Source: Sphingosinicella microcystinivorans
GTDB taxonomy: Bacteria > Pseudomonadota > Alphaproteobacteria > Sphingomonadales > Sphingomonadaceae
Direction of reading: 5' to 3'
NCBI RefSeq assembly: GCF_003634215.1
Contig: NZ_RBWX01000007.1
Coordinates: 1,102,945 to 1,166,944 of the forward strand
DNA: 64,000 nucleotides
Part shown: positions 1 through 64,000 of the stretch, in pieces
Numbering within the stretch: the stretch's first letter is position 1
Layout of the letters: each line of letters begins with the position of its first letter
Notes under the pieces: generated by a model
What the model was told of the DNA's origin: nothing
Database searches by the model: none
The model's input: only the letters and a program-made list of their open reading frames with translations
Position numbers and translations under genes: made by a program

Positions 1-628
1 CCTGAACCCGCGCGCGCAGTTTCGCGACGTTCTCGATACCGATGCAGTGCTCGCTGCGCCTCTGATTTCGGCGCCGCTGACGCTGCCGATGTGCTCGCCG
101 CTCGGCGACGGTGCGGCTGCGGCGGTGATCGTGTCGACGAAGTTCGCACGCGAACGCGGCATCGCCGATCCGGTGCATGTGCGGAGTTCGCTGATCGCAA
201 GCGCGTTCGAACCCGCTCCGGGCGCGCCCGGGATCACTGAATGGGCAGCGCGCGAAGCCTATACGATGGCGGGGATCGCGACCGAGGATATCGACTGCGT
301 CGAACTTCACGACGCCACGTCGCCTGCCGAGCTGATGTATTACGAATATCTCGGGCTGTGTCCGCGCAATGAAGGCGTGGCGCTTCTCGAAAGCGGTGCG
401 ACAGCGCTTGGCGGACGGGTGCCGGTGAATACATCCGGCGGCCTTGTCCGCAAGGGGCACCCCATCGGCGCCACGGGGCTTGCGCAGATCCATGAGTTGA
501 CGGAGCAGCTTCGCGGACGTGCCGGTGCGCGGCAGGTGGAGGGCGCACGGCTGGCGGTCGCCGAGAACGGCGGCGGCTTTCTTGGCCGGGATGCCGCAGC
601 GCTGGTGATGACGGTGCTTTCGCGGTGA
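1..628 (+). CDS. Thiolase, SCP-x / lipid-transfer type (C-terminal part, 5' end outside window)
   Basis: The reading frame is open from base 2 and ends in TGA at 626-628, so only the last ~209 residues are present. They show the signature of SCP-x-type thiolases: PLTLPMCSPLGDGAAAA followed near the end by GGLVRKGHPIGATG, which holds the C-terminal catalytic His. Such enzymes carry out thiolytic or retro-aldol cleavage of 3-oxo or 3-hydroxy acyl-CoA, typically with branched or sterol-type substrates, in the cytosol. The gene overlaps the following CoA ligase by four bases (GTGA), so the two are translationally coupled. The family is clear; the substrate is not. Confidence 0.9.
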   Translation, partial: LNPRAQFRDVLDTDAVLAAPLISAPLTLPMCSPLGDGAAAAVIVSTKFARERGIADPVHVRSSLIASAFEPAPGAPGITEWAAREAYTMAGIATEDIDCVELHDATSPAELMYYEYLGLCPRNEGVALLESGATALGGRVPVNTSGGLVRKGHPIGATGLAQIHELTEQLRGRAGARQVEGARLAVAENGGGFLGRDAAALVMTVLSR

Positions 629-2253
629 ACGCGACGCCCTCTCTGCGCACGCCCGTGCAAATGCTCCGCGACGGCGCAGCGGCGCACGATGGGGCGATGC
701 TGACATTTGTCGACATCCGCCCGGATGGGAGCTTCGCCGAGGAGACGCGGAGCTACCGTGAATTGCTGGCGAACGGCGAACGTATTGCTGCGGCGCTCGC
801 CGGGGAAGGCATGAAGGCAGGCGAAAGCTTTGCGCTGGTGATGCCGAACCATCCCGAGTTCGTTGACGCGATGGTGGGATCGGAACTTGCCGCAACCATT
901 TTCGTGCCGATCGACCCCCGGACGCGCGGTGCGCGGCTGGCATTCATGCTTCGCTTCGCGGGGTGCCGGGGCGCCATTGTTGCGCCGGAAGCGATCGGCG
1001 CGCTTGCCGAGGTGATCGCCGACGTGCCTGACCTCGGCTGGGTGTGGGTGCTAGGCGATGCTGCGCCGCCCTTGACCGGGGTTCGTGTCGCCACGCTGGC
1101 GCAGGCGATTGCGGGCGCGGGCGCGCCGCCTGTTGATCCCGGTGCCGATCTCGCACGGCCGATGCAGATGCTCTACACGTCCGGCACCACGGGCGATCCC
1201 AAGGCGATCCTTGCGCCTTATGCACGCTACGCTGCCGTTTCCACCTTTGGGCCGCTGCTTCGGGTGCGCGACGACGACACGCTCTACACGGGGCTTTCCT
1301 TCACGCACGCGAACGCGCAGCTCATCACGCTCGGCAACGCTCTGGCGATGCAGCTTCCGCTCGTGGTCAGCCGGCGCTTTTCGAAGTCCCGGCTGTGGGA
1401 AATTCTGGGGCACTATGGCTGCACGGTGTTCAACCTGCTGGGCGGCATGGCGGTGGCGATCTACGCGGAGCCACCGTCGCCGCGCGACCGGCAGCACAAG
1501 GTGCGCATGGTGTTGAGCGCCGGGATGCCGCCGAGCATGTGGCATGATTTCGAGACGCGCTTCGGCGTGGACGTGCTGGAGTTCTTCGGTGCGGCGGAAG
1601 GGGGGCTGACGATCAACCTGCCGGGTGCGGGGCCGATCGGATCGATCGGTAAACCGCCTGCGGGTACGATCTGCGCGATCCTGGACGAGGACGACCGCGA
1701 ATGCCCGCCGGGCGTGCAGGGCGAAATGTGCTTTCGGCCCGAAACGGGCGATACGCCCCCGGTGGAGTATTTCCGGAACCCCGAAGCATCGGCGGCGAAG
1801 ACGCGGGGCGGGTGGTTTCGCACGGGCGACATCGGCTACAAGGACGCGGACGGCTGGGTGTTCTTCTCCCACCGCGCGGGCGATGCGATCCGCCGCAACG
1901 GCGATTTCGTGAACGCCGTGCAGATCGAGGCGGAGATAGCCGCGATGAACGGGGTGGGCGATGTTCATGTTTACGGCGCCGCCACGGCTGATAACGCTCC
2001 GGGCGAGAAAGAGGTCGTTGCGGCGATCGTGCCCGCAGGGGACTTCGATCCGCTTTCCGTGTTCGCGCATTGCCGGCAGCAGATCGGATCGGCTGCCATG
2101 CCTTCGCTGGTGCAGATCGTCAGTGAAATTCCAAAGACGGCCTCTGAAAAACCGCAGGCCCGGCATCTCATCACGATGCTCGGCGCACCGGATGCGGTAA
2201 TCTTCGGGCCATCAGGACCCACCACAATCACTCTGGGGAGAGCGACGCAATGA
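625..2253 (+). CDS. AMP-binding acyl-CoA ligase (CaiC/FadD-like)
   Basis: A 542-residue ANL-superfamily enzyme that activates a carboxylic acid to an acyl-CoA with ATP. Visible motifs are the P-loop-like LYTSGTTGDPKA near residue 185, FFGAAEG (adenine binding) and GWFRTGDIG before the C-terminal hinge. The expected hinge-region sequence DAIRRNGDFVNAVQIE follows, but the C-terminal lysine region is shorter than usual and reads KTASEKPQARHL. The start is GTG, overlapping the thiolase stop. The order thiolase-ligase-reductase-TonB receptor indicates a catabolic operon for an imported hydrophobic acid. The substrate cannot be read from sequence. Confidence 0.88.
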   Translation: MNATPSLRTPVQMLRDGAAAHDGAMLTFVDIRPDGSFAEETRSYRELLANGERIAAALAGEGMKAGESFALVMPNHPEFVDAMVGSELAATIFVPIDPRTRGARLAFMLRFAGCRGAIVAPEAIGALAEVIADVPDLGWVWVLGDAAPPLTGVRVATLAQAIAGAGAPPVDPGADLARPMQMLYTSGTTGDPKAILAPYARYAAVSTFGPLLRVRDDDTLYTGLSFTHANAQLITLGNALAMQLPLVVSRRFSKSRLWEILGHYGCTVFNLLGGMAVAIYAEPPSPRDRQHKVRMVLSAGMPPSMWHDFETRFGVDVLEFFGAAEGGLTINLPGAGPIGSIGKPPAGTICAILDEDDRECPPGVQGEMCFRPETGDTPPVEYFRNPEASAAKTRGGWFRTGDIGYKDADGWVFFSHRAGDAIRRNGDFVNAVQIEAEIAAMNGVGDVHVYGAATADNAPGEKEVVAAIVPAGDFDPLSVFAHCRQQIGSAAMPSLVQIVSEIPKTASEKPQARHLITMLGAPDAVIFGPSGPTTITLGRATQ

Positions 2254-3359
2254 GCGCACCTGTTATCGTTTACGGCGCCAGTGGCTACACGGGCAAATTG
2301 ATCTCCTGGCATCTGGCGGAGGCGGGGATTCCGTTCATCGCCGCGGGCCGCGATCAGAAACGGCTCGAAGAGCAGATGGCGCGCGTGCCGGAGCTCAAGG
2401 GTGCCAGCTTCGAATGCCGCGCAGTTTCGCACGATGCGGCTTCGCTCGCCAAGCTCTTTGCAGACGCGAAGGTCGTTTACAACGTCACCGGCCCGTTCAT
2501 GCAGCTCGGCGACCCGGTGGTGCAGGCCTGCCTCGACGCGGGCTGCCATTATCTCGACACCACGGGTGAGGCGGACTGGATGCGCCATGTCCGCGAAACC
2601 TACGGCGCGAAGTTCGCTGCGCGCGGCCTTCTGCTGGCGCCCGCCACATCCTACATGTGGGCGGCGGGGAACATCGCGGCTGAAATCGCGCTCGAGATAC
2701 CCGGCATCGACTCGCTCGACATTCTCTATCTGGCCGATTCCGCGACCAGCGTCGCTTCGACCAAGTCGTTCCTGCGCATGTGCACGCGGCCGCAATATTA
2801 CATCGAACACCGCCAGCTCGTGCAGTGGCCGATGGCGACATCCTACCTCGTGAAGGCGCCGGATTCGCATCGGTTGTTCCGCGGCTTGCCGTGGTCGGGC
2901 GGCGGTGAGCCGGTGTGGTACGAGGGCGATGCCCGCGTCAGCAACTGTTCGACGCTCGTCGGCTTCCGCAGCCAGGCGATGTTCGACGCCGTGATCGCCA
3001 CGCTGGAAAAGTTCGAGAAGGAATATAGCCACCTGCCCGATGCGGAACAGGAGCGCATCTGCAACGAACTCGGCGGGCAATTGACTCAGGTCGAGCCGGA
3101 TCGCGAAAACCCGGACGTCAACCGGTCGGTGATCTCGTGCATCGGGCGCGGGAACACATCGGGCGTGTCCGTGATCCTGCGCGGAAATTCGCCTTACATC
3201 CAGACAGGTCTTCTTGCTGCGGAAGGATGCCGCCGCATCCTTGGCGGACAATTGCTCGCCGCCGGCTTCCAGTCTCCGGCGAAGGCTTTCGGCGCCCGTG
3301 CCATCCTGAACGTATGGGCCGAGCACGGGTATCACACGTGGGAGGCGCAGGCGACGTGA
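2250..3359 (+). CDS. Saccharopine dehydrogenase-like NAD(P)-binding protein
   Basis: A 369-residue protein with an N-terminal Rossmann fold (VYGASGYTGKL, residues ~7-17) and the NVTGPFMQLGDPVVQACLDAG segment found in saccharopine-dehydrogenase-like and trans-acting enoyl reductase families. Lysine biosynthesis is very unlikely given the neighbours; reduction of an unsaturated or carbonyl intermediate in the catabolic pathway is the more plausible inference. The ATG overlaps the ligase stop (ATGA). It is the last tightly coupled gene before a 121-base gap that contains two stem-loops. Confidence 0.75.
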   Translation: MSAPVIVYGASGYTGKLISWHLAEAGIPFIAAGRDQKRLEEQMARVPELKGASFECRAVSHDAASLAKLFADAKVVYNVTGPFMQLGDPVVQACLDAGCHYLDTTGEADWMRHVRETYGAKFAARGLLLAPATSYMWAAGNIAAEIALEIPGIDSLDILYLADSATSVASTKSFLRMCTRPQYYIEHRQLVQWPMATSYLVKAPDSHRLFRGLPWSGGGEPVWYEGDARVSNCSTLVGFRSQAMFDAVIATLEKFEKEYSHLPDAEQERICNELGGQLTQVEPDRENPDVNRSVISCIGRGNTSGVSVILRGNSPYIQTGLLAAEGCRRILGGQLLAAGFQSPAKAFGARAILNVWAEHGYHTWEAQAT

Positions 3360-3416
3360 TCGCAAGGCGCGGTAACGCGCGGGGCTGAAGCCCCAAGACC
3401 ATTGCAGAGGTTAAAG

Positions 3417-3437
3417 CCTGCCGAATGCTTCGGCAGG
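3417..3437 (+). terminator. Strong stem-loop between the ligase/reductase genes and the TonB receptor gene
   Basis: A perfect 9-bp stem (CCTGCCGAA / TTCGGCAGG) with a 3-base loop, 58 bases after the preceding stop. A smaller GGGGC-TGAA-GCCCC hairpin lies at 3381-3394. No long T-run follows (only GAGTTTT), so this may be a partial terminator, an attenuator or an mRNA stabiliser that sets receptor expression apart from the enzymes. Confidence 0.5.
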
Positions 3438-3480
3438 AACGGAAGAGTTTTGTCCACACGAACGATCAGGGGAGGATCAT

Positions 3481-6060
3481 ATGGACAGGAAAATGGAAAC
3501 GACGCGGATCATCGCGCTGCTGCTTTCAACGACGATCGCGGCGCCCGCATTTGCACAGGACGCCGCCACGGAAGTTTCCGGTGGCCTGGAGGAAATCGTC
3601 GTCACCGCGCAGAAGCGCAGCCAGAACCTGCAGGACGTGCCGGTCGCCGTATCGGCGTTCACCGGTGACGATCTCGCCGCGCGCGGTGTTTCGGAAACCT
3701 CCGATCTGATGGGCACGATGCCGAACCTTCAGGTGACGACGCCCTACGGCAAGACGCAGCCGAACTTCTCGCTGCGCGGCATCTCGGTGGCGAACGAATT
3801 CACCGCCTCCACGGCTTCACCCGTGGGCGTCTACGTGGACGAGGTCTATCAGAGCTTCCGCGCCAGCCATGGCCAGCAGCTTTATGACCTTGACCGCGTC
3901 GAGGTGCTGCGCGGGCCGCAGGGCACGCTCTACGGGCGCAACACGACGGGCGGCGCGATCAGCTTTTTCACCAAGCGCCCCGACCTCGATGGCATGGATG
4001 GCTATCTGACGCTCGGCTACGGCAATTACGATACCAAGTCCGCCGAAGCCGCGTTCGAAGCGACGCTCATTCCCGACGTGCTCGGTATCCGCTTCGCCGG
4101 AACCCGGTCCAAGGGCGACGGCTTCATGTTCAACCCGATCCAGGACCGCGACGTCGCCACGACGGATTCGATCGCGGGCCGCATCACGGTACGCTTCAAG
4201 CCGACTGATGCACTCGACATCACTGTGAAGGGTTATGCCTCCAAGGACGATCCGTGGGCGGCACTCGCCTATTCGCAGGGCCAGCTTTCGGGCGGGCGGG
4301 ATGCGCTCGGCTATTCGCGCTATGATCCGCAGGCGGCGCTTGGCGGGCGTTTGCTGAAGCGCAATGAAGTGGCCTCCGACACGGGGGGCAAATATTACAG
4401 CTCCTCAAAGGGCGTGGCGCTCACCATCGCTTACGATGTCAGCGACGAGCTGACGCTGACCTCGATCACCGGCTACGACAAGGGCAAGTATCGCAATTCG
4501 CCGTTCGACTGCGACGGATCGCCGAACGATCTCTGCTCGCTGCGGTACAATTCGAAGAGCGAGAACTTCAATCAGGACCTGCGCCTGACCTATGACGGCG
4601 ACCGGATCAGCGTGGTCGGCGGGCTCTATTACGGCCGAGACAAGGTGGATACGCACAACGAGGTCGACTTCTTCGGCGTCCTGCGTCCGATCCTGCTCGG
4701 CGCGGGCTTGCCGGGCACCTACAGCAACCCGGCGATCGCGACGCCGGATTCGATCGGCATCCTGCCCGCGTTCGCGCTCGACCCGACGCTTGCGCCTTCG
4801 GATCCCGGCTTCTGCGCGCCGGTAAACGTCAACCCGACCGGGTTCCTCGATGCGCGTTCGCTCGTCGCGCTGCTCACCGATATCGCGGTGGACAACAGCG
4901 GGGGCGGCGGCTTCGGCGGGGCATTCTCCGCAGCGTGCCGCGCGGCGGGCGCGCCGCCGTTCAGCCCGATCCTCGGCGATCAGTATTACACGATCACGCG
5001 GCCATCGAAGGCGATCTACGGCGACGTCAGCTTCGACGTGACCGACCAGCTGAATATCAGCGTCGGGCTACGCTACACGATGGACAAGGTGAAATATTCG
5101 AACGGGCGTACGATCCTTTACGATCTCGCGGGCAACAACATCGTGGCGAGCACGATCCCGTACAGCTTCCCCTATGATCCGAGCTTGCCTGCGGTGAGCC
5201 AGCGGGAGAAGGCGAACCGCCTGACCGGGCGCATCAACGTGAGCTATGATTTCACCGACGATATCATGGGCTATGTGAATTACAGCCGCGGGTACAGGAG
5301 CGGCAGCTTCAACGGCCTCGCCTATCAGGGCACCAATCAGGTCTATTACATCCAGCCCGAGAAGGTGAACGCCTACGAAGGCGGCCTGAAGACGCGCCTG
5401 TTCGACCGCAGCGTGCAGCTCAATCTCGCGGGCTTCTACTACGATTATTCGAACCATCAGGTGACGCAGGTGATCGGCGCCACCACCTTCACGCGCAGTG
5501 CCAACGGGCGGCTTTACGGCGGCGAGGCGGAACTGGCGTGGCAGGCGCTCGACACGCTGCGGTTCGACGCGTCGCTTGGCCTGCTGAACAGCAAATACAA
5601 GGGCAACGCGCTTGATCCCACCGATCCGAGCAGCCCGACGCGAAACGTGAACGGGAACCCATTCCCGAACGCGCCGGAGATCACGTTCTCGGCGGGCTTC
5701 GACTGGGATGTCGCGGAGATCGGGAACGGCACGCTGACGCTGCGCGGTGATACGTCCTACATGGGAAAATACTACTTCGATCCGTTCAAGGATTACGGCC
5801 AATCGCCCTGCGACGCGCCCGCACCCGGATTCAATATCCGGCAGGCCGGCCCCGCGATCGCGTGCGGCAATCCCGGTTACTGGCTGTTCAACAGCCGCCT
5901 GACTTACGACGCGAAGACATGGGCGGTGAGCGTGTGGGGCAAGAACCTCACCAACAAGTTCTACTACACCTACGGGCTCAATATCGACGTGTTCGGCCTC
6001 GATTACCTGAACCGTGGATCGCCGCGTACCTACGGCGTCGAAGTCACGGCACGGTTCTGA
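3481..6060 (+). CDS. TonB-dependent outer-membrane receptor
   Basis: An 859-residue receptor with signal peptide (cleavage after PAFA-QD, about residue 26), a TonB-box-like EEIVVTAQKR, a plug domain with VEVLRGPQGTLYGRNTTGGAI near residues 140-160, and a C-terminal beta-barrel ending in an aromatic residue (VTARF). The start is ATG at 3481 with GGGGAGG a few bases upstream; ATG at 3493 is an alternative. This sphingomonad-type receptor family usually imports large or poorly permeating organic molecules by TonB-driven transport. Its position among acyl-CoA catabolism genes suggests it takes up the substrate of this operon. Confidence 0.93.
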   Translation: MDRKMETTRIIALLLSTTIAAPAFAQDAATEVSGGLEEIVVTAQKRSQNLQDVPVAVSAFTGDDLAARGVSETSDLMGTMPNLQVTTPYGKTQPNFSLRGISVANEFTASTASPVGVYVDEVYQSFRASHGQQLYDLDRVEVLRGPQGTLYGRNTTGGAISFFTKRPDLDGMDGYLTLGYGNYDTKSAEAAFEATLIPDVLGIRFAGTRSKGDGFMFNPIQDRDVATTDSIAGRITVRFKPTDALDITVKGYASKDDPWAALAYSQGQLSGGRDALGYSRYDPQAALGGRLLKRNEVASDTGGKYYSSSKGVALTIAYDVSDELTLTSITGYDKGKYRNSPFDCDGSPNDLCSLRYNSKSENFNQDLRLTYDGDRISVVGGLYYGRDKVDTHNEVDFFGVLRPILLGAGLPGTYSNPAIATPDSIGILPAFALDPTLAPSDPGFCAPVNVNPTGFLDARSLVALLTDIAVDNSGGGGFGGAFSAACRAAGAPPFSPILGDQYYTITRPSKAIYGDVSFDVTDQLNISVGLRYTMDKVKYSNGRTILYDLAGNNIVASTIPYSFPYDPSLPAVSQREKANRLTGRINVSYDFTDDIMGYVNYSRGYRSGSFNGLAYQGTNQVYYIQPEKVNAYEGGLKTRLFDRSVQLNLAGFYYDYSNHQVTQVIGATTFTRSANGRLYGGEAELAWQALDTLRFDASLGLLNSKYKGNALDPTDPSSPTRNVNGNPFPNAPEITFSAGFDWDVAEIGNGTLTLRGDTSYMGKYYFDPFKDYGQSPCDAPAPGFNIRQAGPAIACGNPGYWLFNSRLTYDAKTWAVSVWGKNLTNKFYYTYGLNIDVFGLDYLNRGSPRTYGVEVTARF

Positions 6061-6073
6061 GGCGGAGGCGATC

Positions 6074-6847
6074 ATGCGGCGTTTCGAAGGCAAGGTCGTC
6101 GTCATCACCGGCGGGGCGCGGGGCATCGGCCTCGCCTCCGCCGAGCGGTTCGCGCGCGAGGGCGCGGTGGTGGTCATCACCGATGTGCTGAGCGGCGAGG
6201 CGGAGGCTCAGGCGGCGCGTCTTTCAAGCGAAGGCCTGGCGGTTGAAGCGGCTGTGCAGGACGTGACGCGCGAGGCGGACTGGGACCGGCTCGTTGCGGA
6301 CGTGATCCATCGGCACGGCCGCCTCGACGTGCTCGTGAACAATGCGGGGATCGCGCGCATCGCTTCGATCGAGGAAAGCTCACTTGCTGAATGGCGGCTG
6401 ACGATGGCCGTGAATGTCGAGGGCGTATTCCTCGGCACCAAAGCGGCGATCGGTGCAATGAAGGCGGGGGGCGGGGCGATCGTGAACGTCGCCTCGATCG
6501 CGGGCAATGTCGGCGAACCGCTGCTGGCGGCGTATAACGCTTCGAAGGGCGCGGTGAAGCTGCTGACGCGCAACGCGGCGCTGCACTGCGCGCGGCACGG
6601 CTATCCGATCCGCGTAAATTCGATGCACCCCGGCTATACGGATACGGTGCTCGTGTCGGACGCGATCGGTACGATGGAGGCCGAAGCGGGGGAGGCGTTC
6701 GCGGCGGAGACGCTCGCGCGCATTCCGATCGGGCGGTTCGCGGTCCCTGACGAAATTGCGGGGCCGATCCTGTTTCTCGCGAGCGACGATGCGCGGTACA
6801 TGACGGGAAGCGAACTCATCGTGGACGGAGGGTACACGGCGGCATGA
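6074..6847 (+). CDS. Short-chain dehydrogenase/reductase (SDR)
   Basis: A classical SDR of 257 residues. TGGARGIG near residues 12-19 binds the cofactor, NNAG is present, and the catalytic Ser (NVASIAG) and YNASK follow. Asp in ITDVL after beta-2 suggests NAD(H) preference. The ATG at 6074 follows GGCGGAGG and starts directly at the Rossmann strand; an upstream in-frame start would run into the receptor gene. The stop overlaps the next gene (ATGA). The likely role is oxidation of a hydroxyl on a pathway intermediate; the substrate is unknown. Confidence 0.88.
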   Translation: MRRFEGKVVVITGGARGIGLASAERFAREGAVVVITDVLSGEAEAQAARLSSEGLAVEAAVQDVTREADWDRLVADVIHRHGRLDVLVNNAGIARIASIEESSLAEWRLTMAVNVEGVFLGTKAAIGAMKAGGGAIVNVASIAGNVGEPLLAAYNASKGAVKLLTRNAALHCARHGYPIRVNSMHPGYTDTVLVSDAIGTMEAEAGEAFAAETLARIPIGRFAVPDEIAGPILFLASDDARYMTGSELIVDGGYTAA

Positions 6848-7311
6848 CCGAGCTTCGATACCGGCATCTTTATGACGCGGACATTGCGCTCACCGCGCCC
6901 ATCACGATCGGCGCGACGCCGAACGGACAGCGCGCGATCTTCCCGGTAGGCGGTGGTACGCTGAAAGGGGAGCGGCTGAGCGGTCGGTTTATTCCGCCGG
7001 GGGGTGACTGGGCGCTGGTGCGTAGCGACGGGTCGATCGCGCTCGATGTGCGCGCCACGGTGGAAACCGATGACGGCGCGCTTGTCTATCTCACCTATAC
7101 GGGGCGCATCGTTGCCGATCCGGGCTTGCTGCCCGCCGTGCTGGATGTGGCGAGCGCGGCGCCTGTCGACCCTTCGCGCTATTATTTCCGCACGCTCATT
7201 CTCTTCGAAACCGGCAGTCCAACGTATGCATGGCTGAACGGTATCTGTGCGGTCGGGATCGGCAGCACGGGGAACGGCGGCGTGCAGTACCGCACCTACG
7301 AGATACTCTGA
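6844..7311 (+). CDS. DUF3237 family protein
   Basis: A 155-residue protein with the DUF3237 layout: an N-terminal IGATPNGQRAIFPVGGGTLKG stretch, a central GGDWALVRSDGSIALDVR strand pair and a C-terminal YAWLNGICAVGIG. No signal peptide or membrane helix is seen. Members sit in aromatic and steroid catabolic operons, but no biochemical role is established to my knowledge. It is coupled to the SDR by an ATGA overlap and lies 11 bases before the next gene, so it belongs to the same transcript. Confidence 0.75.
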   Translation: MTELRYRHLYDADIALTAPITIGATPNGQRAIFPVGGGTLKGERLSGRFIPPGGDWALVRSDGSIALDVRATVETDDGALVYLTYTGRIVADPGLLPAVLDVASAAPVDPSRYYFRTLILFETGSPTYAWLNGICAVGIGSTGNGGVQYRTYEIL

Positions 7312-7322
7312 GGGGAGGCATC

Positions 7323-8096
7323 ATGGCGACGACTGCAATCGGCGGAGCGGAGGCGGCGCGAGAGCCTGTACCGGCATGGGCGCGCTTCATGCTTTGGATT
7401 CATGCGAACCTGATCTTCGAGGCGAAGGGTAGCCCGCGCATCAAGGTCGCCACGGCGGTGAATCTGCACAAGATCTTCACGGTGTTCATCATCTTCGGGA
7501 TGATGCGGGTGACGGACAATTTCAGTAACGCGGCGTGGGTCTATCTCGCGCTGCATGGCTGCTACGGCTATTGCTGGCTGATAAAGGATCTGGGCTTTCG
7601 CGACCATCAGCTCGACCGCACGACGGCGTGGTGGGGCGCGGTCAATATGTATGTGATGCTGGTCGCGTGGTACTGGCTGATCCCGTGGCTGTTCCTGTCG
7701 CGGCACATCGATCCTTCGGGGCCGATGCTTGCCGCCGCGATCGCGCTTCACACGCTCGGCGTCGTCACGATGATCGCGGCGGACGGCCAGCGGCACTTCA
7801 CGCTGAAGTATCGCTCCGGGCTCTTCACCGGCGGGCTTTATGCGTACACGCGCAATCCCAATTATCTCGGCGAGATCATGATCTATTCGGCCTATGCGCT
7901 GCTCGCGCAGCACTGGATCGCGTGGGCGATCGTGATCTATGCGACCGTCTCCACCTTCCTGCCGCGCATGTACCAGAAGGACCACGCGATCTCGCGCCAT
8001 CCGGGCTGGGCGGACTACAAGGCGAAGACGGGGCTGCTGATCCCGTGGGGCCTGCTGAACGGTCGCGCGCTCGCTGATCGCTTTCGGAAATCATAG
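7323..8096 (+). CDS. Integral membrane protein, steroid 5-alpha-reductase / isoprenylcysteine methyltransferase-like (DUF1295)
   Basis: A 257-residue protein with several membrane helices and the C-terminal YTRNPNYLGEIMIY motif, characteristic of the DUF1295 / ICMT / sterol-reductase superfamily, which binds NADPH or S-adenosylmethionine. ATG at 7323 follows GAGGGGAGGCATC; the earlier in-frame start overlaps the previous gene by over 80 bases and is unlikely. In this operon, reduction of a ring double bond is attractive if the substrate is a steroid or terpenoid, but this is inference. Confidence 0.7.
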   Translation: MATTAIGGAEAAREPVPAWARFMLWIHANLIFEAKGSPRIKVATAVNLHKIFTVFIIFGMMRVTDNFSNAAWVYLALHGCYGYCWLIKDLGFRDHQLDRTTAWWGAVNMYVMLVAWYWLIPWLFLSRHIDPSGPMLAAAIALHTLGVVTMIAADGQRHFTLKYRSGLFTGGLYAYTRNPNYLGEIMIYSAYALLAQHWIAWAIVIYATVSTFLPRMYQKDHAISRHPGWADYKAKTGLLIPWGLLNGRALADRFRKS

Positions 8097-8108
8097 GAGT
8101 TTCGCTGC

Positions 8109-9086
8109 ATGTTTAAGGCCATTGTTATCGACAAGACGGATGCCGGGCAGACGGCACGGATCGCCGAGTTGGAAGGCAGCGATCTGCCTGAGGGCAATGT
8201 CACCGTCCGGGTTGAATACTCGACGGTGAATTTCAAGGACGGGCTGGCCATCACGGGTGCCATTCCGCTCATCCAGAGCTTTCCGATGGTGCCCGGCATC
8301 GATTTCGCCGGCGTTGTCGAGACGAGCGCGCATCCAGGCTGGAAAGCGGGCGACCGCGTGGTGCTGAACGGCTGGGGTGTCGGCGAACGGCACTGGGGCG
8401 GGCTTGCGGGCAAGGCGCGCGTGAACGGCGACTGGCTTGTGCGCCTGCCGGATGCCTTCACGACGCGGCAGGCGATGGCGATCGGCACGGCGGGTTATGC
8501 CGCGATGCTGTGCGTGCTGCGGCTTGAGAAGCTCGGTGTGAAGCCGGGGGACGGCGAAGTGATCGTGACGGGGGCGAGCGGCGGCGTCGGCAGTGTTGCC
8601 ATCGCAGTGCTTTCGAAGCTCGGGTACCGGGTCGCGGCATCAACGGGCAGGCCGGAAGGCGCCGACTATCTGAAGGCGCTCGGCGCGGCCGAGATCATCG
8701 ATCGGAATACGCTCACCGAACCCGGCGCGCCGATGCAGGCCGAACGATGGGCAGGCGCAATCGACACGGTGGGCAGTCACACGCTCGTCAACGTCTGCGC
8801 GCAGACGCGCTACGGCGGGATCGTCGCAGCGACCGGCCTTGCGCAGGGCATCGACCTTCCGGCGACGCTCTATCCGTTCATCCTGCGCAACGTGACGCTT
8901 TCGGGCGTCGACAGCGTGATGGCGCCCCGCGCAGACCGTGAAGAGGCGTGGAGCCGTCTCGCCCGTGACCTTGATCCCGCGAAGCTCGAAAGCATGATCC
9001 GCGAGATTGCGCTCGACGATGTGATTCCCGCGGCCGGCGACATCCTGCAGGGCAAGGTGCGCGGACGGATCGTGGTGCCGCTCTAG
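8109..9086 (+). CDS. YhdH/AcuI-type NADPH-dependent acryloyl-CoA/quinone reductase
   Basis: A 325-residue zinc-free MDR-superfamily enzyme. It shows EYSTVNFKDGLAITG near the N-terminus, the GIDFAG motif, and the cofactor-binding VTGASGGVGSVA in the middle. It matches the length and order of AcuI/YhdH, which reduce acryloyl-CoA or related enones. It is the last gene of the plus-strand operon and converges on the carrier gene 27 bases away. Reduction of a short unsaturated CoA ester made by the operon is the likely job. Confidence 0.85.
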   Translation: MFKAIVIDKTDAGQTARIAELEGSDLPEGNVTVRVEYSTVNFKDGLAITGAIPLIQSFPMVPGIDFAGVVETSAHPGWKAGDRVVLNGWGVGERHWGGLAGKARVNGDWLVRLPDAFTTRQAMAIGTAGYAAMLCVLRLEKLGVKPGDGEVIVTGASGGVGSVAIAVLSKLGYRVAASTGRPEGADYLKALGAAEIIDRNTLTEPGAPMQAERWAGAIDTVGSHTLVNVCAQTRYGGIVAATGLAQGIDLPATLYPFILRNVTLSGVDSVMAPRADREEAWSRLARDLDPAKLESMIREIALDDVIPAAGDILQGKVRGRIVVPL

Positions 9087-9113
9087 GCCGCGAGAGGTCC
9101 GCGACGCCGTTCG

Positions 9114-10088
9114 TCAGGCAGCCCCGGGGTCATCCGCGTAGACGCGCGCAATGACCGCGCAGACGAGCAGCTGGATCTGGTGGTAGACCATCAGCGGAAG
9201 GATCAGCATCCCGACGAGCGGCGCTGCGAACAGCGCCGCCGCGATCGGCACGCCGCTCGCCAGGCTCTTTGTGGAGCCGCAGAATACCAGCGCCACTTTG
9301 TCCGCCCGTGACAAGCCGAGGACGCGCGACAGCGCGAGGGAAACGAGCAGGACCGCCGCGAGCAACAGCACGGCAAGCCCGGCGATGGTTGCGAGATCCA
9401 CGCCCGAAACGCGTGACCACAGCCCATCGACGACCGCCGCACTGAACGCGGTGTAGACGACGAGCAGTATCGAGCCGCGATCGAGCTTTCCAAGAAAGGC
9501 TTTATGGCGATCGACGAAGCGTCCGATGAGCGGCCGGGACAGGTGCCCGACGATGAAGGGTATCAGCAGCGTCACCACCACCGAGCGGATGGCCGCGCCC
9601 GTATCGACCTCGCCGCCGGCCCCCTGGGCATGGATCAGCAGCCCGGCGAGCAGCGGCGTGAGGAAAACACCGATGAAGTTGGACAGCGATGCGCTGCAGA
9701 CGGCCGCGGCGACATTGCCGTGTCCGATCGATGTGAACGCGATCGACGACTGGACGGTGGAAGGCAGCACGGCGAGAAACATGAGGCCCGCCTTGATGTC
9801 GGCGGATACGATGCGGTCCGGCGCCAGCGCGACCCCGAGCGCGACCAAGGGGAACACGATGTAGGTCATGCCGAGGGCCGACAGGTGCAGCTTCACCGCG
9901 CCCGCGCCGCGCATGACCGCTTCGCGCGAAAGCTTGGCGCCGTGCATGAAGAACAGCAGCATGATGGCGAGACGCGTGGCGATTGCGAAGGCTTCCGCGG
10001 CATCGCCTCGGCAGGGCAATACGCTTGCGAGGGCGACGACGGTGAAAAGTGCGATCGTGAACCCGTCCGGGCGCAACTTGACCAGCAT
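9114..10088 (-). CDS. Bile acid:sodium symporter family carrier (SBF-like)
   Basis: A 324-residue membrane protein with about ten hydrophobic helices. The FFMHGAKLSREAV segment, VLPSTVQSSIAFTSIGHGNVAAA and CGSTKSLASGVPIA are the conserved crossover elements of the SBF-like (YfeH) family. These are secondary carriers in the inner membrane; the cargo is unknown, and bile acid in the family name is historical. It stands alone on the minus strand. It might move an acid intermediate of the neighbouring catabolic operon, but nothing in the sequence proves this. Confidence 0.85.
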   Translation of the reverse strand: MLVKLRPDGFTIALFTVVALASVLPCRGDAAEAFAIATRLAIMLLFFMHGAKLSREAVMRGAGAVKLHLSALGMTYIVFPLVALGVALAPDRIVSADIKAGLMFLAVLPSTVQSSIAFTSIGHGNVAAAVCSASLSNFIGVFLTPLLAGLLIHAQGAGGEVDTGAAIRSVVVTLLIPFIVGHLSRPLIGRFVDRHKAFLGKLDRGSILLVVYTAFSAAVVDGLWSRVSGVDLATIAGLAVLLLAAVLLVSLALSRVLGLSRADKVALVFCGSTKSLASGVPIAAALFAAPLVGMLILPLMVYHQIQLLVCAVIARVYADDPGAA

Positions 10089-10148
10089 GTCGACTCCTGA
10101 TGCGGCCGCACCGGCGGCGTTGGCGCAGGCGTTCTATGTCAGGAGACA

Positions 10149-10201
10149 CGCATTTTGAAACCTGCATCCCTACGACACGCCGTAAACCTGCGCATTTTGA
10201 A
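10149..10201. repeat. Two direct copies of CGCATTTTGAA upstream of the carrier gene
   Basis: The 11-base word occurs at 10149-10159 and 10191-10201, 42 bases apart (four helical turns), in the 188-base gap upstream of the SBF-like carrier. Same-face spacing would suit a regulator site, but no regulator can be assigned. Confidence 0.3.
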
Positions 10202-10276
10202 CAGCCAGAACCGATCGACCTTCAGCTCTGACAGCCTCCAAATGGCGGCTTGTCATCGTGTGAACGCGAGCCGGTT

Positions 10277-12469
10277 CTAGCCCGCGGCGCCGGCACGTCT
10301 CGGCTCCGGCAAAGGCGCGGTATGCGGGGTGCCGACCCCGTCATGAGGCTCGTCTTCGACCGCAGAGGTCGCGAGCGCGACGCCGGTTTCCAGGCTTGCC
10401 GCCGCAAGCTTCCGGGCAGCAGAGGGCGGGACGAGACGCGTCGCCGCGGCGAGCTTGATCTCCGGTGCTTCGGGTTCGGGTGCAGGCGCGGGCTGGGCGT
10501 GCACCGTGAGATCGGCGGCCCAAAGCCTCCGGATGACAGCACCCGCCACTGCAAGCGCGGACGGCCGCTGCGCGTTGACCTGGATCCGGTTTGTGAAGAG
10601 TGAAACGATCAAGCGGTCGCGCACCTCTTCGGAATGGAAATCGAACGCGACACCGATGCGGCGACCGGTCCTGCGAACGAAGCCGCGAACGATACCGACC
10701 TCTGGCAGGATCACCTGCACGCGCTCCCCGATCACCAGATCGGCGGGCTCGGAGACCTCCATGCCAAGGCCCGACAGCGAAATATCGCCCTTGCCGGAGG
10801 TGATCATGTGACCTGTGTCGCTGAGCAGCGACAGCGGCTGCTGGATCTCGAAGCGCTCCTCGCCGCGAATGCGCGGTTTTTCGAGGCACATCATCGCGAC
10901 GAGGATCATCACGAGCATATTGAGCAGAAGCCAGAAGCTCACCATCGGCAACAGCTCGTCTTGCACGACGATGCGATAGTCCGCGCCCATGTTCGCGACC
11001 ATGCCCGCCACGCTCGCCGCGATCAGGAACAGGCAGGAAAAGAGCACGCGCGTTTCCCAGTTTCCGCCGCCTGCGGCGGAGCCCTTTGGCGTGACCTTGA
11101 AGACGTGACCGTGCGGCTTCACGAGGGTTTGCAGGACGACGGGGAGAATCCGGAACATCTGGAACACCGCGAGGACCTGGGCCGCCAGCGGGTAATAGCG
11201 GCCGGGTGCAAGCAGTGTGATGCCCACGAGCAGCGCCAATATCAGCGGCAGCAGGTAGCTGGTGAGGCTTGGCAGATCGACGTGGATCATGGGCGACAGG
11301 TTGAAGAGCATGAACATGATCGGCATCAGGATCGCGAAGGCCGATTGCAATCCCTGCGTGATCCATGCCGAGGGCAGGAACATCAGCCGGTGCCGCAGCT
11401 TGAGGCCGGGACCGAGCGGCCCTTCCTTCAGATAGAGGATCTGGATCGCGCCCTGGGCCCAGCGTTGCCGCTGCACGAAGAATGCCGCCGTGCTTTCCGC
11501 CGCCAGGCCATAGGCGAGCGGTTCGTTGAGATAGCGCGTGACATAGCCCTGGCGCAGACTCGCGAGCGTCAGCAGCATGTCTTCCGTGATCGAACCTTCG
11601 GGCAGGCCGCCGCCGATATCTTCGAACAGCTTGCGCCGCGTGACGGAATTCGAGCCGCAGCAGAACGAGGCATCCCAGCCATCGCGGCCGGGCATGATCG
11701 CTTCGAAGAAGAAGCGCTGATCGTCCGGCATCGCCTGCTGCAGGCCGAGGTTCGTCTGCATTGGGTCGTGGTTGTAGAAACTGTGCGGGATCTGGACGAT
11801 CCCGACCTTCTCGTCTTCAAAGAAGCCCATCGTGCGCAGCAGGAAATCGCGCCTCGGCACGAAATCGGCGTCGAACACGGCGCCATAGGGCGCGGTTGTG
11901 AGCGTGAGGGCGTGATTGATGTTGCCGGCCTTGGCGCCCTTGTTGTCGGGGCGGTTGATGTAGCCGGCGCCCTTGGCGACGCAGAGGTCGTGCACCCATT
12001 GACGGCGGCCATCATCGAGCACCCACACCCGCGCGTCCGGCCAATTCAGCGCGAGGCATCCAAGGATGGTTTTTTCCAGAACGTCGCGGGGCTCGTTGTA
12101 GGTGGCAATGAACACGTCGACAGGGGGCAGCTTCGCGGCGCTTTCCGCCCATCGTGCGCGCAGCATGGCTTCGCCGGTGTCGGCCTCTGCCGATCGGTCG
12201 GTAGGGCGGGAGAGGATTGCGAGCAGGATCGCGGCATCAAACAAAGCCGCGAGTTCGACGGTGAGGCAGGTGAGGGGCCACCAAAGGTCGCCCGGACCAC
12301 CGGACCAAGGGATCGTCTGCGTGATCCGCCAGTGGAGATAGTAGAGGATCGTGGCGCCGACTGTGGCGATAAGGCCGGCACGGCTGTAGCGCACGCCGCC
12401 GAACAGGATCAGCGCCCCCAGCACCAGGGCGAGAGGCGCCAGTGTTTCGATCAGCGGGAGGGTGTTCAA
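10277..12469 (-). CDS. Cellulose-synthase-like processive glycosyltransferase with PilZ domain (BcsA-like)
   Basis: A 730-residue GT2 enzyme. N-terminal membrane helices are followed by VDVFIATYNEP, DDGRRQWV, the DxD-type FDADFVP, SITEDM and QRQRW, the full D,D,D,QxxRW set of processive beta-glycan synthases. More helices follow, then a C-terminal PilZ domain with RGEER (RxxxR) and DISLSG (DxSxxG), so it should bind c-di-GMP. I chose the TTG at 12469, which lies just after the stop of the HlyD-like gene; a longer frame would cover that gene's end. No bcsB, bcsC or bcsZ is nearby, so the polymer may not be cellulose. Confidence 0.85.
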   Translation of the reverse strand: MNTLPLIETLAPLALVLGALILFGGVRYSRAGLIATVGATILYYLHWRITQTIPWSGGPGDLWWPLTCLTVELAALFDAAILLAILSRPTDRSAEADTGEAMLRARWAESAAKLPPVDVFIATYNEPRDVLEKTILGCLALNWPDARVWVLDDGRRQWVHDLCVAKGAGYINRPDNKGAKAGNINHALTLTTAPYGAVFDADFVPRRDFLLRTMGFFEDEKVGIVQIPHSFYNHDPMQTNLGLQQAMPDDQRFFFEAIMPGRDGWDASFCCGSNSVTRRKLFEDIGGGLPEGSITEDMLLTLASLRQGYVTRYLNEPLAYGLAAESTAAFFVQRQRWAQGAIQILYLKEGPLGPGLKLRHRLMFLPSAWITQGLQSAFAILMPIMFMLFNLSPMIHVDLPSLTSYLLPLILALLVGITLLAPGRYYPLAAQVLAVFQMFRILPVVLQTLVKPHGHVFKVTPKGSAAGGGNWETRVLFSCLFLIAASVAGMVANMGADYRIVVQDELLPMVSFWLLLNMLVMILVAMMCLEKPRIRGEERFEIQQPLSLLSDTGHMITSGKGDISLSGLGMEVSEPADLVIGERVQVILPEVGIVRGFVRRTGRRIGVAFDFHSEEVRDRLIVSLFTNRIQVNAQRPSALAVAGAVIRRLWAADLTVHAQPAPAPEPEAPEIKLAAATRLVPPSAARKLAAASLETGVALATSAVEDEPHDGVGTPHTAPLPEPRRAGAAG

Positions 12470-12474
12470 GACGG

Positions 12475-13659
12475 TCAGATCGTTCGGCTGAACCGCACTT
12501 CGGCCAGCCGCCCGACATCGCACCTGCGGCTGGCGTCGAACGCTTCCGGCGCGGGCGCCGAAAGCGAAACGTCCACGATGATCTCGCGGGCGTCCGGCTT
12601 CGAATGGGTCGAGGCGGCCAGCAGCCGCTCCTCTCGGCGGCTTGCGGCGCCCGAGATGCTGGAGATGCGGCCTTTCATCCAGCGGTCGGAGCCGATCAGG
12701 CGCACGTCGGCAGGGCCGCCGGGCACGATGGCTTCGGCCTTGCGTTCGGGCAGCGCGACCTGCACGAAACGGCGGCGGCAATCGACGAGATCGAGGATGG
12801 GTTCACCGGCGCGCACGGCGGCACCGGAGCTTGCGGTTGCCGCCCAGATCAGCGTTCCGGCCGGCGCGCGGTAGCTGGCGCGGCCGAGCGCGTCTTTCAG
12901 GCGCAGTTCTGCTTGCGTATGCTGTGCGGTGGCGTCGTTCAGCGTTTTTTCGATGATCTGCCGCTGCAGCATCAGGCGGTCGGCCTGCTGCGTGGCGTAA
13001 GGCGCGTCATTGTAGCTGTCGCCGATGAACACGCCGGCGCGCGCGGCCTTTTCCGTGACCTCGATCGAGCGCAGCTTCGAGGCGGCGCTGCTGCATTCGT
13101 TGCTCGTGCGCGTCGCCGCGGCTTCGGCCTTTTCCACGGCGGCGGGGGACATGAAGCCCTCGCGCGCGAGCTTCCGCACGCGCGCAAGCGTCGCTGCCTG
13201 CTGCGTGCGTTCCGCCTGGCATCCATTGAGATCCGCAAGCGCGGCGCCGCGGTCTTCGCTGAGGCGGGCGCTCGTGGCCGCGTTGAAGGCCGACGCACGC
13301 TTTTCGAGTCGCTGTTCTTCAGAGCGAAGCTCGGAGAGCTGGCGCTGGGCAAGATCGATCTGCGCCTGCGCCAGATCTGCCGCCGCCGCGAGGTCTGCAA
13401 CCTCTCCAGTATCCTGCGAGAGATCGAGCAGGCGGATCGAGGAGGCCTTCGCGAAATAGCGGCCGTCGGCAGGCAGGTCCGCCACCGTGCCATCAACCGG
13501 CGCCGACAGGCGGATGAGCGGCGCGTTGATCGCCGCCTGCGTCGAAACGTCGTTGAAGACATAGGGCGCGAAGCCGACTGCGCCGATAGCGATAAGCGAC
13601 GCGGCAAGCACAAGGCGTGTGCTGCGGGCGCGGACGAAATTCTGAACGTTGATATTCAT
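12475..13659 (-). CDS. HlyD/membrane-fusion-type protein paired with the glycan synthase
   Basis: A 394-residue protein with one N-terminal membrane helix (about residues 15-35), a half barrel-sandwich motif (APVDGTVADLPADGRYFAKA), a long Ala/Arg-rich coiled coil of about 130 residues, and a closing barrel-sandwich half (RAPAGTLIWAATASSGAAVRAGEPI). The start is ATG at 13659. It lies five bases upstream of the synthase start, so the two are co-transcribed. The pairing resembles Alg44-Alg8 of alginate systems, where an HlyD-like periplasmic protein works with the synthase. Here the c-di-GMP domain sits on the synthase. Confidence 0.82.
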   Translation of the reverse strand: MNINVQNFVRARSTRLVLAASLIAIGAVGFAPYVFNDVSTQAAINAPLIRLSAPVDGTVADLPADGRYFAKASSIRLLDLSQDTGEVADLAAAADLAQAQIDLAQRQLSELRSEEQRLEKRASAFNAATSARLSEDRGAALADLNGCQAERTQQAATLARVRKLAREGFMSPAAVEKAEAAATRTSNECSSAASKLRSIEVTEKAARAGVFIGDSYNDAPYATQQADRLMLQRQIIEKTLNDATAQHTQAELRLKDALGRASYRAPAGTLIWAATASSGAAVRAGEPILDLVDCRRRFVQVALPERKAEAIVPGGPADVRLIGSDRWMKGRISSISGAASRREERLLAASTHSKPDAREIIVDVSLSAPAPEAFDASRRCDVGRLAEVRFSRTI

Positions 13660-13762
13660 GGTTTTGCGGCCCCTGCGCCAATCAAGGTGTTGGCGCTCTG
13701 CCGCTGTGATAAACAAATCTGGCTAATTCCGAGTTAACCCCGGCACCCTTGAGCCTGTGCGT

Positions 13763-15076
13763 TTACGCCGTCGCCTTGATCGTTTCACGCAGCATCTCGA
13801 TCATCGTGTCGATTTCCGCTTTCTCGGCGATGAGGGGCGGCGACAGGGCGATGATGTCGCCCGTCACGCGGATGAGCAGCCCGCGCTGGAAGCAATCCGT
13901 GAACACGTCGTAGGCGCGGCTGCCGGGCGCGCCTTCGCGCGATGCCAGCTCAATGCCGGCGACGAGGCCGATCGCGCGAATGTCCGTGATCGTGGGTAGG
14001 CCGCGCAGGCTGAAAACAGCCTCTTTCCAGTAGGCTTCGAGCTCTGCCGCGCGCGTGAGAAGGCCTTCCCGCGCGTAGATGTCGAGGGTCGCCATGCCCG
14101 CCGCGCAGGCCACCGGGTGGCCCGAGTAGGTGTAGCCGTGGAAAAGCTCGATGGCGGACTCGGGTCCCTGCATCAGCGCATCGTGAACGCCCCGCGCGCA
14201 GAAGACGGCGCCCATCGGCACGGCGCCGTTGGTGATGGCCTTTGCAGTCGTCACGATGTCCGGCTGAACGCCGAACTTTTCGGTTGCGAACGGCGTGCCG
14301 AGGCGGCCGAAACCCGTGATCACCTCGTCGAAGATCAGCAGGATGCCGTGGCGTGTCGCGATTTCGCGAAGCCGCTCCAGATAGCCCTTCGGCGGCAGCA
14401 GAACGCCGGTGGAGCCTGCCATCGGTTCGACGATGACCGCGGCGATCGTTTCCGCGCCGTGCAGGCCGACGAGCCGCTCGAGATCGTCGGCAAGCTCGGC
14501 GCCGTGCTCCGGCAAATCCTGCGAAAAGGCATTGCGCACCGGGTCGTGCGTGTGACGGAGGTGATCGGTGCCGGGGAGGGTAGGAAAGACGCGCCGGTTG
14601 TTAACGAGGCCGCCCACCGAGATGCCGCCGAAGCCGACACCGTGGTAACCGCGCTCGCGGCCGATGAAACGCGTGCGGGTGCCTTGTCCGATCGCCCGCT
14701 GGTACGCGACGGCGATCTTCAGGGCTGTATCGACCGCTTCCGAGCCGGAGTTGGTGAAAAAGATGCGATCCAGCCCCGCAGGGGCGATCTCACCGAGCCG
14801 CTCGGCGAAACGGAACGCGATGGGGTGCCCCATCTGGAACGTCGGCGCATAGTCGAGCGTGCGCAGCTGTTCGCCGACGGCCTCGGCGATTTCGCGGCGG
14901 CCGTGGCCCGCGTTGACGCACCAGAGGCCGGCGGTGCCATCGAGAACACGCCTGCCGTCGTCGCTGCGGTAATACATGCCCTCCGCCTCCGCGAGCAGGC
15001 GCGGCGCGGCCTTGAACTGCCGGTTGGCGGTGAACGGCATCCAGAAGTTATCAAGGGCGGTCGTGTTGGCGGGCAT
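13763..15076 (-). CDS. Class III PLP-dependent aminotransferase (omega-amino acid:pyruvate type)
   Basis: A 437-residue fold-type I aminotransferase. LIFDEVITGFGR carries the PLP-binding Asp, and TTAKAITNGAVPMG carries the Schiff-base Lys. FFTNSGSEAVDTALK and RGYHGVGFGGISVGG match beta-alanine/omega-amino acid:pyruvate transaminases. ATG at 15076 has AGAAAGGA upstream. The gene diverges from an XRE-cupin regulator of the kind that controls amine and polyamine use (PuuR-like). The likely role is transfer of an amino group from an omega-amino acid or diamine to pyruvate; exact donor unknown. Confidence 0.87.
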   Translation of the reverse strand: MPANTTALDNFWMPFTANRQFKAAPRLLAEAEGMYYRSDDGRRVLDGTAGLWCVNAGHGRREIAEAVGEQLRTLDYAPTFQMGHPIAFRFAERLGEIAPAGLDRIFFTNSGSEAVDTALKIAVAYQRAIGQGTRTRFIGRERGYHGVGFGGISVGGLVNNRRVFPTLPGTDHLRHTHDPVRNAFSQDLPEHGAELADDLERLVGLHGAETIAAVIVEPMAGSTGVLLPPKGYLERLREIATRHGILLIFDEVITGFGRLGTPFATEKFGVQPDIVTTAKAITNGAVPMGAVFCARGVHDALMQGPESAIELFHGYTYSGHPVACAAGMATLDIYAREGLLTRAAELEAYWKEAVFSLRGLPTITDIRAIGLVAGIELASREGAPGSRAYDVFTDCFQRGLLIRVTGDIIALSPPLIAEKAEIDTMIEMLRETIKATA

Positions 15077-15177
15077 GTGTTGTCCTTTCTCAAGCACTCC
15101 AACACTTGGGACGCGTGAAAACAAGGCGTTTTCTTTAGGCTTTTTTCCGCGCGCGTTTCGGCGCATTGAAGGCATGG

Positions 15178-15196
15178 TGTTGAGTGTGGTTCAACA
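15178..15196. promoter_or_regulatory. Inverted repeat upstream of the XRE-cupin regulator
   Basis: TGTTGA-N7-TCAACA (15178-15183 and 15191-15196), perfect 6-bp arms between the divergent aminotransferase and regulator genes. A second, shorter palindrome CCAA-CAC-TTGG lies at 15099-15109 beside the aminotransferase start. These are plausible operator half-sites for the XRE-cupin protein controlling both genes. Confidence 0.45.
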
Positions 15197-15222
15197 ACAT
15201 GAACGCGGTGGAAGAGGGCGGA

Positions 15223-15777
15223 ATGTCGGAAGATCTTGGCGTTGGGTGGCGGCTACGCCATGTACGACAGGCAGCAGGCCTGTCGCAGCGGGTGCTTGCA
15301 AAACGTGCGGGGATCACGAACTCCACGATATCGCTTATCGAGGCGGACCGCGCCAATCCCTCGCTCGGTGCCCTGAAGCGCATTCTGGATGCAATCCCGG
15401 TCGGCCTTTCAGCGTTTTTCGCGCTGGAGCGGGAGCCGGACGATGCGATGTTTCATGCCGCTAGCGACCTTGTCGAAATCGGCAAAGGGCATGTCTCGTA
15501 CCGTCAGGTGGGGCGATCGATGAGCGGGCGCAAGCTGCAGATGCTCGACGAATGCTACAAGCCGGGTTCGGACACTGGCCGCATCCCGCTGAGCCATGAC
15601 GGTGAGGAAGCGGGAATTATCATCTGCGGCCAGATCGAAGTGACCGTCGGGAACGAGCGGCGCGTCCTCGGGCCGGGGGATGCCTACAGCTTCGACAGCC
15701 GGATACCGCATCGCTTTCGCTGCGTGAGTGACGTGCCTGCGCGTGTCGTGAGCGCCTGCACACCGCCGACGTTCTAA
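15223..15777 (+). CDS. XRE-family regulator with C-terminal cupin domain
   Basis: A protein of ~184 residues with an N-terminal helix-turn-helix (GWRLRHVRQAAGLSQRVLAKRAGITNSTISLIE) and a C-terminal cupin fold (GEEAGIIICGQIEVTVGNERRVLGPGDAYSFDS then PHRF). This is the PuuR-like architecture in which the cupin senses a small amine or amino acid. ATG at 15223 follows GAAGAGGGCGG; ATG at 15199 is an alternative start. It is divergent from the class III aminotransferase, its likely target. Confidence 0.87.
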   Translation: MSEDLGVGWRLRHVRQAAGLSQRVLAKRAGITNSTISLIEADRANPSLGALKRILDAIPVGLSAFFALEREPDDAMFHAASDLVEIGKGHVSYRQVGRSMSGRKLQMLDECYKPGSDTGRIPLSHDGEEAGIIICGQIEVTVGNERRVLGPGDAYSFDSRIPHRFRCVSDVPARVVSACTPPTF

Positions 15778-15783
15778 GACAGG

Positions 15784-16281
15784 CTAACGGTTTTCCTGTG
15801 GTTGATCGCGGTCGATAGCGCCCGCATCGATCAGCGGTGCTGCATCAATGGCGCTTGCACCGAGGACGTCGCCGAGGCGCTCCAGCGCGGCGAGGATCAT
15901 GGCCTGCTCCCAGATGGGCAGCTTCATGAAACCCGCGTTGAAGCGGGACTGCAGCATGTCCGGTGCAGCCGCCAGGGCCGCTGTTCCGGCCTCGGTGATG
16001 CGAACAAGGACCTGACGCTTGTCTTGCTCGCCCCGCCTGCGAGCCACCAGCCCACCCGCGGCCAGGCGATCCAGAATGTTGGTGACGGTCGCATGGCCGA
16101 ACTGAAGCGTCGATGCGATCGCTCCCGGTGTCACGTCCTCGCGACGCGCGATTTCCTGAAGAACGAGCATCTGGGAGGGGGTGAGCCCGGTTTCGGCGGC
16201 AAGGCGTCGCCCGCCAAGTTCACTCGCCCGCAGGATGCGCCGTAAAGCACGCAGGGTTTGGTTGGGTACGCTGGTGCTCAT
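15784..16281 (-). CDS. ectR: MarR-family regulator, probable ectoine repressor EctR
   Basis: A 165-residue MarR protein: helix bundle at both ends and a central winged helix (VTPGAIASTLQFGHATVTNILDRLAAGGLVARRRGEQDKRQ). It is divergent from ectA, and MarR-type EctR/CosR proteins repress ectABC operons in methanotrophs and vibrios, often by binding palindromes in this same gap. A perfect 9-bp-arm inverted repeat lies 42 bases from its start codon. The family is certain from sequence; the target is inferred from position. It converges with the XRE-cupin gene, six bases apart. Confidence 0.85.
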   Translation of the reverse strand: MSTSVPNQTLRALRRILRASELGGRRLAAETGLTPSQMLVLQEIARREDVTPGAIASTLQFGHATVTNILDRLAAGGLVARRRGEQDKRQVLVRITEAGTAALAAAPDMLQSRFNAGFMKLPIWEQAMILAALERLGDVLGASAIDAAPLIDAGAIDRDQPQENR

Positions 16282-16322
16282 AAACGCTTGGCTAGCGCGG
16301 CCATGCCCTCCGAGCCAGCGCT

Positions 16323-16349
16323 ATTATATTTCGGATCATTAAATATAAT
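16323..16349. promoter_or_regulatory. Perfect inverted repeat in the ectR-ectA divergent gap (candidate EctR operator)
   Basis: ATTATATTT (16323-16331) and AAATATAAT (16341-16349) are exact reverse complements separated by 9 bases. The block is far more AT-rich than its surroundings, and each arm contains TATAAT on one strand, so binding here would cover a -10 element, as described for EctR1. Confidence 0.6.
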
Positions 16350-16395
16350 TTTTCTGCTCTTTCACGGGTTGGAGGCCTCGCCTGCTCCTGAAAGG

Positions 16396-16424
16396 TTGAT
16401 AATCCGAAGGTTGGTGACTATATT
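16396..16424 (+). promoter_or_regulatory. Predicted sigma-70 promoter of the ectoine operon
   Basis: TTGATA (16396-16401), a 17-base spacer and TATATT (16419-16424), close to the housekeeping consensus. Transcription would begin near 16431, about 55 bases before the proposed ectA start, and downstream of the candidate EctR operator. Confidence 0.55.
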
Positions 16425-16485
16425 CCGGCACGAACCGAGCGAGAGTCGATCGTGTCGGGTTAAAAATATTTCGGGAGAATAAACA

Positions 16486-17082
16486 ATTCAACCTCAAGCA
16501 AGCAGCGCGTTTACCGCGCCACGGCTTTCGGCGTCCGTTGCAAATGACCCCCAGCCGGACAAGGACATCAGCTTCCGGCCACCCGTTCCGGCCGATGCCG
16601 CACAGATTTCGGCCCTGATCGCCGACTGTCCGCCGCTCGACACAAACTCCGTCTATTGCAACCTGCTCCAATGTTCGGATTTTGCGGACACATGCATCGT
16701 TGCGGAGCGGGACGACGCGATCGTTGGCTGGATATCCGGCTACCGGCCGCCAACTAAGCAGGACAAGTTCTTTGTATGGCAGGTCGCCGTCAGCGACTCT
16801 GTGCGAGGTGAAGGGCTCGGTGGGCAAATGCTCGATGCTCTGCTCGAGCGCCCCGCGCTTCAGGGCGTCCTTTCACTGACGACCACGATCACCGAGGACA
16901 ATGCCGCGTCCTGGGCGCTTTTCGAAAGTTTTGCCGGTCGCCACGGCGCGACGCTCCGGCGGACCCCGCGTTTCGATCGGGAACGTCACTTCGGCGGCGA
17001 GCATGAGACCGAATGGGAGGCCCGCATCGGACCGCTGCCAACGGCCTATCGCAAGCTTTCCAAAACAAGGGAATTGATATGA
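16486..17082 (+). CDS. ectA: L-2,4-diaminobutyrate acetyltransferase EctA, apparent ATT start
   Basis: A GNAT-family enzyme that acetylates L-2,4-diaminobutyrate, the second step of ectoine synthesis. The segments PLDTNSVYCNLLQCSDFADTC, VGWISGYRPP, KFFVWQVAVS and TTTITEDNAASWALFESFA are EctA hallmarks. An in-frame TAA at 16480-16482 blocks any longer frame, and between it and the conserved domain there is no ATG, GTG or TTG. The best start is ATT at 16486, eight bases after GGAG (16474-16477), giving 198 residues, a normal EctA length. A sequence error in an ATG is the main alternative. It overlaps ectB by four bases. Confidence 0.88.
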   Translation: MQPQASSAFTAPRLSASVANDPQPDKDISFRPPVPADAAQISALIADCPPLDTNSVYCNLLQCSDFADTCIVAERDDAIVGWISGYRPPTKQDKFFVWQVAVSDSVRGEGLGGQMLDALLERPALQGVLSLTTTITEDNAASWALFESFAGRHGATLRRTPRFDRERHFGGEHETEWEARIGPLPTAYRKLSKTRELI

Positions 17083-18386
17083 AGATGACGAAGCCACAGC
17101 CAAGCAAATCGGGCCCGGTTCCTGAAATTTACGCTCGGCGCGAATCCGCGGTGCGCAGCTATGCGCGTGCCATGCCGCGGCAGTTCACGCGCGCGGAAGG
17201 TGTTTGGATGCACGACAGCGCCGGTGGCCGCTACCTCGATTTCCTTTCCGGGTGTTCCACGCTGAACTACGGACACAATCATCCCGTGCTCAAGCAGGCG
17301 CTGCTCGATTATATCGCGGCTGACGGCATAACCCACGGGCTTGATCTGCACACTGATGCGAAGGCCGATTTCCTGGACGCGCTGGAGTCGCTCATCCTGC
17401 GCCCGCGCGGGCTCGAATATCGGGCGATGTTCACGGGTCCCACCGGCACAAACGCCGTCGAAGCCGCGATAAAGCTCGCACGCAAGGTTACGGGGCGGGA
17501 ACTCATTATTGCGTTCAGCAATGGTTTCCACGGCATGACGCTTGGCGCGCTCGCCTGCACGGGCAACGCGCAGAAGCGCGGCGGCGCGGGCGTGCCGCTC
17601 AGCCACGTCTCGCATGAACCCTATGATGGCTACCACGGCCCGGATGTCGACACGGCGGCGCTCCTGGAGCAGCGACTTTCCGATCCATCGAGCGGCCTTG
17701 ATGCGCCGGCGGCTTTCATTGTCGAAACCGTGCAGGGAGAGGGCGGGCTGAATGCAGCGTCTGCGGAATGGCTTCGCCGCATAGCGGAGATCGCGAAGCA
17801 GCACGGCGCCCTTCTCATCATTGATGATATCCAGGCGGGTTGCGGGCGTACGGGCGGCTTCTTCAGTTTCGAGGAGAGCGGCGTAAAGCCGGACATCGTT
17901 ACACTCGCCAAGTCGCTTTCGGGCATGGGCCTCCCATTCGCGCTCACGCTTTTCAGGCCTGAGCTCGATATCTGGTCGCCTGGCGAGCACAACGGGACGT
18001 TCCGCGGCAATAATCACGCATTCGTGACCGCTGCGGCGACGCTCCGCCACTTCTGGGCCAATCCGGAATTCGTCGAGGGCGTGCGGGAGAGAAGCGATCT
18101 GCTCGAACACCGGCTGGCGCGTATCGCCGCCCGACACGGGCTTTCCACGCGCGGTCGCGGAATGATGCGCGGCATCGATATGGGGTCGGGCGAGAACGCC
18201 TCGGCTGTCACCACGGCGTGTTTTGATCGCGGGCTCATCATCGAAACCAGCGGCCCGCACGACGAGATCGTGAAAGTCCTCGCTCCGCTCACCATCGATA
18301 CCGACGTGTTTGAAGCGGGTCTCGATATTCTCGAGACCGCGGTCGGTGACGTGCTTTCACAAAGCTATGGCGTCGCCGCAGAATAA
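17079..18386 (+). CDS. ectB: Diaminobutyrate-2-oxoglutarate aminotransferase EctB
   Basis: A 435-residue class III aminotransferase that makes L-2,4-diaminobutyrate from aspartate semialdehyde and glutamate, the first committed ectoine step. EctB traits are FLSGCSTLNYGHNHP, MFTGPTGTNAVEAALKL-like residues 125-140, LIIDDIQAGCGRTG with the PLP Asp, and TLAKSLSGMGLPFA with the PLP Lys. The ATG at 17079 overlaps the ectA stop; a second ATG at 17085 is possible. It is followed 21 bases later by ectC. Confidence 0.95.
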   Translation: MKMTKPQPSKSGPVPEIYARRESAVRSYARAMPRQFTRAEGVWMHDSAGGRYLDFLSGCSTLNYGHNHPVLKQALLDYIAADGITHGLDLHTDAKADFLDALESLILRPRGLEYRAMFTGPTGTNAVEAAIKLARKVTGRELIIAFSNGFHGMTLGALACTGNAQKRGGAGVPLSHVSHEPYDGYHGPDVDTAALLEQRLSDPSSGLDAPAAFIVETVQGEGGLNAASAEWLRRIAEIAKQHGALLIIDDIQAGCGRTGGFFSFEESGVKPDIVTLAKSLSGMGLPFALTLFRPELDIWSPGEHNGTFRGNNHAFVTAAATLRHFWANPEFVEGVRERSDLLEHRLARIAARHGLSTRGRGMMRGIDMGSGENASAVTTACFDRGLIIETSGPHDEIVKVLAPLTIDTDVFEAGLDILETAVGDVLSQSYGVAAE

Positions 18387-18407
18387 GCAGAACAAGGAGA
18401 AAAGTTG

Positions 18408-18821
18408 ATGATTGTCCGCAGACTGAAAGATGTCCGCGCAAGTGACCGTAATGTCCGTTCCAAGGGATGGGAGAGCGCGCGGTTGCTGCTCAAGAACGAC
18501 GGAATGGGCTTTTCATTCCACGTTACCCGCATGTACGCGGGCGAAGAATTGAAGATGCACTACCAGAACCATCTGGAAGCTGTTCTGATTCTGAAGGGCA
18601 CGGGAACGATCGAGGATCTGGGGTCCGGCGAAACGCACGATCTTGCGCCTGGTGTTATGTACGCGCTGAACGCGAACGATGAGCATATCGTGCGCCCCGC
18701 GACCGATATCCTGACCGTGTGTGTATTCAACCCGCCCGTCACCGGCCGCGAAATTCACGATGAAAACGGTGCCTATCCTGCAAATCTGGATGAAGCACCG
18801 ATCGCCGCCGCGGCATCCTGA
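18408..18821 (+). CDS. ectC: L-ectoine synthase EctC
   Basis: A 137-residue cupin-fold enzyme that cyclises N-gamma-acetyl-diaminobutyrate to ectoine. It starts MIVRRLKDVRASDRNV and contains the metal-site strands EELKMHYQNHLEAVLILKG and ANDEHIVRP, standard for EctC, with the usual length of about 130 residues. AAGGAG lies ahead of ATG 18408; a TTG directly before it is in frame but less likely. It lies within the ectABCD-ask operon. Confidence 0.96.
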   Translation: MIVRRLKDVRASDRNVRSKGWESARLLLKNDGMGFSFHVTRMYAGEELKMHYQNHLEAVLILKGTGTIEDLGSGETHDLAPGVMYALNANDEHIVRPATDILTVCVFNPPVTGREIHDENGAYPANLDEAPIAAAAS

Positions 18822-18842
18822 ATGACGGCGGAAGGAGAAACC

Positions 18843-19757
18843 ATGAGCGATCTATACCCCTCCCGCCGATCGGAGGAGCCCGGCATGTTTCCGCGCCGGG
18901 ACCCCGTGGTCCACGGCACTTGGACGCCCAAAGCACCGGTGAGCCGCGAACAGGCGGAGCAGTTCGACCAGCAAGGATATCTGGTTCTGGAGGACGTATT
19001 CAGTGCGCGGGAAATGGCGACGTTGCAGGCGGAGACGGTGCGCCTGCTCGGCGACCCGAGCGGTCTGCAGCGCGATACCATGATTACCGAACCCGGCGGC
19101 GCGGAAGTCCGCTCCATCTTCGCCATTCATGCGCAAAGCCAGTTGATCGGACGACTCGCGTCCGACGATCGGCTTGCGGGTGTCGCGCGCTTTCTGCTCG
19201 GCGACGACGTATATATTCACCAGTCGCGATTGAACTATAAGCCTGGCTTCCAGGGCAAGGAGTTCTATTGGCATTCCGACTTTGAAACCTGGCATGTCGA
19301 GGACGGTATGCCGCGCATGCGTGCCTTGTCGATGTCGATCCTGCTTGCCGAGAATACGCCGCACAACGGTCCGTTGATGTTGATGCCCGGTTCCCATCGC
19401 ACGTTCGTGTCGTGCGTCGGGGAAACGCCGGACGATCATTACAAGATGTCGCTGAAGAAGCAGGAATACGGTGTACCGGACGAAGATAGTCTTGCGCGCC
19501 TTGCGCAGATGCATGGGATCGTGTCGCCGGTCGGCAATCCGGGAACCGTCATCATCTTCGACTGCAACACGATGCACGGTTCAAACGGCAACATAACGCC
19601 GTTCCCGCGCGCGAATGCATTCATCGTCTACAATGCGGTGTCGAACAGCCTGCAGGCACCGTTCGGCGCAAAGACGCCGCGGCCCGATTTCATCGCGTCG
19701 CGGGACGTCGATCCGCTGTTTCCGGTGACTGACGATCTGGCGGCCTACGCGGCATGA
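18843..19757 (+). CDS. ectD: Ectoine 5-hydroxylase EctD
   Basis: A 304-residue Fe(II)/2-oxoglutarate dioxygenase that hydroxylates ectoine to 5-hydroxyectoine. The EctD signature FYWHSDFETWHVEDGMP supplies His144 and Asp146; the third iron ligand is His245 in CNTMHGSNGN. Its length matches characterised EctD proteins. ATG at 18843 follows GGAAGGAG; an earlier in-frame ATG at 18822 lies at the ectC stop and would add seven unconserved residues. Presence of ectD means the cell can make hydroxyectoine, which helps against heat and drying as well as salt. Confidence 0.95.
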   Translation: MSDLYPSRRSEEPGMFPRRDPVVHGTWTPKAPVSREQAEQFDQQGYLVLEDVFSAREMATLQAETVRLLGDPSGLQRDTMITEPGGAEVRSIFAIHAQSQLIGRLASDDRLAGVARFLLGDDVYIHQSRLNYKPGFQGKEFYWHSDFETWHVEDGMPRMRALSMSILLAENTPHNGPLMLMPGSHRTFVSCVGETPDDHYKMSLKKQEYGVPDEDSLARLAQMHGIVSPVGNPGTVIIFDCNTMHGSNGNITPFPRANAFIVYNAVSNSLQAPFGAKTPRPDFIASRDVDPLFPVTDDLAAYAA

Positions 19758-21190
19758 CGGGCACACATAGCGTCGAAAAGATCGGCGGGACTTCGATGGC
19801 GGCCACGGCCACGCTATTCGATAACGTTTTGATCGCGGGACGGACTGGTTCCGAACTCTACAACCGCATTTTCGTCGTTTCCGCTTATGCCGGCATGACG
19901 GACCTGCTGCTGGAGCACAAGAAGAGCGGCGCGCCGGGCGTTTACGCACGTTTTGCAGTAGGCAATGGCGATGACGGCTGGCGCGGCGCGCTCGAGGACG
20001 TACGCAAGGCGATGCATAAGCGAAACGCGGAGATGTTCGCGCGCGCTTCGAGCTGCAGCGAAGCAGACAGATTCGTGGACAGCCGCATCGATGCGCTGAG
20101 GGCCTGCCTCGACGATCTTCACCGGCTGCGTAACCACAGACGCTTTTGTCTGAAGGAGCAGCTCGTCACCGTGAGGGAAATGCTCGCCGGCTTCGGCGAG
20201 GCGCACAGCGCGCACAGTACGGCGCTGTTGCTGCGGGACCGCGGCATCAACGCCGTCTTCGTCGATCTGACACAATGCGACCAGAACGACATCGACACGC
20301 TGGACGTGCGCATTCTGAAGGCGCTGGAACCGATCGACCTGCGCACACAGATGCCCATAGTCACCGGCTATGCGGGTTGCGAAGGCGGCATGGTCCGGCG
20401 GTATGCACGCGGCTATTCGGAAATGACGTTCTCGCGGATCGCTGTTCTCAGCAAGGCGCGTGAGGCGATCATTCACAAGGAATTCCACCTTTCGAGCGCG
20501 GACCCGAAACTTGTCGGCATCGAATGCGCGCAAAAGATCGGCCGAACAAACTACGACGTGGCGGACCAGCTCGCCAATCTGGGAATGGAAGCGATTCATC
20601 CGCGTGCCGGCAGAGGCTTGAGGCAGGCACAAATTCCGCTGCGTGTGCGCAACACGTTTGACAGGCAGGATGAAGGCACGCTGATCTGCGGCGACTACGT
20701 ATCGTCAACTCCGCGCGTCGAGATCGTCACCGGCATCCAAACCGTCCATGCCCTCCAGTTCTTCGAACAGGACATGGTGGGAGAGAAGGGCTATGATGCC
20801 GCGATCCTCGATGTGCTGACACGGCACCGCGTCTGGATTGTCAGCAAATCATCCAACGCGAATACCATCACGCATTATCTTTCCGCTTCGCCCGAAGCGG
20901 TCGCGCGGGTCATTGCGGACCTTGAGGAGCGTTATCCCGGTGCGGCGATTTCGTCGCAGACCGCTGCGATGGTTTCCGTGATCGGAAGCGATATTTCCGA
21001 GCCTGGCCTCGTGCCGCGCGCCTTGAACGCGCTTGCCGATGCCGGGATCGTCATGATCGCGATGCAGCACCAGATTCGGAATGTCGATGTGCAGTTCATC
21101 GTTGATTGCGATGATTACGCGCGGGCGATTACCGCGCTGCACGCGGCTCTTGTTGAACGCCGCAGCGGAGCCCATCAGGCGGCGGCCTGA
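19754..21190 (+). CDS. ask: Ectoine-specific aspartate kinase Ask_Ect
   Basis: A 478-residue aspartokinase of the form found at the end of many ect operons. It phosphorylates aspartate to feed aspartate semialdehyde to EctB. KIGGTSM is the amino-acid kinase motif near residue 10; C-terminal ACT-type repeats (MVSVIGSDISEPGLVPRALNALADAGIVMIAMQ) form the regulatory part. Ask_Ect enzymes are known to be less sensitive to feedback inhibition than the housekeeping enzyme. It is coupled to ectD by an ATGA overlap. Confidence 0.93.
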   Translation: MTGTHSVEKIGGTSMAATATLFDNVLIAGRTGSELYNRIFVVSAYAGMTDLLLEHKKSGAPGVYARFAVGNGDDGWRGALEDVRKAMHKRNAEMFARASSCSEADRFVDSRIDALRACLDDLHRLRNHRRFCLKEQLVTVREMLAGFGEAHSAHSTALLLRDRGINAVFVDLTQCDQNDIDTLDVRILKALEPIDLRTQMPIVTGYAGCEGGMVRRYARGYSEMTFSRIAVLSKAREAIIHKEFHLSSADPKLVGIECAQKIGRTNYDVADQLANLGMEAIHPRAGRGLRQAQIPLRVRNTFDRQDEGTLICGDYVSSTPRVEIVTGIQTVHALQFFEQDMVGEKGYDAAILDVLTRHRVWIVSKSSNANTITHYLSASPEAVARVIADLEERYPGAAISSQTAAMVSVIGSDISEPGLVPRALNALADAGIVMIAMQHQIRNVDVQFIVDCDDYARAITALHAALVERRSGAHQAAA

Positions 21191-21207
21191 CGTCGGAGGT
21201 CAGGGCC

Positions 21208-22431
21208 TTGCTCCCATCACTCCTACCGGTTCGCAGTCTGCTCACGGCGATCTTCATGCTGATGGCTGGCGGCGGCGTGCTGTCGACGCTGACGAGTGTG
21301 AGGCTGGAGGAAAGCGGTGCTGGAACCCTGCAGATCGGCCTGGTGGCAACCGCCTACTTCGCGGGCTTAACCGTTGGGTCCCTGCACGTGCACAGGATCA
21401 TCGCGGGTGTGGGGCATATCCGTGCTTTCACGGCGTTCGTGTCGTTATTCTCGGCAAGCACGCTTGCATATGCTCTGCATCTCGATCCGCTGATGTGGAG
21501 CGCACTGCGCTTCATAGACGGGCTGTGCATCGCAGGCGTGTTCATCTGCCTTGAAAGTTGGCTCAACGAGCGGGCCGCGCCTGAAACGCGCGGGCTGGTG
21601 CTCGCGGGGTACATGATCGCGCTTTATTCGGGTCAGGCGGCCGGTCAATTCCTGCTCGGCATTGGAATGGCGGGATCGGGCTTCCCCTTCATCGTCGCTT
21701 CGATCCTCATATCGCTTTCTGCAATTCCCGTGGCGCTGACACGGATCACGGCGCCTGTTGTTGGCGTCGAACAGCCACTCGCACTCCGCCGGCTCTACGA
21801 TATCTCGCCGCTCGGCATCGTCGGCACGACGGTCACGGGGATCATGATGGGGGCGTTCTACGGCCTTGGCGCCATTTACGCGCGCAGGCTCGGCATGGAT
21901 CTTGCCGCGACGGCGACTTTCATGAGCGCCGTCATTCTTGGAGGTGTGGCGCTGCAATGGCCGCTTGGGAAGCTATCGGACAGGTTCGACCGCCGCATCG
22001 TTATCGTCTTCACGTTCGGGGCGGCTGCGCTGACGAGTATGTTGCTTGCGTTCCTGGCCGTACCGGACGCAAAACTGCTCGCTGCCGGGGCGTTGTTCGG
22101 CGGTCTTGTCTTTGCGCTCTACCCCTTGTGCGTCGCGCATACCAACGACCACCTGAGGCCCGATGAGCGCGTCGCGGCGAGCGGCGGGCTCGTGCTGTTC
22201 TACTCAGCGGGTGCCGCTGCGGGACCGATCGTGGGCGGCGGTGCGATGACGTTTGCGAACAACGGCCTGTTCCTGCTTCTGGCAACGTGCGCGACCGGGG
22301 TGCTGGCATTCGGAATATGGCGCCTGCGGACGTCACCGCCGGTGCCGGATGCCGATCAGCAAGCCTATCAGACGCTGCCACGCACCACGCCTATGGCAGC
22401 GACGCTGGATCCGCGCGGTTCCGAACAATGA
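21208..22431 (+). CDS. Major facilitator superfamily transporter (YcaD-like)
   Basis: A 407-residue protein with twelve predicted helices. LMAGGGVLSTLTSVRLEESG, the TAYFAGLTVGS helix and RFIDGLCIAGVFICLESWLNERA are typical of the YcaD branch of MFS carriers. The start is TTG at 21208, eight bases after GGAGG (21195-21199). It lies 17 bases behind ask, so it is likely part of the ectoine transcript. Export or recycling of ectoine is possible but unproven; this branch has no settled substrate. Confidence 0.8.
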   Translation: MLPSLLPVRSLLTAIFMLMAGGGVLSTLTSVRLEESGAGTLQIGLVATAYFAGLTVGSLHVHRIIAGVGHIRAFTAFVSLFSASTLAYALHLDPLMWSALRFIDGLCIAGVFICLESWLNERAAPETRGLVLAGYMIALYSGQAAGQFLLGIGMAGSGFPFIVASILISLSAIPVALTRITAPVVGVEQPLALRRLYDISPLGIVGTTVTGIMMGAFYGLGAIYARRLGMDLAATATFMSAVILGGVALQWPLGKLSDRFDRRIVIVFTFGAAALTSMLLAFLAVPDAKLLAAGALFGGLVFALYPLCVAHTNDHLRPDERVAASGGLVLFYSAGAAAGPIVGGGAMTFANNGLFLLLATCATGVLAFGIWRLRTSPPVPDADQQAYQTLPRTTPMAATLDPRGSEQ

Positions 22432-22441
22432 AGGATGCCTC

Positions 22442-23806
22442 ATGACCACTTCCCGAGCGGATAACGCCTTCGGCTCCGCCGTTCCGCCTGGCGGAACGGA
22501 AAATGTCCCGCCCAGCGTTCTGCGCCGCGCGATCACCGCGTCCGCCGTGGGCAACGCGACGGAGTGGTTCGACTATGGCATTTATGCGTACGGCGTGACC
22601 TATATCTCCGCGGCACTCTTTCCCGGCAGCATCGAGGAGGCCACGCTGTTCGCGCTTGCCGCCTTCGCGATCTCCTTTCTCGTCAGGCCTCTCGGAGGAC
22701 TCTTTTGGGGGCCGCTTGGCGACAGGTTGGGGCGCAAGACAGTCCTTGCTTTCACGATTTTGATGATGTCGGGCGCGACCTTCGCGGTTGGGCTCATTCC
22801 GTCTTACGACAGCATTGGCATATGGGCGCCCGTTCTCCTGATGCTGCTGCGGATGGTGCAGGGGTTTTCCACCGGCGGAGAATACGGCGGCGCTGCAACG
22901 TTCATGGCCGAATATGCACCCGACGACAAACGGGGGTTCTGCGGAAGTTTCCTTGAAGTCGGCACGCTTGCGGGGTTCTCTTTCGGTGCCCTGCTTATGC
23001 TCGGCTTTTCGCTCTGGCTCGGTGATGCCGTGATGCATGATTGGGGTTGGCGCGTACCGTTCTTCGTTGCGGGTCCGATGGGTCTCGTCGGCATGTATCT
23101 GCGCGCGCGCATGGAAGACACGCCGATCTTTCGAGAAATCGAATGTGAGGGAAAGCAGGAGAAAGGCACTGCCGTTGAACTGCGCCACCTGCTGCGCGAC
23201 TACTGGCGGCCGCTCGTCGTGATGGGGGGACTGGTCATCGCGCTGAATGTCGTCAACTACACGCTGCTAAGCTATATGCCGACCTATCTTCAGCGCCGGC
23301 TCGGGCTGTCGCCGGACGATGCGCTGATCGTGCCGATTATCGGCATGTTGTTCATGATGTTTCTGCTGCCGTTCGCAGGCGCACTTTCAGATAGAGTGGG
23401 CCGCAAGCCGCTGTGGTGGGTTTCGCTCGTCGGCCTCTTCGTTGCGGCCGTGCCGCTTTACCATTTGATGGGGACCGGCCTCACCGGTGCGATTATCGGA
23501 TTTCTTTTGCTTGGGATTCTTTACGCGCCTCAGCTCTCCACAATATCCGCTACGTTCCCCGCGATGTTCCCTACCCAGGTTCGCTTCGCCGGCTTCGCGA
23601 TCTCCTATAACATCTCCACCTCGCTGTTCGGCGGCACGGCGCCCGCGTTCAACAGCTGGCTCATCCAGATAACCGGAAATACGCTGATGCCGGCTTATAC
23701 GATGATGGCGTCATGTGTCGTCGGGATGATCGCTCTGCATTTTCTTGCAGAAACAGCGGGTACGTCACTGAGAGGAACGGTCAAACCCGCCGAGCGGCAC
23801 CAGTGA
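22442..23806 (+). CDS. MFS proton symporter, ProP/MHS type (probable compatible-solute uptake)
   Basis: A 454-residue metabolite:H+ symporter. NATEWFDYGIYAYGVTYIS, RPLGGLFWGPLGDRLGRK and QGFSTGGEYGGAATFMAEYAP are the MHS/ProP signatures. ProP imports proline betaine, glycine betaine and ectoine under osmotic stress, so a role in ectoine uptake fits the neighbours. It lacks the long C-terminal coiled coil of E. coli ProP that tunes its osmotic response. ATG at 22442 has AAGGA upstream; the gene is 10 bases behind the previous transporter. Confidence 0.85.
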   Translation: MTTSRADNAFGSAVPPGGTENVPPSVLRRAITASAVGNATEWFDYGIYAYGVTYISAALFPGSIEEATLFALAAFAISFLVRPLGGLFWGPLGDRLGRKTVLAFTILMMSGATFAVGLIPSYDSIGIWAPVLLMLLRMVQGFSTGGEYGGAATFMAEYAPDDKRGFCGSFLEVGTLAGFSFGALLMLGFSLWLGDAVMHDWGWRVPFFVAGPMGLVGMYLRARMEDTPIFREIECEGKQEKGTAVELRHLLRDYWRPLVVMGGLVIALNVVNYTLLSYMPTYLQRRLGLSPDDALIVPIIGMLFMMFLLPFAGALSDRVGRKPLWWVSLVGLFVAAVPLYHLMGTGLTGAIIGFLLLGILYAPQLSTISATFPAMFPTQVRFAGFAISYNISTSLFGGTAPAFNSWLIQITGNTLMPAYTMMASCVVGMIALHFLAETAGTSLRGTVKPAERHQ

Positions 23807-23848
23807 GTGGGGACGCGGGGCTGACCTCCTGGTACAGCGGACCCGAAA

Positions 23849-23872
23849 AGGGGTGACCTGATGGCCACCCCT
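23849..23872. terminator. Stem-loop between convergent symporter and TonB receptor genes
   Basis: AGGGGTG (23849-23855) pairs with CACCCCT (23866-23872) around a 10-base loop, with four A residues before the stem. It lies between the stops of two convergent genes and could end transcription from both sides. Confidence 0.5.
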
Positions 23873-23882
23873 CGACGATATT

Positions 23883-26201
23883 CTAGAAATTGCTCGTGAG
23901 CGTCAGGCCGAATGTGCGCGGCCGGGTTGTCGTTCCATCGTAAAAGGGAACCGACGTGAACTGACGCGAGATAAAGTTCGGGCGATCATTGAAGAGATTG
24001 TCGATGAACGCCGAAATGTTGAGCGTATCTTTGCGGACACCCGCGCGCAGTGAAACGAAGTGTGTCGCAGGATCGCCCGGGATCGTGCCGTCGTAACCAA
24101 GTACGATGCTGGGCACGCGGCTGCCTTCCGAACGGAACTGGTAGTTTACGCGTCCGTAAGCGGTAACGTCGCCCAGCGGCAGGTCGTATTGAGCGGACGC
24201 ACTTCCCGACCAGGGCGAGCGCGCAAGGCGCTGGCCTTTGGCCACGATCGTGGCGCTGCCGATCTGCAGCGTTTCATCGTAGGTCGCGTCCACGTACCCG
24301 ACCGCGGCTTCAAGCGAGAGGTTGCCGAGACGCAGCGCGGCACCCAGATCCAGACCCTTGCTGGTAGCAGAGCCGACGTTGGTCATGAAGCCGACGCCGC
24401 AGGACGGCAGTGTGACGCGCGCCTGGATTTGAGACCAGTCGATCCAGAACGCACTGGCTTCCACCGACAGCTTGCCGCCCAGAAGGCGGCTCTTCGTTCC
24501 GACTTCATAGCTCCAGACTTCGTCGGCGCCGTATTCAGTGGGGGCGCTCGTCAGGCCGAGCGTCGCGAGGTCCGCCGCGCAGCTTCCGGCGGCGACACCG
24601 CCCTGCGCGCCGCCGACGCGAAAGCCCTTGGCTGCGCTTGCATACACCATCGTCCGCTGGTCAGGTTCCCACGTCAGGCCGAATTTCGGCGTGACCGGCG
24701 TTTCGGACTGCTTGCCGCTGAAAAATGCAGCACTGCCATTGGTCGGGCCGGCGAGGACGCCGTCGAACGAGAACTGCGTGTGGGAAACGCGCAGGCCGAG
24801 TGTGGCTTTCAGCGTATCGGTGAAGCGGTAATCCGCTTGCCCGAAAACAGCGATCTGTTCGTCGATGCTCTTCTGGTTATCGTAGAACGCATAGCCCTGA
24901 TACAGCGGCACGCCGAAATACTCTTCAACTGTCCGGCCAGTGAGGAGGGGAACCATCGTTTCCAGGCTGGCGCCATGAATCCCTTCGAAATCCATCTGCT
25001 TGGAATGGGAATAGAACGCGCCCACCGTCCAGGCCAGGCGTGCGGCCGGATCGCTGGATTGAAGGCGTGCCTCCTGCGTGAACACATCCTGAGAGCTGAG
25101 ATAATCGGCGCCGAATGTCAGTGAGGGCAGGAGCGGGTAGGGCTGACCCGTGAACAGCTGCCAGACGTATTCCGTATAGTTGGGATACGAGTTCATATCG
25201 CGCGAAAAGTAGGAGGTGTTGGCAACGAAAGTGACATTGCCGAGATCAGCTTCGGTCTTGATCGCGGCGATGACGAACTCATCATCCACGGGGGAACGCA
25301 GGGCGTTTCCTGAACGAATGTCCCCTGCATCAAGATCAGTGAGGCTCTGCCAGAAAATCGAGGAATCGTCCGTGGAGACTTTCTGATAGAAAATCGACGG
25401 CGAGACCGTAATGGTTTCACCAAGCTTCATCTTGAGAGCAACGCGGGCCGAGTAGCTGTCCTGCTTGTTCGTGTTCTTGTTCAGTGTCTCTCCGGTCGTG
25501 CGGTCGATACGATCGACATATCCGCCGTCGCGGCGATACCAGCCGCTGGCGCGGACCGCGAGTTCATCCGTAACCAATGGCATGGAAAGCGCGAAACCCG
25601 CCTCATAGGACATCGCGCCGTCCTCGGTCGTGGAAATCTCCGTGCGCCCGTACCCGGTCAGGCTGTCGAGATCGGCTTCGGTCGTAAGGAAGCGAATTGT
25701 GCCACCCTGCGAGCCAGCACCAAATAGCGTGCCCTGCGGGCCTTTCAGCACCTCGATGCGTTCAAGATCGAAAACCTGGGGATAGATGTTCGTATTGGTT
25801 GCGGAACGGACTGTACGCACCTGAATGGGCGTATCATCAATGTAGATGCCCGTTGTCGCGGTGCCGACGGTGGAACGGATGCCGCGAATGGCGATGAAGG
25901 AACGGTTGCCGGACCCGAACTGCTGACGCGAAAACTGCACGTTCGGCGTAAGCCGGGCAATGTCGTCGATCGAGCGTGCGCCCTGAAGATCGAGCGTCTG
26001 CCGTGAAAGCGCGACGACACTGATCGGAACCTTGCTAAGCAGTTCTTCACGGCGATTGGCCGTGATGATGATTTCACTTTCGTCCACCACAACGACATCG
26101 CCGGAATTCGCGTCTGTACCGCTTTGCGCCCAGGCTGGAGACGTGCCGACAAGAAGAAATGAGAGCGCCGTTGTCGCTAGAAATTGGCGATGTTTATTCA
26201 T
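23883..26201 (-). CDS. TonB-dependent outer-membrane receptor (divergent from an acylase)
   Basis: A 772-residue receptor. The signal peptide ends near SPAWA-QS, a TonB-box-like EIIITANRREELL follows, then the plug (RIEVLKGPQGTLFGAGSQGGTI) and a barrel ending PRTFGLTLTSNF. Start at ATG 26201; the frame runs open upstream, but the signal peptide begins at this Met. The divergent gene encodes a secreted penicillin-acylase-family hydrolase, so receptor and enzyme may handle the same N-acyl compound. Base composition is slightly less GC-rich than in the other two receptor genes. Confidence 0.9.
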   Translation of the reverse strand: MNKHRQFLATTALSFLLVGTSPAWAQSGTDANSGDVVVVDESEIIITANRREELLSKVPISVVALSRQTLDLQGARSIDDIARLTPNVQFSRQQFGSGNRSFIAIRGIRSTVGTATTGIYIDDTPIQVRTVRSATNTNIYPQVFDLERIEVLKGPQGTLFGAGSQGGTIRFLTTEADLDSLTGYGRTEISTTEDGAMSYEAGFALSMPLVTDELAVRASGWYRRDGGYVDRIDRTTGETLNKNTNKQDSYSARVALKMKLGETITVSPSIFYQKVSTDDSSIFWQSLTDLDAGDIRSGNALRSPVDDEFVIAAIKTEADLGNVTFVANTSYFSRDMNSYPNYTEYVWQLFTGQPYPLLPSLTFGADYLSSQDVFTQEARLQSSDPAARLAWTVGAFYSHSKQMDFEGIHGASLETMVPLLTGRTVEEYFGVPLYQGYAFYDNQKSIDEQIAVFGQADYRFTDTLKATLGLRVSHTQFSFDGVLAGPTNGSAAFFSGKQSETPVTPKFGLTWEPDQRTMVYASAAKGFRVGGAQGGVAAGSCAADLATLGLTSAPTEYGADEVWSYEVGTKSRLLGGKLSVEASAFWIDWSQIQARVTLPSCGVGFMTNVGSATSKGLDLGAALRLGNLSLEAAVGYVDATYDETLQIGSATIVAKGQRLARSPWSGSASAQYDLPLGDVTAYGRVNYQFRSEGSRVPSIVLGYDGTIPGDPATHFVSLRAGVRKDTLNISAFIDNLFNDRPNFISRQFTSVPFYDGTTTRPRTFGLTLTSNF

Positions 26202-26560
26202 GAATAGTGCCTTTTTCCCTGAATTTTGGGGTGCTGGATTTTTGGTTTGGAGTGATGGACTTCTGATTCTGGGCGCCAATGCGCGTAGAGTGCACGTCTT
26301 GGCGTGTCGACTATATCGTACGTGAAAAGCAAAAGTTTTCAGGACTTTGCATGTCGAAAGAAGTATACGCAGCTTGTTCTCTGATGTGCCGAAGAATCTT
26401 TTGCGGGGGCAGTTGATCAAGCTCACGCCTGTGTTCTTGACGTAGTGAATTTGGGCCCACGGCGAGATGCCAGAGGATTATTTTGTCTCGCGCTGTTCTG
26501 CGAGTAACTTTCGTTCTGAAAACCGGATATGCCTGCTAGGTGGTTTATGGAGAGCGTGCG
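26202..26560. other. Divergent regulatory gap between TonB receptor and acylase genes
   Basis: 359 bases with no convincing gene and lower GC than average. A TATAGT box on the minus strand (26310-26315) could serve the receptor, but no good -35 pairs with it. An imperfect operator candidate GCGAGA-N18-TCTCGC spans 26462-26491 on the acylase side. No regulator gene is adjacent. Confidence 0.4.
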
Positions 26561-28816
26561 TTGAAAATCTTGCGAAATGCTGTTGGGATTTTTTTGACTC
26601 TTGGGATTTCTGCGGCACACGCGCAGGCGCTGGAGGCTGCCCGGTCTTCAGCCGAAATCCTTTGGGACCGGTATGGTGTTCCCCACATTTATGCGCCGGA
26701 CGACACGTCCGCGATGCGCGCGCTCGGTTATGCGCAAATGACGAACCACGCCGAGCAGGTCCTTTTGAACATTGCCTCCGCTCGCGGAGAGTATGCGGCG
26801 TTTTTCGGTCCGGGCGCGGGCGACCGGAATGTGGAAAGCGATATCGACGTCATAACCAACGATATCCCTGCACGGGCGCGCCGCTGGCTGAAGTCCGGCG
26901 GTAGCGAGCAGCGCGCTCTGCTCAAGGCATTTACGCAGGGCGCGAACGATTGGGCTCAGCGTAACCGTGCGACGCTCGATCCGGCAATCGCGCGCGTTTT
27001 GCCGGTGCGGGAGTCGGATGCGCTCGCTCTGTATCAACTTGCAATCCACTACAGCTTCATGGGAGCGAGAGGCTACGCGAACGCCGCCGCTTGGAAAAAG
27101 GGCAAAGCCGTAGCCGGGCTCTCCAGCGGACAGTTCGGATCGAACGCGTATGCGGTCTCTCCTGCGCGCAGTGCGACGGGCGAGCCAATGCTTGTCGGCA
27201 ATCCCCACATCGATCTCGGAGCGTCGGGCCCCCAGTCAAGCAACGGCTTCCCGCTTGCCCGGAAAGGCCTCTTCCAGTGGATGGAAGCGCATATCGTTGT
27301 TGGAGACGCAAAAAATCCGGGCCCGAATTTTACGGGAGTCAGTTTTGTTGGCGTGCCGGTGCTCGCGATCGGATTCAACGATCACCTTGGTTGGAGCCAT
27401 ACCGTCAACGCCGCTCAGAACGTCGATGTTTACGACATTGCCTTGAGGGATGAGCAGTATCGTTTCGGTGATCGGAGGCTGAAACTGAAGGAACGGCCTG
27501 CCGGTGTCACAGTTTGCGCTTTCGGGGGCAGTTCATGCGTCCAAAAAGACTTTACCGTCGCATACAGCGTGCATGGCCCGGTCATCGCACGGCGTGCCGA
27601 CGGCCATGCATTGGCAATGCGGGTTGCCGGGCTCGATACGGATCGTCCCGTTCTACAGTATTGGCGCATGGCGGCGGCTTCGAATCTGAAGTCGTTCGAG
27701 AAGGCATTCTCGATGTTGCAGATGCCATATTTCAACCTGGTCTACGCAGATCGATCCGGGCGTCTTCTTTATGTAGACGGGGGTGTAAGGCCGGTACGGT
27801 CTTCAGGAGATTATGATTCTCATCGCGGCGTTCTGGATGGCAGCGACCCGCGGCAGTTGTGGACGCGAACCGTCCCCTATGCGCGTCTTCCTCGCGTCCT
27901 CGATCCTGCTGGCGGGTTCATTCAGAATTCCAACGATTCTCCGTGGACGTCGACATTCCCGGCGGCGCTCCGCAAGGCGGATTATCCGGCGTGGCTGACT
28001 TTCGATCTGATGGACCTTCGACCGCAGCAATCCGCAATGGCCTTGATCGCCAAGCCGAAACTCTCGGCGGCGGATATGTTGGCTTCGAAGCAGTCTACGC
28101 ACATGGTTCTGGCCGATCGATGGTTGCCGGATTTGTTCGAAATCGCGCGTCAGGCGGAAAACACGGAGCTGAAGGAAGCTGTTGAGGTCCTGTCGCGTTG
28201 GGACCGGAAGGCCGACGCGGAAAGTCGCGGTGCGGTGTTGTTCGATCGGTTCCGTGAGGCTTACGTAAACTCCTCCGCGCCGACGCCGAACAGCACGCCG
28301 ACCACGCCTCCGTCGCTGTTCGCGGTTCCTTATGACCCTTCGCGTCCGCTGGAAACGCCGGTGGGTATTGGTGACCGATCAGGCGCGCTGAACGCTCTTG
28401 TTCATGCTGTTCGCGCTCTCCGGGCCGAGGGGCGCGCGCTCGATGTTCCCTGGGGCGAAATGCACCGCGTTGTGCTGACGCAGCGCGATGAGACCTACCG
28501 CAATCCAAGAATCGTGGGCGAAGCGCCGTCCAGCGGCAGTATGGACGCCTATGGCGGACTACGCCTTGTCAAATATACGCCGCGCGATGAGCAGGGGGTT
28601 GCCCGTGCCAATGCCGGGGAGGGCTGGACACAATTCGTGACCTTTGGATCGAACGGTGCTCGGGGCGAGGTCCTCTTGGTCTACGGCAACGCCACCCGGC
28701 CTGGATCTCCGCACGTTGCTGATCAACTTCCATTTTTCACCGAGAAGCGACTGAGGCCAAGCTGGCGCACCCGCGATGAGGTTGAGGCAAACACGATCAG
28801 GCGGGAGCGTCTCTAG
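26561..28816 (+). CDS. Secreted penicillin-acylase family (Ntn-hydrolase) amidase
   Basis: A ~751-residue precursor of an S45-type Ntn hydrolase, exported and cut into alpha and beta chains. The predicted nucleophile is Ser194 in GQFGSNAYAVSP, directly after the expected Gly cleavage point; GNPHIDL, FNDHLGWSHTVN and QNSNDSPW are the usual conserved beta-chain motifs. I chose TTG at 26561, which gives a clean signal peptide (MKILRNAVGIFLTLGISAAHA) and a GGAGAG six bases upstream; GTG at 26540 is less likely. The family cleaves penicillins, N-acyl-homoserine lactones and N-acyl amino acids; the substrate here is open. Confidence 0.85.
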   Translation: MKILRNAVGIFLTLGISAAHAQALEAARSSAEILWDRYGVPHIYAPDDTSAMRALGYAQMTNHAEQVLLNIASARGEYAAFFGPGAGDRNVESDIDVITNDIPARARRWLKSGGSEQRALLKAFTQGANDWAQRNRATLDPAIARVLPVRESDALALYQLAIHYSFMGARGYANAAAWKKGKAVAGLSSGQFGSNAYAVSPARSATGEPMLVGNPHIDLGASGPQSSNGFPLARKGLFQWMEAHIVVGDAKNPGPNFTGVSFVGVPVLAIGFNDHLGWSHTVNAAQNVDVYDIALRDEQYRFGDRRLKLKERPAGVTVCAFGGSSCVQKDFTVAYSVHGPVIARRADGHALAMRVAGLDTDRPVLQYWRMAAASNLKSFEKAFSMLQMPYFNLVYADRSGRLLYVDGGVRPVRSSGDYDSHRGVLDGSDPRQLWTRTVPYARLPRVLDPAGGFIQNSNDSPWTSTFPAALRKADYPAWLTFDLMDLRPQQSAMALIAKPKLSAADMLASKQSTHMVLADRWLPDLFEIARQAENTELKEAVEVLSRWDRKADAESRGAVLFDRFREAYVNSSAPTPNSTPTTPPSLFAVPYDPSRPLETPVGIGDRSGALNALVHAVRALRAEGRALDVPWGEMHRVVLTQRDETYRNPRIVGEAPSSGSMDAYGGLRLVKYTPRDEQGVARANAGEGWTQFVTFGSNGARGEVLLVYGNATRPGSPHVADQLPFFTEKRLRPSWRTRDEVEANTIRRERL

Positions 28817-28826
28817 CGCGGAGAGG

Positions 28827-28844
28827 GCCGAGACGGCGCTCGGC
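28827..28844 (+). terminator. Stem-loop after the acylase gene
   Basis: GCCGAG / CTCGGC, a perfect 6-bp stem with a 6-base loop, 10 bases past the stop. There is no T-run after it. The rest of the gap up to 29065 shows nothing else of note. Confidence 0.4.
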
Positions 28845-29065
28845 TAACGAAAAAGCGAGAGGCAACGAACGTTTCAGCCCGGACCCGTGCGCTGAAGGCA
28901 CGATTGGTTGCGGCTAACTTGCAGGCACAACGTATAGCACACATTTCCCAAGCGCTTTCAGCCTGAAATCGCGGAAATGTTCCCTGATATCCGCTGAGCA
29001 CCGGCAAGGCACCTACTATCTGGTATGCGTTTCATCCACTCTTTCAGCGGGCGCTTTGTTGCGCG

Positions 29066-29095
29066 TTGACATATTGTCATACCCAGCAGTATATT
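29066..29095 (+). promoter_or_regulatory. Strong predicted promoter with overlapping palindrome upstream of the Baeyer-Villiger monooxygenase gene
   Basis: TTGACA (29066-29071), 18 bases, TATATT (29090-29095). A perfect palindrome TGACA-TAT-TGTCA (29067-29079) covers the -35 box and would suit a TetR- or GntR-type repressor. Transcription would start near 29102, leaving a short leader. Confidence 0.6.
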
Positions 29096-29137
29096 AAATG
29101 CAAGCAACTGCCGTTCGTGGACGCGCTGCAAGAGGAA

Positions 29138-31105
29138 ATGAGATTGGAAAATATTACCGACAGGCCTGCCGCGGGCGCGGGCGTTGACTATGTCCGGCTT
29201 CGCGCGGGCGTCGATAACGGTAATATTCCCTCTCTGCTCCTATGCCTCTTCCAGATGACCGGTGATGCCAAGTGGCTGGAGGCGCCGTTCGCGCCGAAGC
29301 GTGGCAAAGGGCTCGACGACAATGATTCTGCAGGGCTTCCGGATGATCTTCAGCAGCTGATCCGAGATGCTGCCTACGAAGCGATCGTAGCTTGGCTGAA
29401 CGGACTGGATTTCGCGCTGCCACGCCCCACCAACGCTCAGCTTGCGCACATACTGAGCGTCGCCATGGTCGAAGACGTGCCGGATGAATACGGCGATGTC
29501 ATCGCTGCGACGATGAGGCTGGAAGGAGAGGTGTCGGTGCCTCGGCCCGAGCGGCCGTTGAGCGCAATCGTGATCGGCGCGGGCGTTTCTGGAATATGCG
29601 CGGCGATCAAGCTCGCAGATATGGGCGTAGAGTGTAGAATCTTTGAGAAAAACACGCAGTTCGGCGGGACGTGGTGGGAAAACCGCTACCCTGGCTGCGG
29701 CGTCGATACGCCGAACCTCACTTATACCTTCTCGTTTCGCGGCGCTGACTGGTCCAAGTATTTCCCGCTGCGTGACGAGATTTCCTCCTATCTTGTCGAA
29801 ACCGCTGCCGAGTACGGCCTGAATGATCGTGTCAGCTTCGAGACGACGGTTCAGAAGGCGGAGTGGATGGAGGGCGAGAGCCGCTGGAAAGTCACCATCA
29901 CTGACAAGAATGGGCGGGTTGAGCATCACTACGCAGACCTCGTCTTCAGTGCGGTCGGTATTTTAAACATGCCGCTGGTCCCCAATATTCCGGGGCTCGA
30001 TGGCTTCGCGGGCCGCGTTGTGCACACATCGGATTGGCCGGAAGACCTGGATGTGACCGGCAAGCGCGTGGCGGTCGTCGGAAACGGTGCGTCGGCGATG
30101 CAGGTTGTGCCCGCCATTGCTGGAAGCGTTTCGGAACTCACGATATTCGCGCGTTCGAAGCAATGGGCAGCTCCATTCCCGCAGTTCCGGAAGGTAGTGC
30201 CGGACGGTGTGCGCTATCTGCTGCAGACTGTGCCGCTTTACAGGGCCTGGTATGAGCAGCGCCTGTCCTGGACGTTCAACGACAGGGTGCACGGCACGCT
30301 GTTCAGGGATCCCGATTGGAACCATCCCGAGCGTGCCGTGAACGCTATCAACGACGGACACCGGGAGTATTTCACGCGGTACGTGATGGAAGAGCTTGGC
30401 GATCGGCAGGATCTTCTGCCGCATGTCCTCCCGGATTATCCGCCGTTCGCAAAACGCATGCTGCTCGACAACGGGTGGTATCGTACGCTTCGACGGGAAA
30501 ATGTGCGGCTGATCCCGGACCGCCTCTCCGAGATTCGAGGGGAACAGCTTATCGCCGGGAATGGTGAGAGCGTTTCAGCGGACGTTCTGATCCTGGCCAC
30601 GGGCTTTCAGGCCGCGAATGTTCTCGGCTCCTACGATGTTGTCGGGCGCGGTGGGCGCGTGCTGCGTGACTTCTGGGACGGCGACAATGCCGCTGCATAT
30701 CTGGGCACGGTGGTCCCCGGGTTTCCGAACTTCTTCATCCTGCTCGGACCGAATGTGGGGGCGGGCCACGGCGGAAGCATGATCCGCTCGATCGAGAACC
30801 AGACCCACTATGCACTGAGGATTGTCGAAGAGATGGTGCGGCAGGGCGCATCTGCCGTGGAGGTTCGCGAGCAGGTTTACGACGACTACTTGAACAAGGT
30901 GGATGCCGCGCACGAAAAGCTCGTTTGGACCCACCCGGGCACGGAGAATTGGTACCGCAATGCGCGTGGGCGCATCGTTGCCATCACGCCGTGGCGGAAC
31001 GACGCATTCTGGCGCATGACGAGGAACGCCCATCCGGCCGAATTCATCTTCACGGATAACCGTGCGCCTGCGCGGGAAGGGGAGAAGGCTGCAGCGAACG
31101 GTTAG
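29138..31105 (+). CDS. Baeyer-Villiger flavin monooxygenase with N-terminal extension (HAPMO-like)
   Basis: A ~655-residue FAD/NADPH enzyme that inserts oxygen next to a ketone. The type I BVMO fingerprint reads FAGRVVHTSDWP (F-G-H-W-P). Rossmann motifs IGAGVSGICAAIKL and VVGNGASAMQVVPAI bind FAD and NADPH, and GGTWWENRYPGCGVDTPN follows the first. About 135 residues precede the FAD fold; such a helical extension is known from 4-hydroxyacetophenone monooxygenase and relatives. Start options are ATG 29138, TTG 29144 (better spacing from AGAGG) and GTG 29117. It is the first gene after a strong promoter. Confidence 0.88.
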   Translation: MRLENITDRPAAGAGVDYVRLRAGVDNGNIPSLLLCLFQMTGDAKWLEAPFAPKRGKGLDDNDSAGLPDDLQQLIRDAAYEAIVAWLNGLDFALPRPTNAQLAHILSVAMVEDVPDEYGDVIAATMRLEGEVSVPRPERPLSAIVIGAGVSGICAAIKLADMGVECRIFEKNTQFGGTWWENRYPGCGVDTPNLTYTFSFRGADWSKYFPLRDEISSYLVETAAEYGLNDRVSFETTVQKAEWMEGESRWKVTITDKNGRVEHHYADLVFSAVGILNMPLVPNIPGLDGFAGRVVHTSDWPEDLDVTGKRVAVVGNGASAMQVVPAIAGSVSELTIFARSKQWAAPFPQFRKVVPDGVRYLLQTVPLYRAWYEQRLSWTFNDRVHGTLFRDPDWNHPERAVNAINDGHREYFTRYVMEELGDRQDLLPHVLPDYPPFAKRMLLDNGWYRTLRRENVRLIPDRLSEIRGEQLIAGNGESVSADVLILATGFQAANVLGSYDVVGRGGRVLRDFWDGDNAAAYLGTVVPGFPNFFILLGPNVGAGHGGSMIRSIENQTHYALRIVEEMVRQGASAVEVREQVYDDYLNKVDAAHEKLVWTHPGTENWYRNARGRIVAITPWRNDAFWRMTRNAHPAEFIFTDNRAPAREGEKAAANG

Positions 31106-31333
31106 CGCGGCCAGCCTCTCAGTGCGTTTGCGCTCTTAGAGGGCTTATACCAATCAGTATGGAAAATTCGATCGGACGCAGCGGTCCTGCGACGTCGATT
31201 GTGAAAAGGTTTTGAATTTATGCCATTTTTTTTGACTGAATTCAATGGACTCAGCCTGTTGAAGGTGCTTGCAAAATCTACTCACAAGTATATTCTTTGC
31301 CTATAAGTCATAAACGATCGGGGAGGTGTTGCT

Positions 31334-33598
31334 ATGCGACGGAACTCATGTGTATTTGCATTCGGGGCTGGCCTTCTGGCGACCGCGTCACTCTCGGGCA
31401 TTGCGCTTGCGCAACAGGCGCCGGGCGCTGACAGTGTAGATGAGCCCCAGGCTTCGGAAATCGTCATCACCGCCACGCGCCAGAATACGTCGCTTGCGGA
31501 CACCGCAGCTGCAGTCTCAGCCATCTCCTCCCAGGATCTGGGGCCGGGCGGCATTCAGGACATCGGCGACCTTCAATCTTCCGTGCCGAACGTGTCGATC
31601 GGCGACCAGTTCGGTGTGAACCGCACGTTTATTCGCGGTATCGGGATGACCAGCATCGATCTTGGTGCCGATGGTGCCGTGGCATTCCTCCAGGATGGCG
31701 CGATGATCTCGCGTCCGGCTGCGCAGTTGGCTGGCTTCTATGATCTTGCGCAGATCGAAGTGCTGCGTGGGCCGCAGGGCACGCTTTATGGGCGCGGCGC
31801 CACGGGCGGTGCAATCAACCTCATTACAGCAAAGCCGACGGAAGATCTGTCCGGCTACATTCGTGGTACGTATGCGAATTATGACGCAGTTACACTGGAG
31901 GGCGCTGTCGGAGGTTCGCTCATAGCGGATACGCTGCTCTTCAGGGTTGCCGGCAAGAGGGAAAAGCGCGACGGATACGGCAAGAACCTGTTCACTGGCT
32001 CCGATGTCGACAACCGCGATGCCTATGCGGTGCGCGGCATTCTGGAGGCGCGCCTTTCGCCGGAATTGACGGCATCGCTGATCGTCGAGCACTATGAGGA
32101 AGACGACAACAACTACGCCTTCCATTACTTCGGTCCAACGATCGTTCCGGCGGAATCTCTGCCGCACAAGTTGCTCGGCGGTGAAACAATCTTTGATTAT
32201 TATACCGCGCGCGGCGAGAAGCCGAACCTCCGGAACATCTATTCGGACGAAGACCCGATCAATAAGCGCAACGGGGAGAACTACACGGCTCTTGTCGAGT
32301 GGGATTCGGGTGATTTCAACCTGAAATCGATCACGGCATACCGCGATTTCAGCCGTTTCAATCGGACCGATCTCGACGTTTCGGACGTCTGGATGTACGG
32401 CCAGAACAACTATGTCGAGGACGCCAACTCGTTCAGCCAGGAACTGCTGCTAAACTACAAGAGCGGCGGCCTCGATATCCTCGCAGGCGCTATGTATTTC
32501 GAGGAGGAGCTCTACGGCGAAGTCAAGGTTCCGACGATCAACCTTGGGCTTCTCTTCGGATTGCCGGCGGATACGTTCGACGACGGCAACTATTTCCAGC
32601 GCGGTACGGTGGATACGAAGTCTTACGGCGTTTTCGCGCAGGCGGCATTCGATCTGACGTCTCAGCTGAGGGTCACGGCGGGTGCGCGCTACAGCTATGA
32701 ACGGCGCAAAGGCGTCGGCCAGTTCACTTTCGAAGCGGCGGGGATCGATATTCCCACCGATCGAAAGAAGGGGTGGGGGGCGATCACGCCGAAGTTGCTC
32801 GTCGAATGGCGGCCGGCCGACGATACGCTGATCTACGGTACGGTCACGCGCGGTTTCAAGTCCGGCGTTATAAACGTGGGCAGCGCGAACTCGGTGATCG
32901 ATCCCGAATTCGTGTGGAACTATGAGGCAGGCTTCAAGCAGCAGCTTGCCGACAACCGCATCCTTTTGAGCGGTGCTGTGTTCTATTACGACTACACCGA
33001 CCTTCAGGTCGGCTTCGTCAACGCGCAGAGCATCGTGGAAACGATCAATGCCGGCGCCGCGAAGAATTATGGTGCCGAGCTTGAGCTCAGCGGTCGCGTG
33101 AACGACAATCTTACGCTCAATGCCTACGCCGCCTATCTCAATGCGAAGTTCCAGGATTTCTGTAACGGCTACTATGGCGCGGCCGTCAGCCGGCCGGGAA
33201 TTTCCTACGACGCGTGCCCGTCGGATCCGGCGCTTGCGGATCTCGATGGAAAGCGCCTGCCAAACGCGCCGAAATTCTCGTTCGGTGCGGGCTTCGACTA
33301 TACTGTGGACGTTGGCCCTGGCGAGCTGACACTTGGTGCCGACATGAGCTATCAGAGCAAGGTCTATTTCACCGAGTTCAACAACAGCGATGCGGCGCAG
33401 GGGGGATATGCGCTTGTAAACGCAAATCTCACCTACAAGCATGAGAGCGGCCTGTCCGCGAGCCTCTGGGCGCGCAACCTTACCGACAAGTTCGCGATCT
33501 CGAACAACATCGTGACGGCACCAACCTTCGCACTCGTTCGGGTCGGGTCGGTCATCCCGCCGCGTACCTATGGGTTCACGCTCGGCTACGCGTTCTGA
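31334..33598 (+). CDS. TonB-dependent outer-membrane receptor
   Basis: A 754-residue receptor with signal peptide (ends near GIALA-QQ), TonB-box-like ASEIVITATRQNTSL, plug motif IEVLRGPQGTLYGRGATGGAINL and C-terminal barrel strand TYGFTLGYAF. GGGGAGG precedes ATG 31334. It lies between the BVMO and the hydrolase/P450 pair on the same strand, so it most likely imports the substrate of this catabolic region. The 228-base gap before it holds AT-rich sequence but no clear promoter. Confidence 0.92.
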   Translation: MRRNSCVFAFGAGLLATASLSGIALAQQAPGADSVDEPQASEIVITATRQNTSLADTAAAVSAISSQDLGPGGIQDIGDLQSSVPNVSIGDQFGVNRTFIRGIGMTSIDLGADGAVAFLQDGAMISRPAAQLAGFYDLAQIEVLRGPQGTLYGRGATGGAINLITAKPTEDLSGYIRGTYANYDAVTLEGAVGGSLIADTLLFRVAGKREKRDGYGKNLFTGSDVDNRDAYAVRGILEARLSPELTASLIVEHYEEDDNNYAFHYFGPTIVPAESLPHKLLGGETIFDYYTARGEKPNLRNIYSDEDPINKRNGENYTALVEWDSGDFNLKSITAYRDFSRFNRTDLDVSDVWMYGQNNYVEDANSFSQELLLNYKSGGLDILAGAMYFEEELYGEVKVPTINLGLLFGLPADTFDDGNYFQRGTVDTKSYGVFAQAAFDLTSQLRVTAGARYSYERRKGVGQFTFEAAGIDIPTDRKKGWGAITPKLLVEWRPADDTLIYGTVTRGFKSGVINVGSANSVIDPEFVWNYEAGFKQQLADNRILLSGAVFYYDYTDLQVGFVNAQSIVETINAGAAKNYGAELELSGRVNDNLTLNAYAAYLNAKFQDFCNGYYGAAVSRPGISYDACPSDPALADLDGKRLPNAPKFSFGAGFDYTVDVGPGELTLGADMSYQSKVYFTEFNNSDAAQGGYALVNANLTYKHESGLSASLWARNLTDKFAISNNIVTAPTFALVRVGSVIPPRTYGFTLGYAF

Positions 33599-33670
33599 TC
33601 GCGTCGGTTTCGTGGTCCGGGTGTCGGGAACGCCGTCGCCTGGACACGATAACCGTGGGAGGCGCAAGGG

Positions 33671-34576
33671 ATGGACAGGTTTCGTATCGGAGACATGACG
33701 CTTCATCGGATTGAGGAATGGCAGGGCGGCTTCGCGCCGCCCGCCGCGATGTTCCGGGGATTCGACGAAGCGCTCTGGCAGCCGCATGAGCATGAGCTTG
33801 TGCCGGACTATCACCAGGCGGAAACCGGACTCATCTATGGCTTCCTGCAAAGCTGGCTGATCGATACCGGCGCTGAAAGGATTCTGTTCGACACGGGCGC
33901 GGGGAACGATAAGGAACGCCCGGGAATTCCGATCTTCGGCGGCTTGCAGACGGAATTTCTCGACCGCCTCGGCGCGGCGGGATTCCAGCCTGGCGACATC
34001 GACACGGTGGTCTGTTCGCACCTCCATATCGATCACGTCGGCTGGAACACCATACGCTCGGACGACGGATGGAAGGCGACCTTCCCCAATGCGCGATACA
34101 TCCTGCCACTGGGTGATCGTGCTTACTGGGATCCGAATGATGACAGTGCGGAACCTTCGGCGACAGGCAAGGCGGTGAACGCCGGCGTGTTCGAAGACAG
34201 TGTTCAGCCGCTGATCGATCAGAACCGCGTGGAATGGGCCGAGGACGGGTTTGAAGTGCTGCCCGGGATCGATCTGTTTGCTGTCGCCGGTCATACGCCG
34301 GGTCATCTGGCCATGCGTGTTCATTCCAATGGCGATTCCGCCCTTTTCGTTGGCGATGTCCTTCACCATCCGATCCAGATCCACAATCCGGACTGGAACA
34401 GCCAGTTCTGTGAAGATCAGGATAGGGCGCGCGAAAGCCGCCGTGCCGTTCTCGAAGAAGCGGCACAAAGGGGGTCGCTTCTCGTCCCCGCGCATTTCGG
34501 CGGTGTGCACGCCGTTCGCGTTTTGCCGGAAGGCTCAGTGTTCAAACCGGTCTATAGCCCTGAAAGGCTTGCATGA
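33671..34576 (+). CDS. Metallo-beta-lactamase-fold hydrolase
   Basis: A 301-residue MBL-fold protein with the dinuclear zinc motif HLHIDHVGW (HxHxDH), further ligands in AVAGHTPGHLAM and LFVGDVLHHP, and no signal peptide, so cytoplasmic. The N-terminus resembles lactonase-like members. A lactonase role would follow naturally from a Baeyer-Villiger enzyme, which makes esters or lactones; this is inference from context. The stop overlaps the P450 start (ATGA), so both are made together. Confidence 0.82.
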   Translation: MDRFRIGDMTLHRIEEWQGGFAPPAAMFRGFDEALWQPHEHELVPDYHQAETGLIYGFLQSWLIDTGAERILFDTGAGNDKERPGIPIFGGLQTEFLDRLGAAGFQPGDIDTVVCSHLHIDHVGWNTIRSDDGWKATFPNARYILPLGDRAYWDPNDDSAEPSATGKAVNAGVFEDSVQPLIDQNRVEWAEDGFEVLPGIDLFAVAGHTPGHLAMRVHSNGDSALFVGDVLHHPIQIHNPDWNSQFCEDQDRARESRRAVLEEAAQRGSLLVPAHFGGVHAVRVLPEGSVFKPVYSPERLA

Positions 34577-35826
34577 TGGCGGATGTTGCATCGGGACGTT
34601 GGCTTCAAAACTTCGCGATGGACCCGACCGATACAGAGTTGCTCGCCGATCCCTATCCCGCCTTCGCGCTGCTTCGCGAACATGATCCCGTGCACTGGTC
34701 GGATCACGGCTATTGGGTGGTGACGCGTTACGACGATGTTCGCGCGATCATCATGGATCGCCAGAATTTCGGGCAGGGCGATTTCGAGCGGAATATTCGG
34801 CTTCTTTACGGCGAGGATTTCGACGTTTTCTCGCATCCCGCCTACCGCTGGCTCGCCGACGTGTTCGTGTTTCAAGACCCGCCTAAACATACCCGGCTTC
34901 GCGGGCTCGTGACGCAGGCGCTCACGGCGCGACGTGTGCAGGCCATGCGCCCGCGCATTCAGGAGATAACCGATCGGCTGCTCGATAAGGTGATCGACGG
35001 TGGCCGCATGGAGTTCATCCACGATTTTGCTTACAAGCTCCCAACGGCTGTCATGTGCGACATGCTGGGTATCGATGCTGATGAGGCGGATGACGATCTG
35101 CTGATGGCGCTCAACAAGGCGATCCAGGATAGTTTCCTCGTCCTGGAGATGCGGCCGCTTCCTGCAGACGAGTTGAAACTGGCAAACGACCAGATCTTGT
35201 TCCTGGAACGCTTCTTCAAGAAGGTTTTCGATCGCCGGCGGAGTGAGCCGCGCGATGACCTCGCTACGGCGCTTCTTGAGGCACGTGATAACGGCAACGG
35301 CCTTTCCGAATGGGAGATGACCACGGTTGCGATTGCGCTGTTCGGCGCCGGGTTTGAAACGACCGCCCACATGCTTGGCAACGGGTTGCTGACGCTGCAC
35401 CGTCATCCTGGGGAGTGGACGAAACTTGTAAGCGATCCTGCGCTCGCGGCGTCCGCATCCGAGGAAATCCTGCGTTTCGAAAGTTCGCTTACGATGACTT
35501 ACCGCACCGCCTTTACCGATACGACTTTCGGCGGGCGTACGATCGCGGCCGGCCAGCGTGTGATGGCGATGCTGGGCGCGGCCAACCGCGATCCGCGCGT
35601 TTTTAAGGATCCGGATGTCTTCGACATAACGCGCGATGGCCCGCGGCATCTGACGTTCGGCGGCGGTATTCATTTCTGCGTCGGCGCGGAACTCGCGCGC
35701 CTGGAAGGCGAGATCGGCCTTGCGATGCTCGCCAAGCGACTCCCGACGATGCGCGTAGATATACAGAGTCCGCACTGGCGCGGGGTGCACTTTCGCGGCC
35801 TGACGGAACTTCAGATCGATTGGTAA
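34573..35826 (+). CDS. Cytochrome P450
   Basis: A 417-residue soluble bacterial P450. I-helix FGAGFETTAHML (residues ~256-267) holds the oxygen-binding acid-Thr pair, EEILRF is the ExxR element, and FGGGIHFCVGAELARLE carries the heme-ligand Cys369. There is no membrane anchor. It needs ferredoxin and reductase partners, which are not in this neighbourhood. It is translationally coupled to the MBL-fold hydrolase. Likely role: hydroxylation of the imported hydrophobic substrate to open the pathway. Confidence 0.92.
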   Translation: MMADVASGRWLQNFAMDPTDTELLADPYPAFALLREHDPVHWSDHGYWVVTRYDDVRAIIMDRQNFGQGDFERNIRLLYGEDFDVFSHPAYRWLADVFVFQDPPKHTRLRGLVTQALTARRVQAMRPRIQEITDRLLDKVIDGGRMEFIHDFAYKLPTAVMCDMLGIDADEADDDLLMALNKAIQDSFLVLEMRPLPADELKLANDQILFLERFFKKVFDRRRSEPRDDLATALLEARDNGNGLSEWEMTTVAIALFGAGFETTAHMLGNGLLTLHRHPGEWTKLVSDPALAASASEEILRFESSLTMTYRTAFTDTTFGGRTIAAGQRVMAMLGAANRDPRVFKDPDVFDITRDGPRHLTFGGGIHFCVGAELARLEGEIGLAMLAKRLPTMRVDIQSPHWRGVHFRGLTELQIDW

Positions 35827-35840
35827 CCCGTCAACCGCAT

Positions 35841-37013
35841 CTATTCAGCAGAAAGGCTGTCGCGGGCAACGAGCGCCCGAATCTCCACATCAGGAATGCC
35901 CCACGCTTTCAATGCAGCATAGCCACCTTGGCCGGGCAACGTAGGCGCACTGCGAATTTGTGCAGGCGTCCGCGAGAAACGCGGCGCCGGATTGGGCTCT
36001 GCGCGCTCCACACCCGTGAAGACATTTCGGCTTATGTTTGCGGGATGGCGTACGGCCTCATCCTGCGTCAGGACCGGCGTCACGCACGCGTCGAGCGGCT
36101 CGAAAACAGCGATCCATTCATCACGGGTGCGTGTTTTGAAGAGCGCTTCGAGCGTCCGAGAGCGCTCCGGCCAGAGCGCGCGGTTCATGTGATCGGAAAA
36201 ATCTGTAAGCTCAAGCCCAAGCCCGGCGATCAGCGCGGCATGGAATTGAGGTTCGATCGCGCCGACCGCGACGTAGCCTTCCGCGGTTTCATAGCAGCGG
36301 TAGAAATAGGCGCCGCCGTCCAACAGGTTCGCGGCGCGCTCGGATGTCCAGAAGCCCATCGCCTTCCAAGCGTAAAGCTGGGTGAGCAGCAGGGCCGCGC
36401 CGTCGATCATGGCGGCATCGATGATCTGGCCGCGGCCGCTCGACTGGCGCTCCACAAGGGCTGCCAGGATGCCCGAAACAACCAGCATTCCACCGCCACC
36501 AAAATCTCCGACGACGTTGAGGGGGACGGGGGGCGGGGCCTCTGCGCTGCCCATCATGTGGAGCCCCCCGGTAAGCGCCACATAGTTGATGTCGTGCCCA
36601 GCCTTCTGCGCCAGCGGCCCACTTTGGCCCCAGCCCGTCATGCGCGCGTAGATGAGCCGGGAGTTGAGGGCCAACGCCTCGTCGGGGCCGAGTTGCAGCC
36701 GCTCCATGGCGCCGGGGCGATAACCTTCGAGGAGAACGTCGGCCTTGCCGATCAGCGTCCGCGCAAGCGCGAGGCCATCGGCGGATTTGAGATCGAGCGC
36801 GATCGAACTGCGGCTGCGGTTCAGAAAGTCCTGCCTGCCATCACCCGGGGAAAGGCCGGCCTGGCCCTTGCGATCGATGCGCAGCACATCCGCGCCGTAG
36901 TCGGCAAGCAGCATGGCGGCAAAGGGCGTAGGCCCGAGACCGGCGAATTCCACGATCCGAATGCCAGACAACGGCCCTGTCGCGCTCTTGGCTCCCTCTG
37001 TTGCCACGGTCAT
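35841..37013 (-). CDS. CoA-transferase family III protein, alpha-methylacyl-CoA racemase-like
   Basis: A 390-residue CaiB/BaiF-fold protein. GHDINYVALTGGLHMMG matches the racemase branch, in which the His-Asp pair inverts the alpha carbon of 2-methylacyl-CoA, more closely than the formyl-CoA transferase branch. GVTPFAAMLLADYGADVLRIDR-type residues near the N-terminus bind CoA. ATG 37013 was chosen; an upstream in-frame ATG at 37046 adds 11 residues. It converges on the P450 gene and diverges from the alcohol dehydrogenase. Racemisation would be needed to degrade methyl-branched side chains of steroids or isoprenoids. Confidence 0.83.
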   Translation of the reverse strand: MTVATEGAKSATGPLSGIRIVEFAGLGPTPFAAMLLADYGADVLRIDRKGQAGLSPGDGRQDFLNRSRSSIALDLKSADGLALARTLIGKADVLLEGYRPGAMERLQLGPDEALALNSRLIYARMTGWGQSGPLAQKAGHDINYVALTGGLHMMGSAEAPPPVPLNVVGDFGGGGMLVVSGILAALVERQSSGRGQIIDAAMIDGAALLLTQLYAWKAMGFWTSERAANLLDGGAYFYRCYETAEGYVAVGAIEPQFHAALIAGLGLELTDFSDHMNRALWPERSRTLEALFKTRTRDEWIAVFEPLDACVTPVLTQDEAVRHPANISRNVFTGVERAEPNPAPRFSRTPAQIRSAPTLPGQGGYAALKAWGIPDVEIRALVARDSLSAE

Positions 37014-37040
37014 CCATTTCCAGCTGTATCGGCAATAGTC

Positions 37041-37069
37041 TTGCACCTTCGCCTACTGATGAGTATAAT
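37041..37069 (+). promoter_or_regulatory. Predicted promoter for the dehydrogenase-TetR-ligase-monooxygenase operon
   Basis: TTGCAC (37041-37046), 17-base spacer, TATAAT (37064-37069). It points to the plus-strand operon and leaves a leader of about 98 bases containing the inverted repeat at 37121-37147. Confidence 0.55.
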
Positions 37070-37120
37070 TTTGTCAAGCTGCGGATTGTGCGCCTCGCTG
37101 CTGTGAGGGCATTGAATATA

Positions 37121-37147
37121 CTGGACAGTAGAATTTCACTGTGCCAG
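37121..37147. promoter_or_regulatory. Inverted repeat, candidate TetR operator
   Basis: ACAGT (37125-37129) and ACTGT (37138-37142) are perfect arms around 8 bases, flanked by CTGG and CCAG that extend the symmetry with a one-base offset. It sits between the predicted promoter and the dehydrogenase start. The TetR gene of the same operon is the natural candidate to bind it. Confidence 0.45.
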
Positions 37148-37173
37148 CATTCCAAAAAGATACGGAGGATGAC

Positions 37174-38343
37174 ATGGCTGGCACGACAATGGGTTTCACG
37201 TCGACCGAGCGCGTCGTAATCGGTCGGCCCGCGGCGGAGGCTATCGCGGAACAGGCGGCGCTTGCGGGCGCGCAGCGCGTGTTCATTCTTGCCGGCACAA
37301 CGCTCGCGAATACGACGGACGCGGTGCGCAATGTTGAGGCAGCGCTTGGCGAACGCCATGCTGCGACCTGGACCGGTATTCAGCCACATGCGCCGCGATC
37401 GGGTGTTCTCGCCGGCGCAAATGCCGCGCGCGCGGCCAATGCCGATCTGATCGTTACGATAGGCGGCGGATCGGTGACCGATGCCGGCAAGATCATAGCG
37501 CTGCTGCTGAAGCATGACGTGCGGACGGTAGAAGGTTTCGAGCCGCTCAGAACCTATGTCACCGATGATGGTCAGGTCATAAACCCGATCGCTGTCGGTC
37601 CGGACGTGCGCGTGATTTGTGTGCCGACGACGCTTTCGGGCGGCGAGTTCAATGCCCTGTCCGGGGCGACGGATGAGACCGTGATGCACAAGCAGGGCTA
37701 TGAGCACCGGAACATGGCGCCCATCGCCGTGGTGCTTGACCCGGAACTGACGCTGCATACGCCTGAATGGCTGTGGTTTTCGACAGGCGTGCGCGCAGTC
37801 GATCACGCGGTTGAGACGCTGGCGTCATACGCATCCAATGACTTCGCCGACGGCCTTGCGGACAGTGCGCTGCGTCTTCTCGTTGAAGGGCTGAGCCGCG
37901 TGAAGCGGGATTCCAAGGATATTGAGGGGCGCCTGAAGTGTCAGGTTGGTGCCTGGCAGTCGATGATTTCCATCATTGGCGGCGTTCCGATGGGTGCGAG
38001 CCATGCGATCGGCCATATCCTCGGCGGAACCTGCGATGTGCCGCACGGCTACACTTCCTGCGTGATGTCGCCCTATGTGCTGGCCTGGAATGCAGAATAC
38101 GACGATAGCCGCCAGAAGCGCATCAGCGCGTGTTTGGGCGAACCCGGAAGCACGGCCTCCGAAGCCCTCGACCGGTTTATCCGCACGCTGGGAATGCCCC
38201 GTACCCTTTCGGAAGTCGGTGTGGGCGAAGATCGCTTCCAACAGGTTGCCGAATACACCATGCTTGATATCTGGGGACGGACCAATCCACGTCCGGTGCG
38301 GTCCTCTGCCGATATACTGGAGATCCTGAGAAGGGCGGCATGA
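37174..38343 (+). CDS. Iron-type alcohol dehydrogenase, maleylacetate reductase-like
   Basis: A 389-residue type III alcohol dehydrogenase. TIGGGSVTDAGKIIALLL binds NAD(P), VPTTLSGGEFNALSG replaces the usual PTTxGTGSE segment as in maleylacetate reductases, and DHAVE, SHAIGHILGG and VPHGYTSCVM carry candidate metal-binding His/Asp residues. ATG 37174 follows CGGAGGATGAC; the longer frame starts at GTG 37141 inside the operator candidate. Its end overlaps the TetR gene. Either a ring-cleavage product or a simple alcohol/aldehyde could be its substrate. Confidence 0.82.
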   Translation: MAGTTMGFTSTERVVIGRPAAEAIAEQAALAGAQRVFILAGTTLANTTDAVRNVEAALGERHAATWTGIQPHAPRSGVLAGANAARAANADLIVTIGGGSVTDAGKIIALLLKHDVRTVEGFEPLRTYVTDDGQVINPIAVGPDVRVICVPTTLSGGEFNALSGATDETVMHKQGYEHRNMAPIAVVLDPELTLHTPEWLWFSTGVRAVDHAVETLASYASNDFADGLADSALRLLVEGLSRVKRDSKDIEGRLKCQVGAWQSMISIIGGVPMGASHAIGHILGGTCDVPHGYTSCVMSPYVLAWNAEYDDSRQKRISACLGEPGSTASEALDRFIRTLGMPRTLSEVGVGEDRFQQVAEYTMLDIWGRTNPRPVRSSADILEILRRAA

Positions 38344-39008
38344 AGAGAGCAACGCGTAGCAAATTGGTCGAAGCGGCGCCCACGGCGGGCTCAAGTCAAG
38401 TCCGGCCACGCGGTCGTCGCATGTCGAAACCTGATGTCGTCGCGCTGAAACGGCAAGGCATCCTCGAAGTGGCAAGCCGCCTGTTCCACGAAAAGGGCTA
38501 TGAAACGGCGACACTCGACATGGTCGCGGACGAGCTCAACGTCACCAAGCCGTACCTCTATACTTACTACAAGAACAAAGCGGAGATTCTGGCCTCGGTG
38601 TGCGCCGTCGGCGTCAGTGAATCTCTCGATGCGCTGGATCGCGCAGCGGCTGCACCTGGAAATTCGGTTGATCAGCTCCGCGCTGCGCTGCGGGAGGTCG
38701 CCGCCATCATCATCGATCGCATGGAATATATCGTCGTCTATCAGCGCGAGATGAAAAACCTCACCAACATCGATGCACAGCAGATTCTGCGGCTGCGACA
38801 CGAATTCGATCTCAGGATCGCGCGCCTTGTGGAGCAGTGTCGTGCAGACGGCCTCGTGACGCTTCACGACGCAGCGGCGATGTCGGTTTGGATGGGCGGT
38901 CTGCTGTCGTGGATTCCGAACTGCTACTGGCGGGGCAGCCGCCGGAAGAGGGACGATGTCATCGAGCAGGTCTCTCATGCGTGTATGCGGCTGATCGGCC
39001 TCGACTGA
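38340..39008 (+). CDS. TetR-family transcriptional regulator
   Basis: A 222-residue regulator with a basic N-terminal tail, then the TetR helix-turn-helix GILEVASRLFHEKGYETATLDMVADELNVTKPYLYTYYKNKAEIL and a divergent ligand-binding domain. Its ATG overlaps the dehydrogenase stop, so it is expressed from within the operon and likely controls it, perhaps through the inverted repeat at 37121-37147. The C-terminal domain has no recognisable ligand. Confidence 0.9.
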   Translation: MKRATRSKLVEAAPTAGSSQVRPRGRRMSKPDVVALKRQGILEVASRLFHEKGYETATLDMVADELNVTKPYLYTYYKNKAEILASVCAVGVSESLDALDRAAAAPGNSVDQLRAALREVAAIIIDRMEYIVVYQREMKNLTNIDAQQILRLRHEFDLRIARLVEQCRADGLVTLHDAAAMSVWMGGLLSWIPNCYWRGSRRKRDDVIEQVSHACMRLIGLD

Positions 39009-39088
39009 GGCCGGCGCGCAGGGATGCGTGCCCATCGGTTGGAGCATTTCCAACCGCAACGACAAACAAATGACGAGGGGAGTTTCTC

Positions 39089-40726
39089 ATGGCTGACCGC
39101 GAGGACACCGCGCGCGATTTTCACGATCCACGTATTCCGAACAGGAACGAATGCGTTCTGCGCTACCTGATCGATCGCTGGGCGGTGGAGCGTCCGGAAA
39201 AGACCCATGTGATCTTCGAAGATGGAGAAGAGTGGAGCTTCCAGGATCTACGTCGGCGTGTGATCGAGAAAGCTGCAGGTTTGCAGGCTCTTGGTATCCG
39301 GCAGGGCGATCACGTCGCGGTCTGGCTTCCAAACGGCCCCGACGCGCTTCTCGCTTTCTATGCCATCAACTACATCGGCGCGGTTTTCGTGCCGTTTAAC
39401 ACGGCCTATCGCGGCGGGTTGCTCGCCCATGTCGTGGCGAATTCCGGAGCGAAGGTGATTATCGTTCACCCGGAGCTTGCGCCTCGCCTTTCCGAGATCG
39501 ACACGGCGGGCCTTGAACGGGCGGTGCTGACGACGGCGCTGGATGCGCCGCACTTCGGTCTGCCGACATCTCGCTTTGACGATCTCTCGGGTACGGAAGC
39601 GGCGCTGCTACCGCTCGAACGGCCGATCGACCCGTGGGACATCCAGTCGATCATCTACACGTCGGGCACGACGGGCCCTTCGAAAGGGGTACTGTCGTCC
39701 TATCTTCACATGTTCTCCAATGCCGGTCCTGAAAGCTGGCCGATGGTGACGGAAGACGACCGCTACATGACAGTCGCGCCGATCTTCCACATCGGGGGTA
39801 TGGGGCCGCCTTTCGTGATGCTCGCGCGCGGTGCATCTGTCGCAGTGGTCAACAGCTACTCCACCGATACGTTCTGGGATGTGGTGCGGAAGACGGAAAC
39901 CACAGTGGTTTTCCTGCTCGGCGTGATGGCGACCTTCCTTATTAAGCAGCCCCCTTCGGAGCGCGACCGCGATCACAAGGTGAAGCTGGCGTTCATGGTG
40001 CCGTTCACCGATGACGCGCCTGCCTTCAAGGCGCGGTTTGGCATTGATATTTATACGATCTTCAACATGACGGAGATTTCCTCTCCGATCGTCTCAGAAG
40101 CGAATCCGACAAAACGCGGAACGTGCGGTCGCCCGCGCCCAAACGTCGAGGTCCGCCTCGTCGATGCGAACGACTGCGAGGTGCCGGTCGGCGAGGTTGG
40201 CGAGATGCTCGTCCGCACCGACCGGCCTTGGGGCATGAACAGCGGCTACAACGCAAACCCGGTTGCGACTGCGGAGGCGTGGAGGAACGGCTGGTTTCAT
40301 ACCGGCGACGCGTTCCGCATGGATGAAGACGGCTATTTCTACTTCGTCGACCGCATGAAGGATGCGATCCGGCGCCGCGGCGAGAACATCTCTTCGTTCG
40401 AGGTGGAAGCGGAGGTTTGCGCGCACCCCGCCGTTCGCGAATGTGCAGCGATCGGCGTGCCGAGCGAATATTCCGAAGACGAGGTAATGATCGTGGTGGC
40501 GCCTGTACCCGGTAGCACGATCGATATGACCGAGCTGACCGAATTTCTTGTGGCGCGGATGCCCTATTTCATGGTGCCGCGATACATACGGGTGATGAGT
40601 GCGCTGCCGAAGACACCATCGGCCAAGGTGCTGAAGGGCGATCTGAGGAAAGAGGGTTTGACTGCCGACACGTGGGATCGCGAGAAGGCCGGGATACGCG
40701 TTCGCCGCGAGGCCCTGGCGCAATGA
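39089..40726 (+). CDS. AMP-binding acyl-CoA ligase (CaiC-like)
   Basis: A 545-residue ANL enzyme with SIIYTSGTTGPSKGV near residue 190, NMTEISSPI, GWFHTGDAFRMDEDGYFYFVDR and RRRGENISSFEVE, then the C-terminal catalytic-lysine segment KTPSAKVLKGDL. All core motifs are intact, unlike the first CoA ligase in the window. GAGGGGAG precedes ATG 39089. It activates an acid to its CoA thioester. The 80-base gap to TetR and the overlap with the monooxygenase keep it in the operon. Confidence 0.9.
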   Translation: MADREDTARDFHDPRIPNRNECVLRYLIDRWAVERPEKTHVIFEDGEEWSFQDLRRRVIEKAAGLQALGIRQGDHVAVWLPNGPDALLAFYAINYIGAVFVPFNTAYRGGLLAHVVANSGAKVIIVHPELAPRLSEIDTAGLERAVLTTALDAPHFGLPTSRFDDLSGTEAALLPLERPIDPWDIQSIIYTSGTTGPSKGVLSSYLHMFSNAGPESWPMVTEDDRYMTVAPIFHIGGMGPPFVMLARGASVAVVNSYSTDTFWDVVRKTETTVVFLLGVMATFLIKQPPSERDRDHKVKLAFMVPFTDDAPAFKARFGIDIYTIFNMTEISSPIVSEANPTKRGTCGRPRPNVEVRLVDANDCEVPVGEVGEMLVRTDRPWGMNSGYNANPVATAEAWRNGWFHTGDAFRMDEDGYFYFVDRMKDAIRRRGENISSFEVEAEVCAHPAVRECAAIGVPSEYSEDEVMIVVAPVPGSTIDMTELTEFLVARMPYFMVPRYIRVMSALPKTPSAKVLKGDLRKEGLTADTWDREKAGIRVRREALAQ

Positions 40727-41841
40727 CGGTTTCGCCTCGGCATCCCGTTTATTCAAACAATCGGCTCAAGCTTGGCGTATTCTGCGCGAACACCATGCCG
40801 GCGCTCACGACCGTGCCGGAACTGTTCAAGCCGAACTGGACGGAATGTTTGCGCATTGCGCAGATGGCGGACGATGCCGGGCTTGAAGCCATTGTGCCGA
40901 TCGCACGCTGGAAGGGCTATGTAGACGGCGATTTCCAACACGCCTCCCATGATGTGATCGAGCCTTTTACCTATGCTGCGGCAATCGCGCAGGCGACGCG
41001 CCGCATCGGGGTGTTCGCGACGACACATGCACCAACCGTGCACCCGCTGATCGTGGCAAAGCAGGCGGCGACGATCGATGCTATTTCCGGTGGGCGGTTC
41101 GGGATGAACGTCGTCGGCGGCTGGAATCGCCGTGAGTTCGATATGTTCGGCATTGAAATGCTGGGTCACGAGGAACGTTACGCGTATCTTGCAGAGTGGC
41201 TGACGCTCATCCGCCGCCTCTGGTCGGAAAAGAGCGAGTTCGATGTCGACAGTCGCTGGTTCAGCATGAAAGGCGCGCTATCCCGCCCGCAGCCTTCGCA
41301 GGGCGGCGCGGTGCCGATCATGAATGCGGGCTTTTCCGAAACGGGGATGCGCTTTGCGGCTCGCCATTCGAACATGGGTCTCATCGGTCTGTTCGGTGAG
41401 AACCCCGACCAGTGGCAGGCCCAGGTCGCAAAATATAAAGCGCTGGCCCGGGATGAGTACGGGCGCGACGTGCAGGTCTGGACCAACGCCCAACTCGTGC
41501 TGAAGGACACGGAAGCAGAAGCGGCCGATTATCTGCGCTATTATTCGGAAGACAGGGCGGACCATGCGGCCATTGACGGCTTCATTTCCACGCTGGCACG
41601 TGAAAACGGTGTGGCCGAGGATTCCGACCAGATGCGCTTCATGCGACGCACGGTAGCCCTGGGGTCTGGAATGCCCGTTGTCGGCAGCGCGGAAACCGTG
41701 GCTGCGAAGCTCGTCAGCGTGGTCGAAGCGGGCGTCGACGGTGTGATCTTCAGCGCGATTGACTATGTCGATGCCTTGCAGCGGCTTGCACGGGATGTGC
41801 TGCCGCGCCTTGCTGCAGCTGGTGTCAGGGAAGGCGTGTAG
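40723..41841 (+). CDS. LLM-class flavin-dependent monooxygenase (RutA/SfnG-like)
   Basis: A 372-residue bacterial-luciferase-fold enzyme that uses FMNH2 from a separate reductase. LKLGVFCANTMPA, IGVFATTHAPTVHPLIVAKQAATIDAISGGRFGMNVVGGWN and EMLGHEERYAYLAEW match RutA and dimethylsulfone monooxygenase relatives. ATG 40723 overlaps the ligase stop. No flavin reductase gene is close. It could oxidise a ketone, an amide-like ring or a sulfone; the ring-opening type of chemistry fits the nearby BVMO. Confidence 0.85.
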   Translation: MTVSPRHPVYSNNRLKLGVFCANTMPALTTVPELFKPNWTECLRIAQMADDAGLEAIVPIARWKGYVDGDFQHASHDVIEPFTYAAAIAQATRRIGVFATTHAPTVHPLIVAKQAATIDAISGGRFGMNVVGGWNRREFDMFGIEMLGHEERYAYLAEWLTLIRRLWSEKSEFDVDSRWFSMKGALSRPQPSQGGAVPIMNAGFSETGMRFAARHSNMGLIGLFGENPDQWQAQVAKYKALARDEYGRDVQVWTNAQLVLKDTEAEAADYLRYYSEDRADHAAIDGFISTLARENGVAEDSDQMRFMRRTVALGSGMPVVGSAETVAAKLVSVVEAGVDGVIFSAIDYVDALQRLARDVLPRLAAAGVREGV

Positions 41842-42277
41842 CTCTTCTCTCTTCCATGCATCGCCGCTGCATTTACCCGCACCATTCGAGAACGACTCGC
41901 ACCTAAATGCATGGCGCGAGGGTGTGTGCGCCGCATTGGGATGACGAACCCTGTTCGGTCGTTGTCGGTCTCCTTTACACTTTGAAGGCAATGCTCGCGC
42001 CGTATCGCCGGAAATGCGCGCATTAAGGCGATTGGCCCTCTTCTTGCTTTCAAACTGAAAGTGGCGGATTCGTGTGCCTGTAGGCATGTGTTTGAGTTCG
42101 CAATCAAAACCGGCCCCCGATAGCGGGGCTCGCCCGGCGTGCTGCAACCCTGCATTTGCCGAACACTTTTCTGCGTCTTGTTAACTATTTGCTTGCTACT
42201 GCTTTCATCGCTGTTAGCATCCGCGCCGCTCGCGCCCGCGGGTATATATCAGTAACCATAGCTTACCCGGGGGCGGC
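41842..42277. other. 436-base intergenic region after the monooxygenase
   Basis: I see no coding sequence. A stem-loop GCCCC-N7-GGGGC at 42113-42129 could end transcription of the upstream operon or protect its 3' end. Two widely separated arms CCATGCAT (41854-41861) and ATGCATGG (41907-41914) are exact reverse complements. The last 100 bases before the TetR gene are AT-richer and include TTGTTAAC near 42178 and TATATA near 42243, but no well-spaced promoter. Confidence 0.4.
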
Positions 42278-42889
42278 ATGCCGAAGCCCATTTCTGAAAT
42301 TCGCAAGCCTGAGATCGTTCAGGCTGCCATCAAGGCGATTGGCCGCGAAGGCCTGCCCATGCCCTCCTACGATTCGATCGCCAAGGAAGCGGACATGTCG
42401 CGGCAGTTGATCCGGCATTACTTCCCCGATCCCGAAGGCCTTATGGTCGCCGTTTGCGACGCACTCGCGGCAAGCTACCGGGACTGCTTGATGAAGGGCA
42501 TCATCGAGGCGGCCACAACCGAGCGCCTGCCAATGTTCCTGGACTTCTACTTCGGCTTCCTTGCGGGGAACCAGAAACCGAAGGACGATGGCGTTTACGA
42601 CGCTATGTTCTCGCTTGCGGCAAGTTCCGAGGCGGTGCGCATGAGCCTGAGCGGGCAGTATAACCTGCTCCAGTACACGATCGCGCACGAGATTCAGATC
42701 AGCAACCCGACGCTGAGCCAGAAAGCATGCCGGGAGATTGGCTTCCTGTTCGTGACGCTCATGTACGGCCACTGGAAGATGGTGGCGACGCTGGGCTTTT
42801 CGGAAGACTATAATCGGGTGACGCGCGATGCGATCGATCGGCTGATCGCGTCATACGTACAAAACTACCACGATCCCGATCTAGACTGA
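42278..42889 (+). CDS. TetR-family transcriptional regulator
   Basis: A 203-residue TetR protein. HTH: PEIVQAAIKAIGREGLPMPSYDSIAKEADMSRQLIRHYFPDPEGL, followed by a helical ligand domain rich in aromatic residues (FLDFYFGFLAG). GGGGGCGG precedes the ATG. It lies directly before another TetR gene of the BetI type, 74 bases apart. The target is unknown; it may act on the catabolic operon upstream, though a 436-base gap separates them. Confidence 0.88.
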   Translation: MPKPISEIRKPEIVQAAIKAIGREGLPMPSYDSIAKEADMSRQLIRHYFPDPEGLMVAVCDALAASYRDCLMKGIIEAATTERLPMFLDFYFGFLAGNQKPKDDGVYDAMFSLAASSEAVRMSLSGQYNLLQYTIAHEIQISNPTLSQKACREIGFLFVTLMYGHWKMVATLGFSEDYNRVTRDAIDRLIASYVQNYHDPDLD

Positions 42890-42963
42890 GCCGGAGTGCC
42901 GGCTTCGGCTTGCGTGACAGGCCCGCAGCCTGCGATATGTCTGTCTTGATGGTGAAGGCAGGT

Positions 42964-43584
42964 ATGGCAGCAACGATAGAAGGCACGAAAAGGCGTCGCG
43001 TGCGTCGACAGACACCGGCACTGCGGCGGCAGGACCTGCTTGCGGTAACGATCAGCTGTCTCGCGCAACTCGGCCCGCGCGGCACCACTGGGCGCGAGAT
43101 TTGCCGCCGAGCCGGTGTGTCACACGGGTTGCTGCGCCACTACTTCAGCAACCCCGACAACCTGCTGCTGGAAACCTACCAGGAGCTTTGCGACAGTTTC
43201 ATCGCGCGTTTTGAAGAAGAGCTCGCGGCTGGATACGCGGACCCGTGGAAGACGATCGACCGGCTGTTCGAAGTGCATTTCAGCGACGAATGGTCGAACC
43301 CCGATATCCTTGGCGCGTGGATCGCCTTCTGGGCGCTCGTCCGCAACAATCCCGATTTCGCCGCGGTGAGCGTGAATTACAACGCGCGTTTGCAGGCACT
43401 GCTCGCGCAGGCGGTGGCGCGGCTTCCCGAAGGCCCGGTGCCGCCGCGCGATATCGCAGCGCTCGTCTCGGCGACGATGGACGGGCTGTGGCTCGACTAC
43501 AGCCTCTCTTCAGAGCGCCTGCCGCGTGCCCGTGCGCTCGATCTTGCAAAGACAATGCTGCGGCGGTTGGCGCCGACAGCCTAA
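42964..43584 (+). CDS. TetR-family regulator, BetI-like
   Basis: About 206 residues. The HTH ISCLAQLGPRGTTGREICRRAGVSHGLLRHYFSNPDNLLLETYQEL and the ligand-domain line WIAFWALVRNNPDFAAVSVNYNARL closely follow BetI, the choline-sensing repressor of glycine betaine synthesis. No betA, betB or betT is in the window, so a different regulon is possible. ATG 42964 follows AGGCAGGT; ATG 42937 and 42949 are also in frame. The stop codon overlaps that of the convergent ABC-F gene. Confidence 0.83.
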   Translation: MAATIEGTKRRRVRRQTPALRRQDLLAVTISCLAQLGPRGTTGREICRRAGVSHGLLRHYFSNPDNLLLETYQELCDSFIARFEEELAAGYADPWKTIDRLFEVHFSDEWSNPDILGAWIAFWALVRNNPDFAAVSVNYNARLQALLAQAVARLPEGPVPPRDIAALVSATMDGLWLDYSLSSERLPRARALDLAKTMLRRLAPTA

Positions 43585-45452
43585 GCCGCGATCTCCAGCG
43601 CTTCCGATGCGGCAAGCCATTCAGCCTCTGTGGCTTGAATGCGGTCCGTAAGATCGGCCCGCAGTTTCATCAGTTCGCTCATCGACCTCTTCGCATGCGC
43701 GGGGGCAGCGGCAGAGGGATCGAACATCGCAAGATCGACCGCACTGCGTTCCGCGGTGAGCTTGGCGAGGTCCGCTTCGAAAGCCTTGACTGCGGCGCGT
43801 AGCCGCTTTTCCTGCTCGCGTGTATCGGCCGCGGCTTTGCGCGCTCCCTTGCGGCTTCCGGAGGATGCGCCACCGGTCTGCCGATCGTTCGATTTTCCGA
43901 GCACGAAATCGGTGTAGTCTTCAAGGCTGCCGGCAAAATCCTCGGCGCAGCCGTCATCGACCAGAACCAGCCGGTCGGCTGTCAACTCCAGCATGTGGCG
44001 GTCGTGGCTGACGAGCACGACGGCGCCCGAATATTCGTTCAGCGCTTGGACCAGCGCCTCGCGTGAATCGACGTCGAGGTGGTTGGTCGGCTCGTCGAGG
44101 ATCAGCATGTGCGGTGCCTCGCGCGTGATGAGTGCGAGCGCCAGCCGTGCGCGCTCGCCGCCCGAGAGCTTGCCGACTTTCGTGAGTGCCTTGTCGCCCG
44201 AGAAGCCGAAACGCCCGAGTTGGGCACGGACGGCACCGGGCGTCGCGCCCTTCATGATCCGCGTCATGTGTTCAAGCGGCGTGTCGTCGGTGTCGAGTTC
44301 CTCGACCTGATACTGGGTGAAGTAGCCGACGCGCATCTTGCCCGCAGTGCGCATGTCGCCTTCCATCGGCGGCAGCTGCGCGGCGAGCAGGCGGGCGAGC
44401 GTCGTCTTGCCGTTGCCGTTGCGGCCGAGCAGCGCCACGCGGTCGTCGGGGTCGAGGCGAAGATTGAGCCGCGTGAGGATCGGATTGCCTTCGGTATAGC
44501 CGACCGAAGCCATGTCCAGCGTGATGAGCGGCGGCTTCAGCTCGCTCGGGTTCGGAAAGGCGAAGCTGAGGCTGGGATCTTCCGCGATCGCGGCGATGGG
44601 CTGCATTTTTGCCAGCGCCTTGGCACGGGACTGGGCCTGCCGCGCGGTGCTGGCGCGGGCGCTGTTGCGAGCGATATAGTCCTGCAGCTTCTCGCGCTGG
44701 CGGGTCTGCGCGTTTCGCGCCGCCTCGATCTGCGCGAGCCGTTCGGCGCGCTGCCTCTCGAATGCGTCGTACCCGCCGGGGTAGAGCGTGATCTTCCCGC
44801 CTTCGAGATGCAGGATGTGATCGACGACATTGTTCAGCAGGTCTCGCTCGTGACTGATGATGATCATCGTCGCACGGTAGCTCTTCAGGAAGTTTTCGAG
44901 CCAGAGCGTCGCTTCGAGGTCGAGGTGGTTTGAAGGCTCGTCGAGGAGCAGCAGGTCCGGTTCGGAGAAGAGCAGGGCGGCGAGCGCGACGCGCATCTTC
45001 CAGCCGCCTGAGTAGCTATCGAGCGTGCGGCCCTGCATCTCCTCATCGAAGCCGAGTCCGACGAGGATGCGTGCAGCGCGCGCCTCCGCTGTCCAGGCGT
45101 CGATGGCGTTCAGGCGCTCATGGATTTCGGAAATGCGGTCAGGGTCAGTCGCGGTTTCAGACTCGGTGAGCAGCGCGGCACGTTCGGTGTCCGCAGCGAG
45201 TACGGTTTCAAGCGGTGTTGCGGTGCCCGCCGGCGCTTCCTGCGCGATATAACCCATACGCGAGCGGTTCGCGGTCTCGATCTCGCCGCCGTCCGCTTCG
45301 AGGAGGCCGCACATCACGCGCATCAGCGTGGACTTGCCGGCGCCGTTGCGTCCGATCAGGCCGACACGGCTTCCCGTGGGCAGCGACGCGGTCGCGCCGT
45401 CCAGAATGATGCGGCCGCCAAGCCGCACGGTGATGCCGTTGATGTTGAGCAT
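43581..45452 (-). CDS. ABC-F family ATPase (YheS/Uup-like)
   Basis: A 623-residue protein with two ABC domains and no membrane span. Walker A motifs are GRNGAGKST (~35) and GRNGNGKTT (~340); the second signature is LSGGERARLALAL, the first the looser YSGGWKMRVALA; Walker B is LLLLDEPSNHLD and LILDEPTNHLD. A linker rich in Arg/Gln and a C-terminal coiled coil (residues ~540-620) complete the fold. ABC-F proteins bind the ribosomal E site and relieve stalled translation. This one looks like a housekeeping member rather than an antibiotic-resistance type. Confidence 0.92.
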   Translation of the reverse strand: MLNINGITVRLGGRIILDGATASLPTGSRVGLIGRNGAGKSTLMRVMCGLLEADGGEIETANRSRMGYIAQEAPAGTATPLETVLAADTERAALLTESETATDPDRISEIHERLNAIDAWTAEARAARILVGLGFDEEMQGRTLDSYSGGWKMRVALAALLFSEPDLLLLDEPSNHLDLEATLWLENFLKSYRATMIIISHERDLLNNVVDHILHLEGGKITLYPGGYDAFERQRAERLAQIEAARNAQTRQREKLQDYIARNSARASTARQAQSRAKALAKMQPIAAIAEDPSLSFAFPNPSELKPPLITLDMASVGYTEGNPILTRLNLRLDPDDRVALLGRNGNGKTTLARLLAAQLPPMEGDMRTAGKMRVGYFTQYQVEELDTDDTPLEHMTRIMKGATPGAVRAQLGRFGFSGDKALTKVGKLSGGERARLALALITREAPHMLILDEPTNHLDVDSREALVQALNEYSGAVVLVSHDRHMLELTADRLVLVDDGCAEDFAGSLEDYTDFVLGKSNDRQTGGASSGSRKGARKAAADTREQEKRLRAAVKAFEADLAKLTAERSAVDLAMFDPSAAAPAHAKRSMSELMKLRADLTDRIQATEAEWLAASEALEIAA

Positions 45453-45494
45453 GGGCGGGGGCGATACACGAAGGTGTCGCTGCTGGAAAGTCGC

Positions 45495-47630
45495 TTAGGC
45501 TGCGCGGACGCGTGCGAGGAAGCGGTCCACCTCTGTGGTGAGCGTGCTTGCCTGCCGATTAAGGTCGGCAGCAGCATCGAGTGCGTCCTTTGCCGCAAGG
45601 CCCGTCGCTTCGACGCCGGTGCGTACCTGATCGATATTGCGTGCGACGGCGTGCGTGCTGTCGGAAGCCTGATGGGTGTTGCGGGCGATTTCGGACGTGG
45701 TGGCGGCCTGCTGTTCCACGGCGGCGGCGACCGTGGCGGCGATACTGTTGATTTCGCCAATCGTGGAGACGATTTCTTCAATTGCACCAACGGTTTCGCG
45801 CGTCACAGACTGAATCGCGCCGATTCGCTCGTTGATGTCGATCGTCGCTTTTCTGGTCTGGTTCGCGAGCGCCTTGATCTCGCTTGCGACGACCGCAAAT
45901 CCGCGTCCAGCTTCGCCGGCGCGGGCCGCCTCGATGGTCGCGTTGAGTGCAAGCAGGTTGGTTTGCTCGGCGATCGAATTGATGAGGCCGACGATCTCTC
46001 CGATTTTTTCGGCGTCTACCGAGAGACCCGTGACGATTTCGTCGGTCGCACGGGCGCGGGATACGGCCTGCTCGGACATTGCCGACGATTCGACGACCCG
46101 GTGCGAGACCTCGGCGAGCGAACGGGCCATTTCCTCGGATGCATTGGCAACGGTGAGCGCGTTGTGGCTCGCTTCCTCCGCCGAGACAGTAACATCGGTG
46201 ACGAGCACGGCGCTGCTGCGTGCCGCATCGCTGACCTGCTGCGAGCCTGCCGCGATCTGGCGCGCGGCGCTGTCTACGGCGGCGACGACGTGACGGACGC
46301 TTGTTTCGAAGGCGTCGGCGAGTTCGTTGAGCGCTGCGCGCTTTTCGACAGCGGCTTGCTGGCGTTCGGCTTCGCGTTCGGCGCGGGCGGTTTCCTCGCG
46401 TTCACGTTCGCGACGCTCCGCTTCCACAGCGGCACGGCGGCGCTCTTCGACTTCGGTCGCGTTTTCCTTGAACACGGCCACGGCTCGCGCCATGTCGCCG
46501 ACCTCGTCGCGTCGCCGCGCGCCTTCGATGCGCGTGCCGGTTTCGCCGCGCGCGAGCGCGAGCATCGCGTTCGCCATCGTTGCGATCGGGCGTGCGATGA
46601 GATGGTTGGTGAGGAGACCTGCTACGATCGACACGCCGATACCGGCGGCGCCGGCAATAAGCGTGATGAGAATGGCGCCGCCGGCGGCGGCCTGTGCAGC
46701 GAAATCGGCGGTACCCTGTTGATCGGCGATCGCTTCGGAGAAGGCCTGCACGTTGCGCTCGAACGCCGGGCCGGTCTTGCCGAGCAGCCTATCAACAGCA
46801 GCGTCGCGGTCGGTGGTACGGCGGACGATCTCGTCGAATGCCTTGTCGTAGGCGACAAGGCTGACGATGACGCTATCGGCCTTGCGGGTGAGCGCGGGAT
46901 CGTTGAGGCCCTCGAAAACGCCGTTCAGCGCATCTTCGAGGTTGAGGAGGTCGGATTTGGTCTGCTTGACGATCTCGGGTGAGGGTGCGGAAAGGTACCG
47001 GTTCACGTCGACCCGCAGCAGCGAATAGGTTTCAAGCGCTAGCGCTGCATTATAACTCGTCTGATGGTCGCCGGCCTCGTGACTCGCTGTGACGATGTCA
47101 TGGAGCGTAGTGCTGATCTCCGGCCCCTTGGCCTCGATCGTGCCGGACACGAGCCGGGTAATGGCCGTCTGGTTCTCGACGATGCCGCGAAATTCGGTGC
47201 GGAACACACCGCGGAGCCGGTCGATCCGCGCGAGCGTGTCTTCCTCGTGGACAATGGCCGCCCCGTCTTCGGCGCGTTTCAGCGCTTCCTGCGCCGCATC
47301 GAGGCTTTCGTTGACCTCGGCGACAAGCGATGCCTCGGGGCGGATTACGTAGTCCTTGATGCGTCCCTGCGCCGTCATCGCGGTGGTGTGCGCGCGAGAG
47401 ATCGAGCGGGCGCTGTCGGCCAGGCGAGTGACTTCGGAGACAGTGGAGCGGGTGACGAGCAGCGAGCCAGTGGCGACCATCGCGAGAATGGCCATCGCGA
47501 GCCCGCCGATGCCGTAGCTCACCAGAACTTTCTTGCTGATCTTCCAGTGAGTTATGATCGCGGTAAAGCGCGACACGTCGACGCGCGCGATCAAATCCCT
47601 GAAACGCTCCATAGCCAGCACAAGCCCCAT
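45495..47630 (-). CDS. Methyl-accepting chemotaxis protein
   Basis: A 711-residue chemoreceptor. Transmembrane helices lie near residues 36-59 and 317-341, with a ~255-residue helical periplasmic sensor between them. HAMP follows, then a Glu/Arg-rich coiled coil, then the signalling tip ([42 protein letters not shown]), which binds CheA and CheW. No CheR-tethering pentapeptide is at the C-terminus. No che genes are in the window. It lies about 3 kb from the fliN-fliG-fliF genes on the same strand. Ligand unknown. Confidence 0.92.
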
Positions 47631-47715
47631 ACTCCGGGAAAGCGGCGCATCCGGTTCCCGCCTGACCCAATTTCGGCCGGTGGTGTTTCACCATGGTTAA
47701 TATTGCGCGGGTTTT

Positions 47716-48150
47716 TCAGCGCGCGGGCCAGAGCCCCTTGAGCCACGCCGAAACGGACGCGATTCCGGGCGCATCCAAATCCACCGCTTCTCCGAGCGCG
47801 GGGAGCTTCGGCCAGCCGGCGTCCGGGAACGCGCGGCCTTCGAAGCTGCGGCTACCTTCGTAGCGGGGGATGACGTGGGCGTGGACGTGGGGGTCCACCA
47901 TCATCAGCATCAGGTAGTTGAGCTTGGTGTGATCGACGGCGGCGCGAAGCGCGACTTCGATATCGCGGCTGACGTTAGCGAGTTCCGCATAGGCGGTCGG
48001 TTCGAGATCCGCGAAAGCCGTCGCTTCCGACTTCGCGGCCAGCACGAGGCTGCCGAGCGTAGGCTGTGCGGGGCGTAGCAGAACGACCCAGTGGTCGTAC
48101 TCGGCGATCAGTGTGGCCGGATAGCCGAAGCGGTGGATCGTGCCGTTCAT
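47716..48150 (-). CDS. HIT-family nucleotide hydrolase
   Basis: A 144-residue histidine-triad protein with MMVDPHVHAHVIPRYEG, the HxHxH active site of Ap4A hydrolases and related nucleotidyl hydrolases. ATG 48150 overlaps the stop of the upstream phosphatidyltransferase gene, so the two are co-translated. A longer reading frame reaches 48795, but it lies inside the neighbour and carries no HIT features. A possible joint role is clearing nucleotide by-products, but that is guesswork. Confidence 0.87.
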   Translation of the reverse strand: MNGTIHRFGYPATLIAEYDHWVVLLRPAQPTLGSLVLAAKSEATAFADLEPTAYAELANVSRDIEVALRAAVDHTKLNYLMLMMVDPHVHAHVIPRYEGSRSFEGRAFPDAGWPKLPALGEAVDLDAPGIASVSAWLKGLWPAR

Positions 48151-49256
48151 GCCGCGCTGCCGTCGCTGAGCCACGAGGTGAGCGTGACGCCCTGTCGCCG
48201 CGCGACAATCGCCTGCAGCAAGCGGACGAAATGGAAGACGAGACTGAGCACGGTCCACGCCGTGACGGCGAGGAGACCTATGTCCGGCCGAGAGAACAGC
48301 ATGCTGACGAACAGGATCACCATGTTCGGATTGCGGCGTGCGGTGATCAGGCGGAAGTCCGTGTCGACCTTCTGCCAGACGTGGATGTGCATGCCGGAAA
48401 CATGGATGAACCAGCCCTCGATGAGCCGCTGCAGAACATAGCCACCGACCATCACACCCATCACCGTCCAGAATACATCGGGGGCAAGTTCGAGGCCGTG
48501 CGCAGCAAGGCCGACGCCCCAAGCATACCACCAGAAGGGGGGGTGCACGAGATCGAGCCCGTGATCGAAGATGTCGCCCCACCGCGACGAGGTGATGGTG
48601 CAGCGCGCGAGCTTTCCATCGACGGTGTCGAGGACCATGAAGGCAAGACCGGCTGCCATGCCGGTCCAGTAATGGCCGTCCCAGAAGAGAAAAGTCGCCC
48701 ACACGCAGAGCGCGGCGCCGATGGTTGTCACCATGTTGGGTGTCATGCCGATGCGCGCGGCGATGCGGGTGAGGACGAGGGCCCATTCGGGCCACAGGTA
48801 CTTGGTGAGGATGTCGGTGACGCCCTTGTAGGCGCCGAAATAGCTCGCGCGTTCGATGGCGCGGATGTTCGCGGGGACCAGTTCCATCAGGAACGGGCGC
48901 TCGCGCTTTCGGAGGGCGGCGTTGTAAATGGTGATGCCGTCTTCATAGGCGGTGACGGCGAGCCCTTCTGCCCATTCAGCGCTGCCTGTGTCGATCGCAT
49001 CCCTGATGGCTGGCGCGCGCTCGGGAGTGACGTTCGCGAGAACTGGGCGCCCGCCAAGGGTGAGGGCGGTGCCGGGGCGTTCAGCGATCCAACTGAACCA
49101 CTGCGGGTCGAAGGCGAAGCGCGTGTCGGCGACGACGGCGCCCGACTGCTCCGCCTGCGGCTTGCGCGCCGACGCGATGCGCCGGATGCGCTCGGCGGAA
49201 GACATGCCCCAGATGGGTGTTTCGTTTGTCCCGGCAAGAAGGAGCGTCGGTTCCAA
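48147..49256 (-). CDS. CDP-alcohol phosphatidyltransferase with degenerate N-terminal nucleotidyltransferase-like region
   Basis: A 369-residue inner-membrane enzyme. Residues ~190-215 give the complete CDP-alcohol motif, DTVDGKLAR...GDIFDHGLD (DxxDGxxAR-x8-GxxxDxxxD), inside a domain with several membrane helices. The first ~115 residues (ADTRFAFDPQWFSWIAERPGTALTLGGRPVLA) look like the tail of a sugar-nucleotide transferase fold, as in bifunctional inositol-phosphate cytidylyltransferase/DIPP synthases, but the N-terminal nucleotide-binding loop is absent. It joins a CDP-activated group to an alcohol; the product lipid or osmolyte is unknown. Confidence 0.85.
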   Translation of the reverse strand: MEPTLLLAGTNETPIWGMSSAERIRRIASARKPQAEQSGAVVADTRFAFDPQWFSWIAERPGTALTLGGRPVLANVTPERAPAIRDAIDTGSAEWAEGLAVTAYEDGITIYNAALRKRERPFLMELVPANIRAIERASYFGAYKGVTDILTKYLWPEWALVLTRIAARIGMTPNMVTTIGAALCVWATFLFWDGHYWTGMAAGLAFMVLDTVDGKLARCTITSSRWGDIFDHGLDLVHPPFWWYAWGVGLAAHGLELAPDVFWTVMGVMVGGYVLQRLIEGWFIHVSGMHIHVWQKVDTDFRLITARRNPNMVILFVSMLFSRPDIGLLAVTAWTVLSLVFHFVRLLQAIVARRQGVTLTSWLSDGSAA

Positions 49257-49427
49257 AGGTATCCCAGTCGGTTTGCAGCCCTGCCGTGCTTATAGACGCC
49301 GGACTCGGCTGTGCAAGTTGGGGGTGGCGCCGGATCGCTTATTGAAGGGCAGGACGCTTTTTACGGTTTTTTCCGCCACGCGATTGCGCTAGGCAGCACG
49401 CGCGAGAGAACAGGAGATACGCGCGCG

Positions 49428-50213
49428 ATGGCCGAATTCACGCTTCCGAAGAACAGCAAGGTGAACGGCAAGGGCAAGGTGCACAAGGCCCCCGAGGGTG
49501 CGACGCATATCAAGACGTTCAAAATCTATCGCTGGTCGCCCGACGACAGCGCGAACCCGCGCATGGACAGCTACGAGCTCGACCTCGACAGCTGCGGGCC
49601 GATGGTTCTCGACGCGCTCATCAAGATCAAGAACGAGGTCGACCCCACGCTGACCTTCCGCCGGTCGTGCCGCGAAGGCATCTGCGGTTCGTGCTCGATG
49701 AACATCGACGGCTCGAACACGCTCGCCTGCACGAAGCCGATCGACGAGGTGAAGGGCGACGTCGCGATCACGCCGCTGCCGCATATGGAGGTCGTGAAAG
49801 ACCTCGTGCCCGACTTCAAGCACTTCTACGCGCAGTACGCTTCGATCAAGCCGTGGCTGCAGACCGTTTCCACGACGCCCTCGGGCAAGGAGCGCATCCA
49901 GTCCCCGGAAGACCGCGAGAAGCTGGACGGGCTCTATGAGTGCATCCTCTGCGCCTGCTGCTCGACCGGTTGCCCGAGCTACTGGTGGAACTCCGACAAG
50001 TTCCTTGGCCCGGCGATCCTGCTGCAGGCCTATCGCTGGCTCGCAGACAGCCGCGACGAGATGACCGGCGAACGGCTCGATGCGCTGGAAGATCCCTTCC
50101 GGCTCTATCGCTGCCACACGATCATGAACTGCGCGAACGTCTGCCCGAAGGGTCTCAACCCGGCAAAGGCGATCGGCGAAATCAAGAAGATGATGGTGGA
50201 ACGCCAGCTTTAG
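49428..50213 (+). CDS. sdhB: Succinate dehydrogenase iron-sulfur subunit
   Basis: 261 residues. [23 protein letters not shown] ligates the [2Fe-2S] centre; [16 protein letters not shown] and [17 protein letters not shown] ligate the [4Fe-4S] and [3Fe-4S] centres. It passes electrons from SdhA to the membrane anchor of complex II. ATG 49428 follows CAGGAG; the longer frame reads into the promoter region. sdhC, sdhD and sdhA are not adjacent, so sdhB is encoded apart from the rest of the complex or at the far end of a broken operon. Confidence 0.96.
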
Positions 50214-50297
50214 GGTTTCCGCTGCGCCTTTGCCTGGGCGACCATTTCCCAGGCGGAATAAACCCTTTCGCAAGACTTGGGCCGCTAGCGTGCACCC

Positions 50298-50639
50298 ATG
50301 GAAGGGTGGATCCATAAAACTGCGATTGCCGCGCTCGTTCTCCTCGCTTCGGCGGGGACGGCGTCTGCTGCGGATTGGAGATCGACCGTCACGCGGCTTA
50401 TTGCCGCGCAGCACTCCTATCCGCGCAGTGCCCAGATACGGGGCGATGAGGGCACCGCGAAGGTGCGGATCAGCGTGGATGCCGGGGGCACGATTACCGG
50501 CGTCGAACTCGTCGAGCCGACGGGATCGCAGATTCTGGACCGTGAAGCGGTGCGCATTCCCAAGAAGATCGGCACCGTGCCGCCGCCACCGGACGGCCCG
50601 ACCAAGCTGGTAATCCCCATTGCCTGGAAGCTTACCTAG
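50298..50639 (+). CDS. Small periplasmic TonB C-terminal-domain protein
   Basis: 113 residues: a signal peptide (MEGWIHKTAIAALVLLASAGTASA), then a single TonB-like C-terminal fold (SYPRSAQIRGDEGTAKVRISVDAGGTITGVELVEPTGSQILDREAVR). It lacks the membrane-anchored Pro-rich arm of true TonB, so it cannot itself transmit energy from ExbBD. It may bind receptors or act as a periplasmic decoy or scaffold. No clear ribosome-binding site precedes the ATG. Confidence 0.75.
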   Translation: MEGWIHKTAIAALVLLASAGTASAADWRSTVTRLIAAQHSYPRSAQIRGDEGTAKVRISVDAGGTITGVELVEPTGSQILDREAVRIPKKIGTVPPPPDGPTKLVIPIAWKLT

Positions 50640-50799
50640 GGTACGTGGATAGTCAGCTCATGGCGGGCTGCAAACGGTGGTTTCCTGAACTGCCGGTGCT
50701 CACGCACTTTTCGTACGCACCGCTCCCGTGCTCGAAATCCACCATTTTCGCCTTGCGCTGAACGCTAATCTCTCAACGCGTCGACGTGCGATTTACGCT

Positions 50800-51129
50800 T
50801 CAGGCGTCTTGCTTCACGATTTCCGTCATGGTGACGCCGAGGTGCTCATCGACCAGCACCACTTCGCCGCGTGCGACGAGGCGGTCGTTCACGAAGATGT
50901 CGATCGCTTCGCCGACGCGCCGGTCGAGCTCGATCACGGCGCCGGGGGCGAGCTTCAGGAGCTGGCTGACTTCGACCGCCGAGCGGCCGAGTACGGCTTG
51001 CACGCGCACCGGCACGTCGAAGACGGATTCGAGCTCCACCGCCCCGGTCAGGCCGTTGGCAGCCTCTTCGGGCGACACTTCTGCCGCATAGGCGCGGGCG
51101 GGTTCATAATCGGGACGCAGATCGTCCAT
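50800..51129 (-). CDS. fliN: Flagellar motor switch protein FliN
   Basis: 109 residues with an intact SpoA (surface presentation of antigens) domain: VFDVPVRVQAVLGRSAVEVSQLLKLAPGAVIELDRRVGEAIDIFVNDRLVARGEVVLVDEHLGVTMTEIV. This is the standard FliN fold of the C-ring base, which in flagella pairs with FliM. ATG 51129 follows GGGAGAAGC. It lies 29 bases after fliG. No fliM is present, so FliN could assemble directly on FliG or on an unlinked FliM. Downstream there is no further flagellar gene. Confidence 0.9.
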   Translation of the reverse strand: MDDLRPDYEPARAYAAEVSPEEAANGLTGAVELESVFDVPVRVQAVLGRSAVEVSQLLKLAPGAVIELDRRVGEAIDIFVNDRLVARGEVVLVDEHLGVTMTEIVKQDA

Positions 51130-51158
51130 GTTGCTTCTCCCTCGAAAAGACGCAGGCA

Positions 51159-52139
51159 TCAGAATACGAACTCCTCGCTGCCGTCGCGGCTGTCGGCGAG
51201 AACGATCTCCCCCGCATCCGCGAGCTGCTTTGCCACCTGAACGATTGCTTGCCGGGCTTCCTCCGCCTCGCGCAGGCGAATGGGACCCATCAGCTCCATA
51301 TCCTCGCGCAGGATGCGCGCGGCGCGCTCCGACATGCTCATGAAGAAGAACTCGCGCAGCGCTTCGCCGGCGCCCTTCAGCGCCGCGGCGAGCCGGTTCT
51401 TGTCGATATTGCGGAGCAGTGTCTGGATGCTGGCCGCATCGAGACGCGCGAGATCCTCGAACGTGAACATCAACGCGCGGATGCGCTCTGCGGCATCGAA
51501 GGCGCGATCTTCGAGCGCCAGCATGAAGCGCGCCTCGGCGTTGCGGTCGAGGTGGTTGAATATCTCTGCCATCACTTCGTGCGTGTCGCGGCGTGTACTG
51601 TGCGCGGGGTTCGAAAGCAGATCGGTGCGCAGAGTCTCCTCGACCGTATCGAGCACGTCCTGCCGTACGGCGCCGACGCGAAGCATTCTGAGCACGACAT
51701 CCATCGCGGTATCGTCGGGCAGGCGCGAAAGGACACGCGCAGCCTGCTCGCGTCCGATCCGGCTGAGCACGACCGCAGCCGTCTGCGGGTGTTCGCCGCG
51801 AAGATAGGCGGCAAGAACGTCTTCGCTGACGTTGCCGAGCGTATCCCACGTGGTCTCTTGCGCTGGCTTGGAGCCGTCCAAAGCCGCGGTGCCGGAGACC
51901 TCGCCTGCGAACGTGGCAAGCAGCCGCTCAGCAAGCGGTGCCGGAACCGGGCCGATCCGTGCCATGGCGTCGCTCAGCGCCCGGGCCTCGTCGTTGCCGA
52001 GATGCGCCCAGATCGCGCCGCCATGCTCGCGCCCGAGCGCGACCATCAGCGCGGCGGCGCGCTCGACGCCGGAGAGCGCGGCAAGCGGCTCCGCTTCAGC
52101 GGCGGGCTCGGCGCGCAGGGCTGCGGCATGCGCCCTCAT
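51159..52139 (-). CDS. fliG: Flagellar motor switch protein FliG
   Basis: 326 residues, normal for FliG. The N-terminal domain that binds FliF is less conserved; the middle domain has GEHPQT (115-120) and the linker region has MFTFEDL (224-230). The C-terminal domain keeps the charged residues that contact the stator in E. coli: Lys255 (ALKGAGE), Arg272 (MSERAARI), Glu279/Asp280 (ILREDMEL) and Arg288 (PIRLR). The start at 52139 overlaps the fliF stop (ATGA); ATG 52151 is also in frame. Conserved torque residues argue against decay. Confidence 0.93.
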   Translation of the reverse strand: MRAHAAALRAEPAAEAEPLAALSGVERAAALMVALGREHGGAIWAHLGNDEARALSDAMARIGPVPAPLAERLLATFAGEVSGTAALDGSKPAQETTWDTLGNVSEDVLAAYLRGEHPQTAAVVLSRIGREQAARVLSRLPDDTAMDVVLRMLRVGAVRQDVLDTVEETLRTDLLSNPAHSTRRDTHEVMAEIFNHLDRNAEARFMLALEDRAFDAAERIRALMFTFEDLARLDAASIQTLLRNIDKNRLAAALKGAGEALREFFFMSMSERAARILREDMELMGPIRLREAEEARQAIVQVAKQLADAGEIVLADSRDGSEEFVF

Positions 52140-52981
52140 GCGGACATCCACTGGCGGACGATTGCGGCGGCAGCGGCCGGGCGCGCGGCAACGGCATCCC
52201 CTGCGCGGCGAAGCGCAGGACTGCGGCCAGCATCGGCCATGAGCGCGAAGGTTGCGGGTTCCGATGGCGCTGGCTCAGGCGCGGGCATCACAACGGGCGT
52301 GTGCCGCCTGAAACTGCGCAGAATCAGGAACAGCGCAGCGAGGCCAAGCATGCCGATCAGGATAACGCGCGCGAGCGGCAAGGCTGCATCCACGGTGCCG
52401 GAAAATGCAGGCGTGGTCTCGGCCGCGGCGAAGCGCACGGTCTCGACGATCAGTGAGTCGCCGCGCATCGCGTCGAAGCCCACGGCGCCCTTCGCAAGGC
52501 GCGTGAAGCGCGCGAGTTCGGCCTTCGTGCGCGGCTCGTAGCGGACCCCATCCGGCGCTTTGACATGATGACCGTCGACCATGACCGAAACGGTGAGGCG
52601 GCGAATCTGGCCGCTGCTCCTGATGGTGGTCGTCTCGGTACTGTTCGTGCCGGGCTCTACGGCCTCCGAAACCTGCCGCGTCTGGTCCGGTTCGATCTCC
52701 GCAGAGACGACGGCGCGCACGTTTTCGCGGCCGACGATCGCGCCGATCATCCCTTCGACCTGTTCGCGCAGCCGGGTTTCGACGCCGGCCTGCCGATCGG
52801 AAATGGGTGTGGTGGCGGCAATGGGGGAGGGATCAGCCGGAGCGGGGGCGGGATCGCGCAGCAGCGAAAGGCCGAGCAGCGCTACGGCCGCGCAGAGCAG
52901 GGCGACAAGCAGCAACTGGGGCTTCCCGTTCTGCTCCAGCGCTTTCAAGTCCGGCGCTTTCTGGGCCTGTTCCACGCGCAC
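52136..52981 (-). CDS. fliF: Shortened FliF-like MS-ring protein (C-terminal half type)
   Basis: 281 residues against about 550 for full FliF. Residues 23-42 form the first membrane helix; the periplasmic part (~43-202) has only the last ring-building region, with QIRRLTVSVMVDG and GAVGFDAMRGDSLIVETVRF; helix two spans ~203-224. The C-terminal tail ends AAAAAIVRQWMSA, nearly identical to the FliG-binding helix of E. coli FliF (VIRQWMS). The first two ring-building motifs are absent, and sciP lies upstream, so this is not a split gene. Start: GTG 52981 after GGGAAA, or TTG 52999. It is coupled to fliG. Confidence 0.85.
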   Translation of the reverse strand: MRVEQAQKAPDLKALEQNGKPQLLLVALLCAAVALLGLSLLRDPAPAPADPSPIAATTPISDRQAGVETRLREQVEGMIGAIVGRENVRAVVSAEIEPDQTRQVSEAVEPGTNSTETTTIRSSGQIRRLTVSVMVDGHHVKAPDGVRYEPRTKAELARFTRLAKGAVGFDAMRGDSLIVETVRFAAAETTPAFSGTVDAALPLARVILIGMLGLAALFLILRSFRRHTPVVMPAPEPAPSEPATFALMADAGRSPALRRAGDAVAARPAAAAAIVRQWMSA

Positions 52982-53086
52982 ACGTTTCCCGACTGTCAAA
53001 CAATGCGGAACTGTGGGGCCCGGATGGTGAAAATGGCGTAAAGAAATGGCGGGTCGGGGGGCGGGATCCCCGTGTGCCAGACGCAG

Positions 53087-53124
53087 AAAGGGCGGCAGAC
53101 GTCCCCCGATGTCTACCGCCCTTT
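53087..53124. terminator. Long stem-loop between sciP and fliF
   Basis: AAAGGGCGG (53087-53095) pairs with CCGCCCTTT (53116-53124), and inner arms AGAC/GTCT continue the stem after one mismatch, leaving a loop near 53102-53108. A-run and T-run ends make it look like a bidirectional terminator. It would separate sciP transcription from the rotor genes or attenuate read-through into them. Confidence 0.6.
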
Positions 53125-53128
53125 GGCA

Positions 53129-53152
53129 GGCGCCCGCACAGGTAGGGGCGCC
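53129..53152. terminator. Second stem-loop just downstream of sciP
   Basis: GGCGCCC (53129-53135) pairs with GGGCGCC (53146-53152) around 10 bases, 18 bases past the sciP stop. It is stacked in tandem with the longer stem at 53087-53124. Confidence 0.45.
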
Positions 53153-53169
53153 GGTTGGCTAATATGGTG

Positions 53170-53466
53170 TCAGGCGCTTTCGCGGTCGTAGAGCGCCCGG
53201 TAGTGCTGAACGCGCGTGACGCGGAGGCCGGGCATTCCGACACGGTCGACGGCGCGTTCCCACGCTGCGAATTCTTCGGGACTGAGGCCATAGCGTTCGC
53301 ACGCGTCGTCCGCTGAGATGAGCCCGCCCTTCACCGCAGCCACGACCTCCGCCTTGCGGCGCACCACCCAGCGGCGCGTGTCCGACGGCGGCAACGTGTC
53401 GAGCGTAAGCGGCTCCCCAAGGGGGCCGATGACTGATGCAGGGCGAAACTTTTGATTTTCCATCAT
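53170..53466 (-). CDS. sciP: CtrA inhibitor SciP (DUF1153)
   Basis: 98 residues matching SciP over nearly the whole length: VIGPLGEPLTLDTLPPSDTRRWVVRRKAEVVAAVKGG, then the helix-turn-helix LISADDACERYGLSPEEFAAWERAVDR and VTRVQHYR. In Caulobacter SciP binds CtrA at promoters and blocks transcription of CtrA targets, including flagellar genes, early in the cell cycle. Two Met codons (53466 and 53463) start the frame. It sits directly upstream of the mini-fliF gene, separated by tandem stem-loops. DNA-binding regulator in the cytosol. Confidence 0.93.
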   Translation of the reverse strand: MMENQKFRPASVIGPLGEPLTLDTLPPSDTRRWVVRRKAEVVAAVKGGLISADDACERYGLSPEEFAAWERAVDRVGMPGLRVTRVQHYRALYDRESA

Positions 53467-53719
53467 TATTCTTTTGGCTCCAACACTACGCGACTGCCTT
53501 GTTGATGTACCCTAGCGCCAGACCCTTAAAAGAACGCCTAAACGCCAAGGTAAATTCTGCAGCAACAGAGCTTAACGCGACCCTTCCCATCTTAGTGTTT
53601 GAAATCGTTGTACCTGCCTTTAGCGAATCACCCAGATCGAGGAACCGCAAGCGCGGTCGTCGGGATTACATACGGGGCAGAACGTGCAAAAATCGTAAGC
53701 GCCCTCTATATGCGCGAGC

Positions 53720-54829
53720 ATGAGCAGCAATCTCGATATCGGCGGTCTTCGGCCCGGAGCGCGCGTTGTCGTCGCCATGTCCGGCGGCGTCGACTCGAGC
53801 GTCGTCGCGGCGCTCGTGAAAGATGCGGGCTACGAGACGATCGGGGTCACGCTTCAGCTTTACGATCACGGCGTCGCGGTGGGCAAGGCGGGCACCTGCT
53901 GCGCGGGGAGCGATATCCACGATGCGCGGCGCGTCGCCGACCGGCTTGGCATCGCGCATTACGTGCTCGACTACGAAAGCGCCTTCAAGGACAGCGTGAT
54001 CGAAGCGTTCGCCGACGAATATGTGCAGGGGCGCACGCCGATTCCCTGCGTGACGTGCAACCAGACCGTGAAGTTCCGCGATCTCCTCTCGGTCGCGCGT
54101 GACCTTGGCGCCGATGCGATGGCGACCGGCCATTATGTCCGGCGGGTAGATGGCGCGGGCGGGCCCGAATTGCACCGCGCGGTCGATCCGGCACGAGACC
54201 AGAGTTATTTCCTGTTCGCGACGACAGGGGAGCAGCTCAGCTACCTGCGCTTTCCGCTTGGCGGCATGGAGAAGCCGGCGGTGCGCGAACATGCGCGGCG
54301 CTTCGGGCTCGTGGTGGCGGACAAGCCGGATAGCCAGGACATCTGTTTCGTGCCCTCGGGCGATTATGCTGGGATCGTGCGCAAACTGCGTCCCGAGGCG
54401 GGTGAACCCGGCGAAATCGTCGACATGGGCGGCGCCGTGCTTGGGCAGCATCGCGGCCTCATCCATTACACGGTCGGCCAGCGGCGGGGCCTCGAGATCG
54501 GCGGGCTTGCCGATCCGCTCTACGTCGTGCGGCTGGAGCCGGAGACGCGGCGTGTCGTCGTCGGACCGCGCGCGGCGCTGGGTGTTGCGGCGGCTGTGCT
54601 CGGCAAGATCAACTGGCTGGGGCCGGCCATTGGCGATGGTCTCGACGTTCTCGCCAAGGTCCGCTCGATGGCAAAGCCCGCGCCCGCGCGCTTCGACGGC
54701 CAGCGGGTGACGTTCGCGGCGCCGGAATATGGCGTCGCGCCGGGGCAGGCGTGCGTTCTGTATGACGGCGAGCGGGTGCTCGGCGGCGGCTGGATCGACG
54801 GGACCGTCTCGGCGCTCGCCGCGGCGTGA
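53720..54829 (+). CDS. mnmA: tRNA-specific 2-thiouridylase MnmA
   Basis: 369 residues. The PP-loop SGGVDSS (21-27) binds ATP. Catalytic cysteines lie in [14 protein letters not shown] and [13 protein letters not shown]. The C-terminal beta-barrel ([25 protein letters not shown]) is typical. MnmA thiolates U34 in tRNA for Lys, Glu and Gln. Start ATG 53720 is preceded by weak ribosome-binding sequence. The 253-base gap between sciP and mnmA contains AT-rich sequence and a lone TTAA site, but no clear promoter. Confidence 0.96.
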
Positions 54830-54833
54830 CCGT

Positions 54834-55535
54834 TCAGGTGCTGCGGGCGATGTTTGCCCAAACGGGAAGGTGATCGCTGGCGCGCTTCGCGGTTAGCGAG
54901 GTGTGGACGCCACTTTCTTCCACCTTGAAATGGTCGGAAACGAAGATGCGATCGAGCGTGCCGAGCGGGCGGCGCGTCGGGAAGCTGGGGCCGCAGGCGG
55001 CGCACTGGTGATGGCGCTGGAATTCCTTGAGCGCCTTGCTGTTCACCATCCAGTCGTTGAGGTCACCCATCAAGATGCTGGGAAGCTGCGTCGTGCGCTC
55101 GCCGAGGTGATCGACGAGCATCTTCGCCTGCCGCGCCCGATAGAGCCCGGACAGATCGAGGTGCATGCCGACGACGCGCACCGACTCGCCGCGCACGACG
55201 AGATCGGCGAGCACCGCGCCGCGCGGCTCCAGCATCGGGAGGAACAACGGTTCGCCGTGAATGATCTCGTGGTCCTTGCGGACTAGGATGGCGTTGCCGT
55301 GCCAGCCGATGCTGTTCGGTCGGTTCTCGATGGGAACGGCGCGGTAAGGGCTTTCCGCTTCGATCATGGCGCGGGGAATCGCGCTTGCCCGCTCGCCAAG
55401 CCGGCGGTCCGCCTCCTGTAGCGCGATGATGTCCGCATCGAGCTCGTTGAGCACGGCGAGCACGCGATCGGGCTTGCGGAGGCGATCGAGGCCGATGGCC
55501 TTGCGCATGTTGTAGCTGGCGACGCGGAGGGTCAT
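54834..55535 (-). CDS. Endonuclease/exonuclease/phosphatase-family protein
   Basis: A 233-residue EEP-fold protein with RVASYNMRKAIG (N-terminal strand), IALQEAD (metal-binding Glu), MHLDLSG, MGDLNDW and ASDHLPV (catalytic His pair), the usual metal-dependent nuclease or phosphodiesterase set. It has no signal peptide. The range of substrates includes DNA, nucleotides and phospholipids. Its stop lies four bases from the mnmA stop, convergent. The first copy of a 21-bp direct repeat lies 31 bases upstream of its start. Confidence 0.85.
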   Translation of the reverse strand: MTLRVASYNMRKAIGLDRLRKPDRVLAVLNELDADIIALQEADRRLGERASAIPRAMIEAESPYRAVPIENRPNSIGWHGNAILVRKDHEIIHGEPLFLPMLEPRGAVLADLVVRGESVRVVGMHLDLSGLYRARQAKMLVDHLGERTTQLPSILMGDLNDWMVNSKALKEFQRHHQCAACGPSFPTRRPLGTLDRIFVSDHFKVEESGVHTSLTAKRASDHLPVWANIARST

Positions 55536-55565
55536 GCGCGGGAAGATAGGTGCGCGGCGACGCTC

Positions 55566-55586
55566 TTCAAAGGGTGAAGCTGCCTT
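55566..55586. repeat. 21-bp direct repeat, copy 1 (left border of an AT-rich segment)
   Basis: TTCAAAGGGTGAAGCTGCCTT, identical to 56197-56217. It reproduces the last codons and stop of the PhzF gene on the far side of the intervening segment and serves no visible purpose here, so it looks like a duplicated junction left by an insertion. Confidence 0.8.
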
Positions 55587-55613
55587 GACTCAGGAAAATC
55601 TCCACCGATTGCT

Positions 55614-56201
55614 TTACCAGTTACCCGATCGTTTTTCTGAGTTTGGCTCGCAAACGTGCTGCGGAGGTCGAGAAATTCTATAACATTTATGCCAGTGCAT
55701 TACAGAAAAAACTCCAAACAATGCCCCAATTATAGAAAAATATATTGGCCAATTTTCAGCGTCATTTTTCATGTTTATTAACAAATCGTCGGCTCGTTCT
55801 TCAAAAGATACGATTTCGACGCCGTCAATTTTCATCTGGAGGATAACGTTATCTTGATATTTTGCGCCGGGTGTCGGTAACAAGATAACCTCTGCTTTTT
55901 TGCCAATCAACATGTCCCATATTTCACGGGTAGGGCAGTGCAAAGCAAAGCTGCTGTTAGCGCGACAACCCCACTTAACAACACCGTCCGCCGTGCGAAT
56001 TTGGTATGGTCTGTCGGACCATTTATAAGTGGGTTTCTGCTCGACGATACCAGTGTAGCGCGTGCCTGCGTCCAAACCTTTTGGTGGTGGAAATCGCGGA
56101 TATGATGATGTTTCAGTATAGATGTAGAAGAGCAAATAGCCGATGATCGCACCTGCTAGCAGTTTGGCTCTCCAGCGCCAGAGTTCTTGAACAGCGTTCA
56201 A
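55614..56201 (-). CDS. Hypothetical membrane protein in an inserted AT-rich segment
   Basis: I do not recognise a family. About 195 residues with a hydrophobic helix near residues 13-30 (LLAGAIIGYLLFYIY) and another near residues 165-182 (WPIYFSIIGALFGVFSVM), around a ~120-residue soluble domain with RYTGIVEQKP, Cys pairs (WGCRANSSFALHC) and a beta-rich stretch. It starts inside the direct repeat at TTG 56201, overlapping the PhzF stop, or at ATG 56234 within that gene. Base composition is visibly more AT-rich than all neighbours, suggesting recent transfer. No mobility gene is present. Confidence 0.7.
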   Translation of the reverse strand: MNAVQELWRWRAKLLAGAIIGYLLFYIYTETSSYPRFPPPKGLDAGTRYTGIVEQKPTYKWSDRPYQIRTADGVVKWGCRANSSFALHCPTREIWDMLIGKKAEVILLPTPGAKYQDNVILQMKIDGVEIVSFEERADDLLINMKNDAENWPIYFSIIGALFGVFSVMHWHKCYRISRPPQHVCEPNSEKRSGNW

Positions 56202-56217
56202 AGGGTGAAGCTGCCTT
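56197..56217. repeat. 21-bp direct repeat, copy 2 (right border, 3' end of the PhzF gene)
   Basis: Identical to 55566-55586. This copy is native, since it encodes the last residues (GSFTL) and stop codon of the PhzF gene. The spacing of 631 bases encloses the AT-rich gene. Confidence 0.8.
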
Positions 56218-57001
56218 CGATTACCGTGACGCACTTGCCGCCGAGCACCGCGCGCTCGCCTTCGAGGCGGCAGGCGACGCGGCCGCCGCGGCGGCTCGCC
56301 TGAAACGCCTGGAATGCCGGCTTGCCCAGCCGCTCCGCCCAGTAGGGCGTCAGCATGGCGTGCGCGGCGCCGGTGACGGGGTCTTCGTCGATCCCGGCAC
56401 CCGCCGCGAACACGCGGCTGACGACGTCGAAAGCGCCGTCGCCGGGTGCGGTGACGACGACGAGGTGGTTGCCCACTTCGCGCAGGAGCCCGAAATCGGG
56501 CTTCAAGGCGCGGACGGATGCGGCGTCGGGGACGACGTAGAGCCAGTTTTCACCCGGATAGGAGAGGACGGCTTCGGGCGTCAGGCCGAGCGCTTTCACC
56601 ACCCGCGGGTCCGCCGCGTCGGGCGTCGGGCGCCGGGCGGGGAGATCGAGCTCGTAGGCGCCGTTTGCACGCCGGACTTCCAGCACGCCTGCAAGGCGCG
56701 TCCGGAAGCGGATGCGATCGAGATCGACGTCGCGCGAGAGGAGATAGTGGCCGCTCGCGAGCGTCGCGTGGCCGCACAGGTCCACCTCTATCGCGGGGGT
56801 GAACCAGCGGAGGTCGTAGTCCGCGTCCGGTTCGTCCGAGGGGATGAAGAAGGCGGTTTCGGCGAGGTTGTTCTCCTCGGCGATCGCCTGCAACACGTCG
56901 TCGGCGAGCCACGATTCGAGCGGCATCACGGCGGCGGGATTGCCTTCGAAGGCGCGCGCCGCGAAGGCATCGATCTGGGCGAAGGGCAGCTTATTGGGCA
57001 T
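56198..57001 (-). CDS. PhzF-family isomerase/epimerase
   Basis: 267 residues with the diaminopimelate-epimerase-like fold. PFAQIDAFAARAFEGNPAAVMPLESWL near the N-terminus with the FxGNPAA motif, ETAFFIPS with the catalytic Glu, DLCGHATLASGHYLL and the C-terminal GIDEDPVTGAAHAML define PhzF proteins. Outside phenazine clusters these are general isomerases of unknown substrate. ATG 57001 lies inside the end of the upstream cation transporter gene (11-base overlap). Its 3' end is the source of the 21-bp duplication. Confidence 0.87.
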   Translation of the reverse strand: MPNKLPFAQIDAFAARAFEGNPAAVMPLESWLADDVLQAIAEENNLAETAFFIPSDEPDADYDLRWFTPAIEVDLCGHATLASGHYLLSRDVDLDRIRFRTRLAGVLEVRRANGAYELDLPARRPTPDAADPRVVKALGLTPEAVLSYPGENWLYVVPDAASVRALKPDFGLLREVGNHLVVVTAPGDGAFDVVSRVFAAGAGIDEDPVTGAAHAMLTPYWAERLGKPAFQAFQASRRGGRVACRLEGERAVLGGKCVTVIEGSFTL

Positions 57002-57914
57002 GGCTCTCTTCCTGCACGGGGTGCGTGTCGAAGTGTCCGCTCGGGTCGACGTGGACGAGGATGTCGCTGCCGGGGAAGGCTTCCAGCACGCGGGCCTCGA
57101 CAACGTCGACGATGTCGTGCGCGGCCTGCACGGTCATGTGCGGATCGACCCAGATGTGGAACTGAATGAAATCGGTGTGCCCCGCATGGCGCGTCTTCAG
57201 CTCGTGGATGCCTTCTACACCCTCCGCCGCGCAGACGAGGGCTTTCAATTGTTCGCGTTTCTCGTCCGGCCATTCCTTGTCCATCAGCATGTCGAGCGCG
57301 TGCTGAGCGGTCTTGAAGGCGCCCCACACGAGCCAGAGTGCAATGAATACGCCGAACAACGGGTCCGCACCGCGCATTCCAAGCATCGCATCCAGCACCA
57401 GCGCGGCGATGACGGAGAGATTGAGCAGCAGATCGGACTGGTAGTGCATCCGGTCCGCATCGATCGCGAGGGAGCCGGTGCGGCGGACGATAAGGCGCTG
57501 GTAGGAAACAAGCGCCAGAGTGACCAGAATCGCGAAGATCGAAACACCGATGCCGAGTTCTGCTTCGGCGGGCGGCGTGTCGTTCGCGAACGCCTGCACC
57601 GCGCGCCAGCCGATGCCGATAGCGGAAACGGTGATGAACACGGTTTGCAGCAGGGCTGCGATCGGCTCCGCCTTGCCGTGGCCGAAACGGTGGTCCGCGT
57701 CAGCCGGTTCAGCGGCGACGCGCACGCCGATGAGCGTGATGATCGAGGCGATGAGATCGAGTGCGGTGTCGGCGAGCGAGCCGAGCATCGCGACGGAGCC
57801 CGTTTCCATCGCGGCCCAGACCTTGACCGCGCCCAGAACGAAGGCCGCCGAGAACGAGGCAATCGCCGCCCGACGGGTGAGCTTGCCACGCGCCTCGAGC
57901 CTTTCGGCGTCCAT
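56991..57914 (-). CDS. Cation diffusion facilitator (FieF-like)
   Basis: A 307-residue CDF transporter with six membrane helices. LADTALDLIASIITLIGVRVAAEPADADHRFGHGKAE carries the Asp/His metal site of helix II and the HRFGHGK loop. Helix V (DRMHYQSDLLLNLSVIAALV) has the HxxxD pair; the C-terminal domain has HELKTRHAGHTDFIQFHIWVDP. It exports Zn2+, Fe2+ or other divalent metals in exchange for protons. ATG 57914 overlaps the pdxH stop by one base; the longer frame upstream is inside pdxH. Confidence 0.9.
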   Translation of the reverse strand: MDAERLEARGKLTRRAAIASFSAAFVLGAVKVWAAMETGSVAMLGSLADTALDLIASIITLIGVRVAAEPADADHRFGHGKAEPIAALLQTVFITVSAIGIGWRAVQAFANDTPPAEAELGIGVSIFAILVTLALVSYQRLIVRRTGSLAIDADRMHYQSDLLLNLSVIAALVLDAMLGMRGADPLFGVFIALWLVWGAFKTAQHALDMLMDKEWPDEKREQLKALVCAAEGVEGIHELKTRHAGHTDFIQFHIWVDPHMTVQAAHDIVDVVEARVLEAFPGSDILVHVDPSGHFDTHPVQEESHAQ

Positions 57915-58513
57915 CACGGATACTGCATCGAGCGCACCCAGCCGCTGCCGTCGCGGTCGAAGATGTAGCGCTCGTGCAGACGATTCGCGCGATCCTGCCA
58001 GAATTCGATTCGCGAAGGCACGACGCGGTAGCCCGACCAGTGCGGCGGGCGCGGCACGTCGCCGCCTTCGTATTTCGCAGTGAACTCGGCAACGCGGCCT
58101 TCCAGCGTCGCCCGGTCGCCCAGCGGTTGTGACTGAATGCTCGCCCATGCGCCGATCTGGGAGGCGCGGGGCCGCACGGCAAAATAGTCGTCCGCCTCTG
58201 CGGGCGTCACCGGCTCCACGGCGCCGTCGATGCGGACCTGCCGACGCAGCGATTTCCAATGGAAATTGAGGTGCGCGTGCGGGTTCGCGGCAAGCTCGCG
58301 GCCCTTCCGGCTCAGCGTGTTCGTGTAGAAGGTAAAGCCGCGCGGATCGACATCCTTCAGCAGCACGATCCGCACCGACGGCCGCCCAGCGGCATCCGCA
58401 GTCGCGAGCGACATGGCATTGGGATCGTTGAGCTCGGAGGCGGACGCCTCCTGAAACCAGCGGCCAAAGAGTTCGAAGGGATCGTCGGGAAGCGTCGTCA
58501 TGGCCGGCTTCAT
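57914..58513 (-). CDS. pdxH: Pyridoxamine 5'-phosphate oxidase
   Basis: About 199 residues of the FMN-dependent PdxH family, which oxidises pyridoxine or pyridoxamine phosphate to PLP. RIVLLKDVDPRGFTFYTNTLSRKGREL and LNFHWKSLRRQVRIDG bind FMN and substrate. SQIGAWASIQSQPL and RLHERYIFDRDGSGW end the fold. ATG 58513 (MKPAMTT) has GCAGGG upstream; ATG 58501 also fits. It is first in a minus-strand operon with the CDF and PhzF genes, and divergent from arsR across a perfect palindrome. Confidence 0.94.
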   Translation of the reverse strand: MKPAMTTLPDDPFELFGRWFQEASASELNDPNAMSLATADAAGRPSVRIVLLKDVDPRGFTFYTNTLSRKGRELAANPHAHLNFHWKSLRRQVRIDGAVEPVTPAEADDYFAVRPRASQIGAWASIQSQPLGDRATLEGRVAEFTAKYEGGDVPRPPHWSGYRVVPSRIEFWQDRANRLHERYIFDRDGSGWVRSMQYP

Positions 58514-58547
58514 AGACCCTGCAACGCGGGGAGGGAACCGCATGTCG

Positions 58548-58575
58548 GAATATTTCGATGATCATCGAAATATTC
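58548..58575. promoter_or_regulatory. 28-bp perfect palindrome, candidate ArsR operator
   Basis: Half site GAATATTTCGATGA (58548-58561) is followed by its exact reverse complement (58562-58575). It lies between pdxH and arsR, 56 bases before the arsR start; TTGACG (58577-58582) directly after it is a candidate -35 box, with TAATTC 16 bases on. A further half-like GGAAATAT lies at 58606. Symmetry and position fit an ArsR/SmtB repressor site. Confidence 0.7.
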
Positions 58576-58630
58576 ATTGACGCATGCTTTTGATTCGATA
58601 ATTCTGGAAATATAGAAGGATGAGTCGATT

Positions 58631-58972
58631 ATGCGCATTTCAACAAGCAGCGCTGCCATTGCGGCGCTCTCTGCGCTGGCGCAGGAGCATCGCCTTGCAG
58701 CGTTCCGGCTGCTCGTGGAGGCTGGGCCGGAAGGGCTTCCCGCCGGCACGGTAGCGGAGCACCTGGGCATGCCGCCGTCGTCGCTGTCGTTCCACCTCGC
58801 TCATCTCGAGCGGGCTGGGCTCGTTGCAAAAACGCGGCTGGGGCGGACGCTCATTTACAGCGCCCGGTTCGAAACCGTTCGCGGGCTCAGCGACTATCTT
58901 CTCGAAAACTGCTGCGGCGGGCGCACATGCACCGACACCGCAGCCCCAGAACGTCTCGCCAAAGGAGCCTGA
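58631..58972 (+). CDS. arsR: ArsR-family arsenic-responsive repressor
   Basis: A 113-residue winged-helix protein: ALAQEHRLAAFRLLVEAGPEGLPAGTVAEHLGMPPSSLSFHLAHLERAGLVAKTRLGRTLIYSARF. The cysteines are near the C-terminus (NCCGGRTC), not in the classic ELCVCDL helix, so this is the C-terminal-Cys type seen in other proteobacterial ArsR repressors. It binds As(III) and leaves the operator. First gene of an arsenic operon. Confidence 0.92.
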   Translation: MRISTSSAAIAALSALAQEHRLAAFRLLVEAGPEGLPAGTVAEHLGMPPSSLSFHLAHLERAGLVAKTRLGRTLIYSARFETVRGLSDYLLENCCGGRTCTDTAAPERLAKGA

Positions 58973-58975
58973 ACG

Positions 58976-59416
58976 ATGAAACGCCTGCATGTTCATGTCG
59001 CCGTAAGCGACCTCGACGCCTCGACCCGTTTTTATTCAGCGTTGTTCGCAGCCGAGCCGACCGTGATGAAGGCCGACTATGCCAAGTGGATGCTGGAAGA
59101 TCCGCGCGTCAACTTCGCCATTTCAACCCACGACGATGCCACGCCGGGCCTGTCGCATCTCGGCATACAGGTGGAAAACGCGGACGAACTGGCGGAGGTT
59201 TACGGGCGCCTGCAGAAAGCGGATCGCCCCGTTCTCGATGAAGGCGCGACGACGTGCTGCTACGCCAAATCCACCAAAAGCTGGATCGCCGACCCGCAGA
59301 ATATCGCCTGGGAGACCTTCCTGACGACGGGCGATGCTATCGACTACGGCACCGGGCCGGAACTGAGCCGCATTGCCGCCGATCCGGCCGCAACCGGCCA
59401 GCGCTGCTGCGGTTGA
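58976..59416 (+). CDS. arsI: ArsI-type C-As lyase (VOC/glyoxalase fold)
   Basis: 146 residues. MKRLHVHVAVSDLDASTRFYSALF begins a vicinal-oxygen-chelate fold with metal ligands His5, His61 and Glu113. The vicinal pair Cys94-Cys95 (EGATTCCYAKSTKSW) binds the arsenic atom, as in characterised ArsI, which cleaves methyl or aryl groups from trivalent organoarsenicals. CadI relatives share the fold, but the CC pair and ars context favour ArsI. It starts three bases after the arsR stop. Confidence 0.9.
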   Translation: MKRLHVHVAVSDLDASTRFYSALFAAEPTVMKADYAKWMLEDPRVNFAISTHDDATPGLSHLGIQVENADELAEVYGRLQKADRPVLDEGATTCCYAKSTKSWIADPQNIAWETFLTTGDAIDYGTGPELSRIAADPAATGQRCCG

Positions 59417-59420
59417 GACG

Positions 59421-59918
59421 ATGGAGCCTTACAACGTCCTCTTTCTGTGCACCGCGAACTCTGCGCGTTCGATTCTGGCCGAGGCCATATTGAACGAGAT
59501 CGGGGAGGGACGGTTTCGGGCGTTCAGCGCCGGCAGCCACCCGCGTGGTACGGTGAACCCGGCGGCGCTCGACGTACTACGCAGCCTTGGGCACAGTGTC
59601 GATGACCTGCGTTCCAAAAGCTGGGACGAGTTCGCGGAACCGGGGGCTCCCAAGCTCGATTTCGTGTTCACGGTCTGCGACAATGCGGCGGGTGAAGTCT
59701 GTCCGATCTGGCCGGGGCAGCCGGTGACGGCACACTGGGGAATCCCCGATCCAGCCGCCGTCCAGGGCAGCGAAGCCGAAATCCACGCTGCGTTCTTCGA
59801 TGCCTACCGGCAGCTGAAGAACCGCATTTCGCTGTTCACGGCGCTTCCCATCGCATCCATTGACCGGCTGAGCCTTAGGCATCGGCTGGCTGAGATCGGG
59901 AAGGGCGATGCGGCATGA
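59421..59918 (+). CDS. arsC: Arsenate reductase, low-molecular-weight phosphatase type
   Basis: 165 residues with an N-terminal P-loop LFLCTANSARS (CX5R, Cys10 and Arg16) and further redox cysteines (FTVCDNAAGEVCP), as in thioredoxin-coupled ArsC. It reduces As(V) to As(III) for export by Acr3. The ATG lies four bases after the arsI stop; an earlier in-frame start reads into arsI. Its stop overlaps acr3 (ATGA). Confidence 0.93.
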   Translation: MEPYNVLFLCTANSARSILAEAILNEIGEGRFRAFSAGSHPRGTVNPAALDVLRSLGHSVDDLRSKSWDEFAEPGAPKLDFVFTVCDNAAGEVCPIWPGQPVTAHWGIPDPAAVQGSEAEIHAAFFDAYRQLKNRISLFTALPIASIDRLSLRHRLAEIGKGDAA

Positions 59919-60940
59919 GCCTGTTCGAGCGCTATCTGACATTGTGGGTGATCGCCTGCATTGCCGCGGGCATCCTGCTTGGATCGGTGATGCCGGGTCT
60001 GTTCGCGGCGATCGCGGGGGCGGAGCTTTACAACGTCAACCTGCCCGTCGCCGTGCTCGTGTGGCTGATGATTATTCCGATGCTGATGAAGATCGATTTC
60101 GCCGCGCTGCGGCAGGTTGGAGCACACTGGCGCGGCATCGGCATTACGCTAGCGCTCAACTGGGCGATAAAGCCCTTTACGATGGCGGCGCTCGGCTGGC
60201 TGTTCATCGGTTGGCTGTTCCGCCCGTTGCTGCCTGAAGCGGAAATCGAGTCCTATATCGCGGGGCTCATCCTGCTGGGCGCGGCGCCCTGTACGGCGAT
60301 GGTGTTCGTGTGGAGCAACCTTTGCCGCGGCGAACCGCATTTCACGCTCAGCCAGGTCGCGCTCAACGACGCGGTGATGGTTTTCGCCTTCGCGCCGATC
60401 GTTGGCCTGCTGCTCGGCCTCTCCGCGATCACGGTGCCGTGGCAGACGCTGCTGATTTCGGTGGGGCTCTATATCGTCGTGCCGGTGATCATCGCGCAGA
60501 CCGCGCGGACACGGGTGCTCGCATCGGGCGGGGACGCGCGATTGCAACGCGCGCTTGCGGCGATCCAGCCCATGTCGCTGACCGCGTTGCTGGCGACGCT
60601 GGTATTGCTGTTCGCGTTTCAGGGGCCGCAAATTCTGGCGCAGCCGCTCGTCATCGCGCTGCTCGCCGTACCGATCGCTATTCAGGGCTATCTGATCTTC
60701 GGCATCGGCTATGTCGCGAACCGGACGCTGGGCGAGGCACATTGCATCGCGGGCCCCTCCGCGCTGATCGGCGCAAGCAATTTCTTCGAGCTTGCCGTGG
60801 CGACCGCCATCAGCCTGTTCGGCATCACATCGGGCGCCGCGCTCGCCACGGTGGTGGGCGTGCTGATCGAGGTGCCTGTCATGCTCTCGCTGGTCGCGAT
60901 CGTGAACCGTTCGCGCAGTTGGTACGAAAAGAGCGCCTGA
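59915..60940 (+). CDS. acr3: Arsenite efflux transporter Acr3
   Basis: 341 residues, ten membrane helices. LLGAAPCTAMVFVWSNLCRGEPHFTLSQVALND contains the invariant Cys used for As(OH)3 transport. PMLMKIDFAALR is the helix-II family mark. It expels As(III) across the inner membrane by a proton-driven mechanism. It is coupled to arsC and ends the ars operon. arsH, arsM and arsP are absent from this operon. Confidence 0.94.
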   Translation: MSLFERYLTLWVIACIAAGILLGSVMPGLFAAIAGAELYNVNLPVAVLVWLMIIPMLMKIDFAALRQVGAHWRGIGITLALNWAIKPFTMAALGWLFIGWLFRPLLPEAEIESYIAGLILLGAAPCTAMVFVWSNLCRGEPHFTLSQVALNDAVMVFAFAPIVGLLLGLSAITVPWQTLLISVGLYIVVPVIIAQTARTRVLASGGDARLQRALAAIQPMSLTALLATLVLLFAFQGPQILAQPLVIALLAVPIAIQGYLIFGIGYVANRTLGEAHCIAGPSALIGASNFFELAVATAISLFGITSGAALATVVGVLIEVPVMLSLVAIVNRSRSWYEKSA

Positions 60941-61036
60941 ACGCCTCTTGCGGCGCCGGAATTCCTCCCTATCTCCAGCCTGTTGTATTTCGGCAACAGT
61001 GGATTTTCCGGAGGCATTGTGGTGAGCGTAGGGACG

Positions 61037-61996
61037 ATGAGCGATCTCTATTCGACCCTTGGTGTAAAGCGTGGCGCGAGCGATGCGGAAATCAAATCCG
61101 CATACCGCAAGCTGGCCAAGGAACTGCACCCCGACCGTAACAAGGACAACCCGAAGGCCGCGGAGAAATTCTCCGAGGTGACGGCCGCCTACGACCTGCT
61201 TTCCGACAAGGACAAGCGCGCGCAGTATGATCGCGGCGAAATCGATGAGCAGGGCAACCCCAAGATGCCGTTCGGGTTCGGTGGTGGACCGGGCGGCGGT
61301 TATAGCCGGACGCACACCGGCGGCGCGGGCATGGGCGGTGAGGATTTCAGCTTCTCGGGCGCGGCCGACGACCTGCTTTCCGAACTTTTCGGGCGCGGGC
61401 GGCGTGGTGGCGGCGGCGGCGGTTTCGGGGGCTTCGATTTCGGCGGCGGCGCGGGTCCGCGCCAAGCGCCCCCCAAAGGCCGCAACGTCGCCTACAAACT
61501 TGCTGTGGACTTCACCGAAGCCGCCGAGCTGAAGCCGCAGCGCGTGACGCTCGCTTCGGGAAAGACGGTGGACCTGAAACTTCCCGCAGGGTTCGCGGAA
61601 GGTCAGCAGATCCGGCTTGCCGGACAGGGCGAGCCAGGACCGGGCGGCAACGGTGACGCCATCGTGACGCTGCGCACCGCGCCGCATCGCTTTTTCAAGC
61701 GCGACGGCGACGACATCCGCCTGGATCTGCCGATCAGGCTCGATGAGGCTGTGCTGGGCGCCAAGGTGAAGGCGCCGACGACCAGCGGATCGGTGATGCT
61801 TTCCGTCCCGCCCGGTGCCTCTTCGGGGAAGGTGCTGCGCTTGAAAGGCAAGGGCTTCCACCGGAAAGACGGTGGACGCGGCGATCTTCTGGTTACGCTT
61901 GTGATCGCAATTCCCGAAAGCGATGCGGCGCTGAAGACGTTCGCGGAAGGATGGGACAGCGGCAAGGCGCACGATCCCCGCGCCGGAATGGCATGA
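61037..61996 (+). CDS. DnaJ C-terminal-domain co-chaperone (CbpA-like)
   Basis: 319 residues: J-domain ([31 protein letters not shown], with HPD), a long Gly/Phe-rich linker (~75-160), then two DnaJ C-terminal beta-sandwich domains ([41 protein letters not shown]). It lacks the zinc-finger CXXCXGXG repeats, so it is a class B J-protein that activates DnaK. ATG 61037 was chosen; an ATG 54 bases earlier is unlikely. Its end overlaps the YihY gene. Confidence 0.88.
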
Positions 61997-62883
61997 TCCG
62001 CTTTTTCGCGCGTCTGCTCGAGGAAGAGCGGCGCGCGGTTCGCGTGGCCCTTCGCGTCGTGAAGGGCGTGTGGGACGATGGTTTCATCCACGCCGGGAAT
62101 CTCGCCTATCTTTCGATGCTGGCGCTGTTCCCGTTCTTCATCGTGCTTGGCACGTTTGCGGGGATGCTCGGCCGTTCGGATGCGGGGCTTGAAGCGGTCG
62201 AGGGTTTTCTGCGAACCTTGCCGCCATCCGTGGCCGGGATCGTCGGCCCGCCCATCGAGGCGGCGATGCAGGGCTCCACCGGTATTCTCACCTTTTCAAT
62301 TCTCGTGGGGCTATGGACCGCCGGGAGCTACATCGAGACGATCCGCGATATCCTGCGCCGCGCCTATCATACGGGTTATGCGGCGCCCGTCTGGCAGCGC
62401 CGGCTCGGCAGCTTCGCGGTGATCCTGGGCAGCGTTTTCCTGATGCTGGCGGCATTCGCGGCGCAGGTGATCGTGGTGACCGCCGAAGAGTTCATCGCGC
62501 GTTTCGTGCCGTGGATCGATACGATCGAGGAAATCATCGACATCGGGCGGCTGGGGCCGCTCGTGGTGCTGTTCCTTGCGCTCTATCTGTTGTTTCACAG
62601 CCTCACCCCCGCACGATTCCGAAAGCGCGGCCCGAAGTGGCCGGGCGCTGCGGTTACGGCGGGCGTATGGGTCGGCGCGACACTGATTCTGCCGCGCCTG
62701 CTTGCCGATGTTTCCACGTATGACCGCTTCTACGGCCCGCTCGCGGGTGTGATGATCACCCTCTTGTTCTTCTTCATTGCGGGCATGGGATTCGTGATTG
62801 GCGCGGAGCTCAACGCGGCACTGGCCATGGAACCCGAAAATGGGCAAAAGGACGCGGAATCGGGGGGACAACCGAAAGGCTGA
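61993..62883 (+). CDS. YihY/virulence factor BrkB family membrane protein
   Basis: 296 residues with about six membrane helices. [30 protein letters not shown] and [32 protein letters not shown] are the family hallmarks. YihY proteins are inner-membrane proteins; roles in lipid transport or envelope maintenance have been suggested. The ATG overlaps the DnaJ-like gene stop (ATGA). It lies 8 bases before fabI. Confidence 0.85.
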
Positions 62884-62891
62884 AAGCAGAT

Positions 62892-63695
62892 ATGGCTGGA
62901 TTGATGCAGGGAAAACGCGGGCTGATCATGGGGCTCGCGAATGAACGCTCGCTGGCGTGGGGGATTACGAAGGCGCTTGCGGACCAGGGCGCCGAGCTGG
63001 CGTTCAGCTATCAGGGCGAGGCGCTGGAAAAGCGCGTGCGGCCGCTGGCTGAGAGCGTGGGCTCCGACTTCCTGATCGATTGCGACGTTTCCGACATGGC
63101 GGGGCTCGATGCCGCGTTCGAGACGCTGGCGGCGCGCTGGCCGACGATCGATTTCGTGGTTCACGCCATCGGCTTTTCGGACAAGAATGAGCTGCGCGGC
63201 AAATATGTCGATACTAGCCTCGAAAACTTCCTGCTGACCATGAACATCTCCGCCTACAGCTTTGTGGCGGTGACGCGGAAGGCGCGGGCGATGATGCCGA
63301 ATGGCGGCTCGGTGCTGACGCTCAGCTACTACGGCGCCGAGAAGGTGGTGCCACACTACAACGTGATGGGCGTCGCGAAGGCTGCGCTTGAAACGAGCGT
63401 GAAGTATCTTGCGATGGACCTCGGGCCGGAGAATATTCGCGTGAACGCGATCTCCGCCGGGCCGATCAAGACGCTGGCGGCGAGCGGCATCGGCGATTTC
63501 CGCTACATTTTGAAGTGGAACGAGCTGAACAGCCCCTTGCGGCGCAACGTCACCATCGAGGACGTGGGCGGCGCTGCGCTCTATATGCTCTCCGACCTTT
63601 CAAGCGGCGTGACGGGCGAGATCCACCATGTTGACGCCGGCTACAACGTGATCGGCATGAAGGCGGAAGACGCGCCGGACATCGCGCTCTCCTGA
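62892..63695 (+). CDS. fabI: Enoyl-[acyl-carrier-protein] reductase (NADH)
   Basis: 267 residues. [20 protein letters not shown] is the FabI cofactor motif. [27 protein letters not shown] carries the catalytic Tyr-x6-Lys set. [12 protein letters not shown] is the substrate-binding loop that triclosan-type inhibitors order. It reduces the trans-2 enoyl-ACP in type II fatty acid synthesis. It ends one base into aroC (TGATG). Confidence 0.95.
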
Positions 63696-64000
63696 TGTTC
63701 AACAGCTTCGGCCGCATCTTCCGATTCACGACGTGGGGCGAGAGCCACGGCCCAGCGCTCGGCGTCGTCGTGGATGGCTGCCCGCCGGGGATCGCGCTTT
63801 CGGAAGCGGATATCCAGCCGTGGCTCGACAAAAGGAAGCCCGGCCAGTCCCGCCACACGACGCAGCGGCGCGAGCCTGATGAGGTGAAAATCCTTTCCGG
63901 CGTGTTCGAGGGCAAGACGACCGGCACGCCGATTTCGATGATGATCGAGAACGTAGACCAGCGTTCGAAGGACTATGGCGACATCGCCGAAAAGTACCGG
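63695..64000 (+). CDS. aroC: Chorismate synthase (5' part, runs off the window)
   Basis: The first 102 residues are present. The signature WGESHG (14-19) with catalytic His18 lies within [60 protein letters not shown] follows, as in all AroC proteins. The enzyme converts 5-enolpyruvylshikimate-3-phosphate to chorismate with reduced FMN. Start ATG shares one base with the fabI stop. Confidence 0.96.

Follow-up and report, generated by a model that had tools for sequence, protein, structure and literature searches.

The closest described counterparts of the locus reported here are the flagellar motor of Caulobacter, with the surface-sensing pathway attached to it, and the Fla2 flagellum of Cereibacter sphaeroides. 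According to the accessible portions of PMC7885107, stator-dependent adhesion of Caulobacter needs an assembled rotor, proton flux through MotB, and FssB; the pathway is also active in hook- and filament-stage mutants, mutants stalled after rotor assembly activate adhesion via MotB proton flux, DgcB, FssA and FssB, and fliF and fliM mutants show a hyperadhesion that is independent of motB. FssB is a TPR protein with a Sec signal (PMC7885107, PMC11580411, both in excerpt), and FssF, a FliN homologue, joins the same pathway, as stated in the excerpt of PMC11580411. For Fla2, the available part of PMC10954123 reports that MotE is needed for rotation and that the N-terminal region of MotK holds an AMIN-like domain. 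The full CtrA site is given as TTAA(N7)TTAA in the available part of PMC6180460. In the open-access literature searched, we found no description of a retained motor of the flagellum-less kind considered below.

The window analysed is a stretch of 64,000 nucleotides (C1:1102945-1166944) from a Sphingosinicella genome of 3.96 Mb in 15 contigs (G000). Its minus strand encodes a short FliF of 281 residues (mini-FliF; 52136..52981, GTG start at 52981, TGA at 52136, Pfam FliF_C), a FliG of 326 residues (FliG2; 51159..52139, ATG start at 52139, with N, M and C domains) and a FliN of 109 residues (FliN2; 50800..51129, ATG start at 51129, FliMN_C at 80.7 bits), the start codons of all three having been chosen by us. 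Read from the sequence, fliF and fliG overlap in ATGA, and 29 bases separate fliG from fliN; with the Pfam domains, this bears out the tight mini-fliF-fliG-fliN operon noted in an earlier sequence-only reading of this DNA. Each FliG2 domain scored above its Pfam cut-off (FliG_C at 139.8 bits), with the NCBIfam fliG model just under its own (211.4 against 226.7), and the NCBIfam fliN model placed FliN2 above cut-off (92.1 against 84.05). FliG2 retains the EHPQ motif, and its C-terminal region is nearly invariant over six genomes. The same reading had seen no other flagellar genes; this holds within the window, where genome-wide searches placed no FlhA, FliM, MotA/ExbB, MotB plug or Flg_bbr_C match, but not for the genome, whose contig C3 carries many.

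The survey of related genomes that the sequence-only reading had proposed was performed on six genomes of the genus (G000, G085, G149, G150, G151 and G152, with G150 78% and G152 83% complete), and FliG2, adjoined by mini-FliF and FliN2, was present in 6/6. Named public loci encoding mini-FliF come from Sphingosinicella sp. MCMED-G19, Sphingosinicella sp. MAG-117, S. soli DSM 17328 and one Sphingomonadaceae MAG; two weak matches were to an Acidobacteria and a gammaproteobacterial MAG (L073, L074). Contig C578 of G150 was left out of the counts as probable contamination. On this short contig of an incomplete MAG (L080) lie genes of yet another, divergent flagellar set, the third in that assembly (MotA, FliN-like, FliG, hook-like).

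Against the FliF_C profile, mini-FliF scored 75.2 bits (cut-off 23.8), covering only positions 84-147 of 147; the NCBIfam fliF equivalog gave 44 bits, below its cut-off of 129.75, and Pfam found no YscJ_FliF domain, which the FliF of contig C3 possesses. For alignment we used C3 FliF and the FliF of six relatives (five of 524-579 aa, that of G007 of 427 aa). RBM1, RBM2, the collar and the cytoplasmic linker are absent in-frame, and RBM3, two membrane helices and the tail ALRRAGDAVAARPAAAAAIVRQWM are retained in both alignment and model; by alignment and AlphaFold/Foldseek, the protein consists of TM1, RBM3 with a shortened collar hairpin, TM2 and a predicted FliG-binding tail ending in VRQWMSA. 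RBM1 and RBM2 are missing from all six mini-FliFs. RBM1 and RBM2 of FliF house the export gate. The AlphaFold model, computed from 15 alignment rows and with a mean pLDDT of 70 that is good mainly over RBM3 and some helices, has a helix at 21-40 (TM1), RBM3 elements at 58-182, a helix at 200-226 (TM2) and tail helices at 255-280. Its top Foldseek matches were Salmonella FliF rings over RBM3 (E 2e-10 to 8t8p and others); compared with the Salmonella MS-ring, mini-FliF thus has the RBM3 fold in common but lacks RBM1 and RBM2 and has a very short collar. RBM3 is also its more conserved part (mean pN 0.087, against 0.227 and 0.214 in the flanking stretches).

Short forms of FliF are rare in the genomes sampled. 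Of the 149 genomes in the family sample, 52 gave matches; the short form occurred in G000 and G085 alone, and none was seen outside the genus. The fliF genes of G052 (frames 384 and 387) and G007 (446) look split or error-prone. In a class sample of 385 genomes, 208 of them matched at 1e-6, only G000 had a frame below 389 aa among the matches listed. These samples, the class sample as far as its listed matches go, rule out that mini-FliF is a frequent type.

Upstream of the operon lies a sciP-like gene (53170..53466, minus strand; DUF1153, 135.8 bits in Pfam), a neighbour from the older cluster; we take DUF1153 to be the SciP family. It stands beside mini-fliF in four of the six genus genomes, is not found there in G149, and the G150 contig ends at this point; sciP also precedes fliF in G052, G056, G007 and G040. 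Between sciP and mini-fliF, on the minus strand, are a terminator-like stem-loop (53060..53140; -47.2 kcal/mol, z -3.99 against 200 shuffles), both arms of which are conserved in 5/5 aligned genomes, and, in a conserved block 61 bases upstream of mini-fliF, a CtrA-like box TTTA-N7-TTCACC (53026..53042), which has two mismatches to TTAA-N7-TTAA and is likewise present in 5/5; the upstream alignment comprised five genomes, as the G150 contig starts close to the gene. On the other side, a small gene with a TonB-C-terminal-like domain and a signal-like N-terminus (50298-50639, plus strand) is convergent to fliN; it neighbours the operon in all six genus loci, the window included, and the next gene is succinate dehydrogenase iron-sulfur-like. 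About 3 kb downstream of the operon, a chemoreceptor with HAMP and MCP signalling domains is encoded at 45495-47630 (minus strand); an MCP is near the operon in 5/6 genus loci, and the sixth contig ends before reaching it.

At the same site, G052 and G040 carry mnmA, flgD, flgE, sciP, fliF, fliG, fliN, flbD, flhA and flhG, of which the Sphingosinicella window has mnmA, sciP, mini-fliF, fliG and fliN only; the cluster of G056 matches from flgE onward, its contig being cut before mnmA. The fliF at this site encodes 569 aa in G040 and 579 aa in G056 and is split in G052; fliH lies between fliG and fliN in G056, and fliK was confirmed in G052. Split frames (L045, L048) were seen for fliF in G052 and for flhA and fliG in G007, likely through sequence errors or decay. 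FliG2 is 54-56% identical to the FliG of the relatives' clusters and about 28-30% to C3 FliG, and a tree sets FliG2 and the Caulobacter-type FliG apart from C3 FliG with a support of 100/100. From the relatives' synteny and the FliG tree it therefore follows that Sphingosinicella lost most of the old cluster and kept sciP (in 4/6), fliF, fliG and fliN. These comparisons clearly mark the window operon as what is left of a larger Caulobacter-type flagellar cluster at this site.

A genome search for export, hook, filament and stator genes, which the sequence-only reading had asked for, revealed a separate flagellum on contig C3 of G000. It comprises a second FliG, a FliF of 584 aa with YscJ_FliF and FliF_C, FliM, FliN, FliI, FlhA, FlhB, FliP, FliR, FlgE, MotA, MotB and a flagellin of 545 aa; further flg and fli names on C3 were assigned by reading and BLAST. 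The sequence-only reading had named, as the finding that would speak against it, a flagellar cluster without fliF and fliG that relies on the operon; the C3 cluster has both, which rules out that its flagellum depends on the window genes, and, with FliF, FliG, FliM, FliN, a stator and a flagellin all encoded on C3 itself, the operon is not the missing rotor of that flagellum. About 8 kb beyond this cluster lies an integrase-like gene (by reading; L006, ~C3:440714-442048); the C3 flagellar set could have been acquired.

Since both systems coexist in one cell, the older parts might also serve the C3 flagellum as a second stator and as subunits of a mixed C-ring. Dual stators on one rotor are known in other systems. 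We regard such an accessory role as improbable, given that C3 has its own FliF, FliG, FliM, FliN, MotA and MotB, that FliG2 is so dissimilar to C3 FliG, and that a separate anchor, its FliG-binding tail resembling that of the old lineage, makes little sense if the C3 MS-ring is used.

Searches with profile PF00771 found a single FlhA, of the C3 type, in each of 5/6 genus genomes and none in the sixth, G150 (78% complete). As the only G000 match of this FlhA/SctV profile is the flagellar FlhA, a type III injectisome as the system to which the operon belongs was ruled out. All five Flg_bbr_C matches of G000 lie within C3:422,277-429,975; G085, G149, G151 and G152 have five each and G150 has six, one of them on C578. 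With the sole FlhA being of the C3 type and all Flg_bbr_C matches of G000 on C3, the old system is therefore without an export gate of its own, as judged on FlhA, and without a rod or hook, as judged on the Flg_bbr_C family.

The retained set is larger than the three-gene module first described, and includes FliM, FliL, MotA, MotB and a MotK-like protein; in G000, the second FliM, FliL, MotA and MotB are spread over three other loci. The second FliM (FliM2; PF02154) was found in G000, G149, G085 and G151 and partially in G150, and was not found with PF02154 in G152 (83% complete). FliM2 is 54-58% identical to FliM of G052, G056 and G040 and passed the NCBIfam fliM cut-off (241.4 against 219.6). 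A DEIDSLL stretch, presumably the CheY-binding motif, is present in the relatives' FliM and absent from FliM2 in 4/4. The gene order is dksA-fliL-fliM-TPR in four of the six genus genomes and partly in G150. In the relatives, the fliM locus continues with a MotE-like gene, cheZ (by Pfam in G052) and a gene for a large MotK-like protein, with DUF6468 in G040; in Sphingosinicella, the TPR gene directly follows fliM2, with no MotE-like, CheZ or DUF6468 genes between, and no MotE was found at the fliM2 locus of the genus, a difference from Fla2. The TPR protein has a signal-like N-terminus and aligns with the C-terminal portion of the MotK-like proteins of G052 (32% over 528 columns, E 3e-47) and G040 (28% over 483); some 420 residues at the N-terminus of the G052 protein have no counterpart in it. 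We call the relatives' proteins MotK-like after their size, their place and the description in the available part of PMC10954123; the likeness to Fla2 MotK concerns the C-terminal part, and the N-terminal region said there to hold the AMIN-like domain is missing here.

The second MotB is present in 6/6 genus genomes, as is its stretch AYADFATAMMAFF. In the tree MotB2 is placed with Caulobacter-type MotB (100/100), its branch being long and flagged by the program; its OmpA-like loop GHTD is altered in G151, G150 and G149, and it remains below the cut-off of its best-matching NCBIfam model (157.1 against 277), as does FliL2 (86.9 against 197). The second MotA was found in 5/6 genomes and was not found in G150 (78% complete); it passed the NCBIfam MotA1 cut-off (348.4 against 303.8). 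The comparison of MotA2 covered C3-like MotA: it shares 43-45% identity with C3 MotA and with the MotA of three relatives, themselves 57-71% like C3 MotA. In G000, 2.3 kb after motA2, lies a MASE1-PAS-GGDEF gene (L124:12719-14491). It gave no lead to a cyclase partner: the gene was not found at the motA2 loci of the four other genomes, where L129 does not extend far enough on that side to show it, and no diguanylate cyclase partner of the motor was identified at the motA2 loci of the five genomes. A search in G000 further located a stand-alone FliN of 82 aa near an EAL gene (L078:10019-10267, C2:531 kb), which may correspond to Caulobacter FssF.

The dispersed genes are preceded by similar CtrA-like boxes. 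TTAA-N7-TTAACC stands upstream of motA2 in 5/5 genomes and TTAG-N7-TTAACC, with one mismatch, upstream of motB2 in 6/6; boxes with two mismatches are found upstream of mini-fliF (5/5) and fliL2 (5/5) and, in G000, 63 bases upstream of the 82-aa FliN gene. In 244,000 bases of G000, a count that excludes the motB2 locus, there is one perfect box (that of motA2), 7 sites with at most one mismatch and 110 with at most two, and the weak boxes therefore count only through their conservation. The retained set resembles the Caulobacter-type motor in the sciP-fliF-fliG-fliN order shared with the relatives, the linked fliL and fliM, the unlinked motA and motB and these boxes, and differs from it in having no export gate (FlhA), rod or hook (Flg_bbr_C) of its own.

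The operon is under purifying selection, with dN/dS of 0.15-0.42 for mini-FliF, 0.09-0.19 for FliG2 and 0.04-0.17 for FliN2 (15 pairs each); its neighbours gave 0.056-0.101 for MnmA (6 pairs) and 0.057-0.116 for the MCP (10 pairs). C3 FliG, with a mean of 0.019 (10 pairs), is tighter than FliG2, and the operon is therefore under constraint, though a weaker one than acts on C3 FliG; the faster evolution of FliG2 could reflect relaxed constraint. Mean values for the partners were 0.050 for MotA2 (10 pairs), 0.211 for MotB2 (15), 0.220 for the TPR protein (6), 0.123 for FliL2 (6) and 0.205 for FliM2 (range 0.145-0.237, 6 pairs, frames trimmed), with G152 absent from the FliM2, FliL2 and TPR sets and G150 from these and the MotA2 set. 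That the genes are a decaying leftover heading to loss would agree with the many neighbouring flagellar genes already gone and with the pace of FliG2 relative to C3 FliG. We nevertheless consider decay very improbable: the aligned copies are free of stops and frameshifts, dN/dS is well below 1 at synonymous distances of up to ~0.8, and the losses inside proteins track domain borders and are common to the genus genomes compared.

The much stronger constraint on MotA2 than on most other retained genes would fit a second alternative, a non-rotating scaffold, in which mini-FliF, FliG2, FliM2 and FliN2 make up an immobile platform in the membrane, such as a landmark at the cell pole, while the stator genes have some other task. 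The rotor genes alone would suffice for this, and neither motA2 nor motB2 is linked to the operon; yet the FliG2 C-terminal region is nearly invariant, MotB of the same lineage, FliL and a MotK-like protein have all been retained, and CtrA-like boxes lie upstream of several of the loci, so that we judge a scaffold unlikely.

We lean, by a little over an even chance, towards the operon encoding the membrane anchor and some C-ring proteins of a Caulobacter-type motor, retained after its flagellum lost export gate, rod, hook and filament. Lost at the loci read are export, rod, hook, the CheY site and CheZ, and FliF, FliM and MotK are cut at domain level. In view of these losses, of the homologues that remain and the purifying selection on them, and of the conservation of the boxes, the best reading of these sequences is that the retained set would be a CtrA-controlled rotor-stator motor without export gate, rod, hook and filament. 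A stand-alone rotor serving its own purpose, as first proposed, persists as the best reading, but with more than three genes, an origin as a remnant, and a second flagellum in the cell. That it would be a working motor of some use seems slightly favoured. Mini-FliF would assemble in the inner membrane into a ring of RBM3 alone and hold FliG2 by its tail, and FliM2 and FliN2 would complete the C-ring; MotA2-MotB2 may drive or load this rotor together with FliL2 and the shortened MotK/FssB protein, presumably without control by CheY. Speaking against this explanation are the faster evolution of FliG2 compared with C3 FliG, the lack of an identified diguanylate cyclase partner at the motA2 loci, the long branch and altered GHTD of MotB2, the scores of FliL2 and MotB2 below cut-off, the absence of MotE from the fliM locus, FliM2 not being found in G152 and MotA2 not in G150, and the frequency of two-mismatch boxes.

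For the use of such a motor, the retained set looks like the hardware of the stator-dependent surface-sensing pathway of Caulobacter: the protein after fliM2 recalls FssB in having TPRs and a signal-like N-terminus, and the additional 82-aa FliN on C2 may correspond to FssF, the difference being that Caulobacter has a complete flagellum. By this analogy, torque or stator engagement might be turned into a signal (surface contact, c-di-GMP) and not into swimming; signalling of this kind is the likeliest use, held tentatively and well short of an even chance. Torque could instead perform envelope or surface work, such as gliding or Tol/Ton-like energy transfer, for which the recurrent TonB-C-like gene convergent to fliN and the lack of the CheY-binding stretch can be cited; no adhesin, track or outer-membrane partner occurs in the loci read, however, and the TonB-C gene, placed between fliN and a succinate dehydrogenase-like gene, may be unrelated, which makes this use quite unlikely. 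The most complete version of the motor reading, a genus-wide flagellum-less rotary motor with an S-ring-only FliF, C-ring, stator, FliL and TPR protein, turning or loading beside a separate flagellum for signalling or work, is possible, at slightly less than an even chance.

If true, Sphingosinicella would offer an example from nature of a flagellar motor retained when its propeller was lost, along with a naturally minimal FliF ring. This would bear on whether rotor and stator are useful without an export gate or filament, a matter relevant to flagellar evolution, and on whether a motor alone can sense surfaces; the retained set suggests that a bacterial motor may be useful without a propeller.
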